A stretch of 64,000 nucleotides of DNA from Leucobacter komagatae (GTDB lineage Bacteria > Actinomycetota > Actinomycetes > Actinomycetales > Microbacteriaceae): positions 248,001 to 312,000 of the forward strand of contig NZ_VFON01000001.1 of the NCBI RefSeq assembly GCF_006716085.1, given 5' to 3'. The translations under genes and the position numbers were made by a program. Of the stretch, positions 1-64,000 are shown one piece after another. Positions within the stretch are counted from its first letter, which is position 1. Every line of letters begins with the position of its first letter. The notes under the pieces are model-generated. The model did not search any database. It saw only the letters and a program-made list of their open reading frames with translations, and was not told the origin of the DNA.

Positions 1-849
1 TCTGACCTGCCGCACTCGACGCGCTCGGTCATCGACCGGCGCAACGGGCGTATCTACCTGAGCGCGAACCTGCCGTCGCGCGACGCTCGCGCCCCGATCC
101 TGCGCGCCCTTGGCAGCCTCGTGTGCGGGCACGAAGAACCGAAGAACTACGGTGACTTCCTCAAGCAGCGCGTCGAGGTGAACTACCTCGCGGGCGCGGT
201 CCTGCTGCCTGAAACCGCGGCCGTTGAGTCGCTCAGGGATGCGAAGAAGCGCCGCGAGATCTCGATGGAGGATCTGCGCGACGCGTTCGCCGTCTCCTAC
301 GAGATGGCGGCGCACCGGTTCACGAACCTGGCAACCGAGTGGCTCGACTTGAACGTCCACTTCATGAAGGCGCACGAGTCGGGCACGCTCATCAAGGCGT
401 ACGAGAATGACGGCGTGCGTTTCCCCTCGGATGCGCTCGGTAACCTTGAGGGCGCGATGGTCTGCCGCAACTGGACGGCGAGAACGGTGTTCGCTCAGCC
501 TGACTTCTTCAACCCCTGGTACCAGTACACCGACATGGCCGCGGGCGGGACCTACTGGTGCACGTCGCGCCTCGAGAACGCGAAGGAGGGGCAGTACTCC
601 GTGAGCGTCGGGGTGCGCTTTGAAGACGTGAAGTGGTTCCGGGGACGCGAGACCCAGCACCGATCGAAGTCGTTCTGCCCAGACGAGCGCTGCTGCAGGC
701 GAGCCTCGACCGAGCTGACGCAGAAGTGGCACGCGTCGGCGTGGCCCGAGGCGGCGACGCCGACGAGCCTCCTGGCAGCGCTTCCGACGGGCACATTCCC
801 AGGCGTCGACTCCCACGAGGTGTACGAGTTCCTGGAGTCGCACGAGTAG
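1..849 (+). CDS. RamB/ScfR-type short-chain fatty-acid regulator, 3' part
   Basis: The reading frame is open from the first base, so the N-terminal helix-turn-helix is outside the window; 282 residues remain. What is visible matches the RamB/ScfR architecture: an ImmA/IrrE-like central part (motifs CGHEEPKNYGDFLK and NYLAGAVLLPE) followed by a C-terminal domain with a cysteine cluster CPDERCCRR, as in DUF2083. Members known from actinobacteria control glyoxylate/methylcitrate genes in response to short-chain acyl-CoA. It is followed by a gap and then the unrelated garA cluster in the same direction. Family assignment is from motif recognition; the exact regulon cannot be told. Confidence 0.8.
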   Translation, partial: SDLPHSTRSVIDRRNGRIYLSANLPSRDARAPILRALGSLVCGHEEPKNYGDFLKQRVEVNYLAGAVLLPETAAVESLRDAKKRREISMEDLRDAFAVSYEMAAHRFTNLATEWLDLNVHFMKAHESGTLIKAYENDGVRFPSDALGNLEGAMVCRNWTARTVFAQPDFFNPWYQYTDMAAGGTYWCTSRLENAKEGQYSVSVGVRFEDVKWFRGRETQHRSKSFCPDERCCRRASTELTQKWHASAWPEAATPTSLLAALPTGTFPGVDSHEVYEFLESHE

Positions 850-980
850 CGCTGGTTCTGCCGGGGCCGTGAGCCCACCGCGTAATTTGCGGCCAGGGAT
901 GCGCCGCGATGCCCCACTGCGATAGCGTAGGGGGAAAGTATCGGAGTCATTGCTCCGGCGAGTAGGAAACGGGTGAGACA

Positions 981-1436
981 GTGGTGAGCGAGAAGCGGAA
1001 TAAGGACACCGAGGTACGCGCCACCGAGCAGTTCCGTGAGGATCTGAACGCGATGATTCGCGCCCAGGTGACCGACCTTACGATCGATGAGCTCGAGGCC
1101 GTGCAGTCGCTCCCATCGGGCGCGGCGCTGCTCGTCGTACGCCGCGGCCCCGACCTGGGCGCACGGTTCCTCCTCGATCAGGATTCGACCGTGGCGGGGC
1201 GCCACCCAGCGGCCGACATCTTCTTGGACGACGTGACCGTCTCGCGTAAGCACGCAGAGTTCAAGCGCCGCGGTACCGTGTTCTCCGTGCTCGATCGCGG
1301 CTCGCTCAATGGGACGTACAGCAACGGTGAGCGCATCGATGGCGAGGTCGTTCTTGAGGACGGCGTCGAGGTGCAGGTTGGCAAGTTCCGCTTCACCTTC
1401 TTCGCGTCGCGGTTTGATCTGCCAGGCTCCTTCTAA
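981..1436 (+). CDS. garA: FHA-domain regulator GarA/OdhI-like
   Basis: 151-residue protein with one forkhead-associated domain at about residues 50-145: phosphothreonine-binding motifs AGRHPAADIFLDD, VSRKHAEF and GSLNGTYSNG are intact. GarA/OdhI proteins inhibit 2-oxoglutarate dehydrogenase and redirect glutamate metabolism, and are switched by Ser/Thr kinases that phosphorylate a Thr in a short N-terminal motif. Here the N-terminal motif reads RATEQF rather than the ETTS seen in mycobacteria and corynebacteria, leaving one candidate Thr. GTG 981 is used (a second GTG follows at 984). The stop codon overlaps the next start by one base, so it is co-translated with ftsR. A TAGCGT -10 candidate lies at 923-928. 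Confidence 0.9.
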   Translation: MVSEKRNKDTEVRATEQFREDLNAMIRAQVTDLTIDELEAVQSLPSGAALLVVRRGPDLGARFLLDQDSTVAGRHPAADIFLDDVTVSRKHAEFKRRGTVFSVLDRGSLNGTYSNGERIDGEVVLEDGVEVQVGKFRFTFFASRFDLPGSF

Positions 1437-2113
1437 TGGCGGCCGCGCCACTGCGGGCGGTGCCCGTCGGGCTGCTCAGCATCGGCCAGGTGCTTGCCGC
1501 GCTGCAGGACGACTTCGCTGACCTTACGCCGTCGAAGCTGCGGTTCCTTGAAGACCAGGGGCTCGTTACCCCGGAGCGCACGAAGTCGGGTTACCGCAAG
1601 TTCTCGCAGGAGCACGTGGAGCGCGTCCGCCTCGTGCTGACGCTCCAGCGCGACCACTACCTGCCGCTGAAGAAGATCGCCGAGGTGCTCGAGGAGCTCG
1701 ACGCGGGCCGTGACCCCGTCATACCCGGAGCCTCGCAGCGCAGCGCGTCAACGATCCTGTCGTCGAAGGAGGTGCTCTCGAGTGATGAGCTGTGCCACGC
1801 CGCCGCGACCAACAAGCGCTTCCTTGGTGAGGCGATCGCGGCAGGCCTGCTGCCCGCCACCGAGGTCTTCCCGTTCGATGCCATCGCGCAGCTGAACGCG
1901 CTCGTTCGACTCGCTCAGGCGGGCCTCACGCCGCGTCACCTGCGGTCGCTGCGGGTCGCCGCGGAGCGCGAAGCGGAGATGCTCGCGCACGCCGTTGCCT
2001 CGCGTGGCGAGAAGCAGGGTTCCCCGAGCGCGGTTGACGGGTCCCTTGAGCTTGTCGAGTATCTTGAGACCGTCCGCTCCGGCGTGTTGCGGCGGAAGTT
2101 TGGCGCGCTATAG
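1436..2113 (+). CDS. ftsR: MerR-family regulator FtsR-like
   Basis: 225 residues. The N-terminal winged-helix MerR domain (about residues 12-80) has the hallmark LSIGQVLAAL, KLRFLEDQGLVTPERT, SGYRKF and QRDHYLPLKKI segments of the Rv1828/FtsR group. FtsR of Corynebacterium activates ftsZ. The start overlaps the garA stop by one base (TAATG). This garA-ftsR-merR order is conserved in actinobacteria, although the bifunctional-nuclease gene that lies between the two MerR genes in M. tuberculosis is absent. The C-terminal half is helical and poorly conserved. Target genes are inferred, not seen, apart from shared DNA motifs reported separately. Confidence 0.88.
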   Translation: MAAAPLRAVPVGLLSIGQVLAALQDDFADLTPSKLRFLEDQGLVTPERTKSGYRKFSQEHVERVRLVLTLQRDHYLPLKKIAEVLEELDAGRDPVIPGASQRSASTILSSKEVLSSDELCHAAATNKRFLGEAIAAGLLPATEVFPFDAIAQLNALVRLAQAGLTPRHLRSLRVAAEREAEMLAHAVASRGEKQGSPSAVDGSLELVEYLETVRSGVLRRKFGAL

Positions 2114-2138
2114 ATTGGCGTGATTCCGCTGATTTCTC

Positions 2139-2161
2139 ACCTTCAACTTGAGGGTGAAGGT
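2139..2161. promoter_or_regulatory. Inverted repeat, candidate MerR/FtsR operator
   Basis: Perfect 7-bp arms ACCTTCA (2139-2145) and TGAAGGT (2155-2161) flank a 9-bp centre that itself contains TCAACTTGA. It sits 52 bp upstream of the -10 candidate TAGCGT (2213-2218) of the following merR gene, a position fit for an activator. A 16-bp stretch (2146-2161) matches 29000-29015 before ftsZ at 12 positions. Binding by FtsR is inference. Confidence 0.5.
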
Positions 2162-2212
2162 CGAAAACGGAATTGGGTGTTCGCGGTCGTTGCTTAGGGG
2201 GCCCTACGCCGA

Positions 2213-2218
2213 TAGCGT
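2213..2218 (+). promoter_or_regulatory. Candidate -10 of merR
   Basis: TAGCGT preceded at 18 bp by TTGCTT (2189-2194). It lies 35 bp before the ATG at 2254, with a GAGAGAGGGAC ribosome-binding region between. Confidence 0.4.
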
Positions 2219-2253
2219 TAGGTGAATTGAGCACAACGCGAGAGAGGGACGTC

Positions 2254-2844
2254 ATGGAGCACATCGAGCCGCCATTCGGCGGTAGCGGCACTGGTGCGGG
2301 AGAGTACCTGGATTCCGCAGAGATGCTGTTCAGCGATGGCCTCCCTCAGCCGAACATTGACGGTGGCTTCAAGGGCGCCGTCGCGGCACGCGCCGCCGGC
2401 ATCACCTACCGCCAGCTCGACTACTGGGCCCGCACCGGGCTCGTCGAGCCGACGGTGCGCGGTGCGAGCGGCTCGGGCTCACAGCGCCTCTACGGCTTCC
2501 GAGACATCCTCGTGCTGAAGCTCGTGAAGCGCCTGCTCGACACGGGCATCTCGCTCCAGCAGATCCGTACCGCGGTGGCACAGCTCCACGAGGCCGGCGT
2601 GCACGACCTTTCACAGACGACGCTCATGAGCGACGGCGCGGGCGTGTACCTCTGCACCTCGAACGATGAGGTTATCGACCTTGTGAGCCGCGGCCAGGGC
2701 GTCTTCGGCATCGCCGTCGGCAAGGTGCTTCGGGAGGTCGAGACCTCACTCGTTGATCTCGACGACCACCGCGAGAAGGCCGCTGACGACTCGTCGATGA
2801 ACGACGAACTGGCTGCCCGTCGCGCGGCCCGCAAGACCTCTTAA
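2254..2844 (+). CDS. MerR-family regulator (Rv1830-like)
   Basis: 196 residues when started at ATG 2254, chosen because a purine-rich GAGAGAGGGAC lies just upstream and because the frame upstream of it is not protein-like. The MerR domain covers residues about 28-100 (ITYRQLDYWARTGLVEPT, QRLYGFRDILVLKLVKRLL, GISLQQIRTAVAQL). The C-terminal part (residues 110-170) has the short conserved stretch LMSDGAGVYLCTSNDEVIDL typical of this group. It is the second MerR gene of the garA-ftsR-merR cluster, but with its own promoter region of about 140 bp. Family known to influence growth and division genes in mycobacteria; a specific target here is not visible. Confidence 0.87.
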   Translation: MEHIEPPFGGSGTGAGEYLDSAEMLFSDGLPQPNIDGGFKGAVAARAAGITYRQLDYWARTGLVEPTVRGASGSGSQRLYGFRDILVLKLVKRLLDTGISLQQIRTAVAQLHEAGVHDLSQTTLMSDGAGVYLCTSNDEVIDLVSRGQGVFGIAVGKVLREVETSLVDLDDHREKAADDSSMNDELAARRAARKTS

Positions 2845-2861
2845 ATTTCTCTGGGGGAGAG

Positions 2862-2920
2862 CACCCTCGCACCCGTGGACCTGCCACCCTCACACCTGTG
2901 GCTCCGCCACCCTCGCAACC
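2862..2920. repeat. 23-bp imperfect tandem repeat, 2.6 copies
   Basis: Units start at 2862, 2885 and 2908, each beginning CACCCTC(G/A)CA and followed in the first two by CC(C/T)GTGG and a GC-rich spacer. The third copy is truncated. No gene reads through it. Confidence 0.7.
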
Positions 2921-3141
2921 CACACACTGCGTATGCGATCGGCTCTTCGTATGCCCTGTGGCCCCGAAACCTGCATTGCTAGGGTCGTTCCCATGCGGTG
3001 GAGCTGAGGAAATGGGTGGAACGGGCGCTGCCCCTGCCCACCTAGCCGCGGGGTACGGAATTGCCGTGCTCTGACCCCTGGAGTGCTCTCGGCGTTCTAT
3101 GACTGACAAGGGACTTAGCTTAGAAAACCCTCGGAAACGCC

Positions 3142-3177
3142 TCAGGGGCTACCCGGGAAAACCCGAGCAGCCCCTGA
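3142..3177. terminator. Stem-loop between merR and parA
   Basis: Outer 9-bp arms TCAGGGGCT (3142-3150) and AGCCCCTGA (3169-3177), inner CGGG/CCCG (3154-3157, 3162-3165) around an AAAA loop. No T-tract follows on either side, but its place between converging genes fits a bidirectional terminator. Confidence 0.6.
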
Positions 3178-3235
3178 CTAACGCCGTGGAGTGTGCCCCA
3201 AACAGGAACAGCACCCCAGCGCGAGGTCGTTGGCG

Positions 3236-4048
3236 TTAGGCCTGCTTCGCCTGGATGGCAGCCTGGCCTGCTGAGCGCAGCACGCGGTCGAGCACGAGGT
3301 CAAAGTTTGCGGCCATCTCCTGAGCGGGCTCACCCGGCCACAGGTGAACGGGCTTCGCCGCACCCTGCGCCTGCTGGAGCGCGGGGCGCTCGGGCAGCTG
3401 CGGGTTCAGCACGAGCGGGCCGAACATCTCGCGCAGCTCGCGGATGCGGAACTGGTGCTCCATTGACTGCGGCTGAACGCGGTTGATGAGGATGCCGAGC
3501 GGCTGCAGGCGGGGGCTCACGCCGCGGCGGATCTCCTCGATTGCGCGCAGCGCGCGGTCAGTTGCCGCGACGGCGAACAGGCTGGGCTCCGTAACAATGA
3601 GCACGCGGTCACTCGCGGCCCAGGCCGTACGGGTGAGCGCGTTCAGCGACGGCGCCGAGTCGATCAGAACGAGGTCGTAGTCGGCCTCGACGATCGCGAG
3701 CGCCTCCTCGAGCTTCCAGATGTCGCGAGCCGAAGGGTGCGGCCCATCAAAGTTGATCGCCGAGGGGCTGCCGACCAGCAGGTCGATCTTGCCGCCCTCG
3801 TGAAACTCATTCCAGCCGCTCGGGGCGATGGCCGAGCGCACGACCTTCTCCTTCGGCGACTCGAGGACATCAGCGACGTTGGCGTAGCCCTCGGGGTCGA
3901 CCGCGAGGCCTGTCGAAACGTCTGACTGCGGATCAAGGTCAACGACCAAGGTCCTCAGGCCGCGCGAGAATGCTGCCGACGCAATGCCGAGACTTACGGT
4001 CGTCTTTCCTACGCCACCTTTGAGGGAGCTGACACTCAATACATGCAC
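3236..4048 (-). CDS. ParA-family ATPase, orphan
   Basis: 270 residues beginning at GTG 4048. Deviant Walker A KGGVGKTT at residues 10-17, DLDPQSDVSTGL after the second strand, and Walker B-like LVLIDSAPS; these are the hallmarks of ParA/MinD ATPases that dimerise on ATP and bind DNA or membrane. No ParB, MinC/E or parS-like site is nearby, so it is not the chromosome-partitioning pair. The mRNA looks leaderless: the -10 hexamer TAAGCT lies 6 nt before the start. It is divergent from def and convergent with merR. Positioning cargo (a division or polar factor) is the likely job, as for other orphan actinobacterial ParA proteins, but the partner is unknown. Confidence 0.85.
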   Translation of the reverse strand: MHVLSVSSLKGGVGKTTVSLGIASAAFSRGLRTLVVDLDPQSDVSTGLAVDPEGYANVADVLESPKEKVVRSAIAPSGWNEFHEGGKIDLLVGSPSAINFDGPHPSARDIWKLEEALAIVEADYDLVLIDSAPSLNALTRTAWAASDRVLIVTEPSLFAVAATDRALRAIEEIRRGVSPRLQPLGILINRVQPQSMEHQFRIRELREMFGPLVLNPQLPERPALQQAQGAAKPVHLWPGEPAQEMAANFDLVLDRVLRSAGQAAIQAKQA

Positions 4049-4054
4049 GTTTCG

Positions 4055-4060
4055 AGCTTA
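4055..4060 (-). promoter_or_regulatory. -10 box of leaderless parA
   Basis: TAAGCT on the minus strand, 6 nt from GTG 4048. Confidence 0.55.
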
Positions 4061-4122
4061 CTGGATTCCGGTTGAAATCTGTTGGGCGTTTGCTTCGCGA
4101 TACGCGAAACCGCGGCAACCGA

Positions 4123-4128
4123 TAGCAT
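4123..4128 (+). promoter_or_regulatory. -10 box of leaderless def
   Basis: TAGCAT, 6 nt before ATG 4135; there is no Shine-Dalgarno sequence in between. Confidence 0.6.
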
Positions 4129-4134
4129 CGAATA

Positions 4135-4626
4135 ATGGCAAAACGCGAGATTCGGCTGTTCGGGGATCCGGTGCTCCGCACGGTGTGCGAGGACGTGACC
4201 GAGATTGACGCTGGTGTGCGGGCGATGGTGCTTGATCTGTGCGAAACCGTCGACGAGCCCGGCCGTGCTGGGCTCGCATCGACCCAGATCGGATACACCC
4301 TCCGAGCCTTCAGCCTGAACATCGACGGTCACATCGAATACGTCTTGAACCCCGAGCTCATCGAGGTATCGGGCGAACCCGTTCCGACGGGCGAAGGGTG
4401 CCTGTCGGTCCCAGACCTCTGGTTCCCGGTGATGCGCTATCCGTACGCCAAGGTGCGCGGCATGAACCTCGACGGCGAGGAGATCACGATCGAGGGTGAG
4501 GGCCTGAAAGCGCAGGCGCTGCAGCACGAGTGCGACCACCTCGACGGCAAGCTGTACATCTCGCGCCTCGACCGCGAGAACCGAGGCGAGGCGATGCGGC
4601 AGATTCGCACCTCGGCCTGGTTCTGA
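4135..4626 (+). CDS. def: Peptide deformylase
   Basis: 163 residues, normal for the family. Removes the formyl group from the N-terminal methionine of new proteins, acting at the ribosome exit with a bound metal ion. All three motifs are present: GRAGLASTQIG (motif I, GxGLAxxQ form), EGCLSVPD with the metal-binding Cys, and QHECDHLDG with the two metal-binding His and the catalytic Glu. The gene is divergent from parA, probably leaderless, and closed by a 21-bp hairpin shared with the convergent acyl-CoA ligase. It is not next to fmt, which lies at the other end of the window. Confidence 0.95.
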   Translation: MAKREIRLFGDPVLRTVCEDVTEIDAGVRAMVLDLCETVDEPGRAGLASTQIGYTLRAFSLNIDGHIEYVLNPELIEVSGEPVPTGEGCLSVPDLWFPVMRYPYAKVRGMNLDGEEITIEGEGLKAQALQHECDHLDGKLYISRLDRENRGEAMRQIRTSAWF

Positions 4627-4684
4627 TCCACGGGCAACGGCCGCAGATCGCGGCGCCAGCCCCAGACAGCGGTGCCAGCCCCAA

Positions 4685-4731
4685 ACAGCGAAGGAGCGCC
4701 CCGACACACGGTCGGGGCGCTCCTTCGCTGT
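4685..4731. terminator. Bidirectional hairpin terminator
   Basis: Perfect 21-bp arms 4685-4705 and 4711-4731 with a 5-nt loop, between the stop codons of def and the convergent acyl-CoA ligase. Among the strongest hairpins in the window. Confidence 0.85.
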
Positions 4732-4739
4732 ACCGGCGA

Positions 4740-6569
4740 CTAGTGCTGCGTCTGCACGGCCTCTGTCTGCGGGTTCTCGCCGTAGATGTCGGCGATCTCA
4801 GCCGCGAAGTCGCGGAGAATGTTGTCGCGCTTGATGCTCATCTTCGGGGTGAGGTGACCGTTCGCCTCGACGAAGTCGGTCGGCAGGATGACGAACTTGC
4901 GAATCGACTCCGCCCGCGAGACGTACTTGTTGCCCTCGTCGACGGCGCGCTGCACCTCAGCGAGCACCTTCGGGTGGCGCGCGGCCTCCTCGACGGTCAT
5001 GTCGGGGTTCTCACCCTGGTTCTTGAGCCAGGCCGGGAGCATCTCCATGTCCAGGGTGATCAGCGCCGCGATGAAGGGCTTCTGCTCGCCGACGGCAACG
5101 ACCTGGCTGATGATCGTGTTCGCGCGGATCGGATCCTCAAGTGCGGCGGGGGCGACGTTCTTGCCGCCCGCGGTCACGATGATCTCCTTCTTGCGGCCGG
5201 TGATCGACAGGTAGCCGTCGCTGTCGAGCGACCCCAGGTCGCCGGTCTTGAAGAAGCCGTCCTCGGTGAAGACCGCCTTCGTCGCCTCGGGGTTGTTCCA
5301 GTACTCCTTGAAGACGTCGATGCCCTTGACCTCGATCTCGCCGTCTTCTGCGATGCGCACGGTGTGGCCGGGGAGCGCTGGGCCGACGGTGCCAATCTTG
5401 AACTTGTCGGGCAGGTTCACCGTGACGGGCGCCGTTGTCTCGGTCAGGCCGTAGCCCTCAAGGATCTTGATGCCGAGGCTGCGGTAGAAGTGGCCGAGGT
5501 ACTGGCTCAGCGGTGCGGAGCCGGAGACGGCGTACTGGACGCGGCCGCCGAGCTTCGAGCGGAGCTTCGAGTAGACGAGCTTGTCGAATACACGGAACTT
5601 GAGGCCGAGCATGAACGGCACCTTGCCGGCGTCGAGCGCCTCAGAGTGCTCGACCGCGACCTTTGCCGCGGCGCGGAAGATCTTGCCCTTGCCCTCCGCC
5701 TCGGTCGACTGCTCGGCGGAGTTGTAGACCTTCTCGAAGACGCGGGGGACTGCGAGCAGGAACGTTGGGTGGAACGAGCCGAGCGAGGGGAGCAGCTGGG
5801 TCGTGTCAGCCTGGTGCCCGACGCGCACGCCGCCGTGCACGCAGAGCACTGAGATGAAGCGTGCGAAGACGTGGGCCAGCGTGACGAAGAGCAGCGTGGC
5901 CGCGCCGGGCTGCTGGACGAGCTCCGAGAGCGCGCTACCCGCGTTCCGCGAGAGATCGACGAAGTTCGAGTGGGTGAGCACGCAGCCCTTGGGGCGGCCG
6001 GTCGACCCCGACGTGTAGATGAGGGTTGCGATGTCGTCGCCGCTCGCGAGGTTGCGGCGGCGCTCGATCTCGGCGTCATCGACGTCGGCCCCCTGGATTC
6101 CGAGGGCCGCAACCGCGCCCTCGTCGAGGCGCCAGACCAGGTCAACCTTGCCGAGCTGATCCTGCACCTCAGCGAAACGGCTGAACTGATCGGCGGTCTC
6201 GATCATGAAGCCGCGGGCGCCAGAATCCTCAAGGATCCAGTGGATCTGCAGCGCGGAAGACGTCTCGTAAACGGGAACCATGATGGCCCCGGCGTAGTGC
6301 AGCGCGAAGTCGACGAGCGTCCACTCGTAGCTCGTCTTGCACATGAACGCGATGTGGTCGCCGGGTTCGACGCCCGCGGCGACGAACCCCTTAGCGAGAG
6401 TGATGACCTGGGCGCGGAACTCGGTTGCCGTGATGTCACTCCAGCCATCGCCTGTCGGTGTGGCAAAGAGCGGGCGATCGGGGGTGGCAGCAACCCGCTG
6501 TTCGAGAAGGTCTGTAATGTTATCCTCGGGAACCGGGGGAACGAGCAGTGGTGTTTCTGACAGCTTCAC
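4740..6569 (-). CDS. Long-chain fatty-acid--CoA ligase (FadD15-like)
   Basis: 609 residues from GTG 6569, chosen because AAGGAG lies 5 nt upstream. Adenylates fatty acids with ATP and transfers them to CoA. ANL-superfamily motifs: phosphate-binding YTSGSTGRPKGC, adenine-site YGLTETTAPV, the hinge region FFKTGDLG and ITGRKKEIIVTAGGKNV. The layout resembles bacterial long-chain ligases of 600-620 residues. It is divergent from plsC, which would use the acyl chains for phosphatidic acid. In M. tuberculosis fadD15 lies in the same broad neighbourhood as plsC, aroG and pknL, which supports orthology. Chain-length preference cannot be judged. Confidence 0.9.
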   Translation of the reverse strand: MKLSETPLLVPPVPEDNITDLLEQRVAATPDRPLFATPTGDGWSDITATEFRAQVITLAKGFVAAGVEPGDHIAFMCKTSYEWTLVDFALHYAGAIMVPVYETSSALQIHWILEDSGARGFMIETADQFSRFAEVQDQLGKVDLVWRLDEGAVAALGIQGADVDDAEIERRRNLASGDDIATLIYTSGSTGRPKGCVLTHSNFVDLSRNAGSALSELVQQPGAATLLFVTLAHVFARFISVLCVHGGVRVGHQADTTQLLPSLGSFHPTFLLAVPRVFEKVYNSAEQSTEAEGKGKIFRAAAKVAVEHSEALDAGKVPFMLGLKFRVFDKLVYSKLRSKLGGRVQYAVSGSAPLSQYLGHFYRSLGIKILEGYGLTETTAPVTVNLPDKFKIGTVGPALPGHTVRIAEDGEIEVKGIDVFKEYWNNPEATKAVFTEDGFFKTGDLGSLDSDGYLSITGRKKEIIVTAGGKNVAPAALEDPIRANTIISQVVAVGEQKPFIAALITLDMEMLPAWLKNQGENPDMTVEEAARHPKVLAEVQRAVDEGNKYVSRAESIRKFVILPTDFVEANGHLTPKMSIKRDNILRDFAAEIADIYGENPQTEAVQTQH

Positions 6570-6707
6570 GGCAACTCCTTTGTACCTCGTGTCGGACGCT
6601 GTGCGCGGCAGTCCGGCCGCGAACAAGTATGCTCTCACCCTATCTCTATGCGTCTGATGATGCGCGGCTCCGCTATTCTGGTGGTCTACGAAGGGAACCA
6701 GCTCACT

Positions 6708-7388
6708 TTGCTCTACTGGATCTTTAAACACCTGATCGTCGGGCCGTTTTTGAAAGCGGTGTACCGGCCGTGGGTGGAGGGAGCCGAGAACATTCCGGCG
6801 ACTGGCCCCGTAATTCTTGTCGGGAATCACCTATCTGTTATTGATTCGTTCTTTCTCCCGATCATGATCGAGCGCCGCGTGTACTTCCTCGCGAAGAGCG
6901 AGTACTTCTCGGGTAAGGGCCTGAAGGGCTGGCTCGTGAAGACATTCATGCTCGGCGTCGGCCAGCTTCCGATCGACCGCTCCGGCGGCAAGGCCTCGGA
7001 GGCGTCGTTGAATACGGCCCTCAATGTGTTGGATCGCGGGGACGTGCTCGGCATTTACCCCGAGGGCACCCGCAGCCCTGACGCCCGCCTCTACCGCGGC
7101 CGTACCGGCGTCGCGCGGATGGTGCTGGAGTCGGGTGTGCCTGTCGTGCCCGTCGTGATGATTGACACGGAGAAGGCGATGCCGATCGGGGCGAAGTTCC
7201 CGAAGATCCGGCGTATCGGCACGGTCATTGGCCAGCCGCTTGATTTCAGCCGGTTCGAGGGCATGAGCGCCGATCGCTTCGTGCTGCGCAGCGTCACCGA
7301 CGAGATCACGCTCGCGATCCAGGAGCTCAGCGGCCAGGAGTACGTCGACGTCTACGCTTCGAGCGTTCGCGAGCGCACCGGAAAGTAG
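6708..7388 (+). CDS. plsC: 1-acyl-sn-glycerol-3-phosphate acyltransferase
   Basis: 226 residues from TTG 6708, preferred because AAGGGAA lies 10 nt upstream and a TATTCT -10 candidate (6674-6679) would make the upstream ATG 6648 untranslated; with that ATG the protein would be 246 residues. Acylates lysophosphatidic acid to phosphatidic acid at the inner membrane face. The HX4D motif is NHLSVID, the glycerol-phosphate-binding motif is YPEGTRS, and VPVVPVVM follows. The N-terminal hydrophobic helix (YWIFKHLIVGPFLKAVY) would anchor it. Lies divergent from the acyl-CoA ligase and upstream of aroG, the same neighbourhood as Rv2182c in mycobacteria. Confidence 0.88.
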   Translation: MLYWIFKHLIVGPFLKAVYRPWVEGAENIPATGPVILVGNHLSVIDSFFLPIMIERRVYFLAKSEYFSGKGLKGWLVKTFMLGVGQLPIDRSGGKASEASLNTALNVLDRGDVLGIYPEGTRSPDARLYRGRTGVARMVLESGVPVVPVVMIDTEKAMPIGAKFPKIRRIGTVIGQPLDFSRFEGMSADRFVLRSVTDEITLAIQELSGQEYVDVYASSVRERTGK

Positions 7389-7450
7389 TGCGCGTGGCAC
7401 GTTCGCTAGGGGCTGTGGTGAGGAATGCCACGGCGAGGGCGAGCGTTGGG

Positions 7451-7486
7451 TAGTGTTGAGTGGTGCCGTTAATAGGGACGGCACCA
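7451..7486 (+). promoter_or_regulatory. aroG promoter and leader hairpin
   Basis: A TAGTGT box (7451-7456) is followed by a perfect 9-bp stem-loop, TGGTGCCGT (7461-7469) and ACGGCACCA (7478-7486). A GTG at 7463, 6 nt after TAGTGT, could open a 30-codon leader frame that overlaps the aroG start. Function is not known. Confidence 0.4.
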
Positions 7487-7502
7487 ATGAGATACACACG
7501 GG

Positions 7503-8888
7503 ATGGCCATGAACGCACCAAGCGTAGAGACCCTGACGGCGCAGCAGACCTTTGAGCAGCTCGATGCATATCGTGCACTCGAGGCGAAGCAGCAGCCGAC
7601 ATGGCCCGACGCAGCCGCCCTTGGGTATGCGAAACAGGAGCTCTCGACGCAGCCGCCCCTCGTGTTTGCGGGCGAGGTCGACCAGCTCCGCGAGCGCCTC
7701 GCGAGCGCGGCCCGCGGAGAAGCTTTCTTGCTGCAGGGCGGCGACTGCGCTGAGACCTTTGAAGCGGCGACCGCCGACAAGATCCGTGACCGGGTGAAGA
7801 CGCTCCTGCAGATGGCAGTCGTGCTCACGTACGGCGCGTCGATGCCGGTGATCAAGGTTGGCCGCATGGCCGGCCAGTTCGCGAAGCCGCGCTCGAGCAA
7901 CGAGGAAACCCGCGAGGGTGTCACGCTGCCCGCGTACCGCGGCGACCTCGTGAACGGTTACGACTTCACGGAAGCGTCACGCACCGCCGACCCGAGCCGC
8001 CTCGTTCGCGGCTACCACGTGTCGGCTTCGACGCTGAACCTCATCCGCGCGTTCACGCAGGGCGGCATGGCTGACCTGCGCCAGGTGAACTCCTGGAACC
8101 AGGGCTTCGTGTCGAACCCCGCGAACCAGCGGTACGAGGCGCTCGCGACCGAGATCGACCGCGCGCTCCGCTTCATGGACGCGTGCGGCGTCGATCACAC
8201 GGCGCTCACGCAGACCGAGTTCTACGTCAGCCACGAGGCGCTGCTGCTCGACTACGAGCGTCCCCTCGCGCGGATCGACTCGCGCACGAGCGAGCTCTAC
8301 GGCACCTCGGGGCACATGCTCTGGATCGGGGAGCGCACCCGCGACCTCGACGGCGCGCACGTCGACTTCCTGTCGAAGCTGCGCAACCCGATCGGCGTGA
8401 AGCTGGGCCCGACCGCGACGACTGACGATGCGCTGCGGCTCATCGACAAGCTCGATCCTGAGCGCGAGCCCGGCCGCCTGACGTTCATCACCCGCATGGG
8501 CGCCGAGAAGATCCGCGATGTGCTCCCGGGCCTGCTCGCGGGCGTTCGCGACGCCGGCGCGCAGCCGCTGTGGGTCACTGACCCGATGCACGGCAACGGC
8601 ATCACGACCGCGACGGGCTTCAAGACCCGCCGATTCAACGACGTGATGGACGAGCTGCTTGGCTTCTTCGAGGCGCACCGCGAGGTCGGAACGTACCCCG
8701 GCGGCATCCACGTCGAGCTCACGGGCGACGACGTGACGGAATGCCTCGGCGGCTCCGAGAACATCGACGAGGAAGCGCTCGCGACGCGCTACGAATCGGT
8801 GTGCGACCCGCGCCTGAACCACATGCAGTCGCTGGAGCTCGCATTCCAGGTCGCTGAAGAGCTCAAGCGCACCGCCAGCGCGCGCTAA
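7503..8888 (+). CDS. aroG: Class II 3-deoxy-D-arabino-heptulosonate 7-phosphate synthase
   Basis: 461 residues, the usual size of class II (plant/actinobacterial type) enzymes. Condenses phosphoenolpyruvate with erythrose 4-phosphate, the first step to chorismate and aromatic amino acids. Visible family segments are FLLQGGDCAETF, PVIKVGRMAGQFAKPRS, the RPxLAR-like stretch, GVKLGPTAT, RMGAEKIRDVLPG and DPMHGNG with the metal-binding residues. ATG 7503 is taken; ATG 7509 is an alternative. No good ribosome-binding site is seen. Followed by an intrinsic terminator, and next to pknL as in M. tuberculosis (Rv2178c region). A leader hairpin and small frame precede it. Confidence 0.95.
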   Translation: MAMNAPSVETLTAQQTFEQLDAYRALEAKQQPTWPDAAALGYAKQELSTQPPLVFAGEVDQLRERLASAARGEAFLLQGGDCAETFEAATADKIRDRVKTLLQMAVVLTYGASMPVIKVGRMAGQFAKPRSSNEETREGVTLPAYRGDLVNGYDFTEASRTADPSRLVRGYHVSASTLNLIRAFTQGGMADLRQVNSWNQGFVSNPANQRYEALATEIDRALRFMDACGVDHTALTQTEFYVSHEALLLDYERPLARIDSRTSELYGTSGHMLWIGERTRDLDGAHVDFLSKLRNPIGVKLGPTATTDDALRLIDKLDPEREPGRLTFITRMGAEKIRDVLPGLLAGVRDAGAQPLWVTDPMHGNGITTATGFKTRRFNDVMDELLGFFEAHREVGTYPGGIHVELTGDDVTECLGGSENIDEEALATRYESVCDPRLNHMQSLELAFQVAEELKRTASAR

Positions 8889-8898
8889 CGCACACGGG

Positions 8899-8945
8899 AC
8901 CCGCCGGGAACTGGGCCAACACGGCCCGGCACCCGGCGGGTTTTT
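8899..8945 (+). terminator. Intrinsic terminator of aroG
   Basis: 10-bp stem ACCCGCCGGG (8899-8908) with CCCGGCGGGT (8932-8941), an inner GGGCC/GGCCC pairing, then TTTTT (8941-8945). Confidence 0.9.
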
Positions 8946-8993
8946 CGTACCCCAGCGCGGCATGGCAGAACCGAGGTGGTACCGCGGCCGACG

Positions 8994-10997
8994 CTAGAGC
9001 GAGAGCTGGGACGTGATCCGGATCTCGGTTCCGGCCTCGACGCGCTCTCCGGCGCCGGGGTTGGTGCCGGTCGCCTTGGCGAGCCCGCGCAGCGGCTCGG
9101 GCACGAGAGTTGAGGGGGAGAACCCGGCGCCTGCGAGCGTGTCCATCGCCTCCTGGAGCCCCATCCCGGAAACGTCAGGGATCTCGAAGAGTTCGGGGCC
9201 TGACGAGATCTGCAACCCAACGGTGTCGCCGGGGCGCACGGGGTCGGTCTGCCAGTTCACGCCGACGACCTGCCCCTTCGGCACGTCGTCGCTGATGACC
9301 TCGGTGTTGTGCCCGGCGTCGACGGTGAGCTTAGCGTCGGCGAGCGCCTTCGTGGCCTGCTCAACGGTGAGGCCGCTCACTGCGGGCGGTCGACCGGCCG
9401 ACACGATGAGGTTGATCGTGCCGCGCTCGGGGAACTCGTCGCCGAGTGCCTCGTCGTTGCTGTCGAGCGCCGCGAGCACTTCGCCATCAGCTGCGTCAGA
9501 GAACCGGGTGTCTGTGACCTCGCCGAAGGTGAACCTGCTTTCGCCGATGAGCGCGATTGCGTCGTCGACGTTGAGGCCGATGAGCGTCGGCACGGCGAGC
9601 AGCTCGGGGCCAGTTGACTGGCACAGCGTGACCTCGGAGCCGCGGTCGAGCCGGCTGCCGGGTTCGGGGGTCACCACCGAGGCGAGCCCGACCTCCACGT
9701 CGAGGCTCGAGCACTCCGCCGTGGCGACGGTGAGGTCGAGCGCCTCGAGCTCCTGCTGGGCCGCGGCCATGGTCTTGCCTGACACGTCGGGAACGGTGAC
9801 GGCCGAGCCGGGGCCCTGCCCGAACCAGAACGCGGCCCCCGCTGTCGCGAGCGCGAGCGCGACGATGACGAGCGCCGCGATCCTGCCGCGGCGGCCACGC
9901 TTGACGCCGGCGCCGTGCGCGCGATCGGCGCTGCTCACCGGCTCATCGCTCGCCGGCCCCACAGTTGGCACGGCAGCAGGCCCCGCGGGCGCGCCCCGGA
10001 GCGCGGCCTGGTCGAGCCCGCTGAGCACAGAGGTCGCGGGGGTGAGGTGCGTTGTGGCGGCGTCATCGTCGAAGCCGTCGGCGGGCAGCACCGTGGTGTC
10101 GCCGGGGGCGCCCCCGATGGGCAGCACCGCGGTCGCGAGCGCATCGGGCATCCGGTAGGGGTCGTCGCGCAGTTCGCGCATGTGCACGAGCGCTTCGCCG
10201 GCGTTCGCCGGTCGCAGATCAGGATCGCGCTGGGTCAGCCACACCACGAAGCTGTCGAGTGCGGGGGTAGAGACGTCGCCGGCCTCCGAGGGAGCGGGCA
10301 CGTCTGAGTGCGCGTGCTGGTAGGCAATCTGCATGGGCTGTTCGCCCGTGAACGGCTGCGAACCGGTGATCATCTCGTAGAGCATGATGCCGAACGCGTA
10401 GAGGTCGCTGCGCTCGCCTGCGACGCCGCGCGTGACGAGCTCTGGGGAGAGGTACGCGATCGTGCCGAGCAGCGCCTGCCCCGTGGTCGTGTTCGCGCTC
10501 ACGGCGCGCGCGAGCCCAAAGTCGCCGAGCTTGATGCGGCCGTCGTCGACCAGGAGCACGTTCTCGGGTTTGAGGTCGCGGTGCACGATCCCGGCGTTGT
10601 GGGCCGCGGCGAGGCCGGCGAGCACGGCTTCGCCGATCTCGAGGCTCTGGTCGAGCGTGAGCCGCTGCTGCTTCTTCAGGAGCTCCCGCAGCGTGATGCT
10701 CGGAAGGTACTCCATGACGAGATACACGCGCCCCAGGTCCTGGCCCTGATCGAAGACGTTCACGAGGTTGGTGTGCGAAAGGCGCGCAGCGCTTCGCGCC
10801 TCGCGGTCGAACCGGCGCGTGAAATCGGCGTCCTCCGCGAGGTGCTCGTGCATGACCTTCACGGCGACCTTGCGCTCAAGCCGCAGGTCGTGGGCGAGGT
10901 ACACCATCGCCATGCCGCCGCGGGCGATGCGTGAGCGTATCACGTAGCGCGCGTCGAGCGTTTGCCCGATGAGCGGGTCGATGGTCGCAGGAGTCAC
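8994..10997 (-). CDS. pknL: PASTA-domain Ser/Thr protein kinase PknL-like
   Basis: 667 residues from GTG 10997; a -10 box TAGACT ends 6 nt upstream, so it is likely leaderless. Kinase domain residues about 18-275: Gly-loop IARGGMAMVY, VAVKVM lysine, HRDLKPENVLL, GDFGLAR, and an activation loop ANTTTGQALLGT with several Thr. One membrane helix at about 367-389, then four extracellular PASTA repeats to the C-terminus that would sense muropeptides or lipid II. Divergent neighbour is the Rv2175c-like DNA-binding protein, the known PknL substrate in mycobacteria. Mycobacterial PknL lacks PASTA repeats, corynebacterial PknL has them; this one follows the latter. GarA is another plausible substrate. 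Confidence 0.93.
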   Translation of the reverse strand: MTPATIDPLIGQTLDARYVIRSRIARGGMAMVYLAHDLRLERKVAVKVMHEHLAEDADFTRRFDREARSAARLSHTNLVNVFDQGQDLGRVYLVMEYLPSITLRELLKKQQRLTLDQSLEIGEAVLAGLAAAHNAGIVHRDLKPENVLLVDDGRIKLGDFGLARAVSANTTTGQALLGTIAYLSPELVTRGVAGERSDLYAFGIMLYEMITGSQPFTGEQPMQIAYQHAHSDVPAPSEAGDVSTPALDSFVVWLTQRDPDLRPANAGEALVHMRELRDDPYRMPDALATAVLPIGGAPGDTTVLPADGFDDDAATTHLTPATSVLSGLDQAALRGAPAGPAAVPTVGPASDEPVSSADRAHGAGVKRGRRGRIAALVIVALALATAGAAFWFGQGPGSAVTVPDVSGKTMAAAQQELEALDLTVATAECSSLDVEVGLASVVTPEPGSRLDRGSEVTLCQSTGPELLAVPTLIGLNVDDAIALIGESRFTFGEVTDTRFSDAADGEVLAALDSNDEALGDEFPERGTINLIVSAGRPPAVSGLTVEQATKALADAKLTVDAGHNTEVISDDVPKGQVVGVNWQTDPVRPGDTVGLQISSGPELFEIPDVSGMGLQEAMDTLAGAGFSPSTLVPEPLRGLAKATGTNPGAGERVEAGTEIRITSQLSL

Positions 10998-11003
10998 GAG
11001 CAA

Positions 11004-11009
11004 AGTCTA
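11004..11009 (-). promoter_or_regulatory. -10 box of leaderless pknL
   Basis: TAGACT on the minus strand, 6 nt from GTG 10997. Confidence 0.6.
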
Positions 11010-11091
11010 CGGAAGTTTCTATGCGCGTACCCTGGCGCGCGCCGCGTGGCTGCGGATTGCGCTCGGCCCATCGCGCTGGCAGAGTTAGGGT

Positions 11092-11439
11092 GTGTCAGAC
11101 AATACTGTGTCATTCGAGTCGACCCTTACTATCCCCGAAGTTGCTGAGCAGTTCGGGATTTCGCTGGGCAAGGTGCACCGCCTGGTCGAAGAGCGCTACC
11201 TCGCGATCGTGCGAATTGACGGCGTCAAGCGGATCCCGGCCGAGTTCGTGCAGGGAGCTGAGCCGCTGCACTCGCTGCGCGGCACGCTGCTCGCGCTGAG
11301 CGACGCGGGTCTCACCGAGGAAGAGTCGGTGCACTGGCTGTACTCGGTGAGTGACGAGCTCGGCGAGCGCCCCATCGACCTCCTGCTCAGGGGGAACAAG
11401 AGCGCCGTGCGCCGCGCCACGCAGGCGCTCGCCTTCTAG
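11092..11439 (+). CDS. Rv2175c-family winged-helix DNA-binding protein
   Basis: 115 residues. N-terminal helix-turn-helix (LTIPEVAEQFGISLGKVHRL, residues about 12-35) and a C-terminal Rv2175c domain (HSLRGTLLALSDAG, ESVHWLYS, RPIDLLLRG). In M. tuberculosis the equivalent protein binds DNA and is phosphorylated by PknL, which abolishes binding; the gene pair is retained here, divergently, 94 bp apart. The N-terminal STLT stretch is a reasonable phosphorylation target but that is inference. Start GTG 11092; the -10 arrangement is not clear. Ends 4 bp from the stop of convergent idsA. Confidence 0.88.
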   Translation: MSDNTVSFESTLTIPEVAEQFGISLGKVHRLVEERYLAIVRIDGVKRIPAEFVQGAEPLHSLRGTLLALSDAGLTEEESVHWLYSVSDELGERPIDLLLRGNKSAVRRATQALAF

Positions 11440-11443
11440 TCGC

Positions 11444-12544
11444 CTACGAGTCCCGGCTGGCCGCTCGACCCGCGAGCGCGCTCAGCCGGGCTGCAGCCGC
11501 GTCATCGAGCCCGGCATCGCCGAGTGCGCGGTGCGCGCGCTCAATGTTCCTGCTGATCATCTGCTCGACCTGCTGCTCCGCCCCGCTGTCGCGGATGGTG
11601 CGTTGCAGCATGTAGACCTGCTCGCCGTCGAGGTCCGTGCCGAGCAGGTCGTCGAAGATGCGCCGCTGGGTGACTGGAAGTGCCTCGCGGGCGAGCGTCA
11701 CGAGCACCGTCCGTTTGCCTTCGACGAGGTCGTCACCGCTCGGCTTTCCAGTGACCTCTTCGTCGCCGAAGACGCCGAGCAGGTCGTCACGAAGCTGGAA
11801 GGCTACGCCGACGGGCAGGCCGAAACCGGCAAGCGCGGCCTCCTGCTCTGCGCTCGCGCCGGCGAGCGCCCCACCGATGAGCAGTGGCGCCTCGACGCTG
11901 TACTTCGCGGACTTGTAGACGAGTACGCGCGTTGAGCGGTCGAGCTGTTCGGCGTGGTCGGCAAAGGTTGAGCGCTGCTCCTCGAGCACGTCGAGGTACT
12001 GGCCGACGGCCACCTCGCTGCGCATCCTGTTGAAGTGTGCGCGAGCGGCGCGGGCGAACGATGCCTCTGGAGCGCCGTCGCATGCCCGGTTCATGAGCTC
12101 GTCCGACCACGACTGCAGCAGGTCGCCGAGCAGGATCGCGCTCGAGATGCCGAAGTGCTCGGGGGCGCCACGGTGGCCGTGCTCGCCGTGCAGCTTTGCG
12201 AAGCTTCGGTGCACGGCGGGGCGGCCGCGGCGCGTGTCGGAGCGGTCAATGACGTCGTCATGGATCAGCGCGGCGGCGTGGAAGAGTTCCAGCGCACACG
12301 CGGCGTCGAGTACGGCAGCGAATTCGTCAGTTATGGGCCCGGCGATGTCGAGCGGGCGGACTGCGCGGTAGCCGTGGACCGCGAACAGGGCCCGGAAACG
12401 CTTGCCGCCGGTGAGGAAGCTCGTCGCTTCGTCGAGCAGGGGGCCGGCGTCGGGTCCGAGCGGCTCGAGCTCCGCGCGGTGGCCCTCGATGATGTCGTTC
12501 AGTCGCTCCTGTATAAGGCCTGCGAGTCTCGTCGTTTCGTCCAC
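11444..12544 (-). CDS. idsA: Polyprenyl diphosphate synthase (IdsA-type)
   Basis: 366 residues from GTG 12544, likely leaderless (TAGGCT box 6 nt upstream). Head-to-tail condensation of isopentenyl diphosphate with allylic diphosphates. First Asp-rich motif DDVID at residues 96-100 followed by R-S-D-T-R-R-G-R-P, second Asp-rich motif QLRDDLLGVFGD at about 240, and KYS/GKPSGDDLVEGKRT. The bulky residues just before the first motif (ELFHAAALIH) suit a C20 or longer product such as geranylgeranyl diphosphate, for menaquinone, carotenoid or carrier lipids. Same neighbourhood as idsA2 next to Rv2175c/pknL in mycobacteria. Product length cannot be fixed from sequence. Confidence 0.9.
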   Translation of the reverse strand: MDETTRLAGLIQERLNDIIEGHRAELEPLGPDAGPLLDEATSFLTGGKRFRALFAVHGYRAVRPLDIAGPITDEFAAVLDAACALELFHAAALIHDDVIDRSDTRRGRPAVHRSFAKLHGEHGHRGAPEHFGISSAILLGDLLQSWSDELMNRACDGAPEASFARAARAHFNRMRSEVAVGQYLDVLEEQRSTFADHAEQLDRSTRVLVYKSAKYSVEAPLLIGGALAGASAEQEAALAGFGLPVGVAFQLRDDLLGVFGDEEVTGKPSGDDLVEGKRTVLVTLAREALPVTQRRIFDDLLGTDLDGEQVYMLQRTIRDSGAEQQVEQMISRNIERAHRALGDAGLDDAAAARLSALAGRAASRDS

Positions 12545-12550
12545 CCGACT

Positions 12551-12556
12551 AGCCTA
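12551..12556 (-). promoter_or_regulatory. -10 box of leaderless idsA
   Basis: TAGGCT on the minus strand, 6 nt from GTG 12544. Confidence 0.6.
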
Positions 12557-12615
12557 TCCGGCAGCCGTAGACGTAAACTATTGGGAAAGGCTTTTCTTAA
12601 GGTGAAGGGGGCATC

Positions 12616-12984
12616 ATGGCGCTGTCAGAACACGAACAGCGGCTGCTCGACGAGATGGAGCGAAGGCTCTATCAGAGCGAGGCCGATCTGCTTCCTGCCT
12701 CGACGGGTGTGCCGCGTCGATTCAACTACCGTTCGCTCGTGCTCGGTACGCTGCTCGCGCTTGCCGGTATTGGTCTGCTCATTGGCGGCGCCGCTGCCCA
12801 GCAGCTCTGGCTGGGGCTGCTTGGTTTCGTCGCGATGCTCGGCGGTGTGCTCGTCATGTTCTCGAAGCGCACTGAGGTCGAGCCCGACCAGTTCGCGTCG
12901 ACCGGCCGCCCTGCCCAGCAGGCAAAGGAGTCGCTCTCGGACCGCATGGAGCGGCGCTGGGATGAGCGGATGGGCGGCCAGTAG
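12616..12984 (+). CDS. DUF3040 small membrane protein
   Basis: 122 residues with the actinobacterial DUF3040 signature: N-terminal MALSEHEQRLLDEMERRL, two hydrophobic segments (residues about 42-62 and 66-85), and a charged basic/acidic tail. Ribosome-binding site GAAGGGGG lies just upstream of ATG 12616. Conserved directly upstream of mraZ and the division cluster in many actinobacteria, so a role in envelope or division is plausible, but no function is established. It has its own terminator, so it is not part of the mraZ operon. Confidence 0.88.
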   Translation: MALSEHEQRLLDEMERRLYQSEADLLPASTGVPRRFNYRSLVLGTLLALAGIGLLIGGAAAQQLWLGLLGFVAMLGGVLVMFSKRTEVEPDQFASTGRPAQQAKESLSDRMERRWDERMGGQ

Positions 12985-13005
12985 TACCGCCCCACTTTCC
13001 TCCAC

Positions 13006-13039
13006 ACGGGTCACAACTTCGGTTGTGGCCCGTTTTTTT
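13006..13039 (+). terminator. Intrinsic terminator after DUF3040 gene
   Basis: 12-bp stem ACGGGTCACAAC (13006-13017) with GTTGTGGCCCGT (13022-13033), one G-U pair, TTCG tetraloop, then seven T (13033-13039). Confidence 0.92.
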
Positions 13040-13075
13040 GTGCCTATTTCCAGGTTCCTCCCTCGGGCCGCGCTG

Positions 13076-13169
13076 ACCTCGGCCGATGCCTCTGGGATGT
13101 GCCGAAGGTATGCCTGATGCCCGGGAAAACCGCATAGATTCGGCAGTTTTGGGGGATTGCGGCCGAGGT
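13076..13169 (+). ncRNA. Candidate structured leader RNA of the division cluster
   Basis: Three perfect nested helices can form in this untranslated stretch: 13076-13085 with 13160-13169 (10 bp), 13100-13106 with 13139-13145 (7 bp, TGCCGAA/TTCGGCA) and 13109-13113 with 13132-13136 (5 bp), capped by an A-rich loop. It lies after the DUF3040 terminator and about 210 bp upstream of mraZ, where a leader RNA would be. The described actinobacterial mraW RNA motif has a CUUCCCC loop, which I do not find here. Could be a regulatory leader or a small RNA. Confidence 0.35.
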
Positions 13170-13248
13170 GAAGCCCGGGCTGGGTTGCAATCTGGCTCGC
13201 ACCGCGGGCCACGCAGGGGGCGTCTGTGCCTACAGATCCCCAAAAAGG

Positions 13249-13264
13249 CTCCACTTTGCTCCAC
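13249..13264 (-). promoter_or_regulatory. Upstream inverted pair of MraZ-type boxes
   Basis: Two CTCCAC sequences at 13249 and 13259, exactly 10 bp apart, i.e. GTGGAG on the minus strand. They mirror the mraZ-proximal triplet 61 bp downstream. Confidence 0.45.
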
Positions 13265-13324
13265 CAGTAATTGCAACGGGACTTTTGGTTTTTCTCGAAG
13301 ATTTACCGGCATTTTCCGTGATTA

Positions 13325-13350
13325 GTGGAGGGAAGTGGAGTACCGTGGGA
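13325..13350 (+). promoter_or_regulatory. MraZ operator, three boxes at 10-bp spacing
   Basis: GTGGAG (13325), GTGGAG (13335) and GTGGGA (13345) repeat with exact 10-bp period. E. coli MraZ binds TGGGN repeats separated by 5 nt, the same period. The site lies 32-57 bp before ATG 13382, consistent with autoregulation of the cluster. Confidence 0.7.
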
Positions 13351-13381
13351 GAAACGTATCGGTTGAGGAGGGGAGTGGTCC

Positions 13382-13813
13382 ATGTTTCTCGGCACGTTCA
13401 CTCCGCGCCTCGACGAGAAAGGCCGCCTGATTCTCCCCGCCAAATTTCGCGACGAGCTCGCGGGCGGTCTGGTGATGACCAGGGGTCAAGAACGCTGCCT
13501 GTACGTCTTCAGCGAGAGCGAGTTCGAGGCGATGCACGAGCGCGTGCGCCAGGCCCCGCTCACCTCGAAGCAGGCGCGCGATTACCTGCGCGTGTTTCTG
13601 TCGGGCGCACACCCCGAGACGCCTGACAAGCAGCACCGCGTGACCGTGCCCCAGGGGCTCCGCGACTACGCCGGGCTCGACCGCGAGCTCGCCGTCATCG
13701 GCGCAGGATCGCGCGCGGAGATCTGGGACGCGCAGGCTTGGGAGACCTACCTGACCGAGCAGGAGTCAGTCTTCTCCGACATCGAAGAGGAGGTGATTCC
13801 CGGCATGTTCTAG
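13382..13813 (+). CDS. mraZ: Transcriptional regulator MraZ
   Basis: 143 residues, standard. Two tandem SpoVT/AbrB-like half-domains: [16 protein letters not shown] near residue 11 and [18 protein letters not shown] near residue 83. In E. coli it represses its own operon by binding short repeats before the gene; matching repeats are present here. Ribosome-binding site GAGGAGGGG. First gene of the division and wall cluster; rsmH starts 13 bp after its stop. Confidence 0.96.
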
Positions 13814-13826
13814 CCGGGAACACGAC

Positions 13827-14798
13827 ATGGAAGAAACCGCACCACGGAACCCAGCCGAGCTTCACACCTCCGTCATGCTTGAGCGCTGCGTCGAGCTGCT
13901 GACCCCGGGCGCCGAGCGCGACGGCGCTTTCGTCGTTGACGCGACGCTCGGTATGGGGGGCCACACGGAGGCGCTGCTCGAGCGATTCCCGAATCTCACG
14001 GTGATCGGCCTCGACCGCGACACTGAGGCGCTCGAGCTCGCGGGCGCGCGGCTGGCCCGCTTCGGCGGCCGGTTCGTACCCGTGCACGCCGTGTACGACG
14101 AGATCGACAGGGCACTTGAAGAGGCCGGCGCGCCGAGCATCGACGGCGCGCTGTTCGACCTCGGTGTCTCCTCACTCCAGCTCGACGACGCCGACCGCGG
14201 CTTCGCCTACGCGCAGGATGCGCCGCTCGACATGCGCATGGACCAGACCCGCGGGCGCACCGCGGCCGAGATCCTCGCTGAGGAGCCCGAGGGCAGGCTT
14301 CGCGAGCTCTTCGAACGCTACGGCGAGGAGCCGCTCGCTGGCCGCTACGCAAGGGCGATTGTCGCCGCGCGCAAGGTCGCACCGCTCGAACGATCGGGCC
14401 AGCTCGTCGACGTGTTGCAGGAGGCGACCCCCGCCGCCGTGCTCGGCAAGCGGCACCCGGCCAAGCGGGTGTTCCAGGCACTGCGCGTCGAGGTGAACGG
14501 CGAGCTCGCGACGCTCGAGCGCGCCATTCCCGCAGCGATCGACAGGCTGAACCTCGGCGGTCGCCTCGTGGTCATGTCGTACCAGTCGCTTGAGGATCGC
14601 ATCGTCAAGCGCGCGATTCAGGCGCGAAGCCGTTCGACGGCCCCGCAGGGGCTCCCGGTCGAGCTCCCAGAACACAAGCCCCAGCTGCGCATCCTCACCA
14701 AGGGGGCGGAGCAGGCAACTGACGCAGAGAAGGCAGTGAACCCGCGCGCGATTCCGGCACGGCTGCGCGCGGCTGAACGAGTAAGGGAAGTGGCATGA
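13827..14798 (+). CDS. rsmH: 16S rRNA (cytosine1402-N4)-methyltransferase
   Basis: 323 residues, normal length. SAM-binding motif VDATLGMGGHTEALLERF near residue 36, then the insertion domain and the conserved LRVEVNGEL and LVVMSYQSLEDRIVKR near the C-terminus. Methylates the P-site region of 16S rRNA. As usual second in the mraZ cluster; its stop overlaps the start of the ftsL-like gene by ATGA, implying translational coupling. Confidence 0.96.
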   Translation: MEETAPRNPAELHTSVMLERCVELLTPGAERDGAFVVDATLGMGGHTEALLERFPNLTVIGLDRDTEALELAGARLARFGGRFVPVHAVYDEIDRALEEAGAPSIDGALFDLGVSSLQLDDADRGFAYAQDAPLDMRMDQTRGRTAAEILAEEPEGRLRELFERYGEEPLAGRYARAIVAARKVAPLERSGQLVDVLQEATPAAVLGKRHPAKRVFQALRVEVNGELATLERAIPAAIDRLNLGGRLVVMSYQSLEDRIVKRAIQARSRSTAPQGLPVELPEHKPQLRILTKGAEQATDAEKAVNPRAIPARLRAAERVREVA

Positions 14799-15382
14799 AC
14801 GCAACGGTTCCCGTCGAAGTCGACCCGATCGAGCTGTTCGGCTCGGCCGCGCCCCTGCGCGCGCCCGAGCGGGAGCGCGCCGACAGGCTGCAGCCCGCAC
14901 CGGCGCCCGCGCCGAAGCCTAAGAAGAGCCCCGTCGTCGGCGCGATCGTCGCTGTCTGCGTGATCCTCGGCATTTTTGCCGCGCAGCTCGCCCTGAGCAT
15001 CCTCGTGTCGCAGGGCGCGTACGAGACCCGCGCGCTCGAGATCGAGGAGCGCGACCTCGGCCGCGTTGAGCGGGTGCTCTCGCAGAACCTTGACAAGCTC
15101 GCGTCGCCGCAGAACCTCGTCGAAAACGCAGCCGCGCTCGGCATGGTGCAGAACGTGGCCCCGGCGACGATGCGCCTGAGCGACGGCGCGATCCAGGGCG
15201 AGCTCGACTCCGCCACGCGCGAGGCGAGCCCGAACCTCGTGCCGAACGCTCAGCTCGAGAACCTGCCCGTCGTCGACGCCAAGGGGCTCCTCACGAGCCG
15301 AAACGCACCCGTCGCTCAGGTTGCCGATGCTGCTTCGGCCGTAGCATGGCAGGGCAAACTTCCTGCACCCGAGACGCACTAG
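14795..15382 (+). CDS. ftsL: FtsL-like cell-division protein
   Basis: 195 residues, start within the ATGA overlap with rsmH. Architecture rather than sequence identifies it: Pro/Ala/Lys-rich cytoplasmic tail (residues 1-45), one membrane helix (about 46-70, SPVVGAIVAVCVILGIF), then a periplasmic coiled-coil-prone segment (ALEIEERDLGRVERVLSQ) with the LASPQNLVENAAALGM motif typical of actinobacterial FtsL (helix followed by a conserved short turn). The tail after residue 130 is polar and low-complexity. Expected to join FtsQ and DivIC/FtsB at midcell and activate FtsW/FtsI. Position between rsmH and ftsI is canonical. Confidence 0.85.
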   Translation: MNATVPVEVDPIELFGSAAPLRAPERERADRLQPAPAPAPKPKKSPVVGAIVAVCVILGIFAAQLALSILVSQGAYETRALEIEERDLGRVERVLSQNLDKLASPQNLVENAAALGMVQNVAPATMRLSDGAIQGELDSATREASPNLVPNAQLENLPVVDAKGLLTSRNAPVAQVADAASAVAWQGKLPAPETH

Positions 15383-15416
15383 CCCGCACCGCGCGGGCCC
15401 GTAAGGAGACGAACGA

Positions 15417-17234
15417 GTGTTGTGGCGAACCCTGCGAGGCACGCGAGGGCGGAACCTGGTGGTGTTCGCCATCATTCTGCTCACTGCGCTCGCCTTCATG
15501 GTTCGCCTGATCGACCTGCAGATGATCTCGGCGGCGGCAATGAACGAGGAGTCGCACGAGAAGCGCGCCGTGCCCGTGACCGTCCCGAGCGTGCGCGGCG
15601 ACATCGTCGATCGCAACGGCAACGTGCTCGCGACGACCGACGAGCGCTACGACGTGCAGCTGTCGCCGAAGAACGCACGGCTCAACAAGGGCGTGTTCCA
15701 GCGGCCTGATCTCGAGCGTGGTGCAGGCACCGTTGACGTGACCGCCGACCAGGCGTACGCCGAGATCGGCTCAGTCACCGGGCAGAGCGGCGCCGACATC
15801 AAGAAGATCGTCGACGACGCGATCGAGGTGAACCCGAAGTCTGACTTCGCCTACGTGAAGCGCGGCGTCGACCTCACGCAGCTGCAGGAGCTCAAGAAGC
15901 TGCAGATCCCGTGGCTCACGTTCGAGAGCCAGCATCGCAGGGTCTACCCGAACGGCGCGGTTGGCGGCAATATCGTCGGGTTTGCGGGGCAAGACGAGGT
16001 CGCCCAGGCAGGCGTCGAGCTGTCGCAGGACGAGTGCCTTGCGGGCGAGGACGGCGCAGAGACGTACGAGCGGGGTGCCGACGGCATCCAGCTGCCGGGC
16101 AGCGTCGTCGAGACGAAGAAGGCGCAGAACGGCGGCACCGTGGAGCTCACGCTCGACCTCGACCTGCAGTGGGCGACCCAGCAGATCATCAACGAGCAGG
16201 TGCAGAACGTTGGCGCCGAGTACGGCTATCTCGTGGTGATGGACGTGAAGACGGGCGAACTTATCGCGGTTGCCGAGGACGGTTCGGTTGACCCGAACGA
16301 CGTTGGCGCCGTCGACGGTGACAGGCGCAACGCCCGGGCCTTCACCTCACCCTACGAGCCAGGCTCAACGTTCAAGGTCATCACCGCCGCCGCTCTCATC
16401 GACCAGGGCAAAGCGACGCCGCAGAGCACTGTCACCGCGCCAGACAACTGGCAGCCGCAATCGGGCGTCACCTTCAGCGACTGGTTCAACCACGGCCCGG
16501 CCGACTGGACCCTGACGGGTACGCTCGTCTACTCCTCAAACGTTGGCATCTCGATGCTCGGCAGCCAGCTCTCGCCCGAGACGCGTCACGACTACCTGAC
16601 GAAGTTCGGGGTCGGGCAGCCAACGAACGCCGGCATGCCCGTCGAAGACTGGGGGATGTTCGCGGACGTCGCGGACTGGGACGCGCAGACGAGCTACGTG
16701 ACGATGTTCGGGCAGGGCCTCTCCTCGACTATCGTGCAGACGGCCGGCGTGTTCCAGACGATCGCGAACGACGGCGTGCGCATCCCGCCCTCGATCGTGA
16801 AGAAGTGCGCGCCCGCTGAGGGGAAGGCGAGCGCCCCCGACCACGGCGACAAGGTCACGGTGATCTCGCCCGAGGCCGCGGCAGAGACCCGCAAGATGCT
16901 CGAGACGATCGGCACCGACGGGCTCATCAAAGACATGGCACGCATCCCCGGCTACCGCATCGGCGGAAAGACGGGCACCGCAGAGCAGGCAGACGGCCAG
17001 GGCGGCTACCGCACCGACTTCGTGTACAGCTTCGCCGGCATGTTCCCGATGGACGACCCGCAGTACGTCGTTGTTGCCACCGTCGGATTCCCGCACGGGG
17101 GCGACGGCACGGCCGCCGCGGTGACGGCCTTCCACGATGCTGCCGAGTCGACGATCCGCAAGTTCCACATCCCGCCGTCGAGCGGCACGTACGAGAAGCT
17201 GCCGATTGGCGACGAGCTGGGCTCGGCTGGGTAG
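15417..17234 (+). CDS. ftsI: Septal peptidoglycan transpeptidase FtsI (class B PBP)
   Basis: 605 residues from GTG 15417, with AAGGAG 8 nt upstream. N-terminal membrane anchor (about residues 14-32, VVFAIILLTALAFMVRLIDL), dimerisation/PBP domain with SVRGDIVDRNGN-like turn, and transpeptidase domain: active-site serine S317 in STFK, SSN near 372-374, KTGTAEQ near 518. Cross-links septal peptidoglycan together with FtsW, which is encoded downstream. Similar to actinobacterial PbpB. No PASTA repeats at the C-terminus. Neighbouring murE starts 11 bp after its stop. Confidence 0.95.
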   Translation: MLWRTLRGTRGRNLVVFAIILLTALAFMVRLIDLQMISAAAMNEESHEKRAVPVTVPSVRGDIVDRNGNVLATTDERYDVQLSPKNARLNKGVFQRPDLERGAGTVDVTADQAYAEIGSVTGQSGADIKKIVDDAIEVNPKSDFAYVKRGVDLTQLQELKKLQIPWLTFESQHRRVYPNGAVGGNIVGFAGQDEVAQAGVELSQDECLAGEDGAETYERGADGIQLPGSVVETKKAQNGGTVELTLDLDLQWATQQIINEQVQNVGAEYGYLVVMDVKTGELIAVAEDGSVDPNDVGAVDGDRRNARAFTSPYEPGSTFKVITAAALIDQGKATPQSTVTAPDNWQPQSGVTFSDWFNHGPADWTLTGTLVYSSNVGISMLGSQLSPETRHDYLTKFGVGQPTNAGMPVEDWGMFADVADWDAQTSYVTMFGQGLSSTIVQTAGVFQTIANDGVRIPPSIVKKCAPAEGKASAPDHGDKVTVISPEAAAETRKMLETIGTDGLIKDMARIPGYRIGGKTGTAEQADGQGGYRTDFVYSFAGMFPMDDPQYVVVATVGFPHGGDGTAAAVTAFHDAAESTIRKFHIPPSSGTYEKLPIGDELGSAG

Positions 17235-17245
17235 GATTGATCCAC

Positions 17246-18805
17246 GTGACCAGCACTACCGGTGATCTTACGATCCGACCCCAGCACCCGAAGAAGGTGA
17301 CGCTCGCGAAACTCGCTGAGCCCTTCTCGCTCGAACTCGCAGCCGATGACGCGGGGGTGACCGTCACGGGCGTGACGATCGACTCGCGCGACGTGCAGCT
17401 AGGCGACCTCTACGTCGGCATCCCCGGCGCGAAGCACCACGGCGCCGCGTTCGCGGCGGCGGCCGCGGCGAGCGGCGCTGCGGCGATGCTCACGGATGCG
17501 GCCGGCCGCGACCTCGCGCGCGCCGCTGGCGTCGCCGAGCTGCCGATCCTCGTCTCGGAGGGGCACCCGCGCGCGATCCTCGGCGAGCTGTCGGCGCTCG
17601 TCTACGGCACCGACACGCTTGCGGCGAAGACGTTCGGCGTCACCGGCACGAACGGGAAGACCAGCGTCGTGTACTGCATCGCGCAGATTCTTGAGGCCGC
17701 GGGCCTGCGACCGGGCCTGAGCTCGACGGCAGAGCGGCGCATCGGCGACGAGGTCATCGTCTCGAACCTCACGAGCCCCGAGTCTTCCGAGCTGCACGGC
17801 CTGCTCGCCAGGATGGTTGAGCGCGGAGTCGAGGGCGTCGCCATCGAGGTCTCTGCACAGGCCATCGGCAGGCACCGCATCGACGGCGTGCACTTCGACG
17901 TCGTCGCGTTTAACAACTTCTCGCAGGATCACCTCGAGGAGTACGGCGACATGGAGACATACTTCCAGGCGAAGCTCGCGCTGTTCGCGCCCGAGCACGC
18001 GCACCGCGGCGTCGTCGTTGTTGACGGCCCGTGGGGCCAGCGCGTCGCTCGCGAGTCGCAGATTCCCGTCGTGACCCTCGCGACCGAGTACGGTCAGAGC
18101 GCCGACTGGCACCTCGCCATCACCGCGCAGACGCTCGACGGGGTCTCGTTCGTGCTCCAGGGCCCCGAGGGCGCGCACTTCCGCGGACGTGTGCCAGTGT
18201 TCGGGCGCTTCATGGCCGAGAACGCCGCGCTCGCGCTCATCATGCTGCACGAGGCAGGGATCCCGCTCGCTCAGGTCGAGGCCGGGCTTGCGAACGGGCT
18301 GATCCCCGTACACATCCCGGGCAGGCTTGAGGAGATCACGGAGGGCGGAAACGGCCCGAGGTTCTACGTCGACTACGGCCACACGCCGGGCGCCTTCGAA
18401 GCGATGCTCGACGCGCTTGGCGAGGTCGCCGAGGGCAAGATCATCTTCATGTTCGGCGCCGATGGCGACCGCGACACGACGAAGCGCGAGGACATGGGCA
18501 GGATCGCGGCAGCGGGGTCAGACGTGCTCATTGTGTGCGATTACCACCCGCGCAGCGAGCCGCCGGAGCAGATCCGAGAGCAGCTCCTTTCCGGCGCCCG
18601 CTCCGCGAACCACGCGACCCTCTACGAGGAAGCGGATCCGCGCGCGGCGATCCGGCTCGCCATTTCCCTCGCGGAACCGGGCGACGTTATTCTGTATGCC
18701 GGTCCCGGACACGAGGATTACCAGGAAGTTGCCGGTGCGTTTATCCCGTACTCGGCGCGTGATGAAGTACGCGGTGCGCTCCGCGAGGCAGGATTGCTTG
18801 CGTGA
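17246..18805 (+). CDS. murE: UDP-MurNAc-tripeptide synthetase MurE, altered DNPR motif
   Basis: 519 residues from GTG 17246, preferred over TTG 17237 because AGGA then sits at usable distance. Adds the third stem residue to UDP-MurNAc-L-Ala-D-Glu. ATP loop GVTGTNGKTS near residue 128 and the HIPGRLEEI region are normal. The motif that reads DNPR in enzymes using meso-diaminopimelate reads Y433-H434-P435-R436 (context CDYHPRSEPPEQI). The usual SSHAL segment is SAQAI. These changes fit another third amino acid, as in B-type walls of Microbacteriaceae with diaminobutyrate, ornithine, lysine or homoserine; which one is not readable. The murF start overlaps its stop. Confidence 0.93.
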   Translation: MTSTTGDLTIRPQHPKKVTLAKLAEPFSLELAADDAGVTVTGVTIDSRDVQLGDLYVGIPGAKHHGAAFAAAAAASGAAAMLTDAAGRDLARAAGVAELPILVSEGHPRAILGELSALVYGTDTLAAKTFGVTGTNGKTSVVYCIAQILEAAGLRPGLSSTAERRIGDEVIVSNLTSPESSELHGLLARMVERGVEGVAIEVSAQAIGRHRIDGVHFDVVAFNNFSQDHLEEYGDMETYFQAKLALFAPEHAHRGVVVVDGPWGQRVARESQIPVVTLATEYGQSADWHLAITAQTLDGVSFVLQGPEGAHFRGRVPVFGRFMAENAALALIMLHEAGIPLAQVEAGLANGLIPVHIPGRLEEITEGGNGPRFYVDYGHTPGAFEAMLDALGEVAEGKIIFMFGADGDRDTTKREDMGRIAAAGSDVLIVCDYHPRSEPPEQIREQLLSGARSANHATLYEEADPRAAIRLAISLAEPGDVILYAGPGHEDYQEVAGAFIPYSARDEVRGALREAGLLA

Positions 18806-20238
18806 TTGAACTGAGTTTCTCCGAGGTCGCGAACGCAACGGGCGGCACGCTCGTGCTCGCGGCGGGGGATACGCCTGACACCTTGGTATCTGGCGAATCC
18901 CAGACCGATTCCCGTGAGGTCGAGCCCGGCCAGATCTTCTTCGCGCGGCGCGGTGACGACACTGACGGACACCTGTTCGCGGGCAAGGCGGCTCGGGCTG
19001 GCGCAAAGCTGCTCGTCGTCGAACGCGAGCTCGGGGCCGCGGAGCTCGGAACCGACCAGGGGGCGCCCGAGGTATCTCAGCTCGTTGTCGCCGACGCGAC
19101 CGACGCGCTTGGCGCGCTCGCAACCGAGGTCGTCACGAGGTTGCGCGCGAGCGACACGCTCACCATTGTCGGGATCACGGGCTCGAACGGCAAGACCACG
19201 ACGAAGAACCTCGTCCAGGCGATGGCGGAGAGCCTCGGGCCGACGGTCGCGAGCGAGAAGTCGTTCAACAACGAGGTCGGCGGGCCGATGACGATGCTCC
19301 GCACGACGCCTGAGACTGAGACGCTCGTCGCCGAGATGGGCGCGAGCGCTGAGGGCGAGATTGCGCGACTCACCGCGATGGCGAAGCCGCACATCGGCGT
19401 TGTGCTCACGGTCGGGCTCGCCCACGCGGGCGAGTTCGGCGGCATCGAGGCGACGTTCCGCGCGAAGAGCGAAATGGTGAAGAGCCTCGACGCCTCGGGC
19501 GTCGCGGTGCTGAACCGCGACGATCCGCGCGTCGCGAAGATGGCGGACCTCACTGATGCGCGCGTGCTGTGGTTCGGCCAGCACCCCGAGGCAGACGTCC
19601 GCGCGACCGACATCGAGCCCTCGGCGAGCGGCACGACCTTCACGCTGCACGCAGCTGGCGAGTCGCGCCCGGTCTCGTTCCGCGTGCTCGGTGAGCACCA
19701 CGTCATGAACGCGCTTGCTGCCGCGGCCGTCGGGCAGGCGCTCGGGCTGTCGCTCGACGCAATCGTTTCCGTGCTTGAGGCAGCGACGCTCGCGGCGCCG
19801 GGGCGCATGCAGGTGCTCGGCGGTCGCGACGGCATCACGATCATCAATGATGCCTACAACGCGAGCCCCGACTCGATGAGCGCCGCGCTCCGCACGCTCG
19901 CGCAGATCACGAAGCCGGGCGGGCGCTCGGTCGCGGTGCTCGGCCCGATGACCGAGCTCGGCAGCTACACGATCGAAGAGCATATGCGGATCGGGCTGCA
20001 GGCTGTGCGCCTGCGCATCCGCCAGCTCGTGGTCGTCGGAAAGGACGCCCGAGACCTGCACATCAGCGCCATCAACGAGGGGTCGTGGGACGGCGAGAGC
20101 GTGTTCTTCGAGACCCAAGACGAGGCATTCGACTACCTACGTGAGATGCTGAGCACCGACGACACGGTGCTCGTGAAATCTTCGAACGCCGCGGGCCTCC
20201 AGGCCCTCGGAGACCGCCTGGGGGAGGCATACGCATGA
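18802..20238 (+). CDS. murF: UDP-MurNAc-tripeptide--D-Ala-D-Ala ligase
   Basis: 478 residues, start GTG 18802 inside a GTGA overlap with murE. Adds D-Ala-D-Ala to complete the UDP-MurNAc pentapeptide. Motifs: DSREVEPGQIFFA near the N-terminus, ATP loop ITGSNGKTTTKNL near 125, KSFNNEVGGPMTML, EMGASAEGEI, and INDAYNASPDSM in the C-terminal domain. Length and motifs are typical. Stop overlaps mraY by ATGA. Confidence 0.96.
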   Translation: MIELSFSEVANATGGTLVLAAGDTPDTLVSGESQTDSREVEPGQIFFARRGDDTDGHLFAGKAARAGAKLLVVERELGAAELGTDQGAPEVSQLVVADATDALGALATEVVTRLRASDTLTIVGITGSNGKTTTKNLVQAMAESLGPTVASEKSFNNEVGGPMTMLRTTPETETLVAEMGASAEGEIARLTAMAKPHIGVVLTVGLAHAGEFGGIEATFRAKSEMVKSLDASGVAVLNRDDPRVAKMADLTDARVLWFGQHPEADVRATDIEPSASGTTFTLHAAGESRPVSFRVLGEHHVMNALAAAAVGQALGLSLDAIVSVLEAATLAAPGRMQVLGGRDGITIINDAYNASPDSMSAALRTLAQITKPGGRSVAVLGPMTELGSYTIEEHMRIGLQAVRLRIRQLVVVGKDARDLHISAINEGSWDGESVFFETQDEAFDYLREMLSTDDTVLVKSSNAAGLQALGDRLGEAYA

Positions 20239-21320
20239 TTGCCATGCTCATCGCGGCGGGGTTCTCGCTGATGTATTCACTGCTCTTGACGCCGCTGTTC
20301 GTTCGCGGCTTCAACAAGCTCCGCTGGGGCCAGCCGATTCGCGTCGACGGGCCGAAGGAGCACGAGACGAAGCGGGGTACGCCCACGATGGGTGGCCTGA
20401 TCTTCATCTCTGGCTCGGTGCTCGCCTACTTCGTCGGCAAGCTCGTCATGGGCGAGACGCCCACGCCCTCCGCGCTCCTCGTGATCCTTATGGCCGTCGG
20501 CGCCGGCACGGTCGGCTTCATCGACGATCTCATGAAGACGCGCATGCAGAACTCCGCGGGCCTGGGCGGGTGGGCGAAGATCTTCGGTCAGGTCGTCATC
20601 GCGGTCTCGTTCGCGCTGCTCGGCCTGCAGTTCGCGAACGACCACGGCCTCACGCCGGTGTCGACGCACATCTCGATCTTCCGCGACCTGCCGTTTGACT
20701 TCATGAGCCTCGGCGTCATCGCTGGGACGATCCTCGTGATCCTGTGGGTCATGGTGATTGTGACAGCGACGACGAACGCCGTGAACGTGACCGACGGGCT
20801 CGACGGCCTCGCCGCTGGCGCCTCGATCTTCGCGTTCTCCGCCTACGTGCTCATCGGCTTCTGGCAGTCGGCGCAGAACTGCGCGGCGACCGCGGGCGAG
20901 GCCGGCTGCTATGAGGTGCGCGACCCGATGGACCTCGCGGTGATCGCCGCAGCTTTCCTCGGCGGCGTCGCCGGCTTCCTGTGGTGGAACACGAACCCCG
21001 CACAGATCTTCATGGGTGACACGGGCTCGATGGGGATCGGCGGAGCCATCGCGGCCCTCGCGATCCTCACCCGCACCGAGGTGTTGCTCATTCTCATCGG
21101 CGGCCTCTTCATCATCGAGACCGGCTCCGTGATCCTCCAGCGCCTGTACTTCAAGGTGACGAAGGGCAAGCGAATCTTCCTCATGAGCCCGATTCACCAC
21201 CACTTCGAGCTCAAGGGCTGGGCCGAGGTGACGATCGTCGTGCGGTTCTGGATGATCGCCGGTATCTTCGCCATCGTCGGCATCGGTGGCTTCTACGCAG
21301 AATGGGTGCTGAACCAATGA
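20235..21320 (+). CDS. mraY: Phospho-MurNAc-pentapeptide translocase
   Basis: 361 residues, polytopic (about ten membrane segments). Transfers phospho-MurNAc-pentapeptide from UDP to undecaprenyl phosphate, making lipid I. Conserved loops: KRGTPTMGG, GFIDDLMK (first Asp pair), NAVNVTDGLDGLAAG near 180-194, FMGDTGSM near 258 and the MSPIHHHFE loop. Complete in all catalytic segments. Overlaps murF and murD by ATGA at both ends. Confidence 0.97.
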   Translation: MIAMLIAAGFSLMYSLLLTPLFVRGFNKLRWGQPIRVDGPKEHETKRGTPTMGGLIFISGSVLAYFVGKLVMGETPTPSALLVILMAVGAGTVGFIDDLMKTRMQNSAGLGGWAKIFGQVVIAVSFALLGLQFANDHGLTPVSTHISIFRDLPFDFMSLGVIAGTILVILWVMVIVTATTNAVNVTDGLDGLAAGASIFAFSAYVLIGFWQSAQNCAATAGEAGCYEVRDPMDLAVIAAAFLGGVAGFLWWNTNPAQIFMGDTGSMGIGGAIAALAILTRTEVLLILIGGLFIIETGSVILQRLYFKVTKGKRIFLMSPIHHHFELKGWAEVTIVVRFWMIAGIFAIVGIGGFYAEWVLNQ

Positions 21321-22813
21321 CCTCCGAGCCGCAGACTCAGGTGCAGGATCGCCTTGACGCGCTGACCAGCTGGCACCACGACTGGTCGGGCCTGCGCGTC
21401 GCTGTGCTCGGCCTCGGCGCGACAGGGTTCTCCGTCGCAGACACGCTCGTCGAGCTCGGCTCCCGCGTGCGCGTGATCTACGGCAAGCCTGACGCAGACC
21501 GCGAGCGCCTGCTCGACGTGATCGGCTCGGAGCGCGCGCTTGCCGAGACTGACGAGGCGCAGCTCGCGGAGCTCGGGGCATTCGACCCCGAGCTCATCGT
21601 GATCTCGCCCGGCTACCCCTCGCACCATCCCGTGGTGACCTGGGCGACCGAGCACGATGTGGCCGTCTGGGGTGACATCGAGCTCGGTTGGCGCCTGCGC
21701 GACAAGACCGCCCGCGTCGCCGACTGGATCTGCATCACCGGCACGAACGGGAAGACGACGACGACGCAGCTCACCGCGCACATGCTCGTCGCAGGCGGCC
21801 TGCGGGCCGCGCCCGTCGGCAACATCGGTACGCCGCTGCTCGACGCGCTCCGCGACCCCGTCGGTTACGACGTGCTCGTGCTCGAACTCTCGAGTTTCCA
21901 GCTCGAGCGGGTGCACTCGATGTCGCCCTACGCGAGCGCCTGCCTGAACCTTGCGGACGACCACCTCGACTGGCACGGCGGGGCCGAGGCCTACCGCAAT
22001 GCCAAGGCGAAGGTCTACGAAAACACTCAGGTCGCCTGCGTGTACAACCGCGGCGACCTCGAAACCGAGCGCATGGTCGAGGAGGCAGACGTCATTGAGG
22101 GCGCCCGCGCGATCAGCTTCGGGCTCGACTCGCCGCCTCCGAGCGGCTTCGGGGTCGTCGAGGGCATCCTCGTCGACCGCGGCTTCCACACCGGCCGCCG
22201 CGACGAGGCCTACGAGCTCGTCACGGTTGACGAGCTCAAGGATCGCGGCATTGGCCAGCCCCACATGGGCCTGAACATCCTCGCCGCGGCAGCGCTCGCG
22301 CGCTCGCGCGGCGTCGAGCCGGCCGAGATCGCGAGCGCCGTGCTGAGCTTCACCCCCGACGCGCACCGCGCCCAGCAGCTCGGCGAGCACGCCGGGGTGC
22401 GCTGGGTCGACGACTCGAAGGCAACGAACGTGCACGCGGCTGACGCGTCGCTGAAGGCGCTGTCTGGCGTCGTGTGGGTCGTCGGCGGGTTGCTCAAGGG
22501 AGTCGACATCACGCCGCTCGTCACCGAGCACGCGTCGCGGCTGCGCGCCGCGGTCGTCATCGGCGCTGATCGCGCAGAGGTGCTCCGCATCCTCGCCGAG
22601 CAGGCCCCGGGCGTTCCGGTCGCCGAGGTCACTGCCGAGCGCGGGCTCGACGTCATGCGGGAGGCCGTTCGCGCTGCCGCTGGGCTCGCGCAAGCGGGCG
22701 ACACCGTGCTGCTCTCGCCGGCCTCGGCGTCGATGGACCAGTTCGCCGACTACGCAGATCGCGGGAGGGCGTTCCAGGACGCGCTGCGGGAGCTTGCGGC
22801 GGATTCGGAGTAG
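21317..22813 (+). CDS. murD: UDP-MurNAc-L-alanine--D-glutamate ligase
   Basis: 498 residues from ATG 21317 in the ATGA overlap with mraY (an in-frame ATG at 21302 lies inside mraY and is not needed). Adds D-Glu to UDP-MurNAc-L-Ala. Rossmann start LRVAVLGLGATGFSVADTL, ATP loop ITGTNGKTTTTQL near 140, LELSSFQLE, NLADDHLDWHG, and WVDDSKATNVHAA in the last domain. Typical order and length. Confidence 0.96.
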   Translation: MTSEPQTQVQDRLDALTSWHHDWSGLRVAVLGLGATGFSVADTLVELGSRVRVIYGKPDADRERLLDVIGSERALAETDEAQLAELGAFDPELIVISPGYPSHHPVVTWATEHDVAVWGDIELGWRLRDKTARVADWICITGTNGKTTTTQLTAHMLVAGGLRAAPVGNIGTPLLDALRDPVGYDVLVLELSSFQLERVHSMSPYASACLNLADDHLDWHGGAEAYRNAKAKVYENTQVACVYNRGDLETERMVEEADVIEGARAISFGLDSPPPSGFGVVEGILVDRGFHTGRRDEAYELVTVDELKDRGIGQPHMGLNILAAAALARSRGVEPAEIASAVLSFTPDAHRAQQLGEHAGVRWVDDSKATNVHAADASLKALSGVVWVVGGLLKGVDITPLVTEHASRLRAAVVIGADRAEVLRILAEQAPGVPVAEVTAERGLDVMREAVRAAAGLAQAGDTVLLSPASASMDQFADYADRGRAFQDALRELAADSE

Positions 22814-22816
22814 CTG

Positions 22817-24037
22817 ATGGCTGCGCGGGGCGGGGGAGCAGGCAGCGGAAAATCCGTGCCGCCCGTCGCCGGTACCCGGATCTCGCTCGGCGCCGGCGCG
22901 AAGACGGGCAACAACCGCACGGTTGCGCTGCTCTGGGGCATCACGCTGTTTCTCACCGGCATCGGGCTCATCATGGTGCTCTCGGCGTCGTCCGTGACCT
23001 CGTACACCCAAGACCAGGGCTCGCTCGGGGGCTTCACGCGGCAGCTCGTTTTCGCCGCCCTTGGCCTGCCGCTCATGGTGTTCGCCGCGACCCGCAAGCT
23101 CGACTTCTGGAAGCGCTGGGCCTGGTGGTTCTTCGGCGCGGGCCTGCTGCTGCAGGCGCTCGTCTTCACGCCTCTCGGTTTCGCCGTCGGCGGCAACCGC
23201 AACTGGCTGCTCATAGGCAACATCCAGGCGCAGCCCTCTGAAGCGCTGAAGCTCGCGCTCGTGGTCTGGATCGGGGCGGTGCTCCTGAAGAAGGAGAAGT
23301 ACCTCGGGCAGGTGTCGCACGAGCTCGTGCCGGTCATCTTCCCCGGCGCGCTGCTCGCCCTCGGCCTCGTGCTCGGAGGCCGCGATCTCGGCACCGTGCT
23401 CATCATGGCGGCGCTCGTGATCGGCGCAATGTACTTTGGCGGAGTGAGCTTCAAGTCGCTCGGCATCATCATCGCGGGCGGCGTCATCGCGACGATCTTC
23501 TTCGTCGTGACGAGCGAGAACCGAATGAAGCGACTGTTCGAGCATTCCGGAGGCGAGTCTGACTACTCCGGCATCGGGTGGCAGCCGCAGCACGGTATGT
23601 GGGCGCTCGCGAACGGCGGGCTGTTCGGTGTCGGCCTGGGCGGGTCGAAGGCGAAGTGGAACTGGCTGCCAGCGGCCGACAACGACTACATCTTCGCGAT
23701 CATCGGTGAAGAGCTCGGGTTCGTGGGCGCGATGCTCGTGATCGCGCTGTTCATCGTGCTCGCCGTGCTCATGCTGCGGGTGATCTCGCAGGCGCGCGAC
23801 CGGTTCGGGCGCGCCGTCGTCGGCGGAGCGCTCGTGTGGATTGTCGGGCAGGCGTTCGTGAACATCGGTGTCGTGATTCGCATCTTCCCCGTGCTCGGCG
23901 TGCCCCTGCCGCTCATCAGCTCCGGCGGTACCGCGCTCGTGTCGTGTCTCGTCACGATGGGGGTCGTCATCTCGGTCGCGCGCGACGCGAAAGCCTACCG
24001 CGAGGAACTTGCGGAGGGCGTATCCGTGGCACGATAG
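22817..24037 (+). CDS. ftsW: Lipid II polymerase/septal SEDS protein FtsW
   Basis: 406 residues, about ten membrane helices. SEDS-family segments: LIMVLSASSV, GGNRNWLLIGNIQAQPSEALK, LGGRDLGTVLIM, and GVGLGGSKAKWNWLPAADND followed by YIFAIIGEELGF, then PLPLISSGGTALV. Polymerises lipid II at the septum with FtsI. Starts 3 bp after the murD stop, ends 4 bp before murG. The N-terminal 35 residues are a polar cytoplasmic extension, common in actinobacteria. Confidence 0.96.
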   Translation: MAARGGGAGSGKSVPPVAGTRISLGAGAKTGNNRTVALLWGITLFLTGIGLIMVLSASSVTSYTQDQGSLGGFTRQLVFAALGLPLMVFAATRKLDFWKRWAWWFFGAGLLLQALVFTPLGFAVGGNRNWLLIGNIQAQPSEALKLALVVWIGAVLLKKEKYLGQVSHELVPVIFPGALLALGLVLGGRDLGTVLIMAALVIGAMYFGGVSFKSLGIIIAGGVIATIFFVVTSENRMKRLFEHSGGESDYSGIGWQPQHGMWALANGGLFGVGLGGSKAKWNWLPAADNDYIFAIIGEELGFVGAMLVIALFIVLAVLMLRVISQARDRFGRAVVGGALVWIVGQAFVNIGVVIRIFPVLGVPLPLISSGGTALVSCLVTMGVVISVARDAKAYREELAEGVSVAR

Positions 24038-24041
24038 GTGC

Positions 24042-25118
24042 ATGACGACGTATCTCCTCGCCGGCGGCGGCACCGCCGGCCATGTGAACCCCCTGCTCGC
24101 TCTCGCCGATCGGATTCGGGCTCGGGAAGCGGACGCTGAGATCGTTGTCCTCGGCACGCAGGAGGGGCTCGAGGCTCGCCTCGTGCCCGAGCGCGGCTAC
24201 GAGCTCTCGACGATTGCGAGGCTCCCGTTCCCGCGCCGCCCGAACGGGTATGCGCTGACATTCCCCGCGAAGTACTTCGGGGCGATCCGCGAGGTTCGCG
24301 AGCTCATTCGCGCGCGCGGCGTCGACGTCGTCGTCGGGTTCGGTGGCTACGCCTCCGCGCCCGCGTACCGGGCGGCGGCGAAGGAAGGTATCCCGTCGGT
24401 GATCCACGAGGCGAACGCGAAGCCGGGAATGGCGAACAAGCTCGGCGCGAAGTCCACCGAGTTTGTCGGCGTGACGTTTGCGGGAACCCCGATCCGGCAC
24501 GCCCGGGTGACAGGCATGCCGTTGCGCCCCGAGATCGAGGAGCTTGACCTCGGAGCGCTGCGCGGCGAGGCCCGCGCGCACTTCGGCTTTGACCCTGAGC
24601 GGCCGACGCTGCTCGTGACGGGCGGCTCCCTCGGCGCGCGAGCGATCAACCGGGGTATCTCCGGGTCGGCGCGAGCAATCGTCGACGCTGGGGTGCAGGT
24701 GCTGCACGTCTGGGGTGGGCTGACTGAGCTTGAGGATCCAGGCGTGCCCGGGTACCAGGTCATCGAGTACTGCGATCGCATGGACCTCGCGTTCGCCGCG
24801 TGCGACCTCGCGATCTCCCGCGCGGGCTCCACGACGGTGAGCGAGCTCTCTGGCCTCGGCGTTCCCGCGGTGTTCGTGCCGCTCAGCCATGGCAACGGCG
24901 AACAGCGCGCGAACGCGGCGGGTGTCGTTGGCGCAGGCGGCGCTCTCATGGTCGACGACGCCGAGCTCACGCCCGCGTGGGTCACGGGCACGCTTCTACC
25001 GCTCCTCGCCGATCGCGACAGGCTCGCCGACATGTCGGCACGCGCGAAGGGCGCAGGCGCGCTCGACGGCACCGCGAAGCTGTACGACCTCGTGCGCGAA
25101 GCCCTTGCGTCCCGGTAG
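24042..25118 (+). CDS. murG: UDP-GlcNAc--lipid I GlcNAc transferase
   Basis: 358 residues from ATG 24042. Makes lipid II at the inner membrane face. GT-B fold motifs: AGGGTAGHVNPLLALAD at the N-terminus, VVVGFGGYASAPAY, TGGSLGARAIN, and SRAGSTTVSELSGLG with VPLSHGNGEQRANA in the donor site. All expected segments are present. The next gene overlaps its last 14 bases and is a transporter rather than murC, which is unusual. Confidence 0.96.
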   Translation: MTTYLLAGGGTAGHVNPLLALADRIRAREADAEIVVLGTQEGLEARLVPERGYELSTIARLPFPRRPNGYALTFPAKYFGAIREVRELIRARGVDVVVGFGGYASAPAYRAAAKEGIPSVIHEANAKPGMANKLGAKSTEFVGVTFAGTPIRHARVTGMPLRPEIEELDLGALRGEARAHFGFDPERPTLLVTGGSLGARAINRGISGSARAIVDAGVQVLHVWGGLTELEDPGVPGYQVIEYCDRMDLAFAACDLAISRAGSTTVSELSGLGVPAVFVPLSHGNGEQRANAAGVVGAGGALMVDDAELTPAWVTGTLLPLLADRDRLADMSARAKGAGALDGTAKLYDLVREALASR

Positions 25119-26328
25119 CGCGGCGCCCGCCATCGCCCCGCGCTCGTGGGCGATGCTCGCCGTGATGGTGTTCGGGCAGGCCTCAACCACGGTGGTGACC
25201 GCGACGCCCGCCTTCCTCATTCCGTACCTCCACGCCGACCAGGGCATGAGCCTTGCGAGCGCCGGCATGCTCGCGGGTGCCCCGCACCTCGGCCTGGTGC
25301 TCACGCTCATCGCGTGGGGCGCGCTCACCGACCGCGTCGGCGAGCGGCGGGTGCTGCTTGTCGGTCTGAGCCTCACGACGCTCGCGGTCGTTGCGTCGAT
25401 GGCGGCGCAGGGGTTCGTGTGGCTCGGGGTGGCGCTCGTCGCGAGCGGCGCGATGTCCGCCTGCATCAACAACGCGAGTGGCCGCCTCATCACCGGCTGG
25501 TTCCCGGCGGAGAAGCGCGGCCTTGCGATGGGCATCCGCCAGACCTGCCAGCCCGTCGGCATGGCGATCGCCGCCCTTGCCGTGCCCGCGCTCGCGAATG
25601 CGTTCGGGATCGTTGGGGCGCTCGCATTCGGCGGCGCACTCACGCTCATCAGCCTGCTCGCGTGCGCCGTCATCGTCGTCGACCCGATGATCCCCGCAAA
25701 GGCACTCGCGCAGGCGAGCAGCAACCCGTACCGCGAATCGTCAGCGCTCGCGCGCATCCACGCGGTGTCCGTGCTGCTCGTGATCCCGCAGTTCGTGCTC
25801 TCGTCGTTCGGGCTCGTCTGGTTCGTGATCGGCTTCGGCTGGAGCGAGCTCGCGGCAGGCGCCCTCGTCGCCGGAGCACAGCTCATCGGTGCCGCGGGGC
25901 GCATCGCTGCCGGCGTCTGGAGCGACCGGGCGAGTTCGCGGCTGCGGCCGATCAGGCTCATCGCGCTCGCGTGCGCGGCGCTGCTCGTCATTTCGGCCGC
26001 GTTCGGCTGGGCCGACTGGGCGATCCCGGCAGCGGTCGCGTACGTGCTCGTGAGCTGCGTGAGCGTCGCTGACAACGGGCTCGCCTTCACCGCGGTCGCC
26101 GAGATTGCGGGGCCGCGCTGGTCTGGTAGGGCGCTCGGCGCGCAGAACACGGGCCAGTTCCTCGCGTCTGGCCTGCTGCCGCCGCTCATCGGCGCCATGA
26201 TCGCGTCTCTTGGCATGCCAGCGACGCTCGCGCTCGTCGCGCTCGCGCCGCTCCTTGCGGCGCCCGTGCTGCCGTCGGAAGAGCTCGCTCACGCGACGGC
26301 GAAGCGCACCGTCAAAGCGGTACGCTAG
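25105..26328 (+). CDS. MFS transporter inserted in the division cluster
   Basis: 407 residues if started at TTG 25105, overlapping murG by 14 bp; ATG 25153 is the alternative and would still keep the first helix. Twelve hydrophobic segments, the inter-helix 2-3 motif GALTDRVGERRVLL (GxxxDRxGRR type), and WFPAEKRGLAMGIRQTCQPVG as in the NarK/OxlT-like branch. Substrate unknown. It lies between murG and murC, where these genes are normally adjacent; a 74-bp gap follows, with a murC ribosome-binding site. Codon use looks the same as its neighbours, so this is not an obvious recent acquisition. A role in exporting or importing a wall-related compound is guesswork. Confidence 0.82.
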   Translation: MRPGSAAPAIAPRSWAMLAVMVFGQASTTVVTATPAFLIPYLHADQGMSLASAGMLAGAPHLGLVLTLIAWGALTDRVGERRVLLVGLSLTTLAVVASMAAQGFVWLGVALVASGAMSACINNASGRLITGWFPAEKRGLAMGIRQTCQPVGMAIAALAVPALANAFGIVGALAFGGALTLISLLACAVIVVDPMIPAKALAQASSNPYRESSALARIHAVSVLLVIPQFVLSSFGLVWFVIGFGWSELAAGALVAGAQLIGAAGRIAAGVWSDRASSRLRPIRLIALACAALLVISAAFGWADWAIPAAVAYVLVSCVSVADNGLAFTAVAEIAGPRWSGRALGAQNTGQFLASGLLPPLIGAMIASLGMPATLALVALAPLLAAPVLPSEELAHATAKRTVKAVR

Positions 26329-26402
26329 AGGCGCGCACGGGCGGCGGGATCGAGACTGGATCTGGCAGCCGCCCGCACCCAACCCGCTGAGGAGGCACCC
26401 TG

Positions 26403-27824
26403 ATGATCTATCCCGATCTCGAGCTTGAGATCCCTGAAGACCTCGGGCGCGTGCACTTCGTGGGTATCGGCGGGGCGGGGATGAGCGCGATCGCGCACAT
26501 GATGCACGCGGCGGGCGTCGTCGTGACGGGCTCCGACCGCGGCGCGAACTACAGCACTCAGGCGCTCGAAGCCGCGGGGGTGCGCGTCGCTGTCGGTCAC
26601 GCCCCGGAGAACGTCGGCGATGCCGACACGCTCGTCGTGACGGGCGCGCTATCGGAAGACAACCCCGAATACTTGCGGGCGCGCGAGCGCGGGATCCCGG
26701 TGCTGCACCGGTCGCAGGCCCTCGCCTGGCTGGCGCGCTCGAAGCGCCTCGTTGCGGTCGCCGGCGCGCACGGCAAGACGACGTCAACCGGCATGCTCGC
26801 GACCGCGCTCCGCGGCCTCGGGCAAGATCCGTCGTTCGTCAACGGCAGCGTCATCGCGGGCATCGGCGCCGCGTCGGCCGCCGGGGCAGACGACCTGTTC
26901 GTCATCGAGGCTGACGAGAGCGACAAGTCGTTCCTCATCTACGACACGCAGGTCGCGCTCATCACGAACGTTGACCCCGAGCACCTCGACTTCTTCGGGT
27001 CGCGCGAGAACTTCATGGCCGCCTTCGTCGACTTTGCGAGGGGCGCGAGCGATCTCCTCGTGATTTCCTCCGACGACCCCGGTGCACTCGAGGTGCTCGA
27101 AACACTGCGGGCCGAAGGAACCTCGGCCCCGGTGCGCACCTTTGGCTTCGCCGACGGCGCCGACGTGCGCATCGTCAACGTCGACACGACCGCGCGGGCG
27201 CGGGTCGAACTCGAGATTGCGGGGGAGCGGTTCACCGAGCAGCTCGGTGTTTTCGGTCGCTACAACGCTGTGAACGCGGCTGGCATCGTCGCGGTGCTCA
27301 CTGGCCTCGGGTTCGACCCAGCTGAGTCGCTGCGCGCGGTATCGGCATTCACCGGTACCCACCGGCGCTTCGAATCGCACGGCGAGCCCGGCGGCGTGCG
27401 GCTCTACGACGACTACGCGCACCACCCAACCGAGGTCGCCGCGCTCCTCGACTCGGCGCGGTCGGTGGCGGGCGAAGGGAAGCTCGTCGTCGTGCACCAG
27501 CCGCACCTGTTTAGTCGCACACGCACCTTCCACCGGGAGTTCGCTGAGGCGTTCGCGATCGCCGACCACACGATCGTGCTCGAGATCGACCCCGTGCGCG
27601 AAGCGCCAGACCCCGCGACGACCGGAGCGCTCGTCACCGAGTCGTTCGCTGACCCGAGCCGGGCGAGCTACATCGACAGCTGGGATGCCGCGGTCGCAAA
27701 GGCCGTCGAGCTGACCTCACCCGGTGACCTCGTGCTTGTCGTCGGCGCGGGCAACGTCTACAAGATCGTGCCGCAGCTCGCAGCAGCGCTGAGCGGGGCG
27801 GCCGAGGATTCGGGCCGCGAGTGA
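26403..27824 (+). CDS. murC: UDP-MurNAc--L-alanine ligase
   Basis: 473 residues, preceded by GAGGAGG. Adds the first stem-peptide residue to UDP-MurNAc. Motifs HFVGIGGAGMSAIAHMM, ATP loop VAGAHGKTTSTGML near 120, IEADESDKSF, ITNVDPEHLDFFG, GVRLYDDYAHHPTEV and VVHQPHLFSRT. Length typical. Its TGA overlaps the GTG of ftsQ. Confidence 0.97.
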   Translation: MIYPDLELEIPEDLGRVHFVGIGGAGMSAIAHMMHAAGVVVTGSDRGANYSTQALEAAGVRVAVGHAPENVGDADTLVVTGALSEDNPEYLRARERGIPVLHRSQALAWLARSKRLVAVAGAHGKTTSTGMLATALRGLGQDPSFVNGSVIAGIGAASAAGADDLFVIEADESDKSFLIYDTQVALITNVDPEHLDFFGSRENFMAAFVDFARGASDLLVISSDDPGALEVLETLRAEGTSAPVRTFGFADGADVRIVNVDTTARARVELEIAGERFTEQLGVFGRYNAVNAAGIVAVLTGLGFDPAESLRAVSAFTGTHRRFESHGEPGGVRLYDDYAHHPTEVAALLDSARSVAGEGKLVVVHQPHLFSRTRTFHREFAEAFAIADHTIVLEIDPVREAPDPATTGALVTESFADPSRASYIDSWDAAVAKAVELTSPGDLVLVVGAGNVYKIVPQLAAALSGAAEDSGRE

Positions 27825-28888
27825 AGCGCCCCGGCGGGTTCGACCCGGGATCGAACCCCGAGGCTGAGCGCCTCGCGGCGGAGGCGAGGGAGCAGCGGGA
27901 AGCTGAGGCCCGCGCTGCCGAGGCGCGGGAGGCGGCAGCCCGTGACGCCGCAGCGCGTGAGGCCGCAGCCCGTGAAGCCGACGCCGTGGCTGCTGCGCGG
28001 CCGGCCGATGAACAGGTGACCGAGGATATCTCGTCCTCGCTCGATCTTGAGAAGCTGCGGGCCGTGCCCGACCGCGTGCGCTCGCTGTTGCCGAAGCGCG
28101 AGCCGCGCGACGTTGACCCCGTGGTCGCCGCCGAGAAGCGCCTGCGGGTGGCCGAGCGGCAGAACAAGCGTCGGCGGAAGCGCGAGACGCGGCGGTTCAC
28201 CGCCGAGTCGCGCAGGCGCCGCAGGCGCGTGCTCATCGTGCTCGCGACGGTCGCCGGTCTCCTGCTGTTTGTCGCCGTCGGAGCGTTCACCCCGATCATG
28301 TCGGTGCGCGACGTGCGGGTCGAGGGCGCGGCGAGCGTGGACGCCGAGGCGGTCACGGCCGCACTCGCGGAGTTTGATGGGGTGCCGCTCGCGCTGGTTG
28401 ACGAAAACGACGTGCTGCGCGCGCTTGAGCCGTTCCCGCTGATCCAGCGCTTTGCCGTCGAGCGCGTCCCGCCGCAGACGCTGATTGTGCGAATCGAAGA
28501 GCGCGAGCCGGTCGTCGCGCTGCAGGAGGGCGACGTGCTGCGCCTCTACGACGCGGCGGGGGTGGTGCTCGGTGAGGTCGCAGAGCGGCCGGAGGGGGTT
28601 CCGCTCGGCAGCAGCGCGATGCGGAATACCTCATCAAAGGGCTTCCTTGCGGCCTCGAAGGTCGTCCGCGACATGCCCGCCGGGCTGCGCGCCCAGCTCG
28701 CCGAGGTGAACTCGGTGAGCGGGCAGGATGTCACGTTCCAGCTCACGAGCGGCGTCGAGGTGTTCTGGGGGAACCCCGAAGAAACGAAGCGGAAATCGCT
28801 CGTGCTCGAAACGATGCTCAAGTCTCTCGGCGACCGCCCGGTGAGCCATATTGACGTCTCGTCGACTGAGTCGCCCATCTTCAAGTAG
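27821..28888 (+). CDS. ftsQ: Cell-division protein FtsQ (POTRA domain)
   Basis: 355 residues from GTG 27821. A long cytoplasmic N-terminus contains an Ala/Arg/Glu-rich repeat (residues about 18-52, pattern EAAARDAAAREAAAR) that should form a single long helix, then basic stretches RKRETRRF. One membrane helix at about 136-156 and an extracellular POTRA domain (VRDVRVEGAASVDAEAVTAAL) followed by the FtsQ beta domain. Bridges FtsL/FtsB with the rest of the divisome. Coupled to murC by overlap; ftsZ has its own promoter 130 bp later. Confidence 0.93.
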   Translation: MKRPGGFDPGSNPEAERLAAEAREQREAEARAAEAREAAARDAAAREAAAREADAVAAARPADEQVTEDISSSLDLEKLRAVPDRVRSLLPKREPRDVDPVVAAEKRLRVAERQNKRRRKRETRRFTAESRRRRRRVLIVLATVAGLLLFVAVGAFTPIMSVRDVRVEGAASVDAEAVTAALAEFDGVPLALVDENDVLRALEPFPLIQRFAVERVPPQTLIVRIEEREPVVALQEGDVLRLYDAAGVVLGEVAERPEGVPLGSSAMRNTSSKGFLAASKVVRDMPAGLRAQLAEVNSVSGQDVTFQLTSGVEVFWGNPEETKRKSLVLETMLKSLGDRPVSHIDVSSTESPIFK

Positions 28889-28934
28889 TTTCGCGGCGTG
28901 TCGAGTGCGGCTCGCGCCCGGTCACCCCATACCG

Positions 28935-29015
28935 TTGACACGAAAGCGTATACGGCAATACTAACTTTGAAGTTCAAGTAGAACTTTAATGTTGCTCGTA
29001 CTTGAAGGTTGAGGG
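28935..29015 (+). promoter_or_regulatory. ftsZ promoter and candidate regulator sites
   Basis: Consensus -35 TTGACA (28935-28940), -10 candidate AATACT (28957-28962, 16-bp spacing). A palindrome TTGAAGTTCAA (28967-28977) covers the likely start site, and ACTTGAAGGTTGAGGG (29000-29015) resembles the inverted-repeat region before merR at 2146-2161 (12 of 16). Both could bind FtsR; downstream placement would favour repression unless another promoter is used. Confidence 0.5.
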
Positions 29016-29021
29016 GACCAG

Positions 29022-30221
29022 GTGGCCATGAACCAGAACTACCTCGCGGTGATCAAAGTTGTCGGCGTTGGCGGCGGCGGCGTCAATGCCGTGAACCGCA
29101 TGATCGAGCTCGGGCTCCGCGGCGTCGAGTTCATTGCGGTGAACACTGACGCGCAGGCCCTGCTCCTGAGTGACGCCGACGTCAAGCTCGACGTCGGCCG
29201 CGAGCTCACCCGCGGTCTCGGCGCCGGAGCCGACCCCGAGGTTGGCCGCCGCGCTGCCGAAGACCACGCGGAAGAGATCGAGGAGGCCCTCGCCGGGGCC
29301 GACATGGTCTTCGTCACCGCTGGCGAGGGCGGCGGAACCGGCACCGGTGCTGCCCCCGTCGTTGCGCGCATTGCGAAGTCGATTGGCGCCCTCACCATCG
29401 GCGTGGTCACCCGCCCCTTCAGCTTCGAAGGCAAGCGCCGCGCTGCGCAGGCCGACGCCGGCGTCAACACGCTGCGCGAGGCCGTCGACACGCTCATCGT
29501 CGTGCCGAACGACCGCCTGCTCGAGATCAGCGAGCCCGGCATCAGCATGATTGACGCGTTCGCCGCGGCCGACCAGGTGCTCCTGGCCGGCGTGCAGGGC
29601 ATCACTGACCTCATCACGACCCCCGGCCTCATCAACCTTGACTTCGCAGACGTGAAGTCTGTCATGCAGGGTGCCGGCTCCGCGCTCATGGGCATCGGCT
29701 CGGCCCGCGGTGCCGACCGCGCGATCAAGGCTGCCGAGCTCGCGGTCGCCTCGCCGCTGCTCGAAGCGTCAATCGAGGGTGCGCACGGCGTGCTGTTCTC
29801 GATCCAGGGTTCCTCGAACCTCGCGCTGAGCGAGATCACCGAGGCCTCCACGCTCGTGCAGGATGTGGTGCACCCCGAGGCGAACATCATCTTCGGTACC
29901 GTCATCGACGAGACCCTCGGCGACGAGGTGCGCGTGACGGTCATTGCCGCTGGTTTCGACGAGGAGCCCAACGTGCAGAACCGCTCGGCCGCCGCCGACC
30001 GTGGGCGTCGCGCGGGTCACGTTGAGAGCATCGAGGAGGCGTCGGCTGTGAGCGCGGCGCTCGCCGGTACCGGCGCTCGGGCGACCGACGCTGCCTCGGC
30101 CGACGAGCCGGGCGAATTTGGAGGTGCGCTCGCGCACCCGCCCGTTGAAGAGCAGCTGCGCGACCCCGCGTTCGACGGAGACGATGACGACGATCTCGAC
30201 ATCCCGGCATTCCTGAGGTAG
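29022..30221 (+). CDS. ftsZ: Cell-division GTPase FtsZ
   Basis: 399 residues from GTG 29022 (ATG 29028 possible); GAGGGG lies 5 nt upstream of the GTG. Tubulin-like GTPase forming the Z-ring. GTP-binding loop [10 protein letters not shown] near residues 105-114, [10 protein letters not shown], the N-domain [13 protein letters not shown], and the T7 loop [11 protein letters not shown]. The C-terminal peptide DLDIPAFLR, which binds SepF, is intact after an acidic, Ala-rich linker (residues about 320-385). sepF is encoded two genes downstream. Confidence 0.98.
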
Positions 30222-30228
30222 GTGCGGC

Positions 30229-30927
30229 GTGAGTCTCACCGAAGCTCAGCCCGGCTACGAGGGCCTTGCGGATCGCCTGCACGCCGTGCAGAGCGGAATC
30301 GCGGACGCGTGCCGAGCGGCCGGGCGCGACGCTTCCGAGACGACGCTCATCGTGGTGACGAAGTTTCACCCGGCGAGCCTCGTCTCGGCGCTCGCCGACC
30401 TCGGGGTCCGCGACATTGGCGAGAACCGGCACCAGGAGGCCCAGGCGAAGGCCGCGGAGCTCTCGGGGCTCGACCTGAACTGGCACTACATTGGGCAACT
30501 GCAAACCAAGAAAGCCCGGCAGGCTGCGCAGTACGCTTCGGCCATCCACTCGATTGACCGGGCTCGGCTCGTGGATGCGCTCGCGAGTGCCGACCGGACG
30601 GTCGACGCGTTTCTGCAGATCAACCTCACCGACGACCCCGGTCGCGGGGGAGCGGCGCCGAGCGAGATCGAGTCGCTCACGGAGCAGATGCTCGGAACCC
30701 CGACGCTTCGACTCAGGGGAGTCATGGCGGTCGCCCCGCTCGAGGAAGCCGCAGCGAGCGCGTTCGAACGACTTGCCGGGTATTCCGACCGCGTGCGCGC
30801 CCTGGCCCCCGAGGCCACTGCGATCTCCGCAGGAATGACCCACGACTACGCGGAGGCTATCGCGGCCGGGGCGACACACCTGCGGATCGGCAGCGCAATC
30901 ACAGGAAACCGGCCAGATGCCCGATAG
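30229..30927 (+). CDS. YggS/PLPBP-family pyridoxal-phosphate homeostasis protein
   Basis: 232 residues from GTG 30229. Single-domain TIM barrel with the PLP-binding Lys at about residue 45 (TLIVVTKFHPA), DIGENRHQEA, WHYIGQLQTKKARQ and ISAGMTHDYAEAI with the phosphate-binding HLRIGSAITG. Keeps free PLP and amino-acid pools balanced; no enzyme activity is known. The place between ftsZ and sepF is conserved in Gram-positive bacteria. Confidence 0.94.
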   Translation: MSLTEAQPGYEGLADRLHAVQSGIADACRAAGRDASETTLIVVTKFHPASLVSALADLGVRDIGENRHQEAQAKAAELSGLDLNWHYIGQLQTKKARQAAQYASAIHSIDRARLVDALASADRTVDAFLQINLTDDPGRGGAAPSEIESLTEQMLGTPTLRLRGVMAVAPLEEAAASAFERLAGYSDRVRALAPEATAISAGMTHDYAEAIAAGATHLRIGSAITGNRPDAR

Positions 30928-30957
30928 TCTCAGTGCAAACAACCGTTGGGAGAACAG

Positions 30958-31443
30958 ATGAGCAACCCGTTGAAGAAGACAATGGTGTTCCTCGGACTTG
31001 CCGAGGAGGGCCTCGAAGAGGAACCGGTCGTTCAGGCCGCGCCCGAGCGTGACCCTGCTCCCGCGGCCCAGGCCGCTGCGAAGCCGAGCCAGGCACCGCG
31101 CCCGGCCGTCGCGCCGCTGCGCCGCGTGACTCCCGTTCGCAATCAGGCACCACAGGCAATGAACGAGATCTTTACCGTCCACCCGACCGCGTACCGTGAT
31201 GCGCAGGTTATCGCCGAGAGCTTCCGCGACGGCATCCCCGTCATCATGAACCTCTCCCGCATGAGCGACGAAGAGGCCAAGCGCCTCATCGATTTCTCGA
31301 GCGGCCTGACGCTCGGCCTCAACGGCCGGATCGAGCGCGTCACCAGCAAGGTCTTCCTCTTGACCCCCGAGCACATTGAAGTCGGAAGCGACGAGCCCCA
31401 GGCCGAAGCCGACGGGTCCTTCTTCGTGGCGCCCTCCGCATAG
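30958..31443 (+). CDS. sepF: Cell-division protein SepF
   Basis: 161 residues from ATG 30958, preceded by GGGAGAAC. N-terminal amphipathic membrane-targeting helix ([15 protein letters not shown]), an Ala/Pro-rich linker (about residues 25-62), and the SepF core (ITFTVHP-like [63 protein letters not shown]). Tethers FtsZ to the membrane in actinobacteria that lack FtsA; none of the latter is present here. The last base of its stop is the first base of the yggT start. Confidence 0.95.
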
Positions 31444-31739
31444 TGGAGATCGTCTATATCTTCACCACCGTTGTGCGCATCGCACTGCGGCTGTTCGTGC
31501 TGCTCTTGTGGGCGAGGTTTGTGCTCGACTGGGTAACGGTGCTGGCGCGTGGGTTCCGGCCCAAGGGTATCCTCGCGATCATCGTTGAGGCCGTCTACAT
31601 GATCACGGATCCTCCGATCCGAATGTTCCGCAAGATCCTTCCTCCCATCCGCCTCGGCCAGGTCGCGCTTGACCTCGGCTGGTTCTTGACCATGTTCGCC
31701 TGCATTATTTTGCTCCGGATTATCCCGGGCTGGGCGTAA
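31443..31739 (+). CDS. YggT-family membrane protein
   Basis: 98 residues from GTG 31443, overlapping sepF by one base. Two membrane helices with the YggT motif LLLWARFVLDWV and a central segment YMITDPPIRMFRKILPPIR (charged loop), second helix VALDLGWFLTMFACIILLRII. Found next to sepF/divIVA throughout actinobacteria and cyanobacteria; implicated in division-site organisation but biochemically undefined. Confidence 0.9.
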   Translation: MEIVYIFTTVVRIALRLFVLLLWARFVLDWVTVLARGFRPKGILAIIVEAVYMITDPPIRMFRKILPPIRLGQVALDLGWFLTMFACIILLRIIPGWA

Positions 31740-31780
31740 ACACCGTAAGCTCATTGAGAATTTGCTAGCGTTGACGTGTA

Positions 31781-31796
31781 GACCGCGCAAGCGGTC
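31781..31796. promoter_or_regulatory. Inverted repeat before divIVA
   Basis: GACCGC (31781-31786) and GCGGTC (31791-31796) with GCAA loop, 25 bp before ATG 31821, in the short gap after yggT. Might be an operator or an mRNA 5' hairpin; no clear -35/-10 pair was found with it. Confidence 0.35.
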
Positions 31797-31820
31797 CCAC
31801 CCACAGAAAGAGATTTAACG

Positions 31821-32471
31821 ATGGCCCTAACTCCTGAAGACGTTGTGAATCAGAAGTTCACGATCACGAAGTTCCGTGATGGCTACGATCTCGATCAGGT
31901 CGATGACTTCCTCGACACGGTCGTTGAAGAGATCCGTCAGCGCGACGCAGAGAAGCAGGAGCTAGAGGCGAAGATCGCCGAGCTCACCGCACAGCTTGAG
32001 GAGCGCGCTGCCGTCGCTCCCGCCGACGAGACGATCGTCGTCGACGCGCCCGTCGCGGCTGTGGCCCCCGAGCCCGTGGCGCCGGCACCCGCCGCAGACG
32101 ACAGCGCACAGCGCCCCGACGCCATCAAGTCGAGCGCGATGCTGCAGATGGCACTCGAGCTGCACGACAAGTACGTCAGCGAGGGTGAGACCACCCGCGA
32201 CGACCTCATCAACGCAGCTCAGACCAAGAGCACCCAGATGGTCGACGACGCCGAGCGCACCGCGCGCGAGCTCGTCGAGGAGGCACAGAAGCGCCGCACC
32301 GACGAACTCCGCGCGCACAGCGACGAAATGGAGCGCCTCAACCAGGTGGTTGCCGAGCTTCGCGGCTTCGAGAGCGAGTACCGCTCGACGCTCCGCTCGT
32401 ACATCCAGTCCCAGCTTCGTGACCTCGACAGCTCGCCCGAGCCGCTCGTGAGGCCTGAGGGCCTCGAGTAA
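31821..32471 (+). CDS. divIVA: Polar growth protein DivIVA/Wag31
   Basis: 216 residues. N-terminal DivIVA domain with the membrane-binding loop (KFRDGYDLDQVDDFLD) followed by coiled coil (residues about 33-65), a linker rich in Ala/Pro/Val/Glu (about 68-98), and a second coiled coil (about 105-190, QKRRTDELRAHSDEMERL). Recruits wall synthesis to the poles in actinobacteria. The purine-rich AGAAAGAG upstream is the likely ribosome-binding site. Wag31 is a Ser/Thr-kinase substrate in mycobacteria; a matching Thr was not looked for in detail. Confidence 0.95.
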   Translation: MALTPEDVVNQKFTITKFRDGYDLDQVDDFLDTVVEEIRQRDAEKQELEAKIAELTAQLEERAAVAPADETIVVDAPVAAVAPEPVAPAPAADDSAQRPDAIKSSAMLQMALELHDKYVSEGETTRDDLINAAQTKSTQMVDDAERTARELVEEAQKRRTDELRAHSDEMERLNQVVAELRGFESEYRSTLRSYIQSQLRDLDSSPEPLVRPEGLE

Positions 32472-32478
32472 ATCGAGG

Positions 32479-33096
32479 GTGAAGACAGCATCTTCAGCAG
32501 CAGCGGCACCAACTACCCGTCGTAGGGTGTTGGTGCCGCTGCTGCTCGTTGTCGTAGCGGCCACCGTACTGGTGAGCGACCAGCTCGTCAAGAACTGGGT
32601 TGTCGCGAACCTGCCCGAGGGCGAGAGCGTTCCCGTCATCGGCGAGTTCCTCCAGTGGCACTTCGTACGGAATCCCGGCGCCGCGTTCTCGATCGCGAGC
32701 GGGCAGACGTGGATCTTCACGATCCTCTCTGCCGTGGTCGTCGGCGTCATCGTCTGGCAGATTCGCAGGCTGCGCTCCATTCCCTGGGCGCTGTTCCTGG
32801 GGCTGCTGCTCGGCGGTGTGCTGGGCAATCTTACCGACAGGCTGACACGGGAGCCCGGGTTCCCTGAGGGCCACGTCGTCGACTTCATCTTCACGCCGTG
32901 GATGATGCCCGCGATCTACAACATCGCTGACATCGGCATCGTGAGCGGCATGATCCTCTTCGTGCTCATCACCATCTTCGGGCTGAAGATCGAGGGCGGT
33001 CGCGAGAAGCGCGGCGCCGACGCCGACGCACCAGAGGCCGACGACGCAGACGCATCTGCCGCCGACGACGAGAGGGCCGATGGTGGAACACCGTAG
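32479..33096 (+). CDS. lspA: Lipoprotein signal peptidase (signal peptidase II)
   Basis: 205 residues if started at GTG 32479, but the start is uncertain: no proper ribosome-binding site is present, and GTG 32527 would give 189 residues. Four membrane helices; aspartate protease residues in NLTDR (D120) and YNIADIG (D151), counted from the longer start. Cleaves lipoprotein signal peptides before the lipidated Cys, for example of the lipoprotein at 42466. Codons 6-11 and 18-23 contain a perfect 17-bp inverted repeat. The C-terminus is an acidic Asp/Ala tail of about 25 residues. The next gene begins 17 bases before its stop. Confidence 0.9.
32496..32546 (+). repeat. 17-bp perfect inverted repeat at the lspA start
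   Basis: Arms 32496-32512 and 32530-32546 pair perfectly, separated by 17 nt that can pair further (CTAC/GTAG). It begins 25 bp after the divIVA stop, so it may be a divIVA terminator that overlaps lspA, or an RNA fold that controls lspA start selection. No T-tract follows. Confidence 0.6.
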
Positions 33097-34000
33097 CCTG
33101 CCAGTGCCCGATGGGCTTACCGGCGAGCGCGCTGACGCCGCGCTCGCAAAACTACTCGGGTTTTCCAGGAGCTTCGCGCAGGAAGTCATCGCTGCCGGAG
33201 GCGTTGCGCTCGACGGCGAGATCATCCCGAAGTCCGCTCGTCTCGCCGCCGGCGCGATGCTCGAGGTGAGCTGGGAGGAGAAGACGGGCCCGACCGTCGT
33301 GCCCGTGCACCTCCCCGAGCTCGGCATCGTGTACGACGACGAAGACCTTGTCGTGATCGACAAGCCAGCGGGCGTTGCCGCGCACCCCTCGCTCGGGTGG
33401 ACCGGCCCGACCGTGCTCGGTGCCCTCGCCGGCGCCGGTTACCGCATCGCCACCTCGGGCCCGCCCGAGCGGCAAGGGATCGTGCACCGGCTCGACGCTG
33501 GTACGAGCGGACTCATGATCGTGGCGAAGAGCGAGCGCGCCTACAGCCTCCTCAAGCGCGCCTTCCGAGACCGCGAGGTGACGAAGATTTACCACGCCGT
33601 CGTGCAGGGGCACCCCGACCCGTTCTCGGGCACGATCGAGGGCCCCATCGGCCGCCACCCCGGCCACGAGTGGAAGTTCGCGGTGACGAGCGACGGAAAG
33701 CCGTCGATCACGCACTACGAGACGCTCGAAGCGTTCCCGTTTGCGACCCTCCTCGAGGTTGAGCTCGAGACGGGCCGTACGCACCAGATTCGCGTGCACA
33801 TGTCGGCCCAGCGCCACCCGTGCGTCGGCGACGCGATGTACGGCGCAGACCCGGTGCTGTCCGAACGCCTCGGCCTCACGCGCCAGTGGCTGCACGCGAT
33901 GCGGCTCGGGTTCCGGCACCCGGGCACGGGCGAGCCCGTTGAGTTCGAGTCGACCTACCCGGCCGATCTGCAGCACGCGATCGACGTTCTCGACGCCTGA
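33080..34000 (+). CDS. rluD: RluD-family 23S rRNA pseudouridine synthase
   Basis: 306 residues from ATG 33080 within the end of lspA. N-terminal S4 RNA-binding domain ([20 protein letters not shown]), then the catalytic domain with [17 protein letters not shown] (catalytic Asp near residue 139), YHAVVQG and [10 protein letters not shown]. The lspA-rluD pair is common across bacteria. Followed by a 14-bp GC hairpin. Confidence 0.92.
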
Positions 34001-34010
34001 CCCGCTGATG

Positions 34011-34041
34011 TGAGCCCACCGCAGATCCTGCGGTGGGCTCA
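34011..34041. terminator. Hairpin after rluD
   Basis: Perfect 14-bp arms (34011-34024 and 34028-34041) with a 3-nt loop, GC-rich, no T-tract. It separates the division operon from the glycosyltransferase gene. Confidence 0.7.
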
Positions 34042-34143
34042 GCGCTTTCGGCAGTCCCATAGCTTTGGGCGGCTACCGTGAGGTTGGTGACGCCCGGATC
34101 GGCACCATGAGGACCTCCTGCCTCTTCTCGAAAGGGGAGCGCT

Positions 34144-36024
34144 GTGCCGAAACAACCTCTTAGGGTGCTTTCGCTGAGCTGGGCCATACCCGAACACATC
34201 GGCGGCATGACCTCGGCCATGCTCGACCGTTCTGCGATGCTCGCCGAGGCCGGCTACGCCTGCGAGACGATGCTTTTTGTGCCGACGCAGCGGCGTGAGC
34301 ACGACCGTGAGCGGCTCGCCGCAGAGGGGAGGCTGCCCGCCGCCGGGCCACTCACGAACCTCTGGGATATTCTCGCGGTCGCAGACACGCCGCGCCCTCC
34401 CGCGCGCGGGCTGCGGTTCACCGACGCCGCGCTCGGCCGCGAAACCACGCCCTGGGCCGATGGCGGGGCGGTACGGATGCGCACGCGGTGGGCCGACGAC
34501 GGGACGACGGCGCTGCAAGTCGACCACTACCGCCCTGACGGCTCGCTCCTCGCCGTTGACCGGCGAGATGGCCCGGCGGTCGCTGGATCACCAAGCCGCA
34601 GAGTGACGCTCTTCGACCGCTCGGGAACTCCGGTGCGGGCGTGGCGGAGCATCTGGAGCCTGTATGCGTTCGCGCTCGACGCGCACCTTGGCAACGATCA
34701 GGCCGTGCTGTTCTACGACAGCAAGGTCACCTCCCGCTTCGCCCCGCGCTATCGCAGAGACGGAGTCGCGAGTGTGCACGTGATCCACAATCGGCACCTC
34801 GGGCACGCTCAGCCGCGGCCCTTCGGGGTGCTCTCGGCGACGCGCTCCGAGGTGATTCGCGACCTTGAGGCCTTCGAGCGCGTCGTGTGCTCAACCTCGG
34901 CGCAGCGCGATGATCTGCGCTCCCTGCTCGGCAGCGGGCCGGCGGTGAGCGTGATCCCTCCTGCGATTGCGGGAGGCGCGACCACAGCCGGCGAACTCCC
35001 GGGGCGCCAGGCGCCGCGCGCTCGAAAGCGCCGTCCCGCGCACGGGGTCGTGCTGAGCTCGCTCGAACCGCGGAAGCGCCTCGACCATATTGTGCGGGCG
35101 GTCGCGATTGCCAGGGAGACTCACCCGGAGATCACGCTCGACATCTTCGGCACGGGTGAGGGAGAACTCGAGCTGCGCGCGCTCGTCTCCGAGCTCGGCC
35201 TCGACGGGGTCGTCGAGCTGCGCGGGTATGCGGCCGATGCGAGACAGCGCTTTGCTGAGGCCTCGTGGACCGCGCTGTCGAGCACGCACGAGGGGTTTGG
35301 TATGGCGGTCGCCCAAGCGATGGCCGACGGCTGCGTCCCGTTTGCCTACGACATTGCCTACGACATTGCCTACGGCCCTGCCGAGCTCCTCAGTGAGATC
35401 CCGGGGTGCCTGGTGGCACAAGAGGACCCCCGCGCGCTCGCTGCGCGCCTCACCGCCTTCCTCGCGCGGCCCGAGGCCGAGTGCGAGCGAGTGCGCGCTG
35501 CGACCGCCCGCGAGGCCGAACGATTTCGGCCGGAGGTCATCGCGGCGAAGTGGCGTGAACTGCTCGCCGGCCTTGAAGTAGATCTCGCGGCGGGGCAGAT
35601 CACCGCGGAGCGCCGCGAGGCGAAGCCGCTCTCCCTGCGCGTGTGCCGGCGCCCCCACTCGATAGCGATCGAGGCAGAGTTTGGCCTGTCGCGATCGCGC
35701 GAGCTCCCCGCGTCGGTCATGCTCGGGATCGCTGCCGCGAAGCCCGCGATCGAGTGGCGCCGCGCCGCACGGGTACGGCGGCTCCCGGGCACGCGGTACC
35801 GTGCGACCGTGACCCTTCCTGCGGCGGACTTTCCTGTGGCGTGTGACCGCGCGGGCTCCGGCGGCGTCGACATCGTGGCGGTGCTGGGCGGCGAGGGCCA
35901 GCCGCGCACGGTTATCGCGGAAGACGTGCGACTGAGCCCGTACCCCGCGACGGTGTTTGGGGTGCGTGGTGCCCGCCGCTGGGTTGCAGCGCTGCGCCGC
36001 AGGCTTCCTGGCGCGCGCGACTGA
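34144..36024 (+). CDS. GT4 glycosyltransferase, TagE/GtfA-like
   Basis: 626 residues from GTG 34144 with AAAGGGGAG upstream. N-terminal part has the GT-B start SLSWAIPEHIGGMTSAMLDR; residues about 195-225 contain the VHVIHNRHLGHA segment that in poly(glycerol-phosphate) glucosyltransferases reads HNNH. The C-terminal donor half has LSSLEPRKRLDHIVRA, DIFGTGEGE, SSTHEGFGMAVAQAMADG. A further beta-rich domain follows after about residue 490. The family motif YDIxYGPxE is expanded by an in-frame 12-bp duplication to YDIAYDIAYGPAEL. Probably glycosylates a wall polymer. Isolated between rluD and dnaE by hairpins and a promoter gap, so likely an accessory gene. Confidence 0.75.
   Translation: MPKQPLRVLSLSWAIPEHIGGMTSAMLDRSAMLAEAGYACETMLFVPTQRREHDRERLAAEGRLPAAGPLTNLWDILAVADTPRPPARGLRFTDAALGRETTPWADGGAVRMRTRWADDGTTALQVDHYRPDGSLLAVDRRDGPAVAGSPSRRVTLFDRSGTPVRAWRSIWSLYAFALDAHLGNDQAVLFYDSKVTSRFAPRYRRDGVASVHVIHNRHLGHAQPRPFGVLSATRSEVIRDLEAFERVVCSTSAQRDDLRSLLGSGPAVSVIPPAIAGGATTAGELPGRQAPRARKRRPAHGVVLSSLEPRKRLDHIVRAVAIARETHPEITLDIFGTGEGELELRALVSELGLDGVVELRGYAADARQRFAEASWTALSSTHEGFGMAVAQAMADGCVPFAYDIAYDIAYGPAELLSEIPGCLVAQEDPRALAARLTAFLARPEAECERVRAATAREAERFRPEVIAAKWRELLAGLEVDLAAGQITAERREAKPLSLRVCRRPHSIAIEAEFGLSRSRELPASVMLGIAAAKPAIEWRRAARVRRLPGTRYRATVTLPAADFPVACDRAGSGGVDIVAVLGGEGQPRTVIAEDVRLSPYPATVFGVRGARRWVAALRRRLPGARD
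35344..35373 (+). repeat. 12-bp in-frame tandem duplication
   Basis: GCCTACGACATT at 35344-35355 and 35356-35367, then GCCTAC. It duplicates Ala-Tyr-Asp-Ile inside the conserved YDIxYGP motif of the glycosyltransferase. Confidence 0.85.
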
Positions 36025-36148
36025 GGCGCGGGCGCTCCGCGGGTGGCACGCGGGCGGCGTGCCCTCTGCGGGCGCCTGCCCCGCGATCCTGGACATGGAT
36101 CGAAGTGCGAGGCGGTACCCTTGAACAGTCTTCGAAAGGGGCTCTTGA

Positions 36149-39100
36149 GTGTCGGATTCTGACGGTTTCGTTCACCTCCACGTGCACAGCGAGTACTCGA
36201 TGCTCGACGGTGCAGCGCGCGTCAAACCGCTCATGCAGGCGGTGGCAGAACAGGGCATGCCCGCGGTCGCGATGACAGACCACGGCAACACGTTCGGCGC
36301 GTTCGATTTCTGGAGCTCGGCGAAGGACGCGGGCGTGAAGCCGATCATCGGTATCGAGGCATACCTCGCCCCCGGTACGCACCGCTCAGACCGCACGAGA
36401 GTGCGGTGGGGCGACGGCGGTGGCGACGACGTGTCGGGCGGCGGCGCGTACACCCACATGACGATGCTCTCGGAGACGACCGAGGGCATGCACAACCTGT
36501 TCAGGCTGTCGAGCTACTCGTCGCTCGAGGGCTACTACTTCAAGCCGCGTATGGACCGCGAGCTGCTGCAGACCTACTCGAAGGGGCTCATCGCGACGAC
36601 GGGCTGCCCGTCGGGCGAGATCCACACCCGCCTGCGCCTCGGCCAGTACAACGAGGCGCGCCAGGCGGCCGCCGAGTTCCAAGACATCTTCGGTAAAGAC
36701 AACTTTTTCTGCGAGATCATGGACCACGGTCTCGAGATCGAGCGCCGGGTGCAGAAAGACCTGCTGGCGATCGCGCGTGACCTCGGGATTCCGCTGCTCG
36801 CGACGAACGACCTGCACTACGTGCGCGAGAACGACGCGGAAGCCCACTCGGCGCTGCTCTGCGTGCAGTCGGGCTCGCGGCTCGACGACCCGAACCGCTT
36901 CCAGTTCAGCGGCTCGGGCTACTACCTGAAGAGCGCCGCCGAGATGCGGCACATCTTCCGCGAGTTGCCCGAGGCGTGTGACAACACGCTGCGCATCGCT
37001 GAGCGGTGCGAGGTTGAGTTCAACACCTCGGCGAACTACATGCCGCGCTACCCCGTGCCCGAGGGCGAGAGCGAGGACAGCTGGTTCGTGAAGGAGGTCG
37101 AGAAGGGCCTCCACTACCGCTACCCGGGCGGCATCCCCGACGCGGTGCGCAAGCAGGCCGAGTACGAGATCGGCGTCATCATTCAGATGGGCTTCCCCGG
37201 CTACTTCCTCGTCGTCGCCGACTTCATCAACTGGGCGAAGGCGAACGGGATCAGGGTGGGCCCGGGCCGTGGTTCGGGCGCGGGCTCAATGGTGGCGTAC
37301 GCGATGAGGATCACTGACCTCGACCCGCTGCAGCACGGACTCATCTTCGAGCGGTTCTTGAACCCCGACCGCGTCTCCATGCCCGACTTCGATGTCGACT
37401 TCGATGATCGCCGCCGCGGCGAGGTCATCAAGTACGTGACCGAGAAGTACGGCGACGAGCGCGTCGCGCAGATCGTGACCTACGGCACGATTAAGTCGAA
37501 GCAGGCGCTGAAGGACGCGTCGCGCGTGCTCGGTTTTCCGTTCGGTATGGGAGAGAAGCTCACGAAGGCGATGCCGCCTGCCGTCATGGCGAAGGACATC
37601 CCGCTTTCGGGGATCACCGACTCAGAGCACCCGCGGTACAAGGAGGCGGCCGAGTTCCGCGCCGTGCTGCAGGAAGATCCAGACGCGAAGCGGGTCTACG
37701 AGACCGCGCTCGGGCTCGAGGGGCTGAAGCGTCAGTGGGGCGTGCACGCCGCCGGCGTCATCATGTCGAGCGACCCGCTCATCGACATCATCCCGCTGCA
37801 GAAGCGCGAGCAAGACGGCCAGATCGTCACGCAGTTCGACTACCCGACCTGTGAGGGCCTCGGCCTCATCAAGATGGACTTCTTGGGGCTACGAAACCTC
37901 ACGATCATCTCCGACGCGCTCGAAAACATCAGGCTGAACCGCGGGGTCGAGCTCGACCTCGAGCGGCTCGAACTCGACGACGCGCCGTCGTACGAGCTGC
38001 TCGCCCGCGGCGACACGCTCGGCGTGTTCCAGCTCGATGGCGGCCCGATGCGCGGCCTGCTGCGCCTCATGAAGCCGGATAACTTCGAGGATATTTCCGC
38101 TGTGCTCGCGCTGTACCGCCCCGGCCCGATGGGCGCAGACTCGCACACGAACTACGCGCTGAGAAAGAATGGGCTGCAGCCCATCACGCCGATTCACCCC
38201 GAGCTCGAGGAGCCGCTGAAGGACGTGCTCGACACGACCTTCGGCCTCATCATCTACCAGGAGCAGGTGATGTCGATCGCGCAGAAGGTCGCGGGGTTCT
38301 CGCTCGGCCAGGCGGATATTCTCCGTCGCGCGATGGGCAAGAAGAAGAAGTCAGAGCTCGACAAGCAGTACGAGGGCTTCTCCGGGGGCATGCACGAGCG
38401 CGGCTTCAGCGACGCCGCGGTGAAGGCGCTCTGGGACATCCTGCTGCCGTTCTCGGACTACGCGTTCAACAAGGCGCACTCCGCCGCCTACGGCGTGGTG
38501 AGCTACTGGACCGCATACCTGAAGGCGCACTACCCGGCCGAGTACATGGCCGCGCTGCTCACGAGCGTCGGCGACTCCAAAGACAAGCTCGCGATCTACC
38601 TCAACGAGTGCCGCCGCATGGGCATCAACGTGCTGCCGCCGGCCGTGAACGAGTCGTTCGCGAACTTCTCGGCGGTCGGCGACGACATCAGGTTCGGCCT
38701 CGGCGCCATTCGCAACGTCGGCACGAACGTCGTCGAAGCGATTCGAGAGGCGCGCGAGAAGAAGGGCAACTTCGAGACCTTCCACGACTACCTCAAGAAG
38801 GTCGCGCTTCCCGCCCTGAACAAGCGCACCATCGAGTCGCTCATCAAGGCCGGCGCGTTCGACGGCCTCGGTGGCACGCGCCGGGCGCTGCTCGAGATTC
38901 ACGAGGGCGCGGTCGAGGGCGCGGTGAAGGAGAAGCGGGCCGAGGAGAACGGCGACGTCGGGTTCGACTTCGACAGCCTTTTTGCTGAGGCCGCGGAGGA
39001 CTCAGGTGCCGGCGCCGAAGCGGTGTCGCTCGTTCCCGAGCGGCCCGAGTGGAACAAGAAAGACAAGCTCGCGTTCGAGCGCGAGATGCTCGGCCTGTAC

Positions 39101-39703
39101 GTGTCTGACCACCCGCTGCGCGGGCTCGAGACGACGCTCGCGAAGGAGGCCTCTGCGACGGTCGAGCAGGTGACGAACCCCGACGCGAACTTCGACGGCG
39201 AGACTGTCGTGCTCGCGGGCCTCCTCACGAGCGTGCAGCACCGCACCGCGAAGTCGGGCAACCTCTACGGGATGGCGACGATCGAGGACTTCACGGGCGA
39301 GATCCAGGCGCTGTTCATGGGCAAGTCGTACCAGGAGTTCGGCCCGATGCTGCAGCCAGATTCGATCGTCGCGCTGCGCGGCAAACTCAACGCGCGCGAC
39401 GACGGCATGTCGATGCACGCCTACGGTGTTCGCGGCATCGACGCCTCCGTGCAGGACGAGGCGGGAACGCTGTCGCTCACGCTTACGGAGTCGCGGGCTA
39501 CGGAGCCGCTCATGGAAGAACTGCAATCGACACTGAAGCGCCACCCGGGCGATTCAGAGATTAGGCTAAACCTCATCACGCCGCACGCCGTGCGCGTGTT
39601 CGAACTGCGCGAGCGTGTGCGCATCTCGTCGGACCTGTTCGGCGAGCTCAAGGGCTTGCTGGGGCCGCGGTGCCTCATGGATGTAGAGGAGCTTGTATCG
39701 TGA
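36149..39703 (+). CDS. dnaE: DNA polymerase III alpha subunit
   Basis: 1184 residues from GTG 36149, the usual DnaE1 length. PHP domain at the start ([13 protein letters not shown]), polymerase core with the catalytic aspartates in [10 protein letters not shown] near residue 412 and [11 protein letters not shown], helix-hairpin-helix at about 860-900 and an OB fold at about 1000-1075 ([18 protein letters not shown]). Complete, so it is the main replicative polymerase rather than ImuC/DnaE2. The nadE start overlaps its stop. Confidence 0.97.
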
Positions 39704-40542
39704 ACGACCTGCAGCAACGCATTATTCGGGAGCTCGGCGTGATGCCCGAGATCGACGCGGCCGCCGAGATCGAGCGCCGCGTCGCCTTCCTCGCCGACTA
39801 CGCCGCGGCGCTGCCCGGCGTTCGCGGTTTCGTGCTCGGCATTTCGGGCGGGCAGGATTCGTCGCTCGCGGGCCGGCTCGCCCAGCTCGCCGCCGAGCGT
39901 CTCCGAGAGCGCGGCATCGACGCTGCGTTCTGGGCGATGCGGCTGCCGTACGGTGTCCAGCACGATGAAGACGACGCGCAGCTCGCGCTCTCCTTCATTC
40001 GGCCAGACCACACGGTTACCGTGAACATTGCAGACTCCGTGGACGGCATGGTCGCGGCGCTCACTGCGGCGACGGGCGAGCCCGTCAGCGACTTCAATAA
40101 GGGCAACGTGAAAGCGCGGGCTCGGATGGTCGCGCAGTACGGGCTCGCGGGGGATCGCGGGCTCATCGTCATCGGCTCGGATCACGCCGCGGAGGCGATC
40201 ACGGGCTTCTTCACGAAGTTTGGCGACGGCGCTGCCGACGTTGTCCCGCTCCAGGGCCTCACGAAGGGCCAGGGCGCGGAGATGCTCACGGTGCTCGATG
40301 CCCCGGCCCGGCTGTGGCAAAAGGTTCCGACGGCCGACCTGCTCGACGGCAAGCCCGGCGAGACCGACGAGTCGAGCCTCGGAGTAAGCTATCCCGAGAT
40401 CGACGCGTACCTGCGCGGTGAGCCGGTCTCGGATGCGGCGCGAGCCAACCTTGAGCGCCGCTTCCTCGCGACCGATCACAAACGACGGGTGCCGGTCGGC
40501 CCGAACGATGCGTGGTGGCGCAGCGAAGGAGAGAACGCATGA
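39700..40542 (+). CDS. nadE: Ammonia-dependent NAD synthetase
   Basis: 280 residues from GTG 39700, overlapping dnaE. Amidates nicotinic acid adenine dinucleotide. PP-loop SGGQDSS near residues 49-55, [31 protein letters not shown] and GLTKGQ are the NH3-dependent family segments; there is no glutaminase domain, so ammonia is the nitrogen donor. Coupled to msrA by ATGA. Confidence 0.95.
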
Positions 40543-41063
40543 CGACGACGTTTGTGCTTGCTGGCGGGTGCTATTGGTGCCTGGACGCGGCGTACCGCGC
40601 GCTTCGCGGAGTGGTCGCTGTGCGCTCTGGCTTCGCTGGCGGCGACACCCCGAACCCGACCTACGAGGCGGTCTGCACGGGCCTCACAGGCCACGCCGAG
40701 GTGGTCGAGGTTGAGTTCGACGAGGCCGTGCTGCCGGCTGAGGTTGTGCTCGACGCCTTCTTCACGATGCACGACCCGCGTCAGCTCAACCGCCAAGGGA
40801 ATGACGTCGGCACCCAGTATCGGTCGGCAATGTTCTACGCTGACGAGACGCAGCGTGAGCTCTTTGAGGCCGCGCGCGTGCGCGCCGACGACGCGTGGGG
40901 CGGGGGAGTCGTGACCGAGATCTCACCGCTCACCGAGGTCTTCCCCGGGCCCGAGGAACACCAGGATTTCTTCGCGAAGAACCCCACGCAGGGGTACTGC
41001 CTCGCCGTTGCCGTTCCCAAGGTGAACAAGATTCGCGCCGGCTTCGCCGAGTACCTTGCTTAG
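40539..41063 (+). CDS. msrA: Peptide methionine sulfoxide reductase A
   Basis: 174 residues from ATG 40539 in the ATGA overlap. Catalytic Cys 11 lies in GGCYWC (family form GCFWG/GCFWC), followed by [26 protein letters not shown] and the [19 protein letters not shown] segment. Repairs methionine-S-sulfoxide in proteins. Part of the dnaE-nadE-msrA overlap chain. Confidence 0.94.
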
Positions 41064-41733
41064 CAGCCTGCCGAGTACCTTGCGCCCCGCCGCGCTCACC
41101 TACCGGGTGCTTGCGGCGGGCCTCATCGCGTTCGGCATCGTTCGCATCACCGGCGTCTTCGGCCCCGAGCCCAGCCTGGCGGCGTTCACCTTCTATACCG
41201 TGCAGAGCAACCTGCTGTGCCTGGTGTGGGTGGTCGCCCTAGTCGCTGTCACCGCTCGCGATCTCCGTCGCGGCGGTACCCGCGGCTTCTCGACGCCGTC
41301 GCCGCGGTGGAGCGCGGCCGTCATGATGGCGATTACCATCACGATGCTCGTGTACCTCGTCGTGCTGGTTCCGACCTCGTTCGTACAGGGCAGCGACTAC
41401 GTGCCGTTCTCGCTGACGGACAACCTGATCCACATCTTCACCCCGCTCTTGCTGATTGTTGATTGGCTCGTGTTTGTCCCGAAGGGGAGGCTCCGCGCCG
41501 CCGACCCGCTGCTGTGGCTGCTTTTTCCGCTCGCCTACCTGGCTTTCGCGTTTGTCTACGGCGGGCTCGGGGGCGAGTTCTTGCCCGGGCAGCGCTACCC
41601 CTACCCGTTCCTAGACGTCGAAGCGAACGGTGTCGGTGGCGTCGCGCTGTGGGTCGCAGGCCTCGGCGTCGCGCTCGCCGGTATCGGCTACCTCTACTAC
41701 TGGCTCGACCGAGCCCTCCCGCGGCGCCGCTAA
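41056..41733 (+). CDS. Pr6Pr-family integral membrane protein
   Basis: 225 residues if started at TTG 41056 (overlaps msrA by 8 bp); TTG 41080 is an alternative. Six hydrophobic helices, with the family features FTVQSN-like FYTVQSNLLCLVW in helix 2 and TDNLIHIFTPLLLIVDW in helix 4. Function unknown; the family is common in actinobacteria. Its stop TAA shares bases with the stop of convergent ssb (CTAA). Confidence 0.8.
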   Translation: MLSSLPSTLRPAALTYRVLAAGLIAFGIVRITGVFGPEPSLAAFTFYTVQSNLLCLVWVVALVAVTARDLRRGGTRGFSTPSPRWSAAVMMAITITMLVYLVVLVPTSFVQGSDYVPFSLTDNLIHIFTPLLLIVDWLVFVPKGRLRAADPLLWLLFPLAYLAFAFVYGGLGGEFLPGQRYPYPFLDVEANGVGGVALWVAGLGVALAGIGYLYYWLDRALPRRR

Positions 41734-42272
41734 GCCGACGCGAGGCGTGGCGTGAAACCGTTCTCTGAGCGCTCCTGAGCATCCTCCTCGCCCCCGACCG
41801 GGGCGCTGGCCGCAATGTCGGCCTCGTCGGGGGCCTCAGGCCGGTCGCCGACTCCCTCGCCCGCGCCGCCTCCCTCACCCGCGCCGCCGTCATCGGAGGC
41901 GGGCCCCGCGGCGACCCCGGAGGCTTTGAGAAACGCGGTGACCCCGAACCGCACGTCGTGGCCGACCCCTTCGGCGTCGACCTCGACCGCGGTGCCCCGC
42001 TTGCCCTCGTGCTCCCAGTCTCGAAGCCGGAGCTTGCCGGCGACAACGACGCGGTCGCCCTTCTTGAAGGCCTGCTTCGCGTGCCGCGCGAGGCCGCGAA
42101 ACGTATTGATTGTGAACCAGTTGGTGTGGCCGTCGACCCACGCGCCCGTCGCCGCGTCGTACCGCCTGTCTGAACTCGCGAGCCGGAACGTGCAGAATTC
42201 TGCGCCTCCCGCCGGAGTGAAGAGTTTCGGCTCGGTCGCGATTTGCCCGATCACGCTGATGTGCTGGGACAT
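41730..42272 (-). CDS. ssb: Single-stranded DNA-binding protein, SsbB-type paralogue
   Basis: 180 residues from ATG 42272 with GAAGGAG upstream. OB fold at residues 1-108 (ISVIGQIATEPKLF, CTFRLASSDRRYD, TNWFTINTFRGLARHAKQAF, KGDRVVVAGKLRLRDWEHEGK). The tail (about 115-180) is Gly/Ala/Glu-rich but ends in PRLASA, not in the acidic DDIPF-type tip that recruits replication partners. This suggests a second SSB used outside the main fork, such as in competence or recombination; the main ssb, usually with rpsF/rpsR, is not in the window. Confidence 0.87.
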   Translation of the reverse strand: MSQHISVIGQIATEPKLFTPAGGAEFCTFRLASSDRRYDAATGAWVDGHTNWFTINTFRGLARHAKQAFKKGDRVVVAGKLRLRDWEHEGKRGTAVEVDAEGVGHDVRFGVTAFLKASGVAAGPASDDGGAGEGGGAGEGVGDRPEAPDEADIAASAPVGGEEDAQERSENGFTPRLASA

Positions 42273-42453
42273 GTGGTGCTCCTTCGGTCAGGGCGGCGCC
42301 GGTGCGCGCGCCGTGGGGACAGCATGCCCGTGGGGTGGAGCGGCGCGAGGCAACTTTCCGCCAGCTGTGGAGAGCCACGTACAAGAACCGGTGCTCGCGC
42401 GACTGTGGGCGAAGCTCTCAGCTTCGTGGGAGCAGCGCGACAGGCCGTGCCCA

Positions 42454-42459
42454 TAGACT
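42454..42459 (+). promoter_or_regulatory. -10 box of leaderless lipoprotein gene
   Basis: TAGACT, 6 nt before ATG 42466. Confidence 0.6.
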
Positions 42460-42465
42460 TGGCAC

Positions 42466-42948
42466 ATGGTTGAGACTCGGGCCCGTCGCACGGCGGCTAT
42501 CGTGGCAGGCGCGGCGACACTGATGCTGACGCTCAGTTCGTGCTCGCTGATCGAGGGGCCCACCCCGGTGACGCCCGAACGGCCCCAGATCGAAGAGCCC
42601 GCGGAGCCAGCGGTCTTCGTGCCGGGCGGCACCGCTGAAGACAACCTGCCTTTCTTCGGGCAGGTGCTGCGCGAATACGCGGCGGGGGAGCAGCCGGTTC
42701 AGGGGCAGCCGATCGTCGATGCGCTCGCGGCCGGCGGGTTCGCGAAGACCGATATGCAGGTTTCGTTCGACCAGTCGAAGACGGGGCTCGCCGCTGACAG
42801 CATTTACGTCGCCGTGCGCGCCGGGGAGTCGTGCCTCATCGGCCAGGTCGCTGCAGAGGAACGCGGCGCAACCGCCGAGGTCGCGGCCGCCGTCGGCCCC
42901 GAGCGCAACGTGTGCCTCATCGGCCAAACGCGCCCGATCGACTGGTAA
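42466..42948 (+). CDS. Secreted lipoprotein of unknown function
   Basis: 160 residues. Signal peptide with RARR, hydrophobic core TAAIVAGAATLMLTL and lipobox LSSC (Cys about 26), so it would be lipidated and processed by LspA. The mature part is acidic/Pro-rich for 30 residues, then a small domain with two spaced cysteines (SCLIGQVAAEER, NVCLIGQTRPIDW) that could form one disulfide. The pattern CLIGQ occurs twice, 32 residues apart. No functional family recognised. Leaderless-type promoter; convergent with the APH-like gene. Confidence 0.75.
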   Translation: MVETRARRTAAIVAGAATLMLTLSSCSLIEGPTPVTPERPQIEEPAEPAVFVPGGTAEDNLPFFGQVLREYAAGEQPVQGQPIVDALAAGGFAKTDMQVSFDQSKTGLAADSIYVAVRAGESCLIGQVAAEERGATAEVAAAVGPERNVCLIGQTRPIDW

Positions 42949-42976
42949 GCCGTCCGCGAGGCTTCCCGAAGCGCGC

Positions 42977-43804
42977 TCAGCCGAGGTCCCAAAGCAGCCG
43001 ATAGTACGCGATGCGCTCGGGGTCAGCATCGATTCCGTACCCCTCGTACACGAGCGTGTCGAAGCCAGGCCCGTGGTTCCAATCGATGCTCCACGCGGCG
43101 ACCGCGAGATCGGCCCACCGGTCGGCGACCCCGAGCGAACCGAGATCGACGTGCGCCGCGAAGTTGCCGGCCGCGTCGAGCAGCGTGTTGGGTGCGCACG
43201 CGTCGCCGTGGCACACGACTAAGCGATCAGGATCCGGCGCGTCATGCAGCCGCCGACGTGCCTCAGCGACGGTGAAGTTCCGATACGCCCGGTGCCAGTC
43301 GCCGGGGCTCTCGCCCGAGGCGACGCGCTCCTCGAACTGCTCGATGCGTGCCGGGATGCCCCACTCAAACGGGCACTCGTCGACCGGGAGAGTGTCGTGC
43401 AGAACGCGGAGGCCCGCGCCGATCGCGCGAGCGGCTATCGCGGGCTCGGCGATCCACTGTGGCTCGACAGCCGAAGCAGCCTCGAGCGCGCGCGTGATCA
43501 GCCACGATCCGGCCTCGTCTGCGCCGTGGCTCAGTACCTCGGGCACCGCCGCTCCCTGCGCCCGCGCCCACCCGAGCCGGTTCGCTTCCTCAGCGAGATC
43601 CAATTCGGGCGTGCCCGCGGCGACCCACTTCACGTAGCTCGCGCTCGCGTTACCCGGGCCGCCCATGTCGCGGAACGTGAGCCCGCCCAGCCCATTCACC
43701 CAGATGGGAACGAGCTCGCGCCCGCCCGTCAGTTCGCGCACGCGCTCGGGCACGGGCACCGGGCCCGTCGGGATCTCGGCAACTGCTTCGGGCTTGTCGA
43801 ACAT
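42977..43804 (-). CDS. APH(3')-like phosphotransferase
   Basis: 275 residues from ATG 43804, likely leaderless. Aminoglycoside-kinase fold: Brenner motif VVCHGDACAPNTLLD (usual VCHGDxCxPN), HVDLGSLGVADRWADLA (usual IDLGRxGxADRxxD), lower-lobe GAGLRVLHDTLP. These are the catalytic Asp and Asn and the metal-binding Asp of class 3' enzymes. It may phosphorylate an aminoglycoside, a macrolide or a housekeeping metabolite; sequence does not tell. No mobile element flanks it, so it looks intrinsic. Confidence 0.82.
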   Translation of the reverse strand: MFDKPEAVAEIPTGPVPVPERVRELTGGRELVPIWVNGLGGLTFRDMGGPGNASASYVKWVAAGTPELDLAEEANRLGWARAQGAAVPEVLSHGADEAGSWLITRALEAASAVEPQWIAEPAIAARAIGAGLRVLHDTLPVDECPFEWGIPARIEQFEERVASGESPGDWHRAYRNFTVAEARRRLHDAPDPDRLVVCHGDACAPNTLLDAAGNFAAHVDLGSLGVADRWADLAVAAWSIDWNHGPGFDTLVYEGYGIDADPERIAYYRLLWDLG

Positions 43805-43811
43805 GAAACCG

Positions 43812-43817
43812 AGTGTA
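43812..43817 (-). promoter_or_regulatory. -10 box of leaderless APH-like gene
   Basis: TACACT on the minus strand, 7 nt from ATG 43804. Confidence 0.55.
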
Positions 43818-43946
43818 CGGAGTCTGGGCGTGGGCCGCGCGGTCTCCTGAATTCGAGGTCAGCGGCGCCCGGAACGGGTAGAGTAGTCGGCGATACATTC
43901 CACCTCGTGAAGCAGGGAGTTCGGGGCGCACGCGCTCGGAAAATTT

Positions 43947-45626
43947 ATGGCTGAATACATCTACCAAATGGTTCGCGCCCGCAAGGCAGTCGGCGAGAAG
44001 CTGATTCTTGATGACGTGACGATGTCGTTCCTTCCGGGAGCAAAGATCGGCATGGTCGGCCCGAACGGTGCGGGTAAGTCGACGATCCTGAAGATCATGG
44101 CTGGGCTCGACACCCCGTCGAACGGCGACGCCGCGCTGACCCCCGGCTACACGGTCGGCATCCTTATGCAGGAGCCCGAGCTCGACGAGACGAAGACCGT
44201 GCTCGAGAACATCGAGAGCGGCATCGCGATCAAGGGCAAGCTCGATCGCTTTAACGAGATCTCCGCGCTCATGGCAGAGCCCGACGCTGACTTCGACGCG
44301 CTGCTCGCCGAGATGGGCACGCTGCAGGAAGAGATCGACGCTGCTGACGGCTGGGACCTCGACAACCAGCTCGCGCAGGCGATGGACGCGCTGCGCACCC
44401 CGCCCGGCGACGCCGAGATCGGCCCGCTGTCAGGCGGCGAGAAGCGCCGCGTTGCGCTCACGAAGCTGCTGCTGCAGAAGCCCGACCTGCTGCTCCTCGA
44501 TGAGCCCACTAACCACCTCGACGCAGAGAGCGTGCTGTGGCTCGAGCAGCACCTGCAGAAGTACCACGGCGCCGTCATCGCGATTACCCACGACCGGTAC
44601 TTCCTCGACAACGTCGCGGAGTGGATCGCGGAGGTCGACCGTGGCCGCCTCATCGGCTACGAAGGCAACTACTCGACCTACCTCGAGAAGAAGGCCGAGC
44701 GCCTCGACGTACAGGGCAAGAAGGATCAGAAGCTCGCGAAGCGTCTGAAGGACGAGCTCGAGTGGGTCCGCTCGAACACGAAGGGCCGCCAGGCGAAGTC
44801 CAAGGCCCGTCTCGCGCGGTACGAAGAGATGGCGACCGAGGCTGAGCGCACCAAGAAGCTTGACTTCGAGGAGATCCAGATTCCCGCGGGCCCGCGCCTC
44901 GGCAACGTGGTCATCGAGGCGAAGGACCTGAAAAAGAGCTTCGGCGACCGCACGCTCATCGACGGGCTCTCGTTCTCGCTCCCGCCGAACGGCATCGTCG
45001 GCGTCATCGGCCCGAACGGCGTTGGCAAGACCACCCTGTTCAAGACGATCGTCGGCCTCGAGCCACTCGACAGCGGCGAGCTGAAGATCGGCGAGACCGT
45101 GAAGATCAGCTACGTCGACCAGAACCGCGCGAACATCGACCCAGACAAGACGCTCTGGGAGGTCGTGAGCGAGGGCCTCGACATCATCACCGTGGGCAAG
45201 ACCGAGATCCCGTCGCGCGCGTACGTGTCGAAGTTCGGGTTCAAGGGGCCGGATCAGCAGAAGAAGGCCGGCGTGCTGTCGGGCGGTGAGCGCAACCGCC
45301 TGAACCTCGCGCTGACGCTCAAGCAGGGCGGCAACCTCCTGCTGCTTGACGAGCCGACCAACGACCTTGACGTTGAGACGCTGCAGTCGCTTGAGAACGC
45401 GCTGCTCGAGTTCCCCGGCTGCGCCGTGGTCATCACCCACGACAGGTGGTTCCTCGACCGCATTGCGACGCACATTCTCGCGTACGAAGGCACCGACGAG
45501 AACCCGGCCGACTGGCACTGGTTCGAGGGCAACTTCGAGGCGTACGAGGCGAACAAGATTGAGCGCCTTGGCGCGGAGGCCGCGAAGCCCTCGCGCAGCC
45601 ACTACCGCAAGCTCACCCGCGACTAG
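43947..45626 (+). CDS. ettA: ABC-F translation factor EttA
   Basis: 559 residues, typical of EttA. Two ABC domains: Walker A GPNGAGKST near 37 and GPNGVGKTT near 355, signatures LSGGEKRRVAL and LSGGERNRLNL, Walker B LLLLDEPTNHLD and LLLLDEPTNDLD. The arm and P-site tRNA interaction motif region (KAERLDVQGKKDQKLAKRLK linker) lies in between. Regulates the first peptide bond in response to ADP/ATP on the ribosome. No membrane segments. Closed by an intrinsic terminator. Confidence 0.95.
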   Translation: MAEYIYQMVRARKAVGEKLILDDVTMSFLPGAKIGMVGPNGAGKSTILKIMAGLDTPSNGDAALTPGYTVGILMQEPELDETKTVLENIESGIAIKGKLDRFNEISALMAEPDADFDALLAEMGTLQEEIDAADGWDLDNQLAQAMDALRTPPGDAEIGPLSGGEKRRVALTKLLLQKPDLLLLDEPTNHLDAESVLWLEQHLQKYHGAVIAITHDRYFLDNVAEWIAEVDRGRLIGYEGNYSTYLEKKAERLDVQGKKDQKLAKRLKDELEWVRSNTKGRQAKSKARLARYEEMATEAERTKKLDFEEIQIPAGPRLGNVVIEAKDLKKSFGDRTLIDGLSFSLPPNGIVGVIGPNGVGKTTLFKTIVGLEPLDSGELKIGETVKISYVDQNRANIDPDKTLWEVVSEGLDIITVGKTEIPSRAYVSKFGFKGPDQQKKAGVLSGGERNRLNLALTLKQGGNLLLLDEPTNDLDVETLQSLENALLEFPGCAVVITHDRWFLDRIATHILAYEGTDENPADWHWFEGNFEAYEANKIERLGAEAAKPSRSHYRKLTRD

Positions 45627-45634
45627 CGCGTGAC

Positions 45635-45673
45635 CGAGTGCCCGCAGGCGAGTCCTGCGGGCACTCGCGTTTT
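45635..45673 (+). terminator. Intrinsic terminator of ettA
   Basis: 14-bp stem 45635-45648 with 45654-45667, 5-nt loop, followed by TTTT at 45670-45673. Confidence 0.9.
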
Positions 45674-45708
45674 CGCCCCGAGTTTCTCCCGTGAAAGGAT
45701 CACCACCC

Positions 45709-46173
45709 ATGGCCCGAGCACACGTCAACCTGCAGCTTCGCTGGGGCGACCAAGACGCCTACGGGCACGTAAACAATGTCGTGTTCGCCCGGTTGCTCGA
45801 GGAGGCGCGGGTGCGCGTGCTGTGGCTCGGGGCCGCGGATGAACACACGGGGCTTGAACAGCATTTCCAGTCGAATGTCGCAGGCGGGCCGAAGATGCTC
45901 GTCGCGAGTCAGTCGATCGAGTTTCTCAGCGTGCTTGAGTACTCGGAGCAGCCTGTCACGGTCGAGCTCTGGATCGGGAAGCTCGGCGGCGCTCACCTTG
46001 AGATCCACTGCGAGATTGTCGACGGTGCGGCGGCCGAGCGCTCAGTCGTTGCCCGTGCGATCACCGTGGCGGTGATGGTCGACGGTGAAACGCTGAAGCC
46101 CGCGCGCCTGAGCGCTGCGGGCCGCAAGGCCGTGGGGGAGTGGATGGACGAGCCGCTCGTGCTCGGGCGCTAG
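45709..46173 (+). CDS. 4HBT-fold acyl-CoA thioesterase
   Basis: 154 residues from ATG 45709 with AAAGGA 11 nt upstream. Hotdog-fold 4-hydroxybenzoyl-CoA thioesterase type: LRWGDQDAYGHVNNVVFARLL carries the catalytic Asp (D of WGDQDAYGH) as in the YbgC/FadM branch. Hydrolyses an acyl-CoA of unknown length. It shares its stop bases (CTAG) with the convergent tesB, so two thioesterase genes face each other. Confidence 0.88.
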   Translation: MARAHVNLQLRWGDQDAYGHVNNVVFARLLEEARVRVLWLGAADEHTGLEQHFQSNVAGGPKMLVASQSIEFLSVLEYSEQPVTVELWIGKLGGAHLEIHCEIVDGAAAERSVVARAITVAVMVDGETLKPARLSAAGRKAVGEWMDEPLVLGR

Positions 46174-47066
46174 CGCGGCAGCCTGATCATCGACTCCTGC
46201 GAGACGCTCGCGACGAGCGCACCCGAGCGATCGTAGAACCGCCCGTGCGCGAGGCCGCGGCCGCTCTGGGCCGTCGGCGACTCGAGCTCGTAGAGGAGCC
46301 ACTCGTCGACTCGGAATGGGCGGTGGAACCACATGCTGTGGTCGAGGCTCGCCGCGCTCATCCCCGGCGTCGCCCAGGGGATGCCGTGGCGGCGGGCGAC
46401 GGGCTCGAGCAGCAGGTAGTCGGACGCGAATGCGAGCGCCGCCGAGTGCAGCGCTTGGCCGCCGTCGAGCGGCTCGCGGCTCTTGAGCCACACGGCCTGG
46501 CGGCTGCTCGGCTCACCAGCCTCGACGAGGATGTCGCCCTCGACGTGGCGGAAATCGAAGGGGCGGTTGAGCACCCACGAGTTGCGGCGCTCGCCCGTGA
46601 GGTGGCCGTACTTGTCCCAGACCGACGGGAGCTCCTCTGGCTGCGTCAGGGCTGACGTGTCGAGGCCCTCTTGGTGGTCGAGCCCCTCTTCGCGCCCCTG
46701 GTACGAGGCGATCAGCGACATGAGTACCTGGCCATCTTGGTATGCCTGCGCGCGCCGCGTCGAGAACGACCTGCCGTCGTGGAGCCTCGCGATCTCGAAC
46801 GTCATCGGCGTGTGGCTGTCTCCGGGGCGCACGAAGTAGCCGTGCATCGAGTGGATCTCGCGCCCGTCGGGCGCGGTCAGGCCCGCGGCCACGAGTGCCT
46901 GGCCGAGCACCTGGCCGCCGAAGGCGCGACCGTGCGGCGTCGGCATCGCCGGGCCCGTGAAGATGTCGTAGTGGGTGCGCGCCTCGGTATTCGCGAGGGA
47001 GAGCATCTCTGCGAGGTTCGGAGCCGGGACCTCGGTCGCTTGGGGGTGCTTGGCCGCGTCAGTCAT
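46170..47066 (-). CDS. tesB: Acyl-CoA thioesterase II
   Basis: 298 residues from ATG 47066 (TAGACT box 7 nt upstream, so probably leaderless). Double-hotdog TesB: FGGQVLGQALVAAGLT, SMHGYFVRPGD, DGRSFSTRRAQAYQDG and, in the second hotdog, SLDHSMWFHRPFRVDEWLLYE with the conserved Asp. Hydrolyses medium- to long-chain acyl-CoA. Overlaps the 4HBT gene tail to tail. Confidence 0.93.
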   Translation of the reverse strand: MTDAAKHPQATEVPAPNLAEMLSLANTEARTHYDIFTGPAMPTPHGRAFGGQVLGQALVAAGLTAPDGREIHSMHGYFVRPGDSHTPMTFEIARLHDGRSFSTRRAQAYQDGQVLMSLIASYQGREEGLDHQEGLDTSALTQPEELPSVWDKYGHLTGERRNSWVLNRPFDFRHVEGDILVEAGEPSSRQAVWLKSREPLDGGQALHSAALAFASDYLLLEPVARRHGIPWATPGMSAASLDHSMWFHRPFRVDEWLLYELESPTAQSGRGLAHGRFYDRSGALVASVSQESMIRLPR

Positions 47067-47073
47067 ACGCCTC

Positions 47074-47079
47074 AGTCTA
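47074..47079 (-). promoter_or_regulatory. -10 box of leaderless tesB
   Basis: TAGACT on the minus strand, 7 nt from ATG 47066. Confidence 0.6.
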
Positions 47080-47134
47080 TGTCGCAGCCGTGCCGGGGGC
47101 GGCAACCTCGCGGCTCACGCCAATCTTGCGGCGC

Positions 47135-47140
47135 TAGGCT
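47135..47140 (+). promoter_or_regulatory. -10 box of leaderless 47148 gene
   Basis: TAGGCT, 7 nt before ATG 47148. Confidence 0.55.
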
Positions 47141-47147
47141 GATGCCG

Positions 47148-47810
47148 ATGACCGCACAGATTCTCACCCTAGGCCTCGCAGACACACCCACCCGGGACGA
47201 CCTGCAGAACTATCTCTCTCGCCTCGCCCGCCTCGGTGAAGCCGAGGTGCGACTGCAGACGCGGGGCAGCGCGCTCGCGGTCTACGGGTGCACGCAGGCG
47301 CCCTTGAGCATCATGGATGACTCACCGGTCGTGCTCGTCATGCGGGCCTTCCCGCTGTCGGCCGCGCCGACGGAACCCATCGACACTGTCGTTGAGGTCC
47401 GCTCGCTCACGGACAGGCTCGCGCGTGAGGAGTCGGGCCTTACCCTCGCGCTCCCAGACGTGACCGTTGCGGCGGCCTGGACGGGGGTGCTGCCGCCCGT
47501 AGCGGGCTGGGAAGCCCGCGGTGAGATTGACGCTGGCTCTCTCGCGGTCGTCGCGGCCGAGGGTATGGCACGCGTGGCCGAAAACGTGCCCGCAGACGCC
47601 GGTGACCCCGTCGTGCAGAAGGTGCGCCGCGCGGTGTGGGGGAGCGAGATTGCCCCCGGGATCCCTGCCGCGGCAGCGTTCGCGGCCGAGGGCCTCGGGT
47701 TCCTCGCGGGCGTCGATCGGCTCACGCTTTCCGGCACGCGCGCCTGGACGCGGTTGAGCAGCCGTAACGGTCACGTCATCTTGCGTCGCGGCGTCGGCCT
47801 GATGAGCTAG
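47148..47810 (+). CDS. Protein of unknown function
   Basis: 220 residues from ATG 47148 (ATG 47142 also in frame, but would leave only one nucleotide after the -10 box). No family recognised. Mixed alpha/beta character, no signal peptide or membrane helix; hydrophobic strands (ALAVYGCTQAPL, VVLVMRAFPL) alternate with charged segments, one Cys, and a C-terminal half rich in Ala/Val. The stretch RRGVGLMS ends it. Divergent from tesB and directly before rpoZ, whose -10 TAGAAT overlaps its stop codon. Confidence 0.65.
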   Translation: MTAQILTLGLADTPTRDDLQNYLSRLARLGEAEVRLQTRGSALAVYGCTQAPLSIMDDSPVVLVMRAFPLSAAPTEPIDTVVEVRSLTDRLAREESGLTLALPDVTVAAAWTGVLPPVAGWEARGEIDAGSLAVVAAEGMARVAENVPADAGDPVVQKVRRAVWGSEIAPGIPAAAAFAAEGLGFLAGVDRLTLSGTRAWTRLSSRNGHVILRRGVGLMS

Positions 47811-47813
47811 AAT
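47808..47813 (+). promoter_or_regulatory. Candidate -10 of rpoZ
   Basis: TAGAAT overlapping the stop codon of the previous gene, 28 bp before ATG 47842; GAGGAG lies between. Confidence 0.5.
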
Positions 47814-47841
47814 AGACGGGTCTATCTAGAGGAGTTAAATC

Positions 47842-48093
47842 ATGGCTAATGTCAACGGCATCATCGACCCACCGATCGACGATCTGCTCGACAAGGTGGA
47901 CTCGAAGTACGCACTGGTCGTATTCGCCGCTCAGCGCGCGCGCCAGATCAACGACTACTACACCGATCTGCACGACGGTAACCTGTTCGACAATGTCGGC
48001 CCGCTCGTCGACTCTTCGGTCGACGACAAGCCCCTGTCAATTGCTCTTCACGAGATCGTCGAGGGCAAGCTGCAGATGACGCCGAAGGCGTAG
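47842..48093 (+). CDS. rpoZ: RNA polymerase omega subunit
   Basis: 83 residues, preceded by GAGGAG. Conserved [32 protein letters not shown] and [14 protein letters not shown] segments. Helps fold and assemble the beta' subunit. In many actinobacteria coaBC (dfp) follows; here metK follows directly after about 100 bp. Confidence 0.95.
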
Positions 48094-48108
48094 CAGCCCG
48101 CAGTGTCG

Positions 48109-48142
48109 GTGGCGCCGGATACCCTACTGGTACCGGCGCCAC
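48109..48142. terminator. Hairpin between rpoZ and metK
   Basis: GTGGCGCCGG (48109-48118) pairs with CCGGCGCCAC (48133-48142), continued by TACC/GGTA after a bulged A; 5-nt loop. No T-tract. Either a weak terminator or a metK leader structure. Confidence 0.55.
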
Positions 48143-48196
48143 AGCTATTCTTGGCCCGATTCAGCGGCCCGTTCAACACCTATTCGAGGAGCATCC

Positions 48197-49384
48197 TTGC
48201 TGCGTCAGTTCACGTCCGAGTCCGTCACCGAGGGACACCCCGATAAGATCTGCGACCGCATTTCTGACTCGATCCTCGACGCGATGCTTGAGCAAGACCC
48301 GGGTGCGCGCGTGGCTGTTGAGACGCTCGTCACGACGGGCCTGGTGCACGTCGCGGGCGAGGTCTCCACGAGCGGGTACGTCGAGATCCCGCAGCTCGTG
48401 CGCGACGCGATCCGCGAGATCGGGTACACGAGCTCCGAGATGGGGTTCGACGCGTCATCGTGCGGGGTCTCGGTGTCAATCGGCCAGCAGTCGCCAGATA
48501 TCGCGGGCGGCGTCGACGTCTCACTCGAAGCGCGTGAGTCGGGTGACGACGACGCGCTGAGCGCCCAGGGCGCGGGTGACCAGGGCATCATGTTCGGTTT
48601 CGCGACTGACGAGACCCCCGAGCTGCATCCCCTGCCGAGCTGGATCTCGCACAGGCTCGCCGAGCGCCTCACCGAGGTTCGTAAGAGCGGCATCATCCCT
48701 GAGCTGCGGCCCGACGGCAAGACGCAGGTGACCGTTGGCTACGACGGTGACCGGCCCGCATCGATCGAGGCCGTTGTGGTCTCGACGCAGCACGCCGCGA
48801 GCCTGTCGATCCCGGCGCTTCGCGAGGCGGTCGCGCGCGAGGTCATCAACCCCGTGCTTGAGCAAGTCGATCTGCCACGCGCCGACGCAGAGTTCTTCAT
48901 CAACCCGGCAGGCCCGTTCGTCGTCGGCGGGCCGATGGGCGACGCAGGCCTCACCGGCCGCAAGATCATCATCGACACCTACGGCGGCGCGAGCCGACAC
49001 GGCGGTGGCGCGTTCAGTGGCAAGGACCCGTCGAAGGTCGACCGCTCCGCCGCGTACGCGATGCGCTGGGTCGCGAAGCACGTTGTGCGCGCGGGCCTCG
49101 CCCGCAGGGCTGAGCTGCAGGTCGCGTACGCGATCGGCCGCGCGCACCCCGTTGGCCTGTACGTCGAGACGTTCGGCACCGAGACCGTTCCGACGGCAGT
49201 CATCGAGGCCGCCGTGCGCGACGTGTTCGACCTTCGTCCCCTCGCCATCATCCGTGACCTCGAGCTTCTCCGCCCGATCTACGCGCAGACGAGTGCCTAC
49301 GGCCACTTCGGTCGCGAGCTGCCCGAATTCACCTGGGAAGCCACGCCGCGCGTCGCCGAGCTGCGCGCCGCTGCGGGGCTCTAG
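48197..49384 (+). CDS. metK: S-adenosylmethionine synthetase
   Basis: 395 residues from TTG 48197, supported by GAGGAG 5-6 nt upstream and by the family start [15 protein letters not shown]. Makes SAM from methionine and [32 protein letters not shown] and HGGG segments are intact. No SAM riboswitch was recognised in the 100-bp leader. priA starts 13 bp after the stop, so the two are co-transcribed. Confidence 0.96.
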
Positions 49385-49397
49385 TTGAGGCGGCGGC

Positions 49398-51509
49398 GTG
49401 TCGTCAGGTGAGCTGAGCGACATCCCCGAGGCTGCAGAGCTTGCCGCACCCGCGTGCAGCTGTCTCGACGCTGAGGCGCCGAACGGTCGTGCCGTCGCCG
49501 AGGTGCTGCTCGACTCGGCGCTGCCGCAGCTTGACCACCTGTTCGACTACGCGGTCCCTGAAGAGCTCGCCACAGACCTCCGTGTCGGCCAGCGCGTGCG
49601 CGTTCCGTTCCGCAACCAGCAGCGCAAAGCCTTCGGGTACGTCATCGGGTTCACGGCGTCGAGCAGTTTCGGCGGCGAGCTCTCGCCAATCGCCGACATC
49701 GTCAGCCCCGTCCCTCAGCTCACCCCCGAGGTCTGGCACCTCGCGCGTGCCGTCGCCGACCGGGCGGGTGGTTCAGCCGGCGACATTCTGCGCCTCGCGA
49801 TCCCGGGCCGCCAGGTTCGGGTAGAGAAGCAGCACCTCGCCGCAGTTGCGACAGCCAACACAGCTAGTGCTGCCGACACCGCCACTCCGTCGTCTGGGGA
49901 GGCGGCTGAGGGACACGCCGAGCTTCCAGACGCCGACTCCGCGGAGATCGCCGACCGGCTGGTCGCGGGGGAGCGGCTTGCGCTCACCGCGACGCACTCG
50001 CCCGAGCGGCTTGCGACCGGTGAGTGGGTCGGGGCATGGGCGATCAGGCTCGCACGTGTCGCGATCGCCGTAAAACAGGCAGGCCGGAGCGCGATCGTCG
50101 TGCTGCCCGACTACCGCGATCAGGATCAGCTTCAGAGCGCCCTGGCTGCCTTCGGCGCCGAGAGCGTCGTTCGCGTTGACGCACGGCAGTCAAACGCGGA
50201 GCGCTACGGGAGCTTCCTGCGGGCACTCGACCGCGAGCCGCGGATTATTATCGGAAATCGTTCCGCGGTGTACGCGCCGGCGTACGAGCTTGGCGCGATC
50301 CTGATGTGGGACGACGGCGACCCCGTGCTCGCCGAGCCGCTTGCGCCATACGTGCACGCCCGTGACGCGGCGCTCGTGCGCGCCGAGCAGTCGGGGGCCG
50401 GGCTGTTCTTCGCGGCGCACGCCCGCAGCGCTGAGGTCGAACGGCTTTCGCTCATCGGCTATGTCCACGACCAGGTGAACCCGCCGAGGCGCACCCGAGT
50501 CATTCACGCCGACCAGTCGATCGCGCCAGACGCGTTCGCCGGTCGGGTGCCCGACTTCGCGGCCAAGACGATTCGTGAGGGCCTTCGGACGGGGCCGGTG
50601 CTGGTGCAGGTCGCGACCCCGGGGTACGCGCCGGTCTCGGTGTGCGGCGACTGCGGCGACCTCGCCCGGTGCACCGCGTGCGGCGGTCCCATCGGGTTTC
50701 GCACGGCTGGCACGGCCGCATGCCGGTGGTGCGGGCAGCACGCCGGCGGCTGGGCATGCGCGGGCTGCGGCGGAAACAGGCTTGTCGAGCGCGGCATGGG
50801 ATCGGCGCGCACCGTCGAGCAGTTTGAGCGGCAGTTCCGTGGCTTCCGGGTGCTGCTCGCAGACGGCGACAACCCGCGTGAGCGCGTCGATGCGAGGCCC
50901 GCGATCGTGGTCGCGACGCGCGGCGCCGAACCCCTCGCCGCGGGCGGGTACCGAGCGGTCGTGCTGCTTGACGCCGAACGGCTACTGAGCCTGGAGAACC
51001 TCCGAGCCGGCGAAGACTGCCTGCGGTGGTGGGAGAACGCGGCGGCGCTCGCGGCTCCCGACGGCGTTTGCCTCATGGCTTCGGGGGGCGGCCCCGTCGT
51101 GCAGGCCTTCGTCACGGGGCGGCTCGACGAGTGGCTGCACAGCGAACTCCGCGACAGGCAGGCGCTCAGGTATCCGCCGGCCGTGCGAGTCGCGAGCGTG
51201 ACCGGGGGCTCGGCCCAGGTTGACCGTGCCCTCGCCGCACTCGGGTCGCCCGACACGCTGGCAGGCGTTGAAGTGCTCGGCCCGACGCCGGTGGCTGCTT
51301 CTGACCCGGCTGCGCGAGGCGCCAAGCTGGTGCGGGCGATCGTACGGTTTGAATACGGGAGGGGCAACGATGTCGCGAAACGACTGCGTGGCGCGCTCGT
51401 CGCCGACGCTGCGGGCGCTTCGTCGCGGCAGAAGGGGCGCGCGCCGGGGCGGGCAGTGCCCGAAGCGCTGAGGCTGCGGTTCGACGACCGGGGCGTCTTC
51501 GATGGGTAG
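49398..51509 (+). CDS. priA: PriA-like primosome protein, helicase motifs lost
   Basis: 703 residues from GTG 49398. N-terminal 3' DNA-binding domain (VLLDSALPQLDHLFDYAVPE, VRVPFRNQQRKAFGYVIGF) and the zinc-binding cysteines (CGDCGDLARCTACGG, CRWCGQHAGG, CAGCGGNRL) are kept. The helicase core is degenerate: where GSGKTE should stand there is THSPERLATGEW, and the DEEH position reads WDDGDP. It therefore cannot hydrolyse ATP as a normal PriA does; this is a known trait of actinobacterial PriA. Probably a structural restart factor. The following helicase gene overlaps its end by 8 bp. Confidence 0.9.
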   Translation: MSSGELSDIPEAAELAAPACSCLDAEAPNGRAVAEVLLDSALPQLDHLFDYAVPEELATDLRVGQRVRVPFRNQQRKAFGYVIGFTASSSFGGELSPIADIVSPVPQLTPEVWHLARAVADRAGGSAGDILRLAIPGRQVRVEKQHLAAVATANTASAADTATPSSGEAAEGHAELPDADSAEIADRLVAGERLALTATHSPERLATGEWVGAWAIRLARVAIAVKQAGRSAIVVLPDYRDQDQLQSALAAFGAESVVRVDARQSNAERYGSFLRALDREPRIIIGNRSAVYAPAYELGAILMWDDGDPVLAEPLAPYVHARDAALVRAEQSGAGLFFAAHARSAEVERLSLIGYVHDQVNPPRRTRVIHADQSIAPDAFAGRVPDFAAKTIREGLRTGPVLVQVATPGYAPVSVCGDCGDLARCTACGGPIGFRTAGTAACRWCGQHAGGWACAGCGGNRLVERGMGSARTVEQFERQFRGFRVLLADGDNPRERVDARPAIVVATRGAEPLAAGGYRAVVLLDAERLLSLENLRAGEDCLRWWENAAALAAPDGVCLMASGGGPVVQAFVTGRLDEWLHSELRDRQALRYPPAVRVASVTGGSAQVDRALAALGSPDTLAGVEVLGPTPVAASDPAARGAKLVRAIVRFEYGRGNDVAKRLRGALVADAAGASSRQKGRAPGRAVPEALRLRFDDRGVFDG

Positions 51510-54504
51510 AGAAGGCACGCCAGCTTCGACTGATGCCCCGCTTGCCGGATGGCAGTTTAAAGGAACGTTTCGCCGTTCGCAGCGCGCAGTCTTTGACGCC
51601 GTCGGCCCGTCACCAATCAGTCCCCTGCACATCGTCGCGCCGCCAGGAGCAGGCAAGACCCTTGTCGGCCTTGAACTCGCTCGGCGGGCCGGTTCGCGCG
51701 CCGTGGCGCTCGCCCCGACGACGACGATCCGGTCGCAGTGGGCCCGAGCGGCGACGGAAATGAAGGGTTCGTGTGCTGCGGATGGCCTTCGTGCTGAGAG
51801 TCCAGGGCAGGTGATCTCCGAAGATCCACAGCGACCGGGCGACTTCACCGCGCTCACGTACCAGATGCTTTCGGTGATGGAGGAGAGCAGCCCTTTTGAC
51901 GACCTCGCGAGATCCGAATGGCTTGCTGAACTCGTCGAGGCTGGGCGTGAACCTGGCGCTGCGAAAGCATGGCTGAGCGATCTCGCCTCGTCTCATCGCG
52001 CCGCCTATATGCGGGGGCTGCGCAGGCGCGCAGGGCGGTTGCGCAAGGAGAGAGTGCGGGAAAACACGACCGCACTCGAGGCTGTGCTGCACCCGAACGC
52101 GCGTGCGCTCATCGCCCGTCTCGTGGCCCACGGCGTGACGACCGTGATTCTCGACGAGTGTCACCACCTGCTCGACCACTGGGCCATCGTCGTGCACTGT
52201 CTGCTCGCACGGATCCGCGAGCGGGGCGTCGAACCCCTCGTGATCGGCCTCACCGCGACCCTGCCGTCGGAAGACGATCGTGTCCTGTATGAGAACTACA
52301 CCGGGCTGCTGGGTGAGGTCGACTATGAGCTCCCTGCCCCGGCGGTCGTCAAAGAGGGGAACCTCGCCCCATACCGGGACTTCGCCTGGTTTGTGACCCC
52401 CACCCAGGACGAGCTCGGCTTCCTGCGCACGCAGGACCGGGAACTCACGAGGCTCGTGGAGGGGACGCTCGGGCAGTCGAACGGCATTGCGTTTCTCGAG
52501 CGTGAGCTGCTGCAGGAAGACGTGCCAGCACGGGAGGGCGCACCCAGCGGTACCGCGAGGACGCCTGAGGAGCGCGTGGCGGCGGCGTTCAAAGCCGACT
52601 TTGCCTTCTCCGAGGCAGCCGCGCGAATGCTCGGCGAGCTCGCGCCGCAGCACCGCATCGTCGGGCTGGTGGGGCCGGAAGCCTCTCAGCGCGCGACGAT
52701 GGACCAGCGAATTCGAGTGCTCGCGAGGTACGCACTTACGTGCCTGCTGCCTCACCCCGAAGAAGCGGAGACATGGGCCAGCGTCAAAGCCGTGCTCGCT
52801 GATTTCGGATACCACCTCACCGACCGCGGGGTGCGCCGTGGGCGTGACCCCGTCGATCAGATTCTCGCGACGTCAGTTGCTAAGGACTATGCGGTTGGAG
52901 AGATTCTTCGCCACGAACTCGCACGCGATGCGGGTGAAGAGGTTCGGGCGGTTGTGCTCGTTGATTTTGCGGTGCACGGGCACGGCGTGGGTGCACAGAA
53001 AAAGCGGGCCGGCGCGCTGCGCTGCTTCGAGATCGTAGCAGCCGATGAATCGATTGCCTCCCTGCGGCCCGTGCTTGTGACGGCTCGGCACCTGCGGGTC
53101 GCCGTGCGTGACGTCGGCGATCTCGTGCCAAGGTTTGAAGAGATCACCGGGGTGACGCCGACTGTCATGCCGACCGACAGCCCTGGAGTCGTGGAGCTGG
53201 GTCTCAGCGGTCTCGGGCCTTCAGCGATCGTGGCGGCGGTGTCACAGCTCGTTGCCAGAGGAGACGTGCGTCTGCTTGTCGGCACACGCGGTTTGCTCGG
53301 CGAGGGGTGGGACTGCCCGGCCGTGAACACCCTGATTGATCTGTCGGTCGCTGCAACGTCCGCAGCAACGCAGCAGCTACGGGGGCGTTCGCTGCGATTG
53401 GATACGAACTGGCCGGAGAAGGTCGCCCATAACTGGACGGTGACGAGCGTCGTTGAATCAGGTATGAAGCTCGACGGGGTGAGTGATCTTGCGCGCCTCT
53501 CCCGAAAACACGAGCGAGTGTGGGGCATCGCCCGCGACGGGACCGGGGCAATCACCCGTGGACTCACGCACACGCTCACCCGGCGTCAGCTGACGCAGCT
53601 CGACGGCATCGTGGAGAAACGCAGCCCGGCGGTTCGCGCCGCAGACGTGAATCGTGAGACTCTGCGGGAGCTTCCGGCCCGCGCAGAGACGCGAAGGCAG
53701 TGGGGCATTGGCGAGCCGTACCTGGGGGAGCAGCGGGAAGCGCTGACGCTGTCTCCGGCCGCGAGGCTTCGGCCGTTTGTGAGCTCGCTCACCCTTGACA
53801 TCGTGTTGCTACTGATCGGGGTCGGGGTGGTCGCTATTGGCCTGCAGCTGTTCAGAATCGGAGCTGCAGCAGGCTCGCTTTCCCTCGTCGCTAAGCTCAT
53901 CTTGTTCGGCGGCGCCGGTGCGGTGATGCTGTGGGGGACGCGGGAGTTCTGGAAGAGCATGTGGCTCGCAGCCAGGCAGCGAGCACTCCCTGCGACCGCC
54001 TACCAGGGTGCAGCGTTCGCCATTGCGAGGGTGCTGCACAGCCGGGGGCGTGTTCCCAGGTACGGTCAAGGCAACATCGTCGTCGTGCCGCTATATGCCG
54101 AGGGAATGACAGTCGCCCAGTACGCGGTTGAAGTGCGCGGCGGCGAACTCGCCGATCAACAGTTGATCCTCACACAGCTCGAGGAGCTATTGGCGCCGGT
54201 GCGTACCCCGCGTTTCTTGCTTGAGGTCGGCCAAGCACCCTTGCGCGGGCGAAGTGCCGTGTCGTGGCTCGGATCGCGCATCGCCGAACTGATCGGGTTC
54301 CGCACCCGCTTCCTGCAGGTGCCGACGGCGCTCGGAAGGCGCCGTGCGGACGCGCAGCTGTTCGCGGAAGAGTGGGGTCGGTATGTTGGGCCGTGTACGC
54401 TGCACGAGATCGACTCACCCGACAAACTTGCGCTCCTTACTCGGGCGCGCCAGCGGAGTGCTGCACCGGGCACCCGCACGGGGCGACGTGAGGTGTGGGC
54501 GTAG
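51502..54504 (+). CDS. SF2 helicase with two transmembrane helices
   Basis: 1000 residues. Superfamily 2 ATPase core: motif I APPGAGKTLVG at about 47-53, DECHH at 218-222, TATL near 251, and in the second lobe GTRGLLGEGWDCPAVNT and QLRGRSLR (motif VI, near 623-630). Residues about 763-785 (LDIVLLLIGVGVVAIGLQLF) and 792-813 are strongly hydrophobic, giving a membrane hairpin, followed by a 185-residue C-terminal domain. Helicases with membrane segments are rare. The start lies inside the end of priA (8-bp overlap), so it is translated with a primosome gene. Codon bias is slightly less extreme than the neighbours. Function unknown; phage defence or DNA uptake/repair at the membrane are possible. 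Confidence 0.8.
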   Translation: MGREGTPASTDAPLAGWQFKGTFRRSQRAVFDAVGPSPISPLHIVAPPGAGKTLVGLELARRAGSRAVALAPTTTIRSQWARAATEMKGSCAADGLRAESPGQVISEDPQRPGDFTALTYQMLSVMEESSPFDDLARSEWLAELVEAGREPGAAKAWLSDLASSHRAAYMRGLRRRAGRLRKERVRENTTALEAVLHPNARALIARLVAHGVTTVILDECHHLLDHWAIVVHCLLARIRERGVEPLVIGLTATLPSEDDRVLYENYTGLLGEVDYELPAPAVVKEGNLAPYRDFAWFVTPTQDELGFLRTQDRELTRLVEGTLGQSNGIAFLERELLQEDVPAREGAPSGTARTPEERVAAAFKADFAFSEAAARMLGELAPQHRIVGLVGPEASQRATMDQRIRVLARYALTCLLPHPEEAETWASVKAVLADFGYHLTDRGVRRGRDPVDQILATSVAKDYAVGEILRHELARDAGEEVRAVVLVDFAVHGHGVGAQKKRAGALRCFEIVAADESIASLRPVLVTARHLRVAVRDVGDLVPRFEEITGVTPTVMPTDSPGVVELGLSGLGPSAIVAAVSQLVARGDVRLLVGTRGLLGEGWDCPAVNTLIDLSVAATSAATQQLRGRSLRLDTNWPEKVAHNWTVTSVVESGMKLDGVSDLARLSRKHERVWGIARDGTGAITRGLTHTLTRRQLTQLDGIVEKRSPAVRAADVNRETLRELPARAETRRQWGIGEPYLGEQREALTLSPAARLRPFVSSLTLDIVLLLIGVGVVAIGLQLFRIGAAAGSLSLVAKLILFGGAGAVMLWGTREFWKSMWLAARQRALPATAYQGAAFAIARVLHSRGRVPRYGQGNIVVVPLYAEGMTVAQYAVEVRGGELADQQLILTQLEELLAPVRTPRFLLEVGQAPLRGRSAVSWLGSRIAELIGFRTRFLQVPTALGRRRADAQLFAEEWGRYVGPCTLHEIDSPDKLALLTRARQRSAAPGTRTGRREVWA

Positions 54505-54513
54505 CGCACAGCG

Positions 54514-54573
54514 ACTTTGTCTGCGAATTGACGTAGTTAGACGAGCCTGAGTACGTTAATCCGCAGACAAAGT
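54514..54573. terminator. Long imperfect inverted repeat between convergent genes
   Basis: Arms 54514-54535 and 54552-54573: the outer 12 bp (ACTTTGTCTGCG with CGCAGACAAAGT) are perfect and the next 10 bp differ at two positions, one a G-U pair. 16-nt centre. It is AT-richer than all surrounding DNA and lacks T-tracts. Bidirectional terminator or a mobile-element/operator relic. Confidence 0.55.
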
Positions 54574-54637
54574 TGAGGCCTGAGTGCGGGGCCGCAGCCT
54601 GCAGCGAGCGCGGCGGCAGCCTGCAGCGCCCGCGGGG

Positions 54638-55852
54638 CTATGCCTGCTGTGCGAGGCGCTCCGCGACGAAGTCCACGTCTTTGTCGCCGCGGCCCGAGAG
54701 ATTCACGATGATGACGGCATCGGCCGGGAGTGTCGGAGCGAGCTTCACTGCGTGTGCGACCGCGTGCGACGATTCGAGTGCCGGGATGATGCCCTCGGTG
54801 CGGGTGAGCAGCTGGAACGCGTCGAGCGTCTCGGCGTCGGTCGCGGTCACGTACTCGGCGCGTCCGAGCTGTTCGAGGCGGGCGTGCTGCGGGCCGACTC
54901 CGGGGTAATCGATGCCCGAGGCGATCGAGTGCACGGCTGACGGCTCACCGTTCGCGTCCTGCAGCACCTTCGTGTGCATGCCGTGCAGCATCCCGGGGGT
55001 GCCGAGCGTCATCGTCGCAGCGTGACGAGTGCCCTCAAGGCCCTCGCCGGCTGGCTCAACCCCGATGATTCCGACGCCCTCGTCTTCGAGGAACGCGTCG
55101 AACAGGCCCATCGCGTTCGAACCGCCTCCGACCGCGGCGATGAGGTAGTCGGGAAGCCTGCCCTCTGCCTCGAGCACCTGCGCACGCGCCTCGCGGCCGA
55201 CGACCGACTGGAAGTCGCGCACCATCGACGGGTACGGGTGCGGACCAACGACCGAACCGATCGCGAAGAAGTACTCTTCGGGGTTCGCAGCGTAGACACC
55301 GAACGCAGAGTCGACGGCTTCCTTCAGCGTCTTGCCGCCCTCCTCGACGGAGACGACCTTCGCGCCGAGCAACTCCATGCGCACGACGTTCGGGTGCTGC
55401 TTGGCGACATCGATGGCGCCCATATGGATCTCGCACTCGAGCCCGACGAGCGCTGCCGCGGTCGCGAGTGCGACGCCGTGCTGGCCGGCGCCGGTCTCAG
55501 CGATGACCTTCGTCTTGCCCATTCGCTTCGCGAGCAGTGCTTCGCCGAGACAGTGGTTAATCTTGTGCGCACCGGTGTGGTTGAGGTCTTCGCGCTTGAG
55601 GTAGACCTTCGCGCCACCGAGCTTTGCGGTGAGGTTCTCAGCAAAGTACAGCAGCGACGGGCGGCCGACGTACTTCGAGAGCAGCGCCTGGTACTCCTCC
55701 TGGAACGCGGGGTCGGCACTCGCCTTGGCGTACTCGCGGGCGACCTCGGCGATGGGCTCGACAAGGAACGGCGGCAGCGGCGCGCCGCCGAACTCGCCGA
55801 AGAAGCCGTGCTCGTCGGCCCGGTAGGGCGAGGCAGTGGTGGTCTGAGTCAT
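54638..55852 (-). CDS. trpB: Tryptophan synthase beta chain, solitary copy
   Basis: 404 residues from ATG 55852 with AAGGA upstream. PLP enzyme converting indole and serine to tryptophan. PLP lysine in [19 protein letters not shown], the phosphate loop GGGSNAMG and EPAGEG. The N-terminal motif is [14 protein letters not shown] where TrpA-bound enzymes usually read FGxFGGxYVPETL, and no trpA, trpC or other trp gene is near. It is preceded by a complete attenuator with leader peptide. Likely a stand-alone beta subunit that salvages indole; a normal partner elsewhere in the genome cannot be excluded. Converges on the helicase gene. Confidence 0.9.
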
Positions 55853-55918
55853 GAGTGGAGATCCTTCGTGGTCACTGAGCGGGTGGGGTGTGTTGGCCCC
55901 GTGCGCCACTCGTGAGAC

Positions 55919-55946
55919 AAAAAACACCGCCTCCGAGAGGCGGTGT
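55919..55946 (-). terminator. Attenuator terminator of trpB leader
   Basis: On the minus strand a 10-bp stem ACACCGCCTC/GAGGCGGTGT with a 3-nt loop (55946-55924) runs into six T (55924-55919). It sits 66 bp before trpB. Its first arm can instead pair with 55981-55975. Confidence 0.92.
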
Positions 55947-55990
55947 CGAGGTGCATGCAGATGCGTGAAGAGTGACCGCCCTAGGCGGCC
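55924..55990 (-). promoter_or_regulatory. trp transcription attenuator
   Basis: Three mutually exclusive minus-strand pairings: segment 1 (55990-55984) with segment 2 (55980-55974), 7 bp; segment 2 (55981-55975) with segment 3 (55944-55938), the antiterminator; segment 3 (55946-55937) with segment 4 (55933-55924), the terminator. Tandem Trp codons lie at 55995-55990, directly before and overlapping segment 1. A ribosome stalled there would free segment 2 for the antiterminator, so trpB should be read through when Trp-tRNA is scarce. Confidence 0.85.
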
Positions 55991-56013
55991 CACCACTGAA
56001 TCACGATGTGCAT
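55981..56013 (-). CDS. trpL: trp leader peptide TrpL
   Basis: Ten-codon frame reading [10 protein letters not shown] then stop, with adjacent Trp codons at positions 7 and 8. The start ATG follows a -10 box TACACT by 6 nt, so the leader is probably made from a leaderless mRNA. Position, size and the downstream alternative hairpins match known trp leader peptides of other actinobacteria in design. It ends about 130 bp before trpB. Confidence 0.88.
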
Positions 56014-56019
56014 GCGCCG

Positions 56020-56049
56020 AGTGTATCACCAGCACTACGTATGTGTCAC
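56020..56049 (-). promoter_or_regulatory. Promoter of trpL-trpB
   Basis: -35 GTGACA (56049-56044), 18-bp spacer, -10 TACACT (56025-56020), then 6 nt to ATG 56013. Confidence 0.75.
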
Positions 56050-56059
56050 CCGCGCTCGC

Positions 56060-56065
56060 TAGCAT
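56060..56065 (+). promoter_or_regulatory. -10 box of leaderless SWIM gene
   Basis: TAGCAT, 6 nt before ATG 56072; it is divergent from the trpL promoter, 34 bp away. Confidence 0.6.
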
Positions 56066-56071
56066 CGAAGT

Positions 56072-57649
56072 ATGACGCTGCAGCACGCGACGGTCTCGCC
56101 CGCCCCTCGCGGATTTGGCGTGCTGACCGAGGCGAGCGCCGACGGGCTGGTGCTCGGCCTCGCCCCTGCACTCACTGTGAGTGGCATCGACCAATCGCCG
56201 AGCTTCTTCTCGGGGTTTGCGACTGAACCGCTCGTGCTCGCACGCGGTCTGCTCGTGCTCGCGGACATCACCGCGACCCGCTACTTCCAGTACGTGCCGA
56301 CGACGATGCGCGATCCGGTTCTGGCAGCGAACGGCGATAGGCTGCGCGCGGAGAGCTTCTCCGCCTGCAACAGCGTGTACGCGCGGCTCGACCTGCTCGG
56401 CGCGGGCTTCGACGGTGGTGACATCGCGCACGGAACAACCAACGTTGACCTCGGGCAGCGGTCGCGCTCGGTGCTCTCAGCGGTGCGCCGTGCGGAGCTC
56501 CTCCACCTCGACGTCGGCGCCCGCGGCGCGGTGCTCGCCACGCCGACGGGGCACTCAACCGAGCGCCCCGTGAACATGCCGGGCCGGTGGGTGCGGGCAT
56601 TCGGGAACGTCGCCGAGCTGCACGGCCGGATGGTGCCGCTTGCGACGCTCACCGCACCGGAGGCGCGCGCGTTCCTTTCCGCAGTCCCGCCGGCGACCGC
56701 CAGCGGCCGAACCGCCTGGCTCGCTCCCGCGGCATCGGGCGTGCGGGTCGTGTCGCGGCCAGTGGCCGGGGCCATCGCGGTTCCCGGGCTGCACCGCCTG
56801 AGCGCGGCGAAACGCCTCCTCCCGCACCTTCGTGGCGCGACGGTGTATGGCGCGCCGCACGCGGAGACGGGCGCTGTCGCCGTCGTGTTCGAACTCCCGC
56901 ACGCGCGGCTCACACTCGGGCTGACCGCCGAAGCCTGGCGGGGGCACTCGGGAGAGGGCGCGCTCCTCGCCGCACTGGCGGGCGACGAGGTCGTCGCAGA
57001 CGCCGAAACCCTCTCAGTGCTGCTCGCTTTCGAGCCGGTCATCGACGCCGGCAAGCTTGCCAAGGAAGCGGGGATCACGAGGGTCCGGGCCGACGGCGCG
57101 ATCGCGGTGCTTGCAGCCTCTGGCCGAGTGGGCTGGGACCTCGCCGATGGCGCGCACTTTCACCGCGAGCTTCCCGATGACCCGACGAGGATCGAGCGCG
57201 ACGGCCCGCGCCTCGCCGCCGCTCGGGCGCTCGTCGCCGCGGGGCGGGTTGCGCCGGGCCCAGGCCAGGGGAACTCAGAGGAGTCGCGCAACTGGATCGT
57301 GAGGGGCGGCGAAACCGGCGGCACTGCCAGCACTGCCAGCACAGCCAATTCAGCCGGCACAGCCGGCACAACCGGTGACAGTATCGTGCGCCTCGGCGAC
57401 GACGGGCAGCTCGTGTGCGGCTGCGCATGGGGTCTCCGTCACGGCGCTGGGCGGGGCCCCTGCAAACACGTGCTCGCCGTCGAGATCGCCCGGGCCCGCG
57501 CGTCCCAGCGTACCCAGGGGAGTGCTCCGGCGAGGGCACCGAAACCAGCAACACAACCACCTGCACAACCACCAGCAGAATCACCAACACAACCACCAAC
57601 CCCAACCCCAACCCCAACCCCAACCCCGACCCCGAAGGAGCAGGCGTGA
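56072..57649 (+). CDS. SWIM zinc-finger protein
   Basis: 525 residues. C-terminal SWIM motif [18 protein letters not shown] (C-x-C ... C-x-H) at about residues 449-466, which in the family binds DNA or protein through one zinc. Residues 1-390 form a large mixed domain of unknown fold; residues about 410-435 are a Gly/Ser/Thr linker. The tail after 490 is Pro-rich and ends in repeated Pro-Thr pairs encoded by a hexanucleotide tandem repeat. Directly coupled (GTGA overlap) to the next giant gene, as SWIM proteins often are with their partner in conflict-type systems. No MoxR or VWA gene is adjacent, so this is a reduced or different version. Confidence 0.8.
57598..57627 (+). repeat. (AACCCC)5 hexanucleotide repeat
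   Basis: Five perfect tandem AACCCC units in frame encode Pro-Thr repeats at the end of the SWIM protein. Slippage by units would change the tail by two residues without frameshift. Confidence 0.9.
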
Positions 57650-60600
57650 GCGCCTCCGCAGCACTGAACGACGCACTCGCGGTCTATCGCGCGCTCGGCT
57701 GGACAGCAGCGGCCCCTGACCTGGGCCCCGAAGCGATCCTCGCCCTGCCGCTTGGCACCCCCGAGCAGCAGCGCACCGCGCTCGCCGGGCTCAGTTCTGG
57801 CGAGTGGGGCTCCTTCGAAGCCCTCGACGCCGCGAGCTACGGCTGGCGCAGCTGGCTTGGCGACGGCGTACACGCGGGCATGCTCGCGCTGTTCGCGATC
57901 CGGGTCGGTGTCCCCGCGAAGCGAGCTGTCGCGATCGCGCCAGCGGGCGGGGCCATCAGCGACGACCTGCTCACGGCGGTCATCGCCGACCGCGGCGCAG
58001 CGTACGCCCAGAGTTTCCTGACGCACGCCTCGTCGGGCGGTGGGCGGATGTGGATCGACGCGACCTCACGATTCGCAGGCACCACGGTGCGCCTCGTGCA
58101 CCAGTGCGCGCTGCCGGTTCCCGAGGGCCTCGACTACCTGCGCGACTGGGCCGTGTACGCCCTCGGTGCGCCAGCGAACGAGGGCTGGCTGCAGCCCCGC
58201 GACCGGGGAGAGATTCCCGGCAACGTGCTCGGCCCCCGCTTTCGCGAGCACGCCGAGGTGGCGGTCGCCCTCGGGCTGAGCGTTACCGGGCCATTCGGTG
58301 GGCTGCTCCCGGCGGCGCTCGACCGCGGGTGGCTCGACGCCGATGCGGCGCTCGACCTCGCGTTCGCCGGGCTCGACTCCGCCCAGCGTCCCGGCGACCG
58401 GAAGGTGTGGGCCGCGTTCCTCACCGAACAGCTCGGGCTCACGGGCGAGGCCCGCCGATCCGACCTGCTCGGCCGGGCCGACGCGCTCGTGTCGGCCATC
58501 GCGACCGGTGACGCCCCACTCGCTGAGGCGTTCGGGCCCGCGCTCATCGCCCACGGCGACGACGACACACTCCTCGAAGTACTGCAGCTCGGGCTCAGCC
58601 TGAAGTCAAAGAAGGCGCGTCGCACGCTGCTCGCCGCGGCCGCGGGGCGCCCCGCACCCAGCGCAGCGACCGGTGCCGAGATCGCCGTGCTCGTGGAACC
58701 GCTGATAGCCGGGAACGACGTACCGCTCGCCCGTGCGGCAACGCGCCTCTTGGACGCCTGGGGCATCGCGCCGGTACCTGGCGACCCAGCAAGCGAGCGG
58801 GCGGCACCCGAGGGATCCTCATCGAGCGCGGTGCGGGGCCGCTGGGAAAAGGCCCCGCCGCTCTGGGAGGTGCCTCGATTCTCACTCGGCATCGGAGCCA
58901 CCGAGGCGCTCGCCGCAGAGCAGACCGACGCACTCGCCACTGCCGACACCGACACCCTCGTCGGGGCCGTCACCGCCGCGGCCACGGAACTGTCCGGCAG
59001 GCCGGAGGGCGGCGCGGTCGACCCCGTCGCCGAACGCCTCCTCGCGCTGGCGAATGAACTGGCGCGGCGGGATCCTGATCTCGCGCGCACCGCTCTTCGC
59101 GGCGTGCGCCAGCACTGGGTGCCGGGGTTGCGCTGCATCGCACAGTGGGTCGCGGGAGAAGACCTCACCGCGCTCGACCGGCCCGCCCGCGAAGATTTCC
59201 CGGGGTCGAGGCCGACGATCTTCGGTCCGTCGCCCGCACGCGATGCCGCGGTGACGCAGCGACTCGGCCAGGCTCCAGTGCTGCTCTCAACGCCAACGTG
59301 GGATGACATGCGCATCTCCGCTGACGCGTTCACCGCAAGGCTGCGCGCGTATGCCTCGGAGGGGGCCGCGGCGAGCGAGGCTGACGTGCTGCTCGCCCTG
59401 CTGCGAGTTGACCCCGCAGAGGTCGCCCCCGAGCGGCGCGCCGAGCTCCGCCATATCGACGTCGCCATCGTCGGCCAACACGGGGCCGAGCTGCCGGTAC
59501 GCGCCGGGGCCGTCGCCGCCGAGTACTTCGAGCACCCGCTCGCAGAGCCCGCCGTCGAGCTCGACGCGCAGCGGCACTGGTGGGCGCCCGCCCAGCTCGA
59601 ACAGCCCCCGGCCCTCGCCGCGTTCCCGGTCAGGCTGAAGGCAGACTCCTACCGGAGCGACATCGAAGTCGGCGTGCTACCACTTGGCGGCGACTGGGCC
59701 GCCTTGACAACCGGTGACCTCGACAGTTCCGCGCTCGGCCTCGTGCTGCGCCAGCTTGTGCGGCGGCGCGCGCCGCTTACTCCGGGGCAGGCAGTGAACC
59801 TCGTCGGGGCGCAGCGCGGCCTCCACGAGCGGGCCGTAGCCGACGGCGTGCTCGCGATCAGGGAGGGGTGGGGGCGTGGCCTCCTCGTTCCGGGGGTCGC
59901 CGACGTGCGGAAGCTTGGGTGGGCAGACACACCGACGAAGCTTGCCGCGTTCGCGACCGCGTGTCTCGAACTCGCTGACGAGGGGATGCTCGCCGTCGTC
60001 TGGCCCCTGCTCGATGACCTTGTCGCGCTCTCGCTCGCCGCGCCCCGACGCCTCGCCGGAACCGCGGAGCTCGTCGAAGCGATCGGCGAACTGCTGCCGG
60101 CAGTGACCGCCGCCGTTGAGGCAGGCGACGCGCCGAACGACGCCCTCGAGGTTGCCAGCGTCAGGGCGCTCGCCGCCGGGGGAGGCTCGTCGCGCGCCGT
60201 CCAGCTCGCGCGGGCAGTCGTCGCCGCGCTCCCGCAGGCCGCGCTCCCGCAGGCCACAACGGGTCAGGCCGCGCCGGCTCAGGACGCAACGGGCCACGCC
60301 TCGCCAGCCCCGGCAACACCGGAGCAGCCCGCCGCGCACACCGCCGCCATGACCGACGCCGAGTTCACCGAGTTCTGGCCGACCGCGGTCCCAGAGCCGC
60401 AAGTGGTCGACGACGGGGCCGTGATCCGCGCGAGCTGGCACGACCCGGGCGCCTCGACGAGACTGCTCGAGATTGAGCTCGAGCTCGCCCCTGAGCGGCT
60501 CGCCGACCCGGCTGATGGCCCGCGCCGCTTCCGCACCCGCACCTCGTGGTTCTACGACATTGAGGAGGAGGGGCAGTGCGGCATGACCGAGATCCTCTCT

Positions 60601-61188
60601 GACGCAGATGAGGTGCGGCACGATTCGCGGTGGTGGCTGCGGTGGGATGCGCCCGCGCAGGCGATCAGGATCGCCGAGCACCGCAACTGGCGCGACGGCA
60701 ACGCTGGCCCGCTCGGGCGCGGGGAACCGGTTCCACCGATCACGGTGGGCATGGTCGCGGTGCTGCTCAGCGGGATGAACCACGACAACGGCAGCGGGTA
60801 CCACGTGCTCGCGGCGGTGCGCGATGGGCTCGTAGGCGCTGGCTCCGTGCGTCTCGCGGTCGCCCGGCTGCTCGAGAGCGCTGACTTCACGCCGGTGAAG
60901 CTCGCCGGGATGGTTGAGTCCGAACCTGACACCCTCCGCGCCCTGTGGCCCGTGCTCACGGAGTCCGTGCGCGCCGCGGGTTCGGTGAGCGGCGCCCCGC
61001 CGCGGTGGCTGAACCGCGTGCTCGACGCGGCGCTCCTGCGCGCACCCGCGCTCGCGGAGGCGACGCGGCGCGGACACCTGCCGCCTGAGGCCGCATCGTG
61101 GCCTGGGCTCTCAGAGCTCGCCGGGCGAAAAGGGTCGCAGGCGGCGCTGCGGAAAGCGCGAGAGCTGGTGGCCGCGCTCGGGGGATGA
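57646..61188 (+). CDS. Giant helical protein of unknown function, SWIM-coupled
   Basis: 1180 residues from GTG 57646, which overlaps the SWIM stop and has GAAGGAG upstream. Long regions of Ala/Leu/Glu/Arg-rich helices (for example residues 130-700) look like an alpha-solenoid; a low-complexity linker near residues 860-900 contains a 15-bp tandem duplication (60226-60255, repeated ALPQA). The C-terminal third has a compact conserved-looking stretch (TRLLEIELELAPERL, FRTRTSWFYDIEEE) and then VGMVAVLLSGMNHDNGSGYH. No catalytic motif was identified. Similar unnamed large proteins follow SWIM genes in other actinobacteria. The stop lies inside the first unit of a 13-bp tandem repeat. Confidence 0.7.
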   Translation: MSASAALNDALAVYRALGWTAAAPDLGPEAILALPLGTPEQQRTALAGLSSGEWGSFEALDAASYGWRSWLGDGVHAGMLALFAIRVGVPAKRAVAIAPAGGAISDDLLTAVIADRGAAYAQSFLTHASSGGGRMWIDATSRFAGTTVRLVHQCALPVPEGLDYLRDWAVYALGAPANEGWLQPRDRGEIPGNVLGPRFREHAEVAVALGLSVTGPFGGLLPAALDRGWLDADAALDLAFAGLDSAQRPGDRKVWAAFLTEQLGLTGEARRSDLLGRADALVSAIATGDAPLAEAFGPALIAHGDDDTLLEVLQLGLSLKSKKARRTLLAAAAGRPAPSAATGAEIAVLVEPLIAGNDVPLARAATRLLDAWGIAPVPGDPASERAAPEGSSSSAVRGRWEKAPPLWEVPRFSLGIGATEALAAEQTDALATADTDTLVGAVTAAATELSGRPEGGAVDPVAERLLALANELARRDPDLARTALRGVRQHWVPGLRCIAQWVAGEDLTALDRPAREDFPGSRPTIFGPSPARDAAVTQRLGQAPVLLSTPTWDDMRISADAFTARLRAYASEGAAASEADVLLALLRVDPAEVAPERRAELRHIDVAIVGQHGAELPVRAGAVAAEYFEHPLAEPAVELDAQRHWWAPAQLEQPPALAAFPVRLKADSYRSDIEVGVLPLGGDWAALTTGDLDSSALGLVLRQLVRRRAPLTPGQAVNLVGAQRGLHERAVADGVLAIREGWGRGLLVPGVADVRKLGWADTPTKLAAFATACLELADEGMLAVVWPLLDDLVALSLAAPRRLAGTAELVEAIGELLPAVTAAVEAGDAPNDALEVASVRALAAGGGSSRAVQLARAVVAALPQAALPQATTGQAAPAQDATGHASPAPATPEQPAAHTAAMTDAEFTEFWPTAVPEPQVVDDGAVIRASWHDPGASTRLLEIELELAPERLADPADGPRRFRTRTSWFYDIEEEGQCGMTEILSDADEVRHDSRWWLRWDAPAQAIRIAEHRNWRDGNAGPLGRGEPVPPITVGMVAVLLSGMNHDNGSGYHVLAAVRDGLVGAGSVRLAVARLLESADFTPVKLAGMVESEPDTLRALWPVLTESVRAAGSVSGAPPRWLNRVLDAALLRAPALAEATRRGHLPPEAASWPGLSELAGRKGSQAALRKARELVAALGG

Positions 61189-61253
61189 CCTCGGGGGATG
61201 ACCTCGGGGGATGACCTCGGGGGATGACCTGGGCAAGCCCTCGGGGGATGAAC
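61177..61253 (+). repeat. 13-bp tandem repeats at a gene end
   Basis: Four perfect CTCGGGGGATGAC units (61177-61228), then a degenerate spacer and a fifth near-copy (61240-61253). The first unit contains the TGA stop of the giant gene. Because 13 is not a multiple of three, unit gain or loss upstream of the stop would change the C-terminus. Confidence 0.9.
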
Positions 61254-61284
61254 TCTGACGCGCGCGCGACGCCGCGGGGAGTGC

Positions 61285-61290
61285 GAGAAT
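61285..61290 (+). promoter_or_regulatory. Possible -10 of leaderless fmt
   Basis: GAGAAT, 6 nt before ATG 61297; resembles the leaderless pattern but starts with G instead of T. Confidence 0.4.
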
Positions 61291-61296
61291 AGACGG

Positions 61297-62238
61297 ATGC
61301 GTATCGTGTTTGCCGGAACCCCGGAGTTCGCCGTCCCCAGCCTGCGCGCCTTGGTCGACGCAGGCCACGACGTCGTTGGTGTCGTCACCCGCGAGGACGC
61401 GCCGCTCGGCCGCAAACGAGTGCTCACGCCCTCGCCAGTGGCCCAGGCGGCCGCGGACCTCGGCATTCCGACGCTCAAAGCGAACCGGCTCGGCACTGAG
61501 GCGACCGACTGGGTGGCGGAGCGCGCGCCAGAACTCGGGGTGATTGTTGCGTACGGCGGCCTCATCCGTGAGCCACTGCTCTCAGGCCCGAAGCACGGGT
61601 GGATCAACCTCCACTTCTCAGACCTGCCGCGGTGGCGCGGAGCGGCGCCGGTGCAGCGCGCACTCATGGCGGGGGAGCAGGAGCTCGGCGTCACCGTGTT
61701 TAGGCTCGTCGCCGCGCTTGACGCGGGTGATGTGCTCACGCGCGATTCGACTGAGTTCACTCCGGGGACCTCGGCGGGCGCTGCGCTCACCGAGCTCTCG
61801 GCGACCGGCACCGCCGCGCTGCTGCGCGCCGTCGACATGCTCGCGGATGACCCCGATGCGGGGGAGCCTCAGGTCGGAGAAGACACCTACGCGCACAAGC
61901 TCTCGCGTGAGGACGGGCTCATCTCGTTCGGCGCGGGAACTTCCGCGGATGCCGCGCTCGCGCACTGGTCCGGGGTGACGCCCGAGCCCGGCGCGTACGC
62001 GATGCTCGGCGACGATCCGGTGAAGCTCACCGAGCTGCGGCCACTCGACGAGCGGCTCGCGGCAGACCTGCCCGCGGACCTCGCGCCGGGCGAGGTTCGT
62101 TTTGTGGGCAAGCGCGCCGTCGTCGGTTGTGCTGGCGCAATAGGCCTCGAACTCGCGCGCGTGCAGCCCGCGGGGAAACCTGCGATGGACGGAGCCGCAT
62201 GGTTGCGCGGCCGCGATGGAAAGGCGGACCTCGCATGA
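61297..62238 (+). CDS. fmt: Methionyl-tRNA formyltransferase
   Basis: 313 residues. Formylates initiator methionyl-tRNA. FAGTPEFAVPSLRAL at the N-terminus, NLHFSDLPRWRGAAPVQRAL with the catalytic Asn-His, and the C-terminal OB-like tRNA-binding domain. Overlaps rsmB by ATGA, the standard fmt-rsmB pair. Between priA and fmt, usually close together, lies a 9.7-kb insert. Confidence 0.95.
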   Translation: MRIVFAGTPEFAVPSLRALVDAGHDVVGVVTREDAPLGRKRVLTPSPVAQAAADLGIPTLKANRLGTEATDWVAERAPELGVIVAYGGLIREPLLSGPKHGWINLHFSDLPRWRGAAPVQRALMAGEQELGVTVFRLVAALDAGDVLTRDSTEFTPGTSAGAALTELSATGTAALLRAVDMLADDPDAGEPQVGEDTYAHKLSREDGLISFGAGTSADAALAHWSGVTPEPGAYAMLGDDPVKLTELRPLDERLAADLPADLAPGEVRFVGKRAVVGCAGAIGLELARVQPAGKPAMDGAAWLRGRDGKADLA

Positions 62239-63779
62239 GCGGGCAGCAGTCACCCGGCGGTCGCCGAGGCAAGCAGCAGGGCCAGGGCTCTGGTCGGAGC
62301 CAGGGCCAACGGCGCGGTCGGAGCCAACGGCAGAGCCGCCCGCGGATCTCGGGCGCCCGGATCGTCGCCTACGACGTGCTGCGAGACGTCGTCGAGCGCG
62401 ACGCGTACGCGAACCTCGCCCTCGCCTCCCGCATCAGGGACGCGCGGCTCGACGGCCGCGACGCCGCGCTCGCGACGGAACTCGCCGCGGGCACGCTCCG
62501 CTCACTCGGCAGGCTCGACCGCATCATCGAACTCGCGGCGGACAGGCCGGCGAAAGACATCGACGCGCGTACCCTGAACGTACTGCGGATCGGGGCGCAC
62601 CAGCTGCTCGCCATGCGCACGGCGGCGCACGCCGCGGTGCACGAGAGCGTCGAGCTGCAGCGGCTCGTCGGTAATGAGCGGGTCGCAGGCTTTGTGAACG
62701 GCGTGCTCAGGGAAATCGGGCGCTCCACGAACGAGGAGTGGGACGCCCGAATCGCCGACACCGCGAAAAGCGCCGACGACGCGCTCGCGGTTCGCACGTC
62801 GCACCCGGCGTGGGTCGTCCGCGCGCTGCGCGACGCCCTCCGCGCAGAGGGCAGCGAAGCCGAGCTCGACGCGCTGCTCGATGCCGACAACGCGTCGCCG
62901 CGAGTGAACCTTGCCCTGCTCGAGGGCGCGGGCATCACCGCGGAGGAGCTCGCGCTCGTCGAGCCCGACGCGCTCGACGCCGTCGGGCCTTCGCCGATCG
63001 GCCTTGAACTCACGGGAGGCGATCCGGGCCGCGCAATCGCCGGAGCCGAGGAGCGCGCCGCGATCCCGGCAGGGCTCTTGCGGGTGCAAGATCAGGGATC
63101 CCAGCTCGCCGCGCTCGCGCTCGTTCGCGCGACGCAGGTACGCCCGAGTGAGCGCTGGCTCGACCTGTGCGCGGGCCCGGGCGGCAAGACCGCGATTCTT
63201 GGCGCCGAGGCCGTGGTCGAGGGCGCCACCGTTCGCGCGAACGAAGTGTCCGACCACCGCGCTGATCTCGTGCGGAACTCCGTGGACGGGGTCGCCGCGC
63301 TCTCCCCGGAGACCGTCACTGTTGTGAGCCACGACGGGCGGGAAGAGGAGGCGTTTGGTTGCGGGCGCGACGACCACGAACTGTACGACCGGATCCTGGT
63401 CGATGCCCCCTGCTCCGGCCTCGGCGCGCTGAGGCGGCGGCCCGAGGCGCGCTGGCGAAAGCAGCCGAGCGACCTGCCCGAGCTCACGGCGCTGCAGACG
63501 GAGCTCATCGATGCCGCCGTCGCGCACCTGAAGCCGGGAGGGGTGCTTGCCTACGTGACCTGCTCCCCGCACCTCGCGGAGACCCGCGTTGGCGTCGAGC
63601 GTGCGCTGAAGCGGCACCCCGAGCTTCGGGAGCTCGACGCGAAGGCCGCCGTGCGCGCCGCGGCGCGCGAGGACGCCGAGCCGTCGCTTCCCGGCGAGCA
63701 GCTCAGCGCCCAGCTGTGGCCGCACCGGCACGACACCGACGCGATGTTCATCTCGCTGCTCACACGAGAAGCGCAGTAG
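62235..63779 (+). CDS. rsmB: 16S rRNA (cytosine967-C5)-methyltransferase
   Basis: 514 residues from ATG 62235 in the ATGA overlap with fmt. A basic Gly/Gln/Arg/Ser-rich tail (residues 1-38) precedes the NusB-like RNA-binding domain (about 40-175), then the Rossmann methyltransferase: LDLCAGPGGKT near 311, LVDAPCSGLG and YVTCSPHLAETR with the two catalytic Cys. Methylates C967 of 16S rRNA. The N-terminal tail is longer than in E. coli Sun/RsmB. Confidence 0.94.
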   Translation: MSGQQSPGGRRGKQQGQGSGRSQGQRRGRSQRQSRPRISGARIVAYDVLRDVVERDAYANLALASRIRDARLDGRDAALATELAAGTLRSLGRLDRIIELAADRPAKDIDARTLNVLRIGAHQLLAMRTAAHAAVHESVELQRLVGNERVAGFVNGVLREIGRSTNEEWDARIADTAKSADDALAVRTSHPAWVVRALRDALRAEGSEAELDALLDADNASPRVNLALLEGAGITAEELALVEPDALDAVGPSPIGLELTGGDPGRAIAGAEERAAIPAGLLRVQDQGSQLAALALVRATQVRPSERWLDLCAGPGGKTAILGAEAVVEGATVRANEVSDHRADLVRNSVDGVAALSPETVTVVSHDGREEEAFGCGRDDHELYDRILVDAPCSGLGALRRRPEARWRKQPSDLPELTALQTELIDAAVAHLKPGGVLAYVTCSPHLAETRVGVERALKRHPELRELDAKAAVRAAAREDAEPSLPGEQLSAQLWPHRHDTDAMFISLLTREAQ

Positions 63780-63842
63780 CAGGCAGCGCTCGGGGCACTC
63801 AACTGACTTCAGGAATCGCTTTCGTTTCAGCGATGTGACGCC

Positions 63843-63848
63843 TACTCT
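63843..63848 (+). promoter_or_regulatory. -10 box of leaderless MFS gene
   Basis: TACTCT, 6 nt before ATG 63855. Confidence 0.55.
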
Positions 63849-63854
63849 TTTCGT

Positions 63855-64000
63855 ATGAAGGAGACGGGCGCGACGGGGCCCCGCCACGGTGACGCGGTGC
63901 GGGTAGCCCCAGGCGCGCCGGCGGAGGTGCCCGCGGCCCATACCCGCACGTTCGCCCACGTGCTCGTGAACACGGCGGTCGCGAACCTCACGACGAATTT
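63855..64000 (+). CDS. MFS transporter, N-terminal part
   Basis: Begins at ATG 63855 and runs off the window after 48 codons. A polar N-terminus of about 32 residues is followed by FAHVLVNTAVANLTTN, which looks like the first helix and its end in major-facilitator exporters of the EntS/MdtH-like branch. Substrate unknown. The call rests on one helix and is moderate. Confidence 0.55.
   Translation, partial: MKETGATGPRHGDAVRVAPGAPAEVPAAHTRTFAHVLVNTAVANLTTN

Follow-up and report, generated by a model that had tools for sequence, protein, structure and literature searches.

Within the 64,000-nt stretch of Leucobacter komagatae DNA that was analysed (the window), the minus strand carries a promoter, a ten-codon leader with two tandem Trp codons, alternative hairpins and a T-tailed terminator in front of a solitary second copy of trpB. 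The explanation as a whole, that expression of this solitary second TrpB is controlled by classical trp attenuation through a ribosome on a leaderless leader peptide, is considered likely, with a probability of about 0.8. The RNA device is ordinary in its logic and the target is unusual. A complete trp attenuator before trpB had been proposed in a sequence-only reading; related genomes support the proposal, which had overlooked three points: the gene is an additional trpB copy of apparently stand-alone nature, the main his-trp cluster showed no element of this kind, and the same arrangement is met again in other Actinobacteria and in Patescibacteria.

Promoter, leader peptide and hairpins

The promoter GTGACA-18-TACACT of the sequence-only reading is present on the minus strand, with GTGACA at 56049-56044 and TACACT at 56025-56020 separated by an 18-nt spacer. 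A promoter scan of the 3.7 kb between 54000 and 57700 returned one site, upstream of the leader, with 0.1 expected from shuffles. The two hexamers did not fare equally in relatives. The TANNNT box is kept, and 30 of 34 distinct Leucobacter leaders (a set from which genome G006 was left out) have TGn ahead of it, whereas no column upstream of -15 rises above 0.6 bit in the same leaders. Because the -35-like hexamer is unconserved, and probably of minor weight, the promoter is better called an extended -10 (TGA-TACACT, 56028-56020).

The ten-codon leader (56013-55981, minus strand) lies 6 nt after the -10 box, as had been proposed, and its codons 7 and 8 are tandem Trp codons (55995-55990), the putative sensor, judged from sequence and conservation; TGGTGG is unchanged in all 26 aligned actinobacterial leaders. 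A short frame with tandem Trp codons near its end is what is expected of an attenuator leader. Each of the 34 distinct Leucobacter leaders has its TANNNT box ending 6 nt (29 leaders) or 7 nt (five leaders) upstream of the ATG. By eye, the box stands 7 nt before the ATG in 6/6 other actinobacterial leaders and 6 nt before it in 6/8 Patescibacteria-type leaders, L068 and L071 deviating. Transcription from a sigma-70 promoter starts ~7 nt past the -10 box. With the 6-7-nt spacing, this places the predicted 5' end at the A of the leader ATG (56013). Since all 34 leaders begin 6-7 nt past the box, the earlier suggestion of a leaderless leader, read from the -10-to-ATG spacing, is well supported, and it agrees with the absence of a Shine-Dalgarno-like word ahead of the leader in 33/34 (present in 1/34). 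The near-constant spacing in the three groups of leaders, the missing Shine-Dalgarno-like words and the onset of conservation at -15 make it highly improbable that transcription starts further upstream and that the conserved box by the ATG is something else. Such a start would accommodate the weaker boxes or missing TGn of L013, L022, L023, L194 and L247, as well as L068 and L071, which have no box at 6 nt, the former with GGTAGG before its leader (by eye).

A divergent gene on the plus strand (56072-57649), which has no Pfam match, starts 59 nt from the leader ATG. By eye, a different gene, perhaps fmt, seems to begin at this position in several relatives.

Segments 1 and 2 form the hairpin GGCCGCC-TAG-GGCGGTC around the leader stop codon (55990-55974, minus strand), which was identified from energy and covariation. 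The putative antiterminator pairs segment 2 (GGCGGT, 55980-55975) with segment 3 (ACCGCC, 55944-55939) on the same strand, as judged from duplex energy and pairing. Segments 3 and 4 form an intrinsic terminator (stem 55947-55923, T6 at 55924-55919, minus strand; scan, energy and covariation), which matches the T6 terminator claimed from the letters and has the most pairs (11) among the three candidates. Further features of an attenuator present here are a terminator between leader and trpB and a 1:2 hairpin that takes in the last part of the leader frame. The three hairpins had been described as mutually exclusive; this holds for 2:3, which excludes both 1:2 and 3:4, whereas 1:2 and 3:4 coexist. 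The 164-nt leader RNA folds with -67.4 kcal/mol (z -3.3), a value matched by 1/200 shuffles.

Covariation was assessed in 26 actinobacterial leaders out of 33 distinct ones, seven being left out. Helices 1:2 and 3:4 together have 96.9% of cells paired, and 8/16 pairs are changed on both sides. Of five covariation measures, four are higher than in any of the 500 shuffles and the remaining one, further pair types, is attained in 6/500; every version with slid partners scores lower. Helix 1:2 alone, with 6 pairs, has 97.4% of cells paired and both-side changes in 3/6. The 2:3 helix has 94.2% of cells paired, but its segments are almost invariant in the 26 leaders and its covariation does not rise above shuffles (216/500 as high); sliding the partners by +3 gives a score of 0.117 against 0.065 unslid, at 89.4% paired. 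For the 33 leaders, median energies come to -14.5 kcal/mol for 1:2, -19.5 for 3:4 and -12.9 for 2:3. The 2:3 duplex can form in 33/33 and reaches -9.0 kcal/mol or lower in 32/33, with L012 at -7.6; shuffled segments average -7.8 kcal/mol, 70% of them reaching -6 and 6% the observed median. As covariation stays within shuffles and shuffled segments pair readily, the antiterminator rests on sequence conservation and energy. The leaders come from relatives, so these counts are not independent events.

In E. coli attenuation a stalled ribosome decides between antiterminator and terminator, and the mechanism proposed here draws on this precedent and on the spacing of the elements. RNA polymerase would start at the A of the leader ATG, as the spacing suggests, and a ribosome would load at the 5' AUG without a Shine-Dalgarno sequence. 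When Trp-tRNA is plentiful, the ribosome would reach the stop codon and cover segment 2, and 3:4 would end transcription near 55919. When Trp-tRNA is scarce, the ribosome would stall at codons 7-8 and cover segment 1, and 2:3 would pair, with read-through into trpB. When there is no translation, 1:2 and 3:4 would both form and transcription would end. If this mechanism holds, the leaders described here offer, in two phyla, naturally leaderless attenuators for studying the pacing of a 5'-AUG ribosome with RNA polymerase.

Distribution of the element and of the solo trpB

A covariance model of the element had one match in the L. komagatae genome (E 5.6e-16). The 14-kb his-trp locus (L031) has no short frame with tandem Trp codons, its part from 2301 to 5700, which was scanned for T runs, has none, and no Trp leader was seen before the TrpS-like reading frame of L258. 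An attenuator of this kind sits at the solo trpB, and none was found at the main his-trp cluster.

The sequence-only reading had called for a search of related genomes for the same short frame before trpB. Across 54 Leucobacter genomes the covariance model gave one match each in 35 and none in 19, under strict filters and with several of the 19 being incomplete assemblies. The solo trpB occurs in exactly the 35 element-bearing genomes (35/35 vs 0/19). The first 37 genomes (own included) comprise 25 with a solo trpB at 82-100% identity, plus G035 with the gene in pieces; the remaining 17 comprise nine with it (81-87% identity) and eight without, in full agreement with the element. The WW leader directly precedes the solo trpB in 24 of the 25. 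The closest named loci by solo TrpB are Leucobacter, at up to 93% identity.

Two genomes carry damaged units. In G006 an IS481-like element (L037, about 6327-7392) has inserted between the stop codon of the leader and segment 2, flanked by leader and terminator, a natural disruption of the switch in one species. In G035 (L032, G035:C11:68500-72500) the leader is intact and the solo trpB is in two overlapping pieces. Given these two cases, the leader-trpB unit may be dispensable in some species. They would also suit a relic, that is, a leader and terminator left from a lost trp operon with the Trp response gone, as would the position of trpB as the first gene behind an attenuator in Corynebacterium diphtheriae (PMC1262725 and PMC5784534, in their available parts). 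A relic is nonetheless highly improbable: helices 1:2 and 3:4 carry compensatory changes, the TGG codons are invariant, element and gene are jointly present or absent in 54/54 genomes, and no neighbour gene speaks for a lost Corynebacterium-like operon.

A run GCAAYGAMGCAAAGGA that ends in the trpB Shine-Dalgarno word was seen between terminator and trpB in 13/29 Leucobacter leader stretches (e.g. L004, L007, L012, L018, L024, L043 and L047); it is absent from the window.

The description of the downstream gene as single and solitary also stood, as no trp neighbour gene was found at the locus. Wider sampling used the best 80 of 562 TrpB relatives. A tblastn search with the Leucobacter proteins (E 1e-4) found trpA, trpE and trpC in 0/80 of these loci, in flanks of up to 3 kb that are shorter at contig ends and at a sensitivity that could miss distant homologues; a control locus gave all three genes. 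Among the same best 80 of 562 relatives, WW leaders occur in 13/13 Leucobacter-type loci (L040-L052), in 14/22 other actinobacterial or Patescibacteria-type loci and in 0/45 other loci, mostly Proteobacteria (Fisher 3e-9 for 14/22 vs 0/45, relatedness ignored). Two more leaders emerged on inspection, that of L129 with WW and that of L095 with a lone Trp codon; both loci have a terminator. Eight leader loci are of Patescibacteria type, five by title (L059, L064, L068, L071 and L072) and three by tree position (L065, L073 and L098).

A quick tree was built from 93 of 131 extracted TrpBs, leaving out 12 duplicates and 26 proteobacterial rows. The solo TrpBs group in a single clade (59 rows, SH-aLRT 96) that takes in L026, L129, L130 and L188 as well, these four placed by the tree alone. 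Within it, a subclade of Actinobacteria and Patescibacteria-type sequences has 39 rows (SH-aLRT 94), with leaders in 30 (28 from scoring and two from inspection) and none in nine; one of the nine, L055, has 153 bp of upstream sequence. The ends of the leader peptides differ between the phyla, QWWTA versus AWWTAHISG and others. Outside Leucobacter the solo TrpB type is rare: at E 1e-145 it was found in the own genome and one other among 394 genomes of the class, and 286 genomes of the Patescibacteria phylum gave three matches at at least 69% identity, the query's own genome included. The covariance model matched 20/396 genomes of the actinobacterial phylum, own included.

The solo TrpB and its probable role

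The solo trpB (55852-54638, minus strand, ATG at 55852) follows a Shine-Dalgarno word AAGGA (55866-55862), identified from the sequence, and encodes 404 residues with no Trp. It is the second TrpB of the genome, with 55% identity to the copy at G000:C1:327039-328214 that adjoins trpA in the main cluster, whose order by reading of the frames is hisG, hisF, trpE, trpC, trpB, trpA. The protein is of TrpB1 type, scoring 566.5 bits with the trpB equivalog profile TIGR00263 (cut-off 392.45) and 160.9 bits with the TrpB2 profile TIGR01415, under its cut-off of 518.85. The catalytic Lys, Glu and Ser are kept in 58/58 sampled solo TrpBs.

Two positions separate the sampled solo TrpBs from operon copies without exception: position 187 is Ser in 58/58 and Thr in 22/22 operon TrpBs, and position 171 is Asp in 58/58 and Asn in 22/22. 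The available part of PMC11917138 names E36, E42, T53, S187, A279 and M280 as residues of stand-alone TrpBs; on a numbering that presumably carries an offset of 2 from the PDB chain, S187 is the one residue of the six common to all 58. At positions 279 and 280, where that set has Ala and Met, the solo TrpBs vary and carry Met (or Phe). A special likeness to the ancestral LBCA TrpB was considered and dropped, since LBCA is the best solved relative of the solo TrpB but ranks fourth for the operon copy too.

No Trp residue occurs in the 34 Leucobacter solo TrpBs (the broken G035 copy not counted) or in 30/30 sampled leader-bearing members of the clade; operon TrpBs have one to six in 22/22. The nine subclade members without a leader include six that lack Trp, and 45 proteobacterial and other members divide into 20 without Trp and 25 with one. 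Depletion of the product amino acid in its own biosynthetic enzymes is a known idea. A 400-residue protein would lack Trp with a chance of 0.09 at the operon rate, so the absence is informative only through its persistence across the whole set, and common descent accounts for part of it. With no Trp residue, this TrpB could be made at Trp exhaustion; the leader-bearing members would then make up a family of tryptophan synthases that lack tryptophan and serve only in starvation.

The best reading of the function, from the gene content and residues described, is tryptophan-starvation-induced use of indole. The TrpB would act without TrpA and join serine with indole, leaked or taken up, to give tryptophan. 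The eight Patescibacteria-type genomes (0.5-1.2 Mb, mostly metagenome assemblies and possibly incomplete) had no match to TrpA, TrpC or chorismate-binding (TrpE-type) domains (0 in 8/8), in searches whose controls were positive in 14/14 known genomes each time. In two actinobacterial genomes, G073 and the metagenome assembly G070, a single TrpB was seen and TrpA gave no match, although TrpC and a chorismate-binding protein matched in both. The case for indole use is less clear for Leucobacter, which encodes a TrpA, than for Patescibacteria. If the reading is right, regulated use of indole is predicted in Leucobacter and also in Patescibacteria, where the search for other pathway genes came back empty. 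A broader proposal, put forward tentatively and at odds short of even, is that the leaderless WW switch and the Trp-free, TrpA-independent TrpB form a distinct emergency module, turning external indole into tryptophan, that has spread in Actinobacteria and Patescibacteria, and that in Patescibacteria it would be the only Trp-making gene of very small, probably host-dependent cells using their neighbours' indole under the control of classical attenuation.

The attenuator could instead be real and the solo TrpB an extra beta subunit pairing with the TrpA of the cell at Trp shortage. Lys167, which we take to be an alpha-contact residue and, with Arg141, part of the alpha-beta signalling set, is kept in 57/58 sampled solo TrpBs, and this leaves room for binding of the solo TrpB to TrpA. 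Among the sampled actinobacterial solo TrpBs the two residues are kept in 27/28 and 28/28, respectively, and the main cluster of G000 includes trpA. We regard this alternative as rather unlikely, because no TrpA match was obtained in 8/8 Patescibacteria-type and 2/7 actinobacterial gene-bearing genomes (some of them metagenome assemblies), Asn171 of the operon copies is replaced by Asp throughout the sampled solo TrpBs, and trpA was not found beside the solo trpB in any of the best 80 of 562 loci. It is improbable, too, that the product is a substituted Trp or another beta-substituted amino acid, with attenuation serving merely as a starvation signal. The function is predicted from sequence, and 55% identity to the operon TrpB would allow for a changed product; the TIGR00263 score well over its cut-off, the intact catalytic residues and the failure to find the other trp domains tested in Patescibacteria-type genomes favour tryptophan itself.

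Relation to known attenuators and solitary trpB genes

The E. coli trp attenuator has tandem Trp codons and a 1:2, 2:3, 3:4 logic, and the window element shares both. It differs from the E. coli system in its leader, which has no Shine-Dalgarno word, and in its single target gene. The E. coli element is presumably the Rfam family Trp_leader. Neither this nor any other Rfam family reached its gathering score within the window, and Trp_leader was not matched in L001 at E 0.5. A search of eight loci at E 0.5 gave only rRNA, tRNA, a single SAM riboswitch and a single weak match of plastid type. Mycobacterial leaderless short frames with cysteine codons reportedly act as attenuators (Canestrari 2020). 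Candidate leaderless short cysteine-codon frames of mycobacteria appear in the available part of PMC4633059.

The closest precedent is from Streptomyces lividans, where a leaderless TrpL1 precedes monocistronic trpE and TrpL2 precedes trpS (PMC8079986, available part). As in the window, these have a leaderless short leader, Trp codons, hairpins and one downstream gene. The target in the window, however, is a second trpB rather than trpE or trpS, and the two Trp codons and T6 run of the window element differ from TrpL2, which is described in the same part of the source as having a single Trp codon and lacking a U-rich tail. The TrpL2 peptide MMTRTCTQLWRAA (PMC8079986, available part) resembles leaders such as MTTRTCTQLWWAA that the covariance model found before TrpS-like reading frames. 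Eight of the 20 genomes matched by the model in the phylum belong to one large-genome genus and carry a WWAA-type attenuator (L219-L226), with TrpS as the next reading frame in six (by eye). A leaderless attenuator before a single gene had been presented as odd; with the S. lividans trpE and trpS cases in print (PMC8079986, as far as available) and the TrpS-type elements in six genomes, it is less so than was stated.

Classical trp attenuators were predicted in Corynebacterium and Streptomyces by Seliverstov et al. 2005 (PMC1262725, available part), including two in C. diphtheriae, before trpB1EDGC and trpB2A. These share with the window a double or triple UGG leader, an antiterminator and a GC-rich, U-tailed terminator, but precede operons (and trpS2) in the part available, whereas the window has one trpB; the genome list in that part includes no Leucobacter and no Patescibacteria (PMC1262725). 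The leader of the C. diphtheriae trpB1 operon is given as MTNMNAHNWWWRA, without a mapped start, in the available part of PMC5784534.

A second trpB outside the operon has parallels in the non-operon class i1_o1, with N. pharaonis as the one archaeon (Merkl et al. 2007, PMC1854888, available part), and in the TrpB1 and TrpB2 paralogues of Thermococcus kodakarensis, which are involved in salvaging indole (as cited in the available part of PMC11085991). The window protein is of TrpB1 type, unlike the T. kodakarensis TrpB2 (PMC11085991), and the available part of PMC1854888 mentions no attenuator. Chlamydia trachomatis salvages indole through trpRBA, and TrpL attenuation is said to be absent there (PMC7755916, available part). 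An attenuator before a stand-alone trpB was not found in a literature search that reached few subscription journals. As far as the searches show, what is new is an attenuator joined, in two phyla, to a TrpB that is both stand-alone and free of Trp; the RNA device itself is classical.

Two further loci were noted. L231 (G1021), from another lineage of the actinobacterial phylum, has a WW leader MILNPVTIKKLQRKAGWWSP and a terminator-like hairpin before a TrpB2-type gene (TIGR01415, 677 bits), and Trp attenuation of TrpB2 is possible there, judging by these elements. In Pseudomonas abyssi (L088) a LysR-type gene (by eye) adjoins the solo trpB on the opposite strand; proteobacterial solo trpB genes are perhaps under a different regulator.
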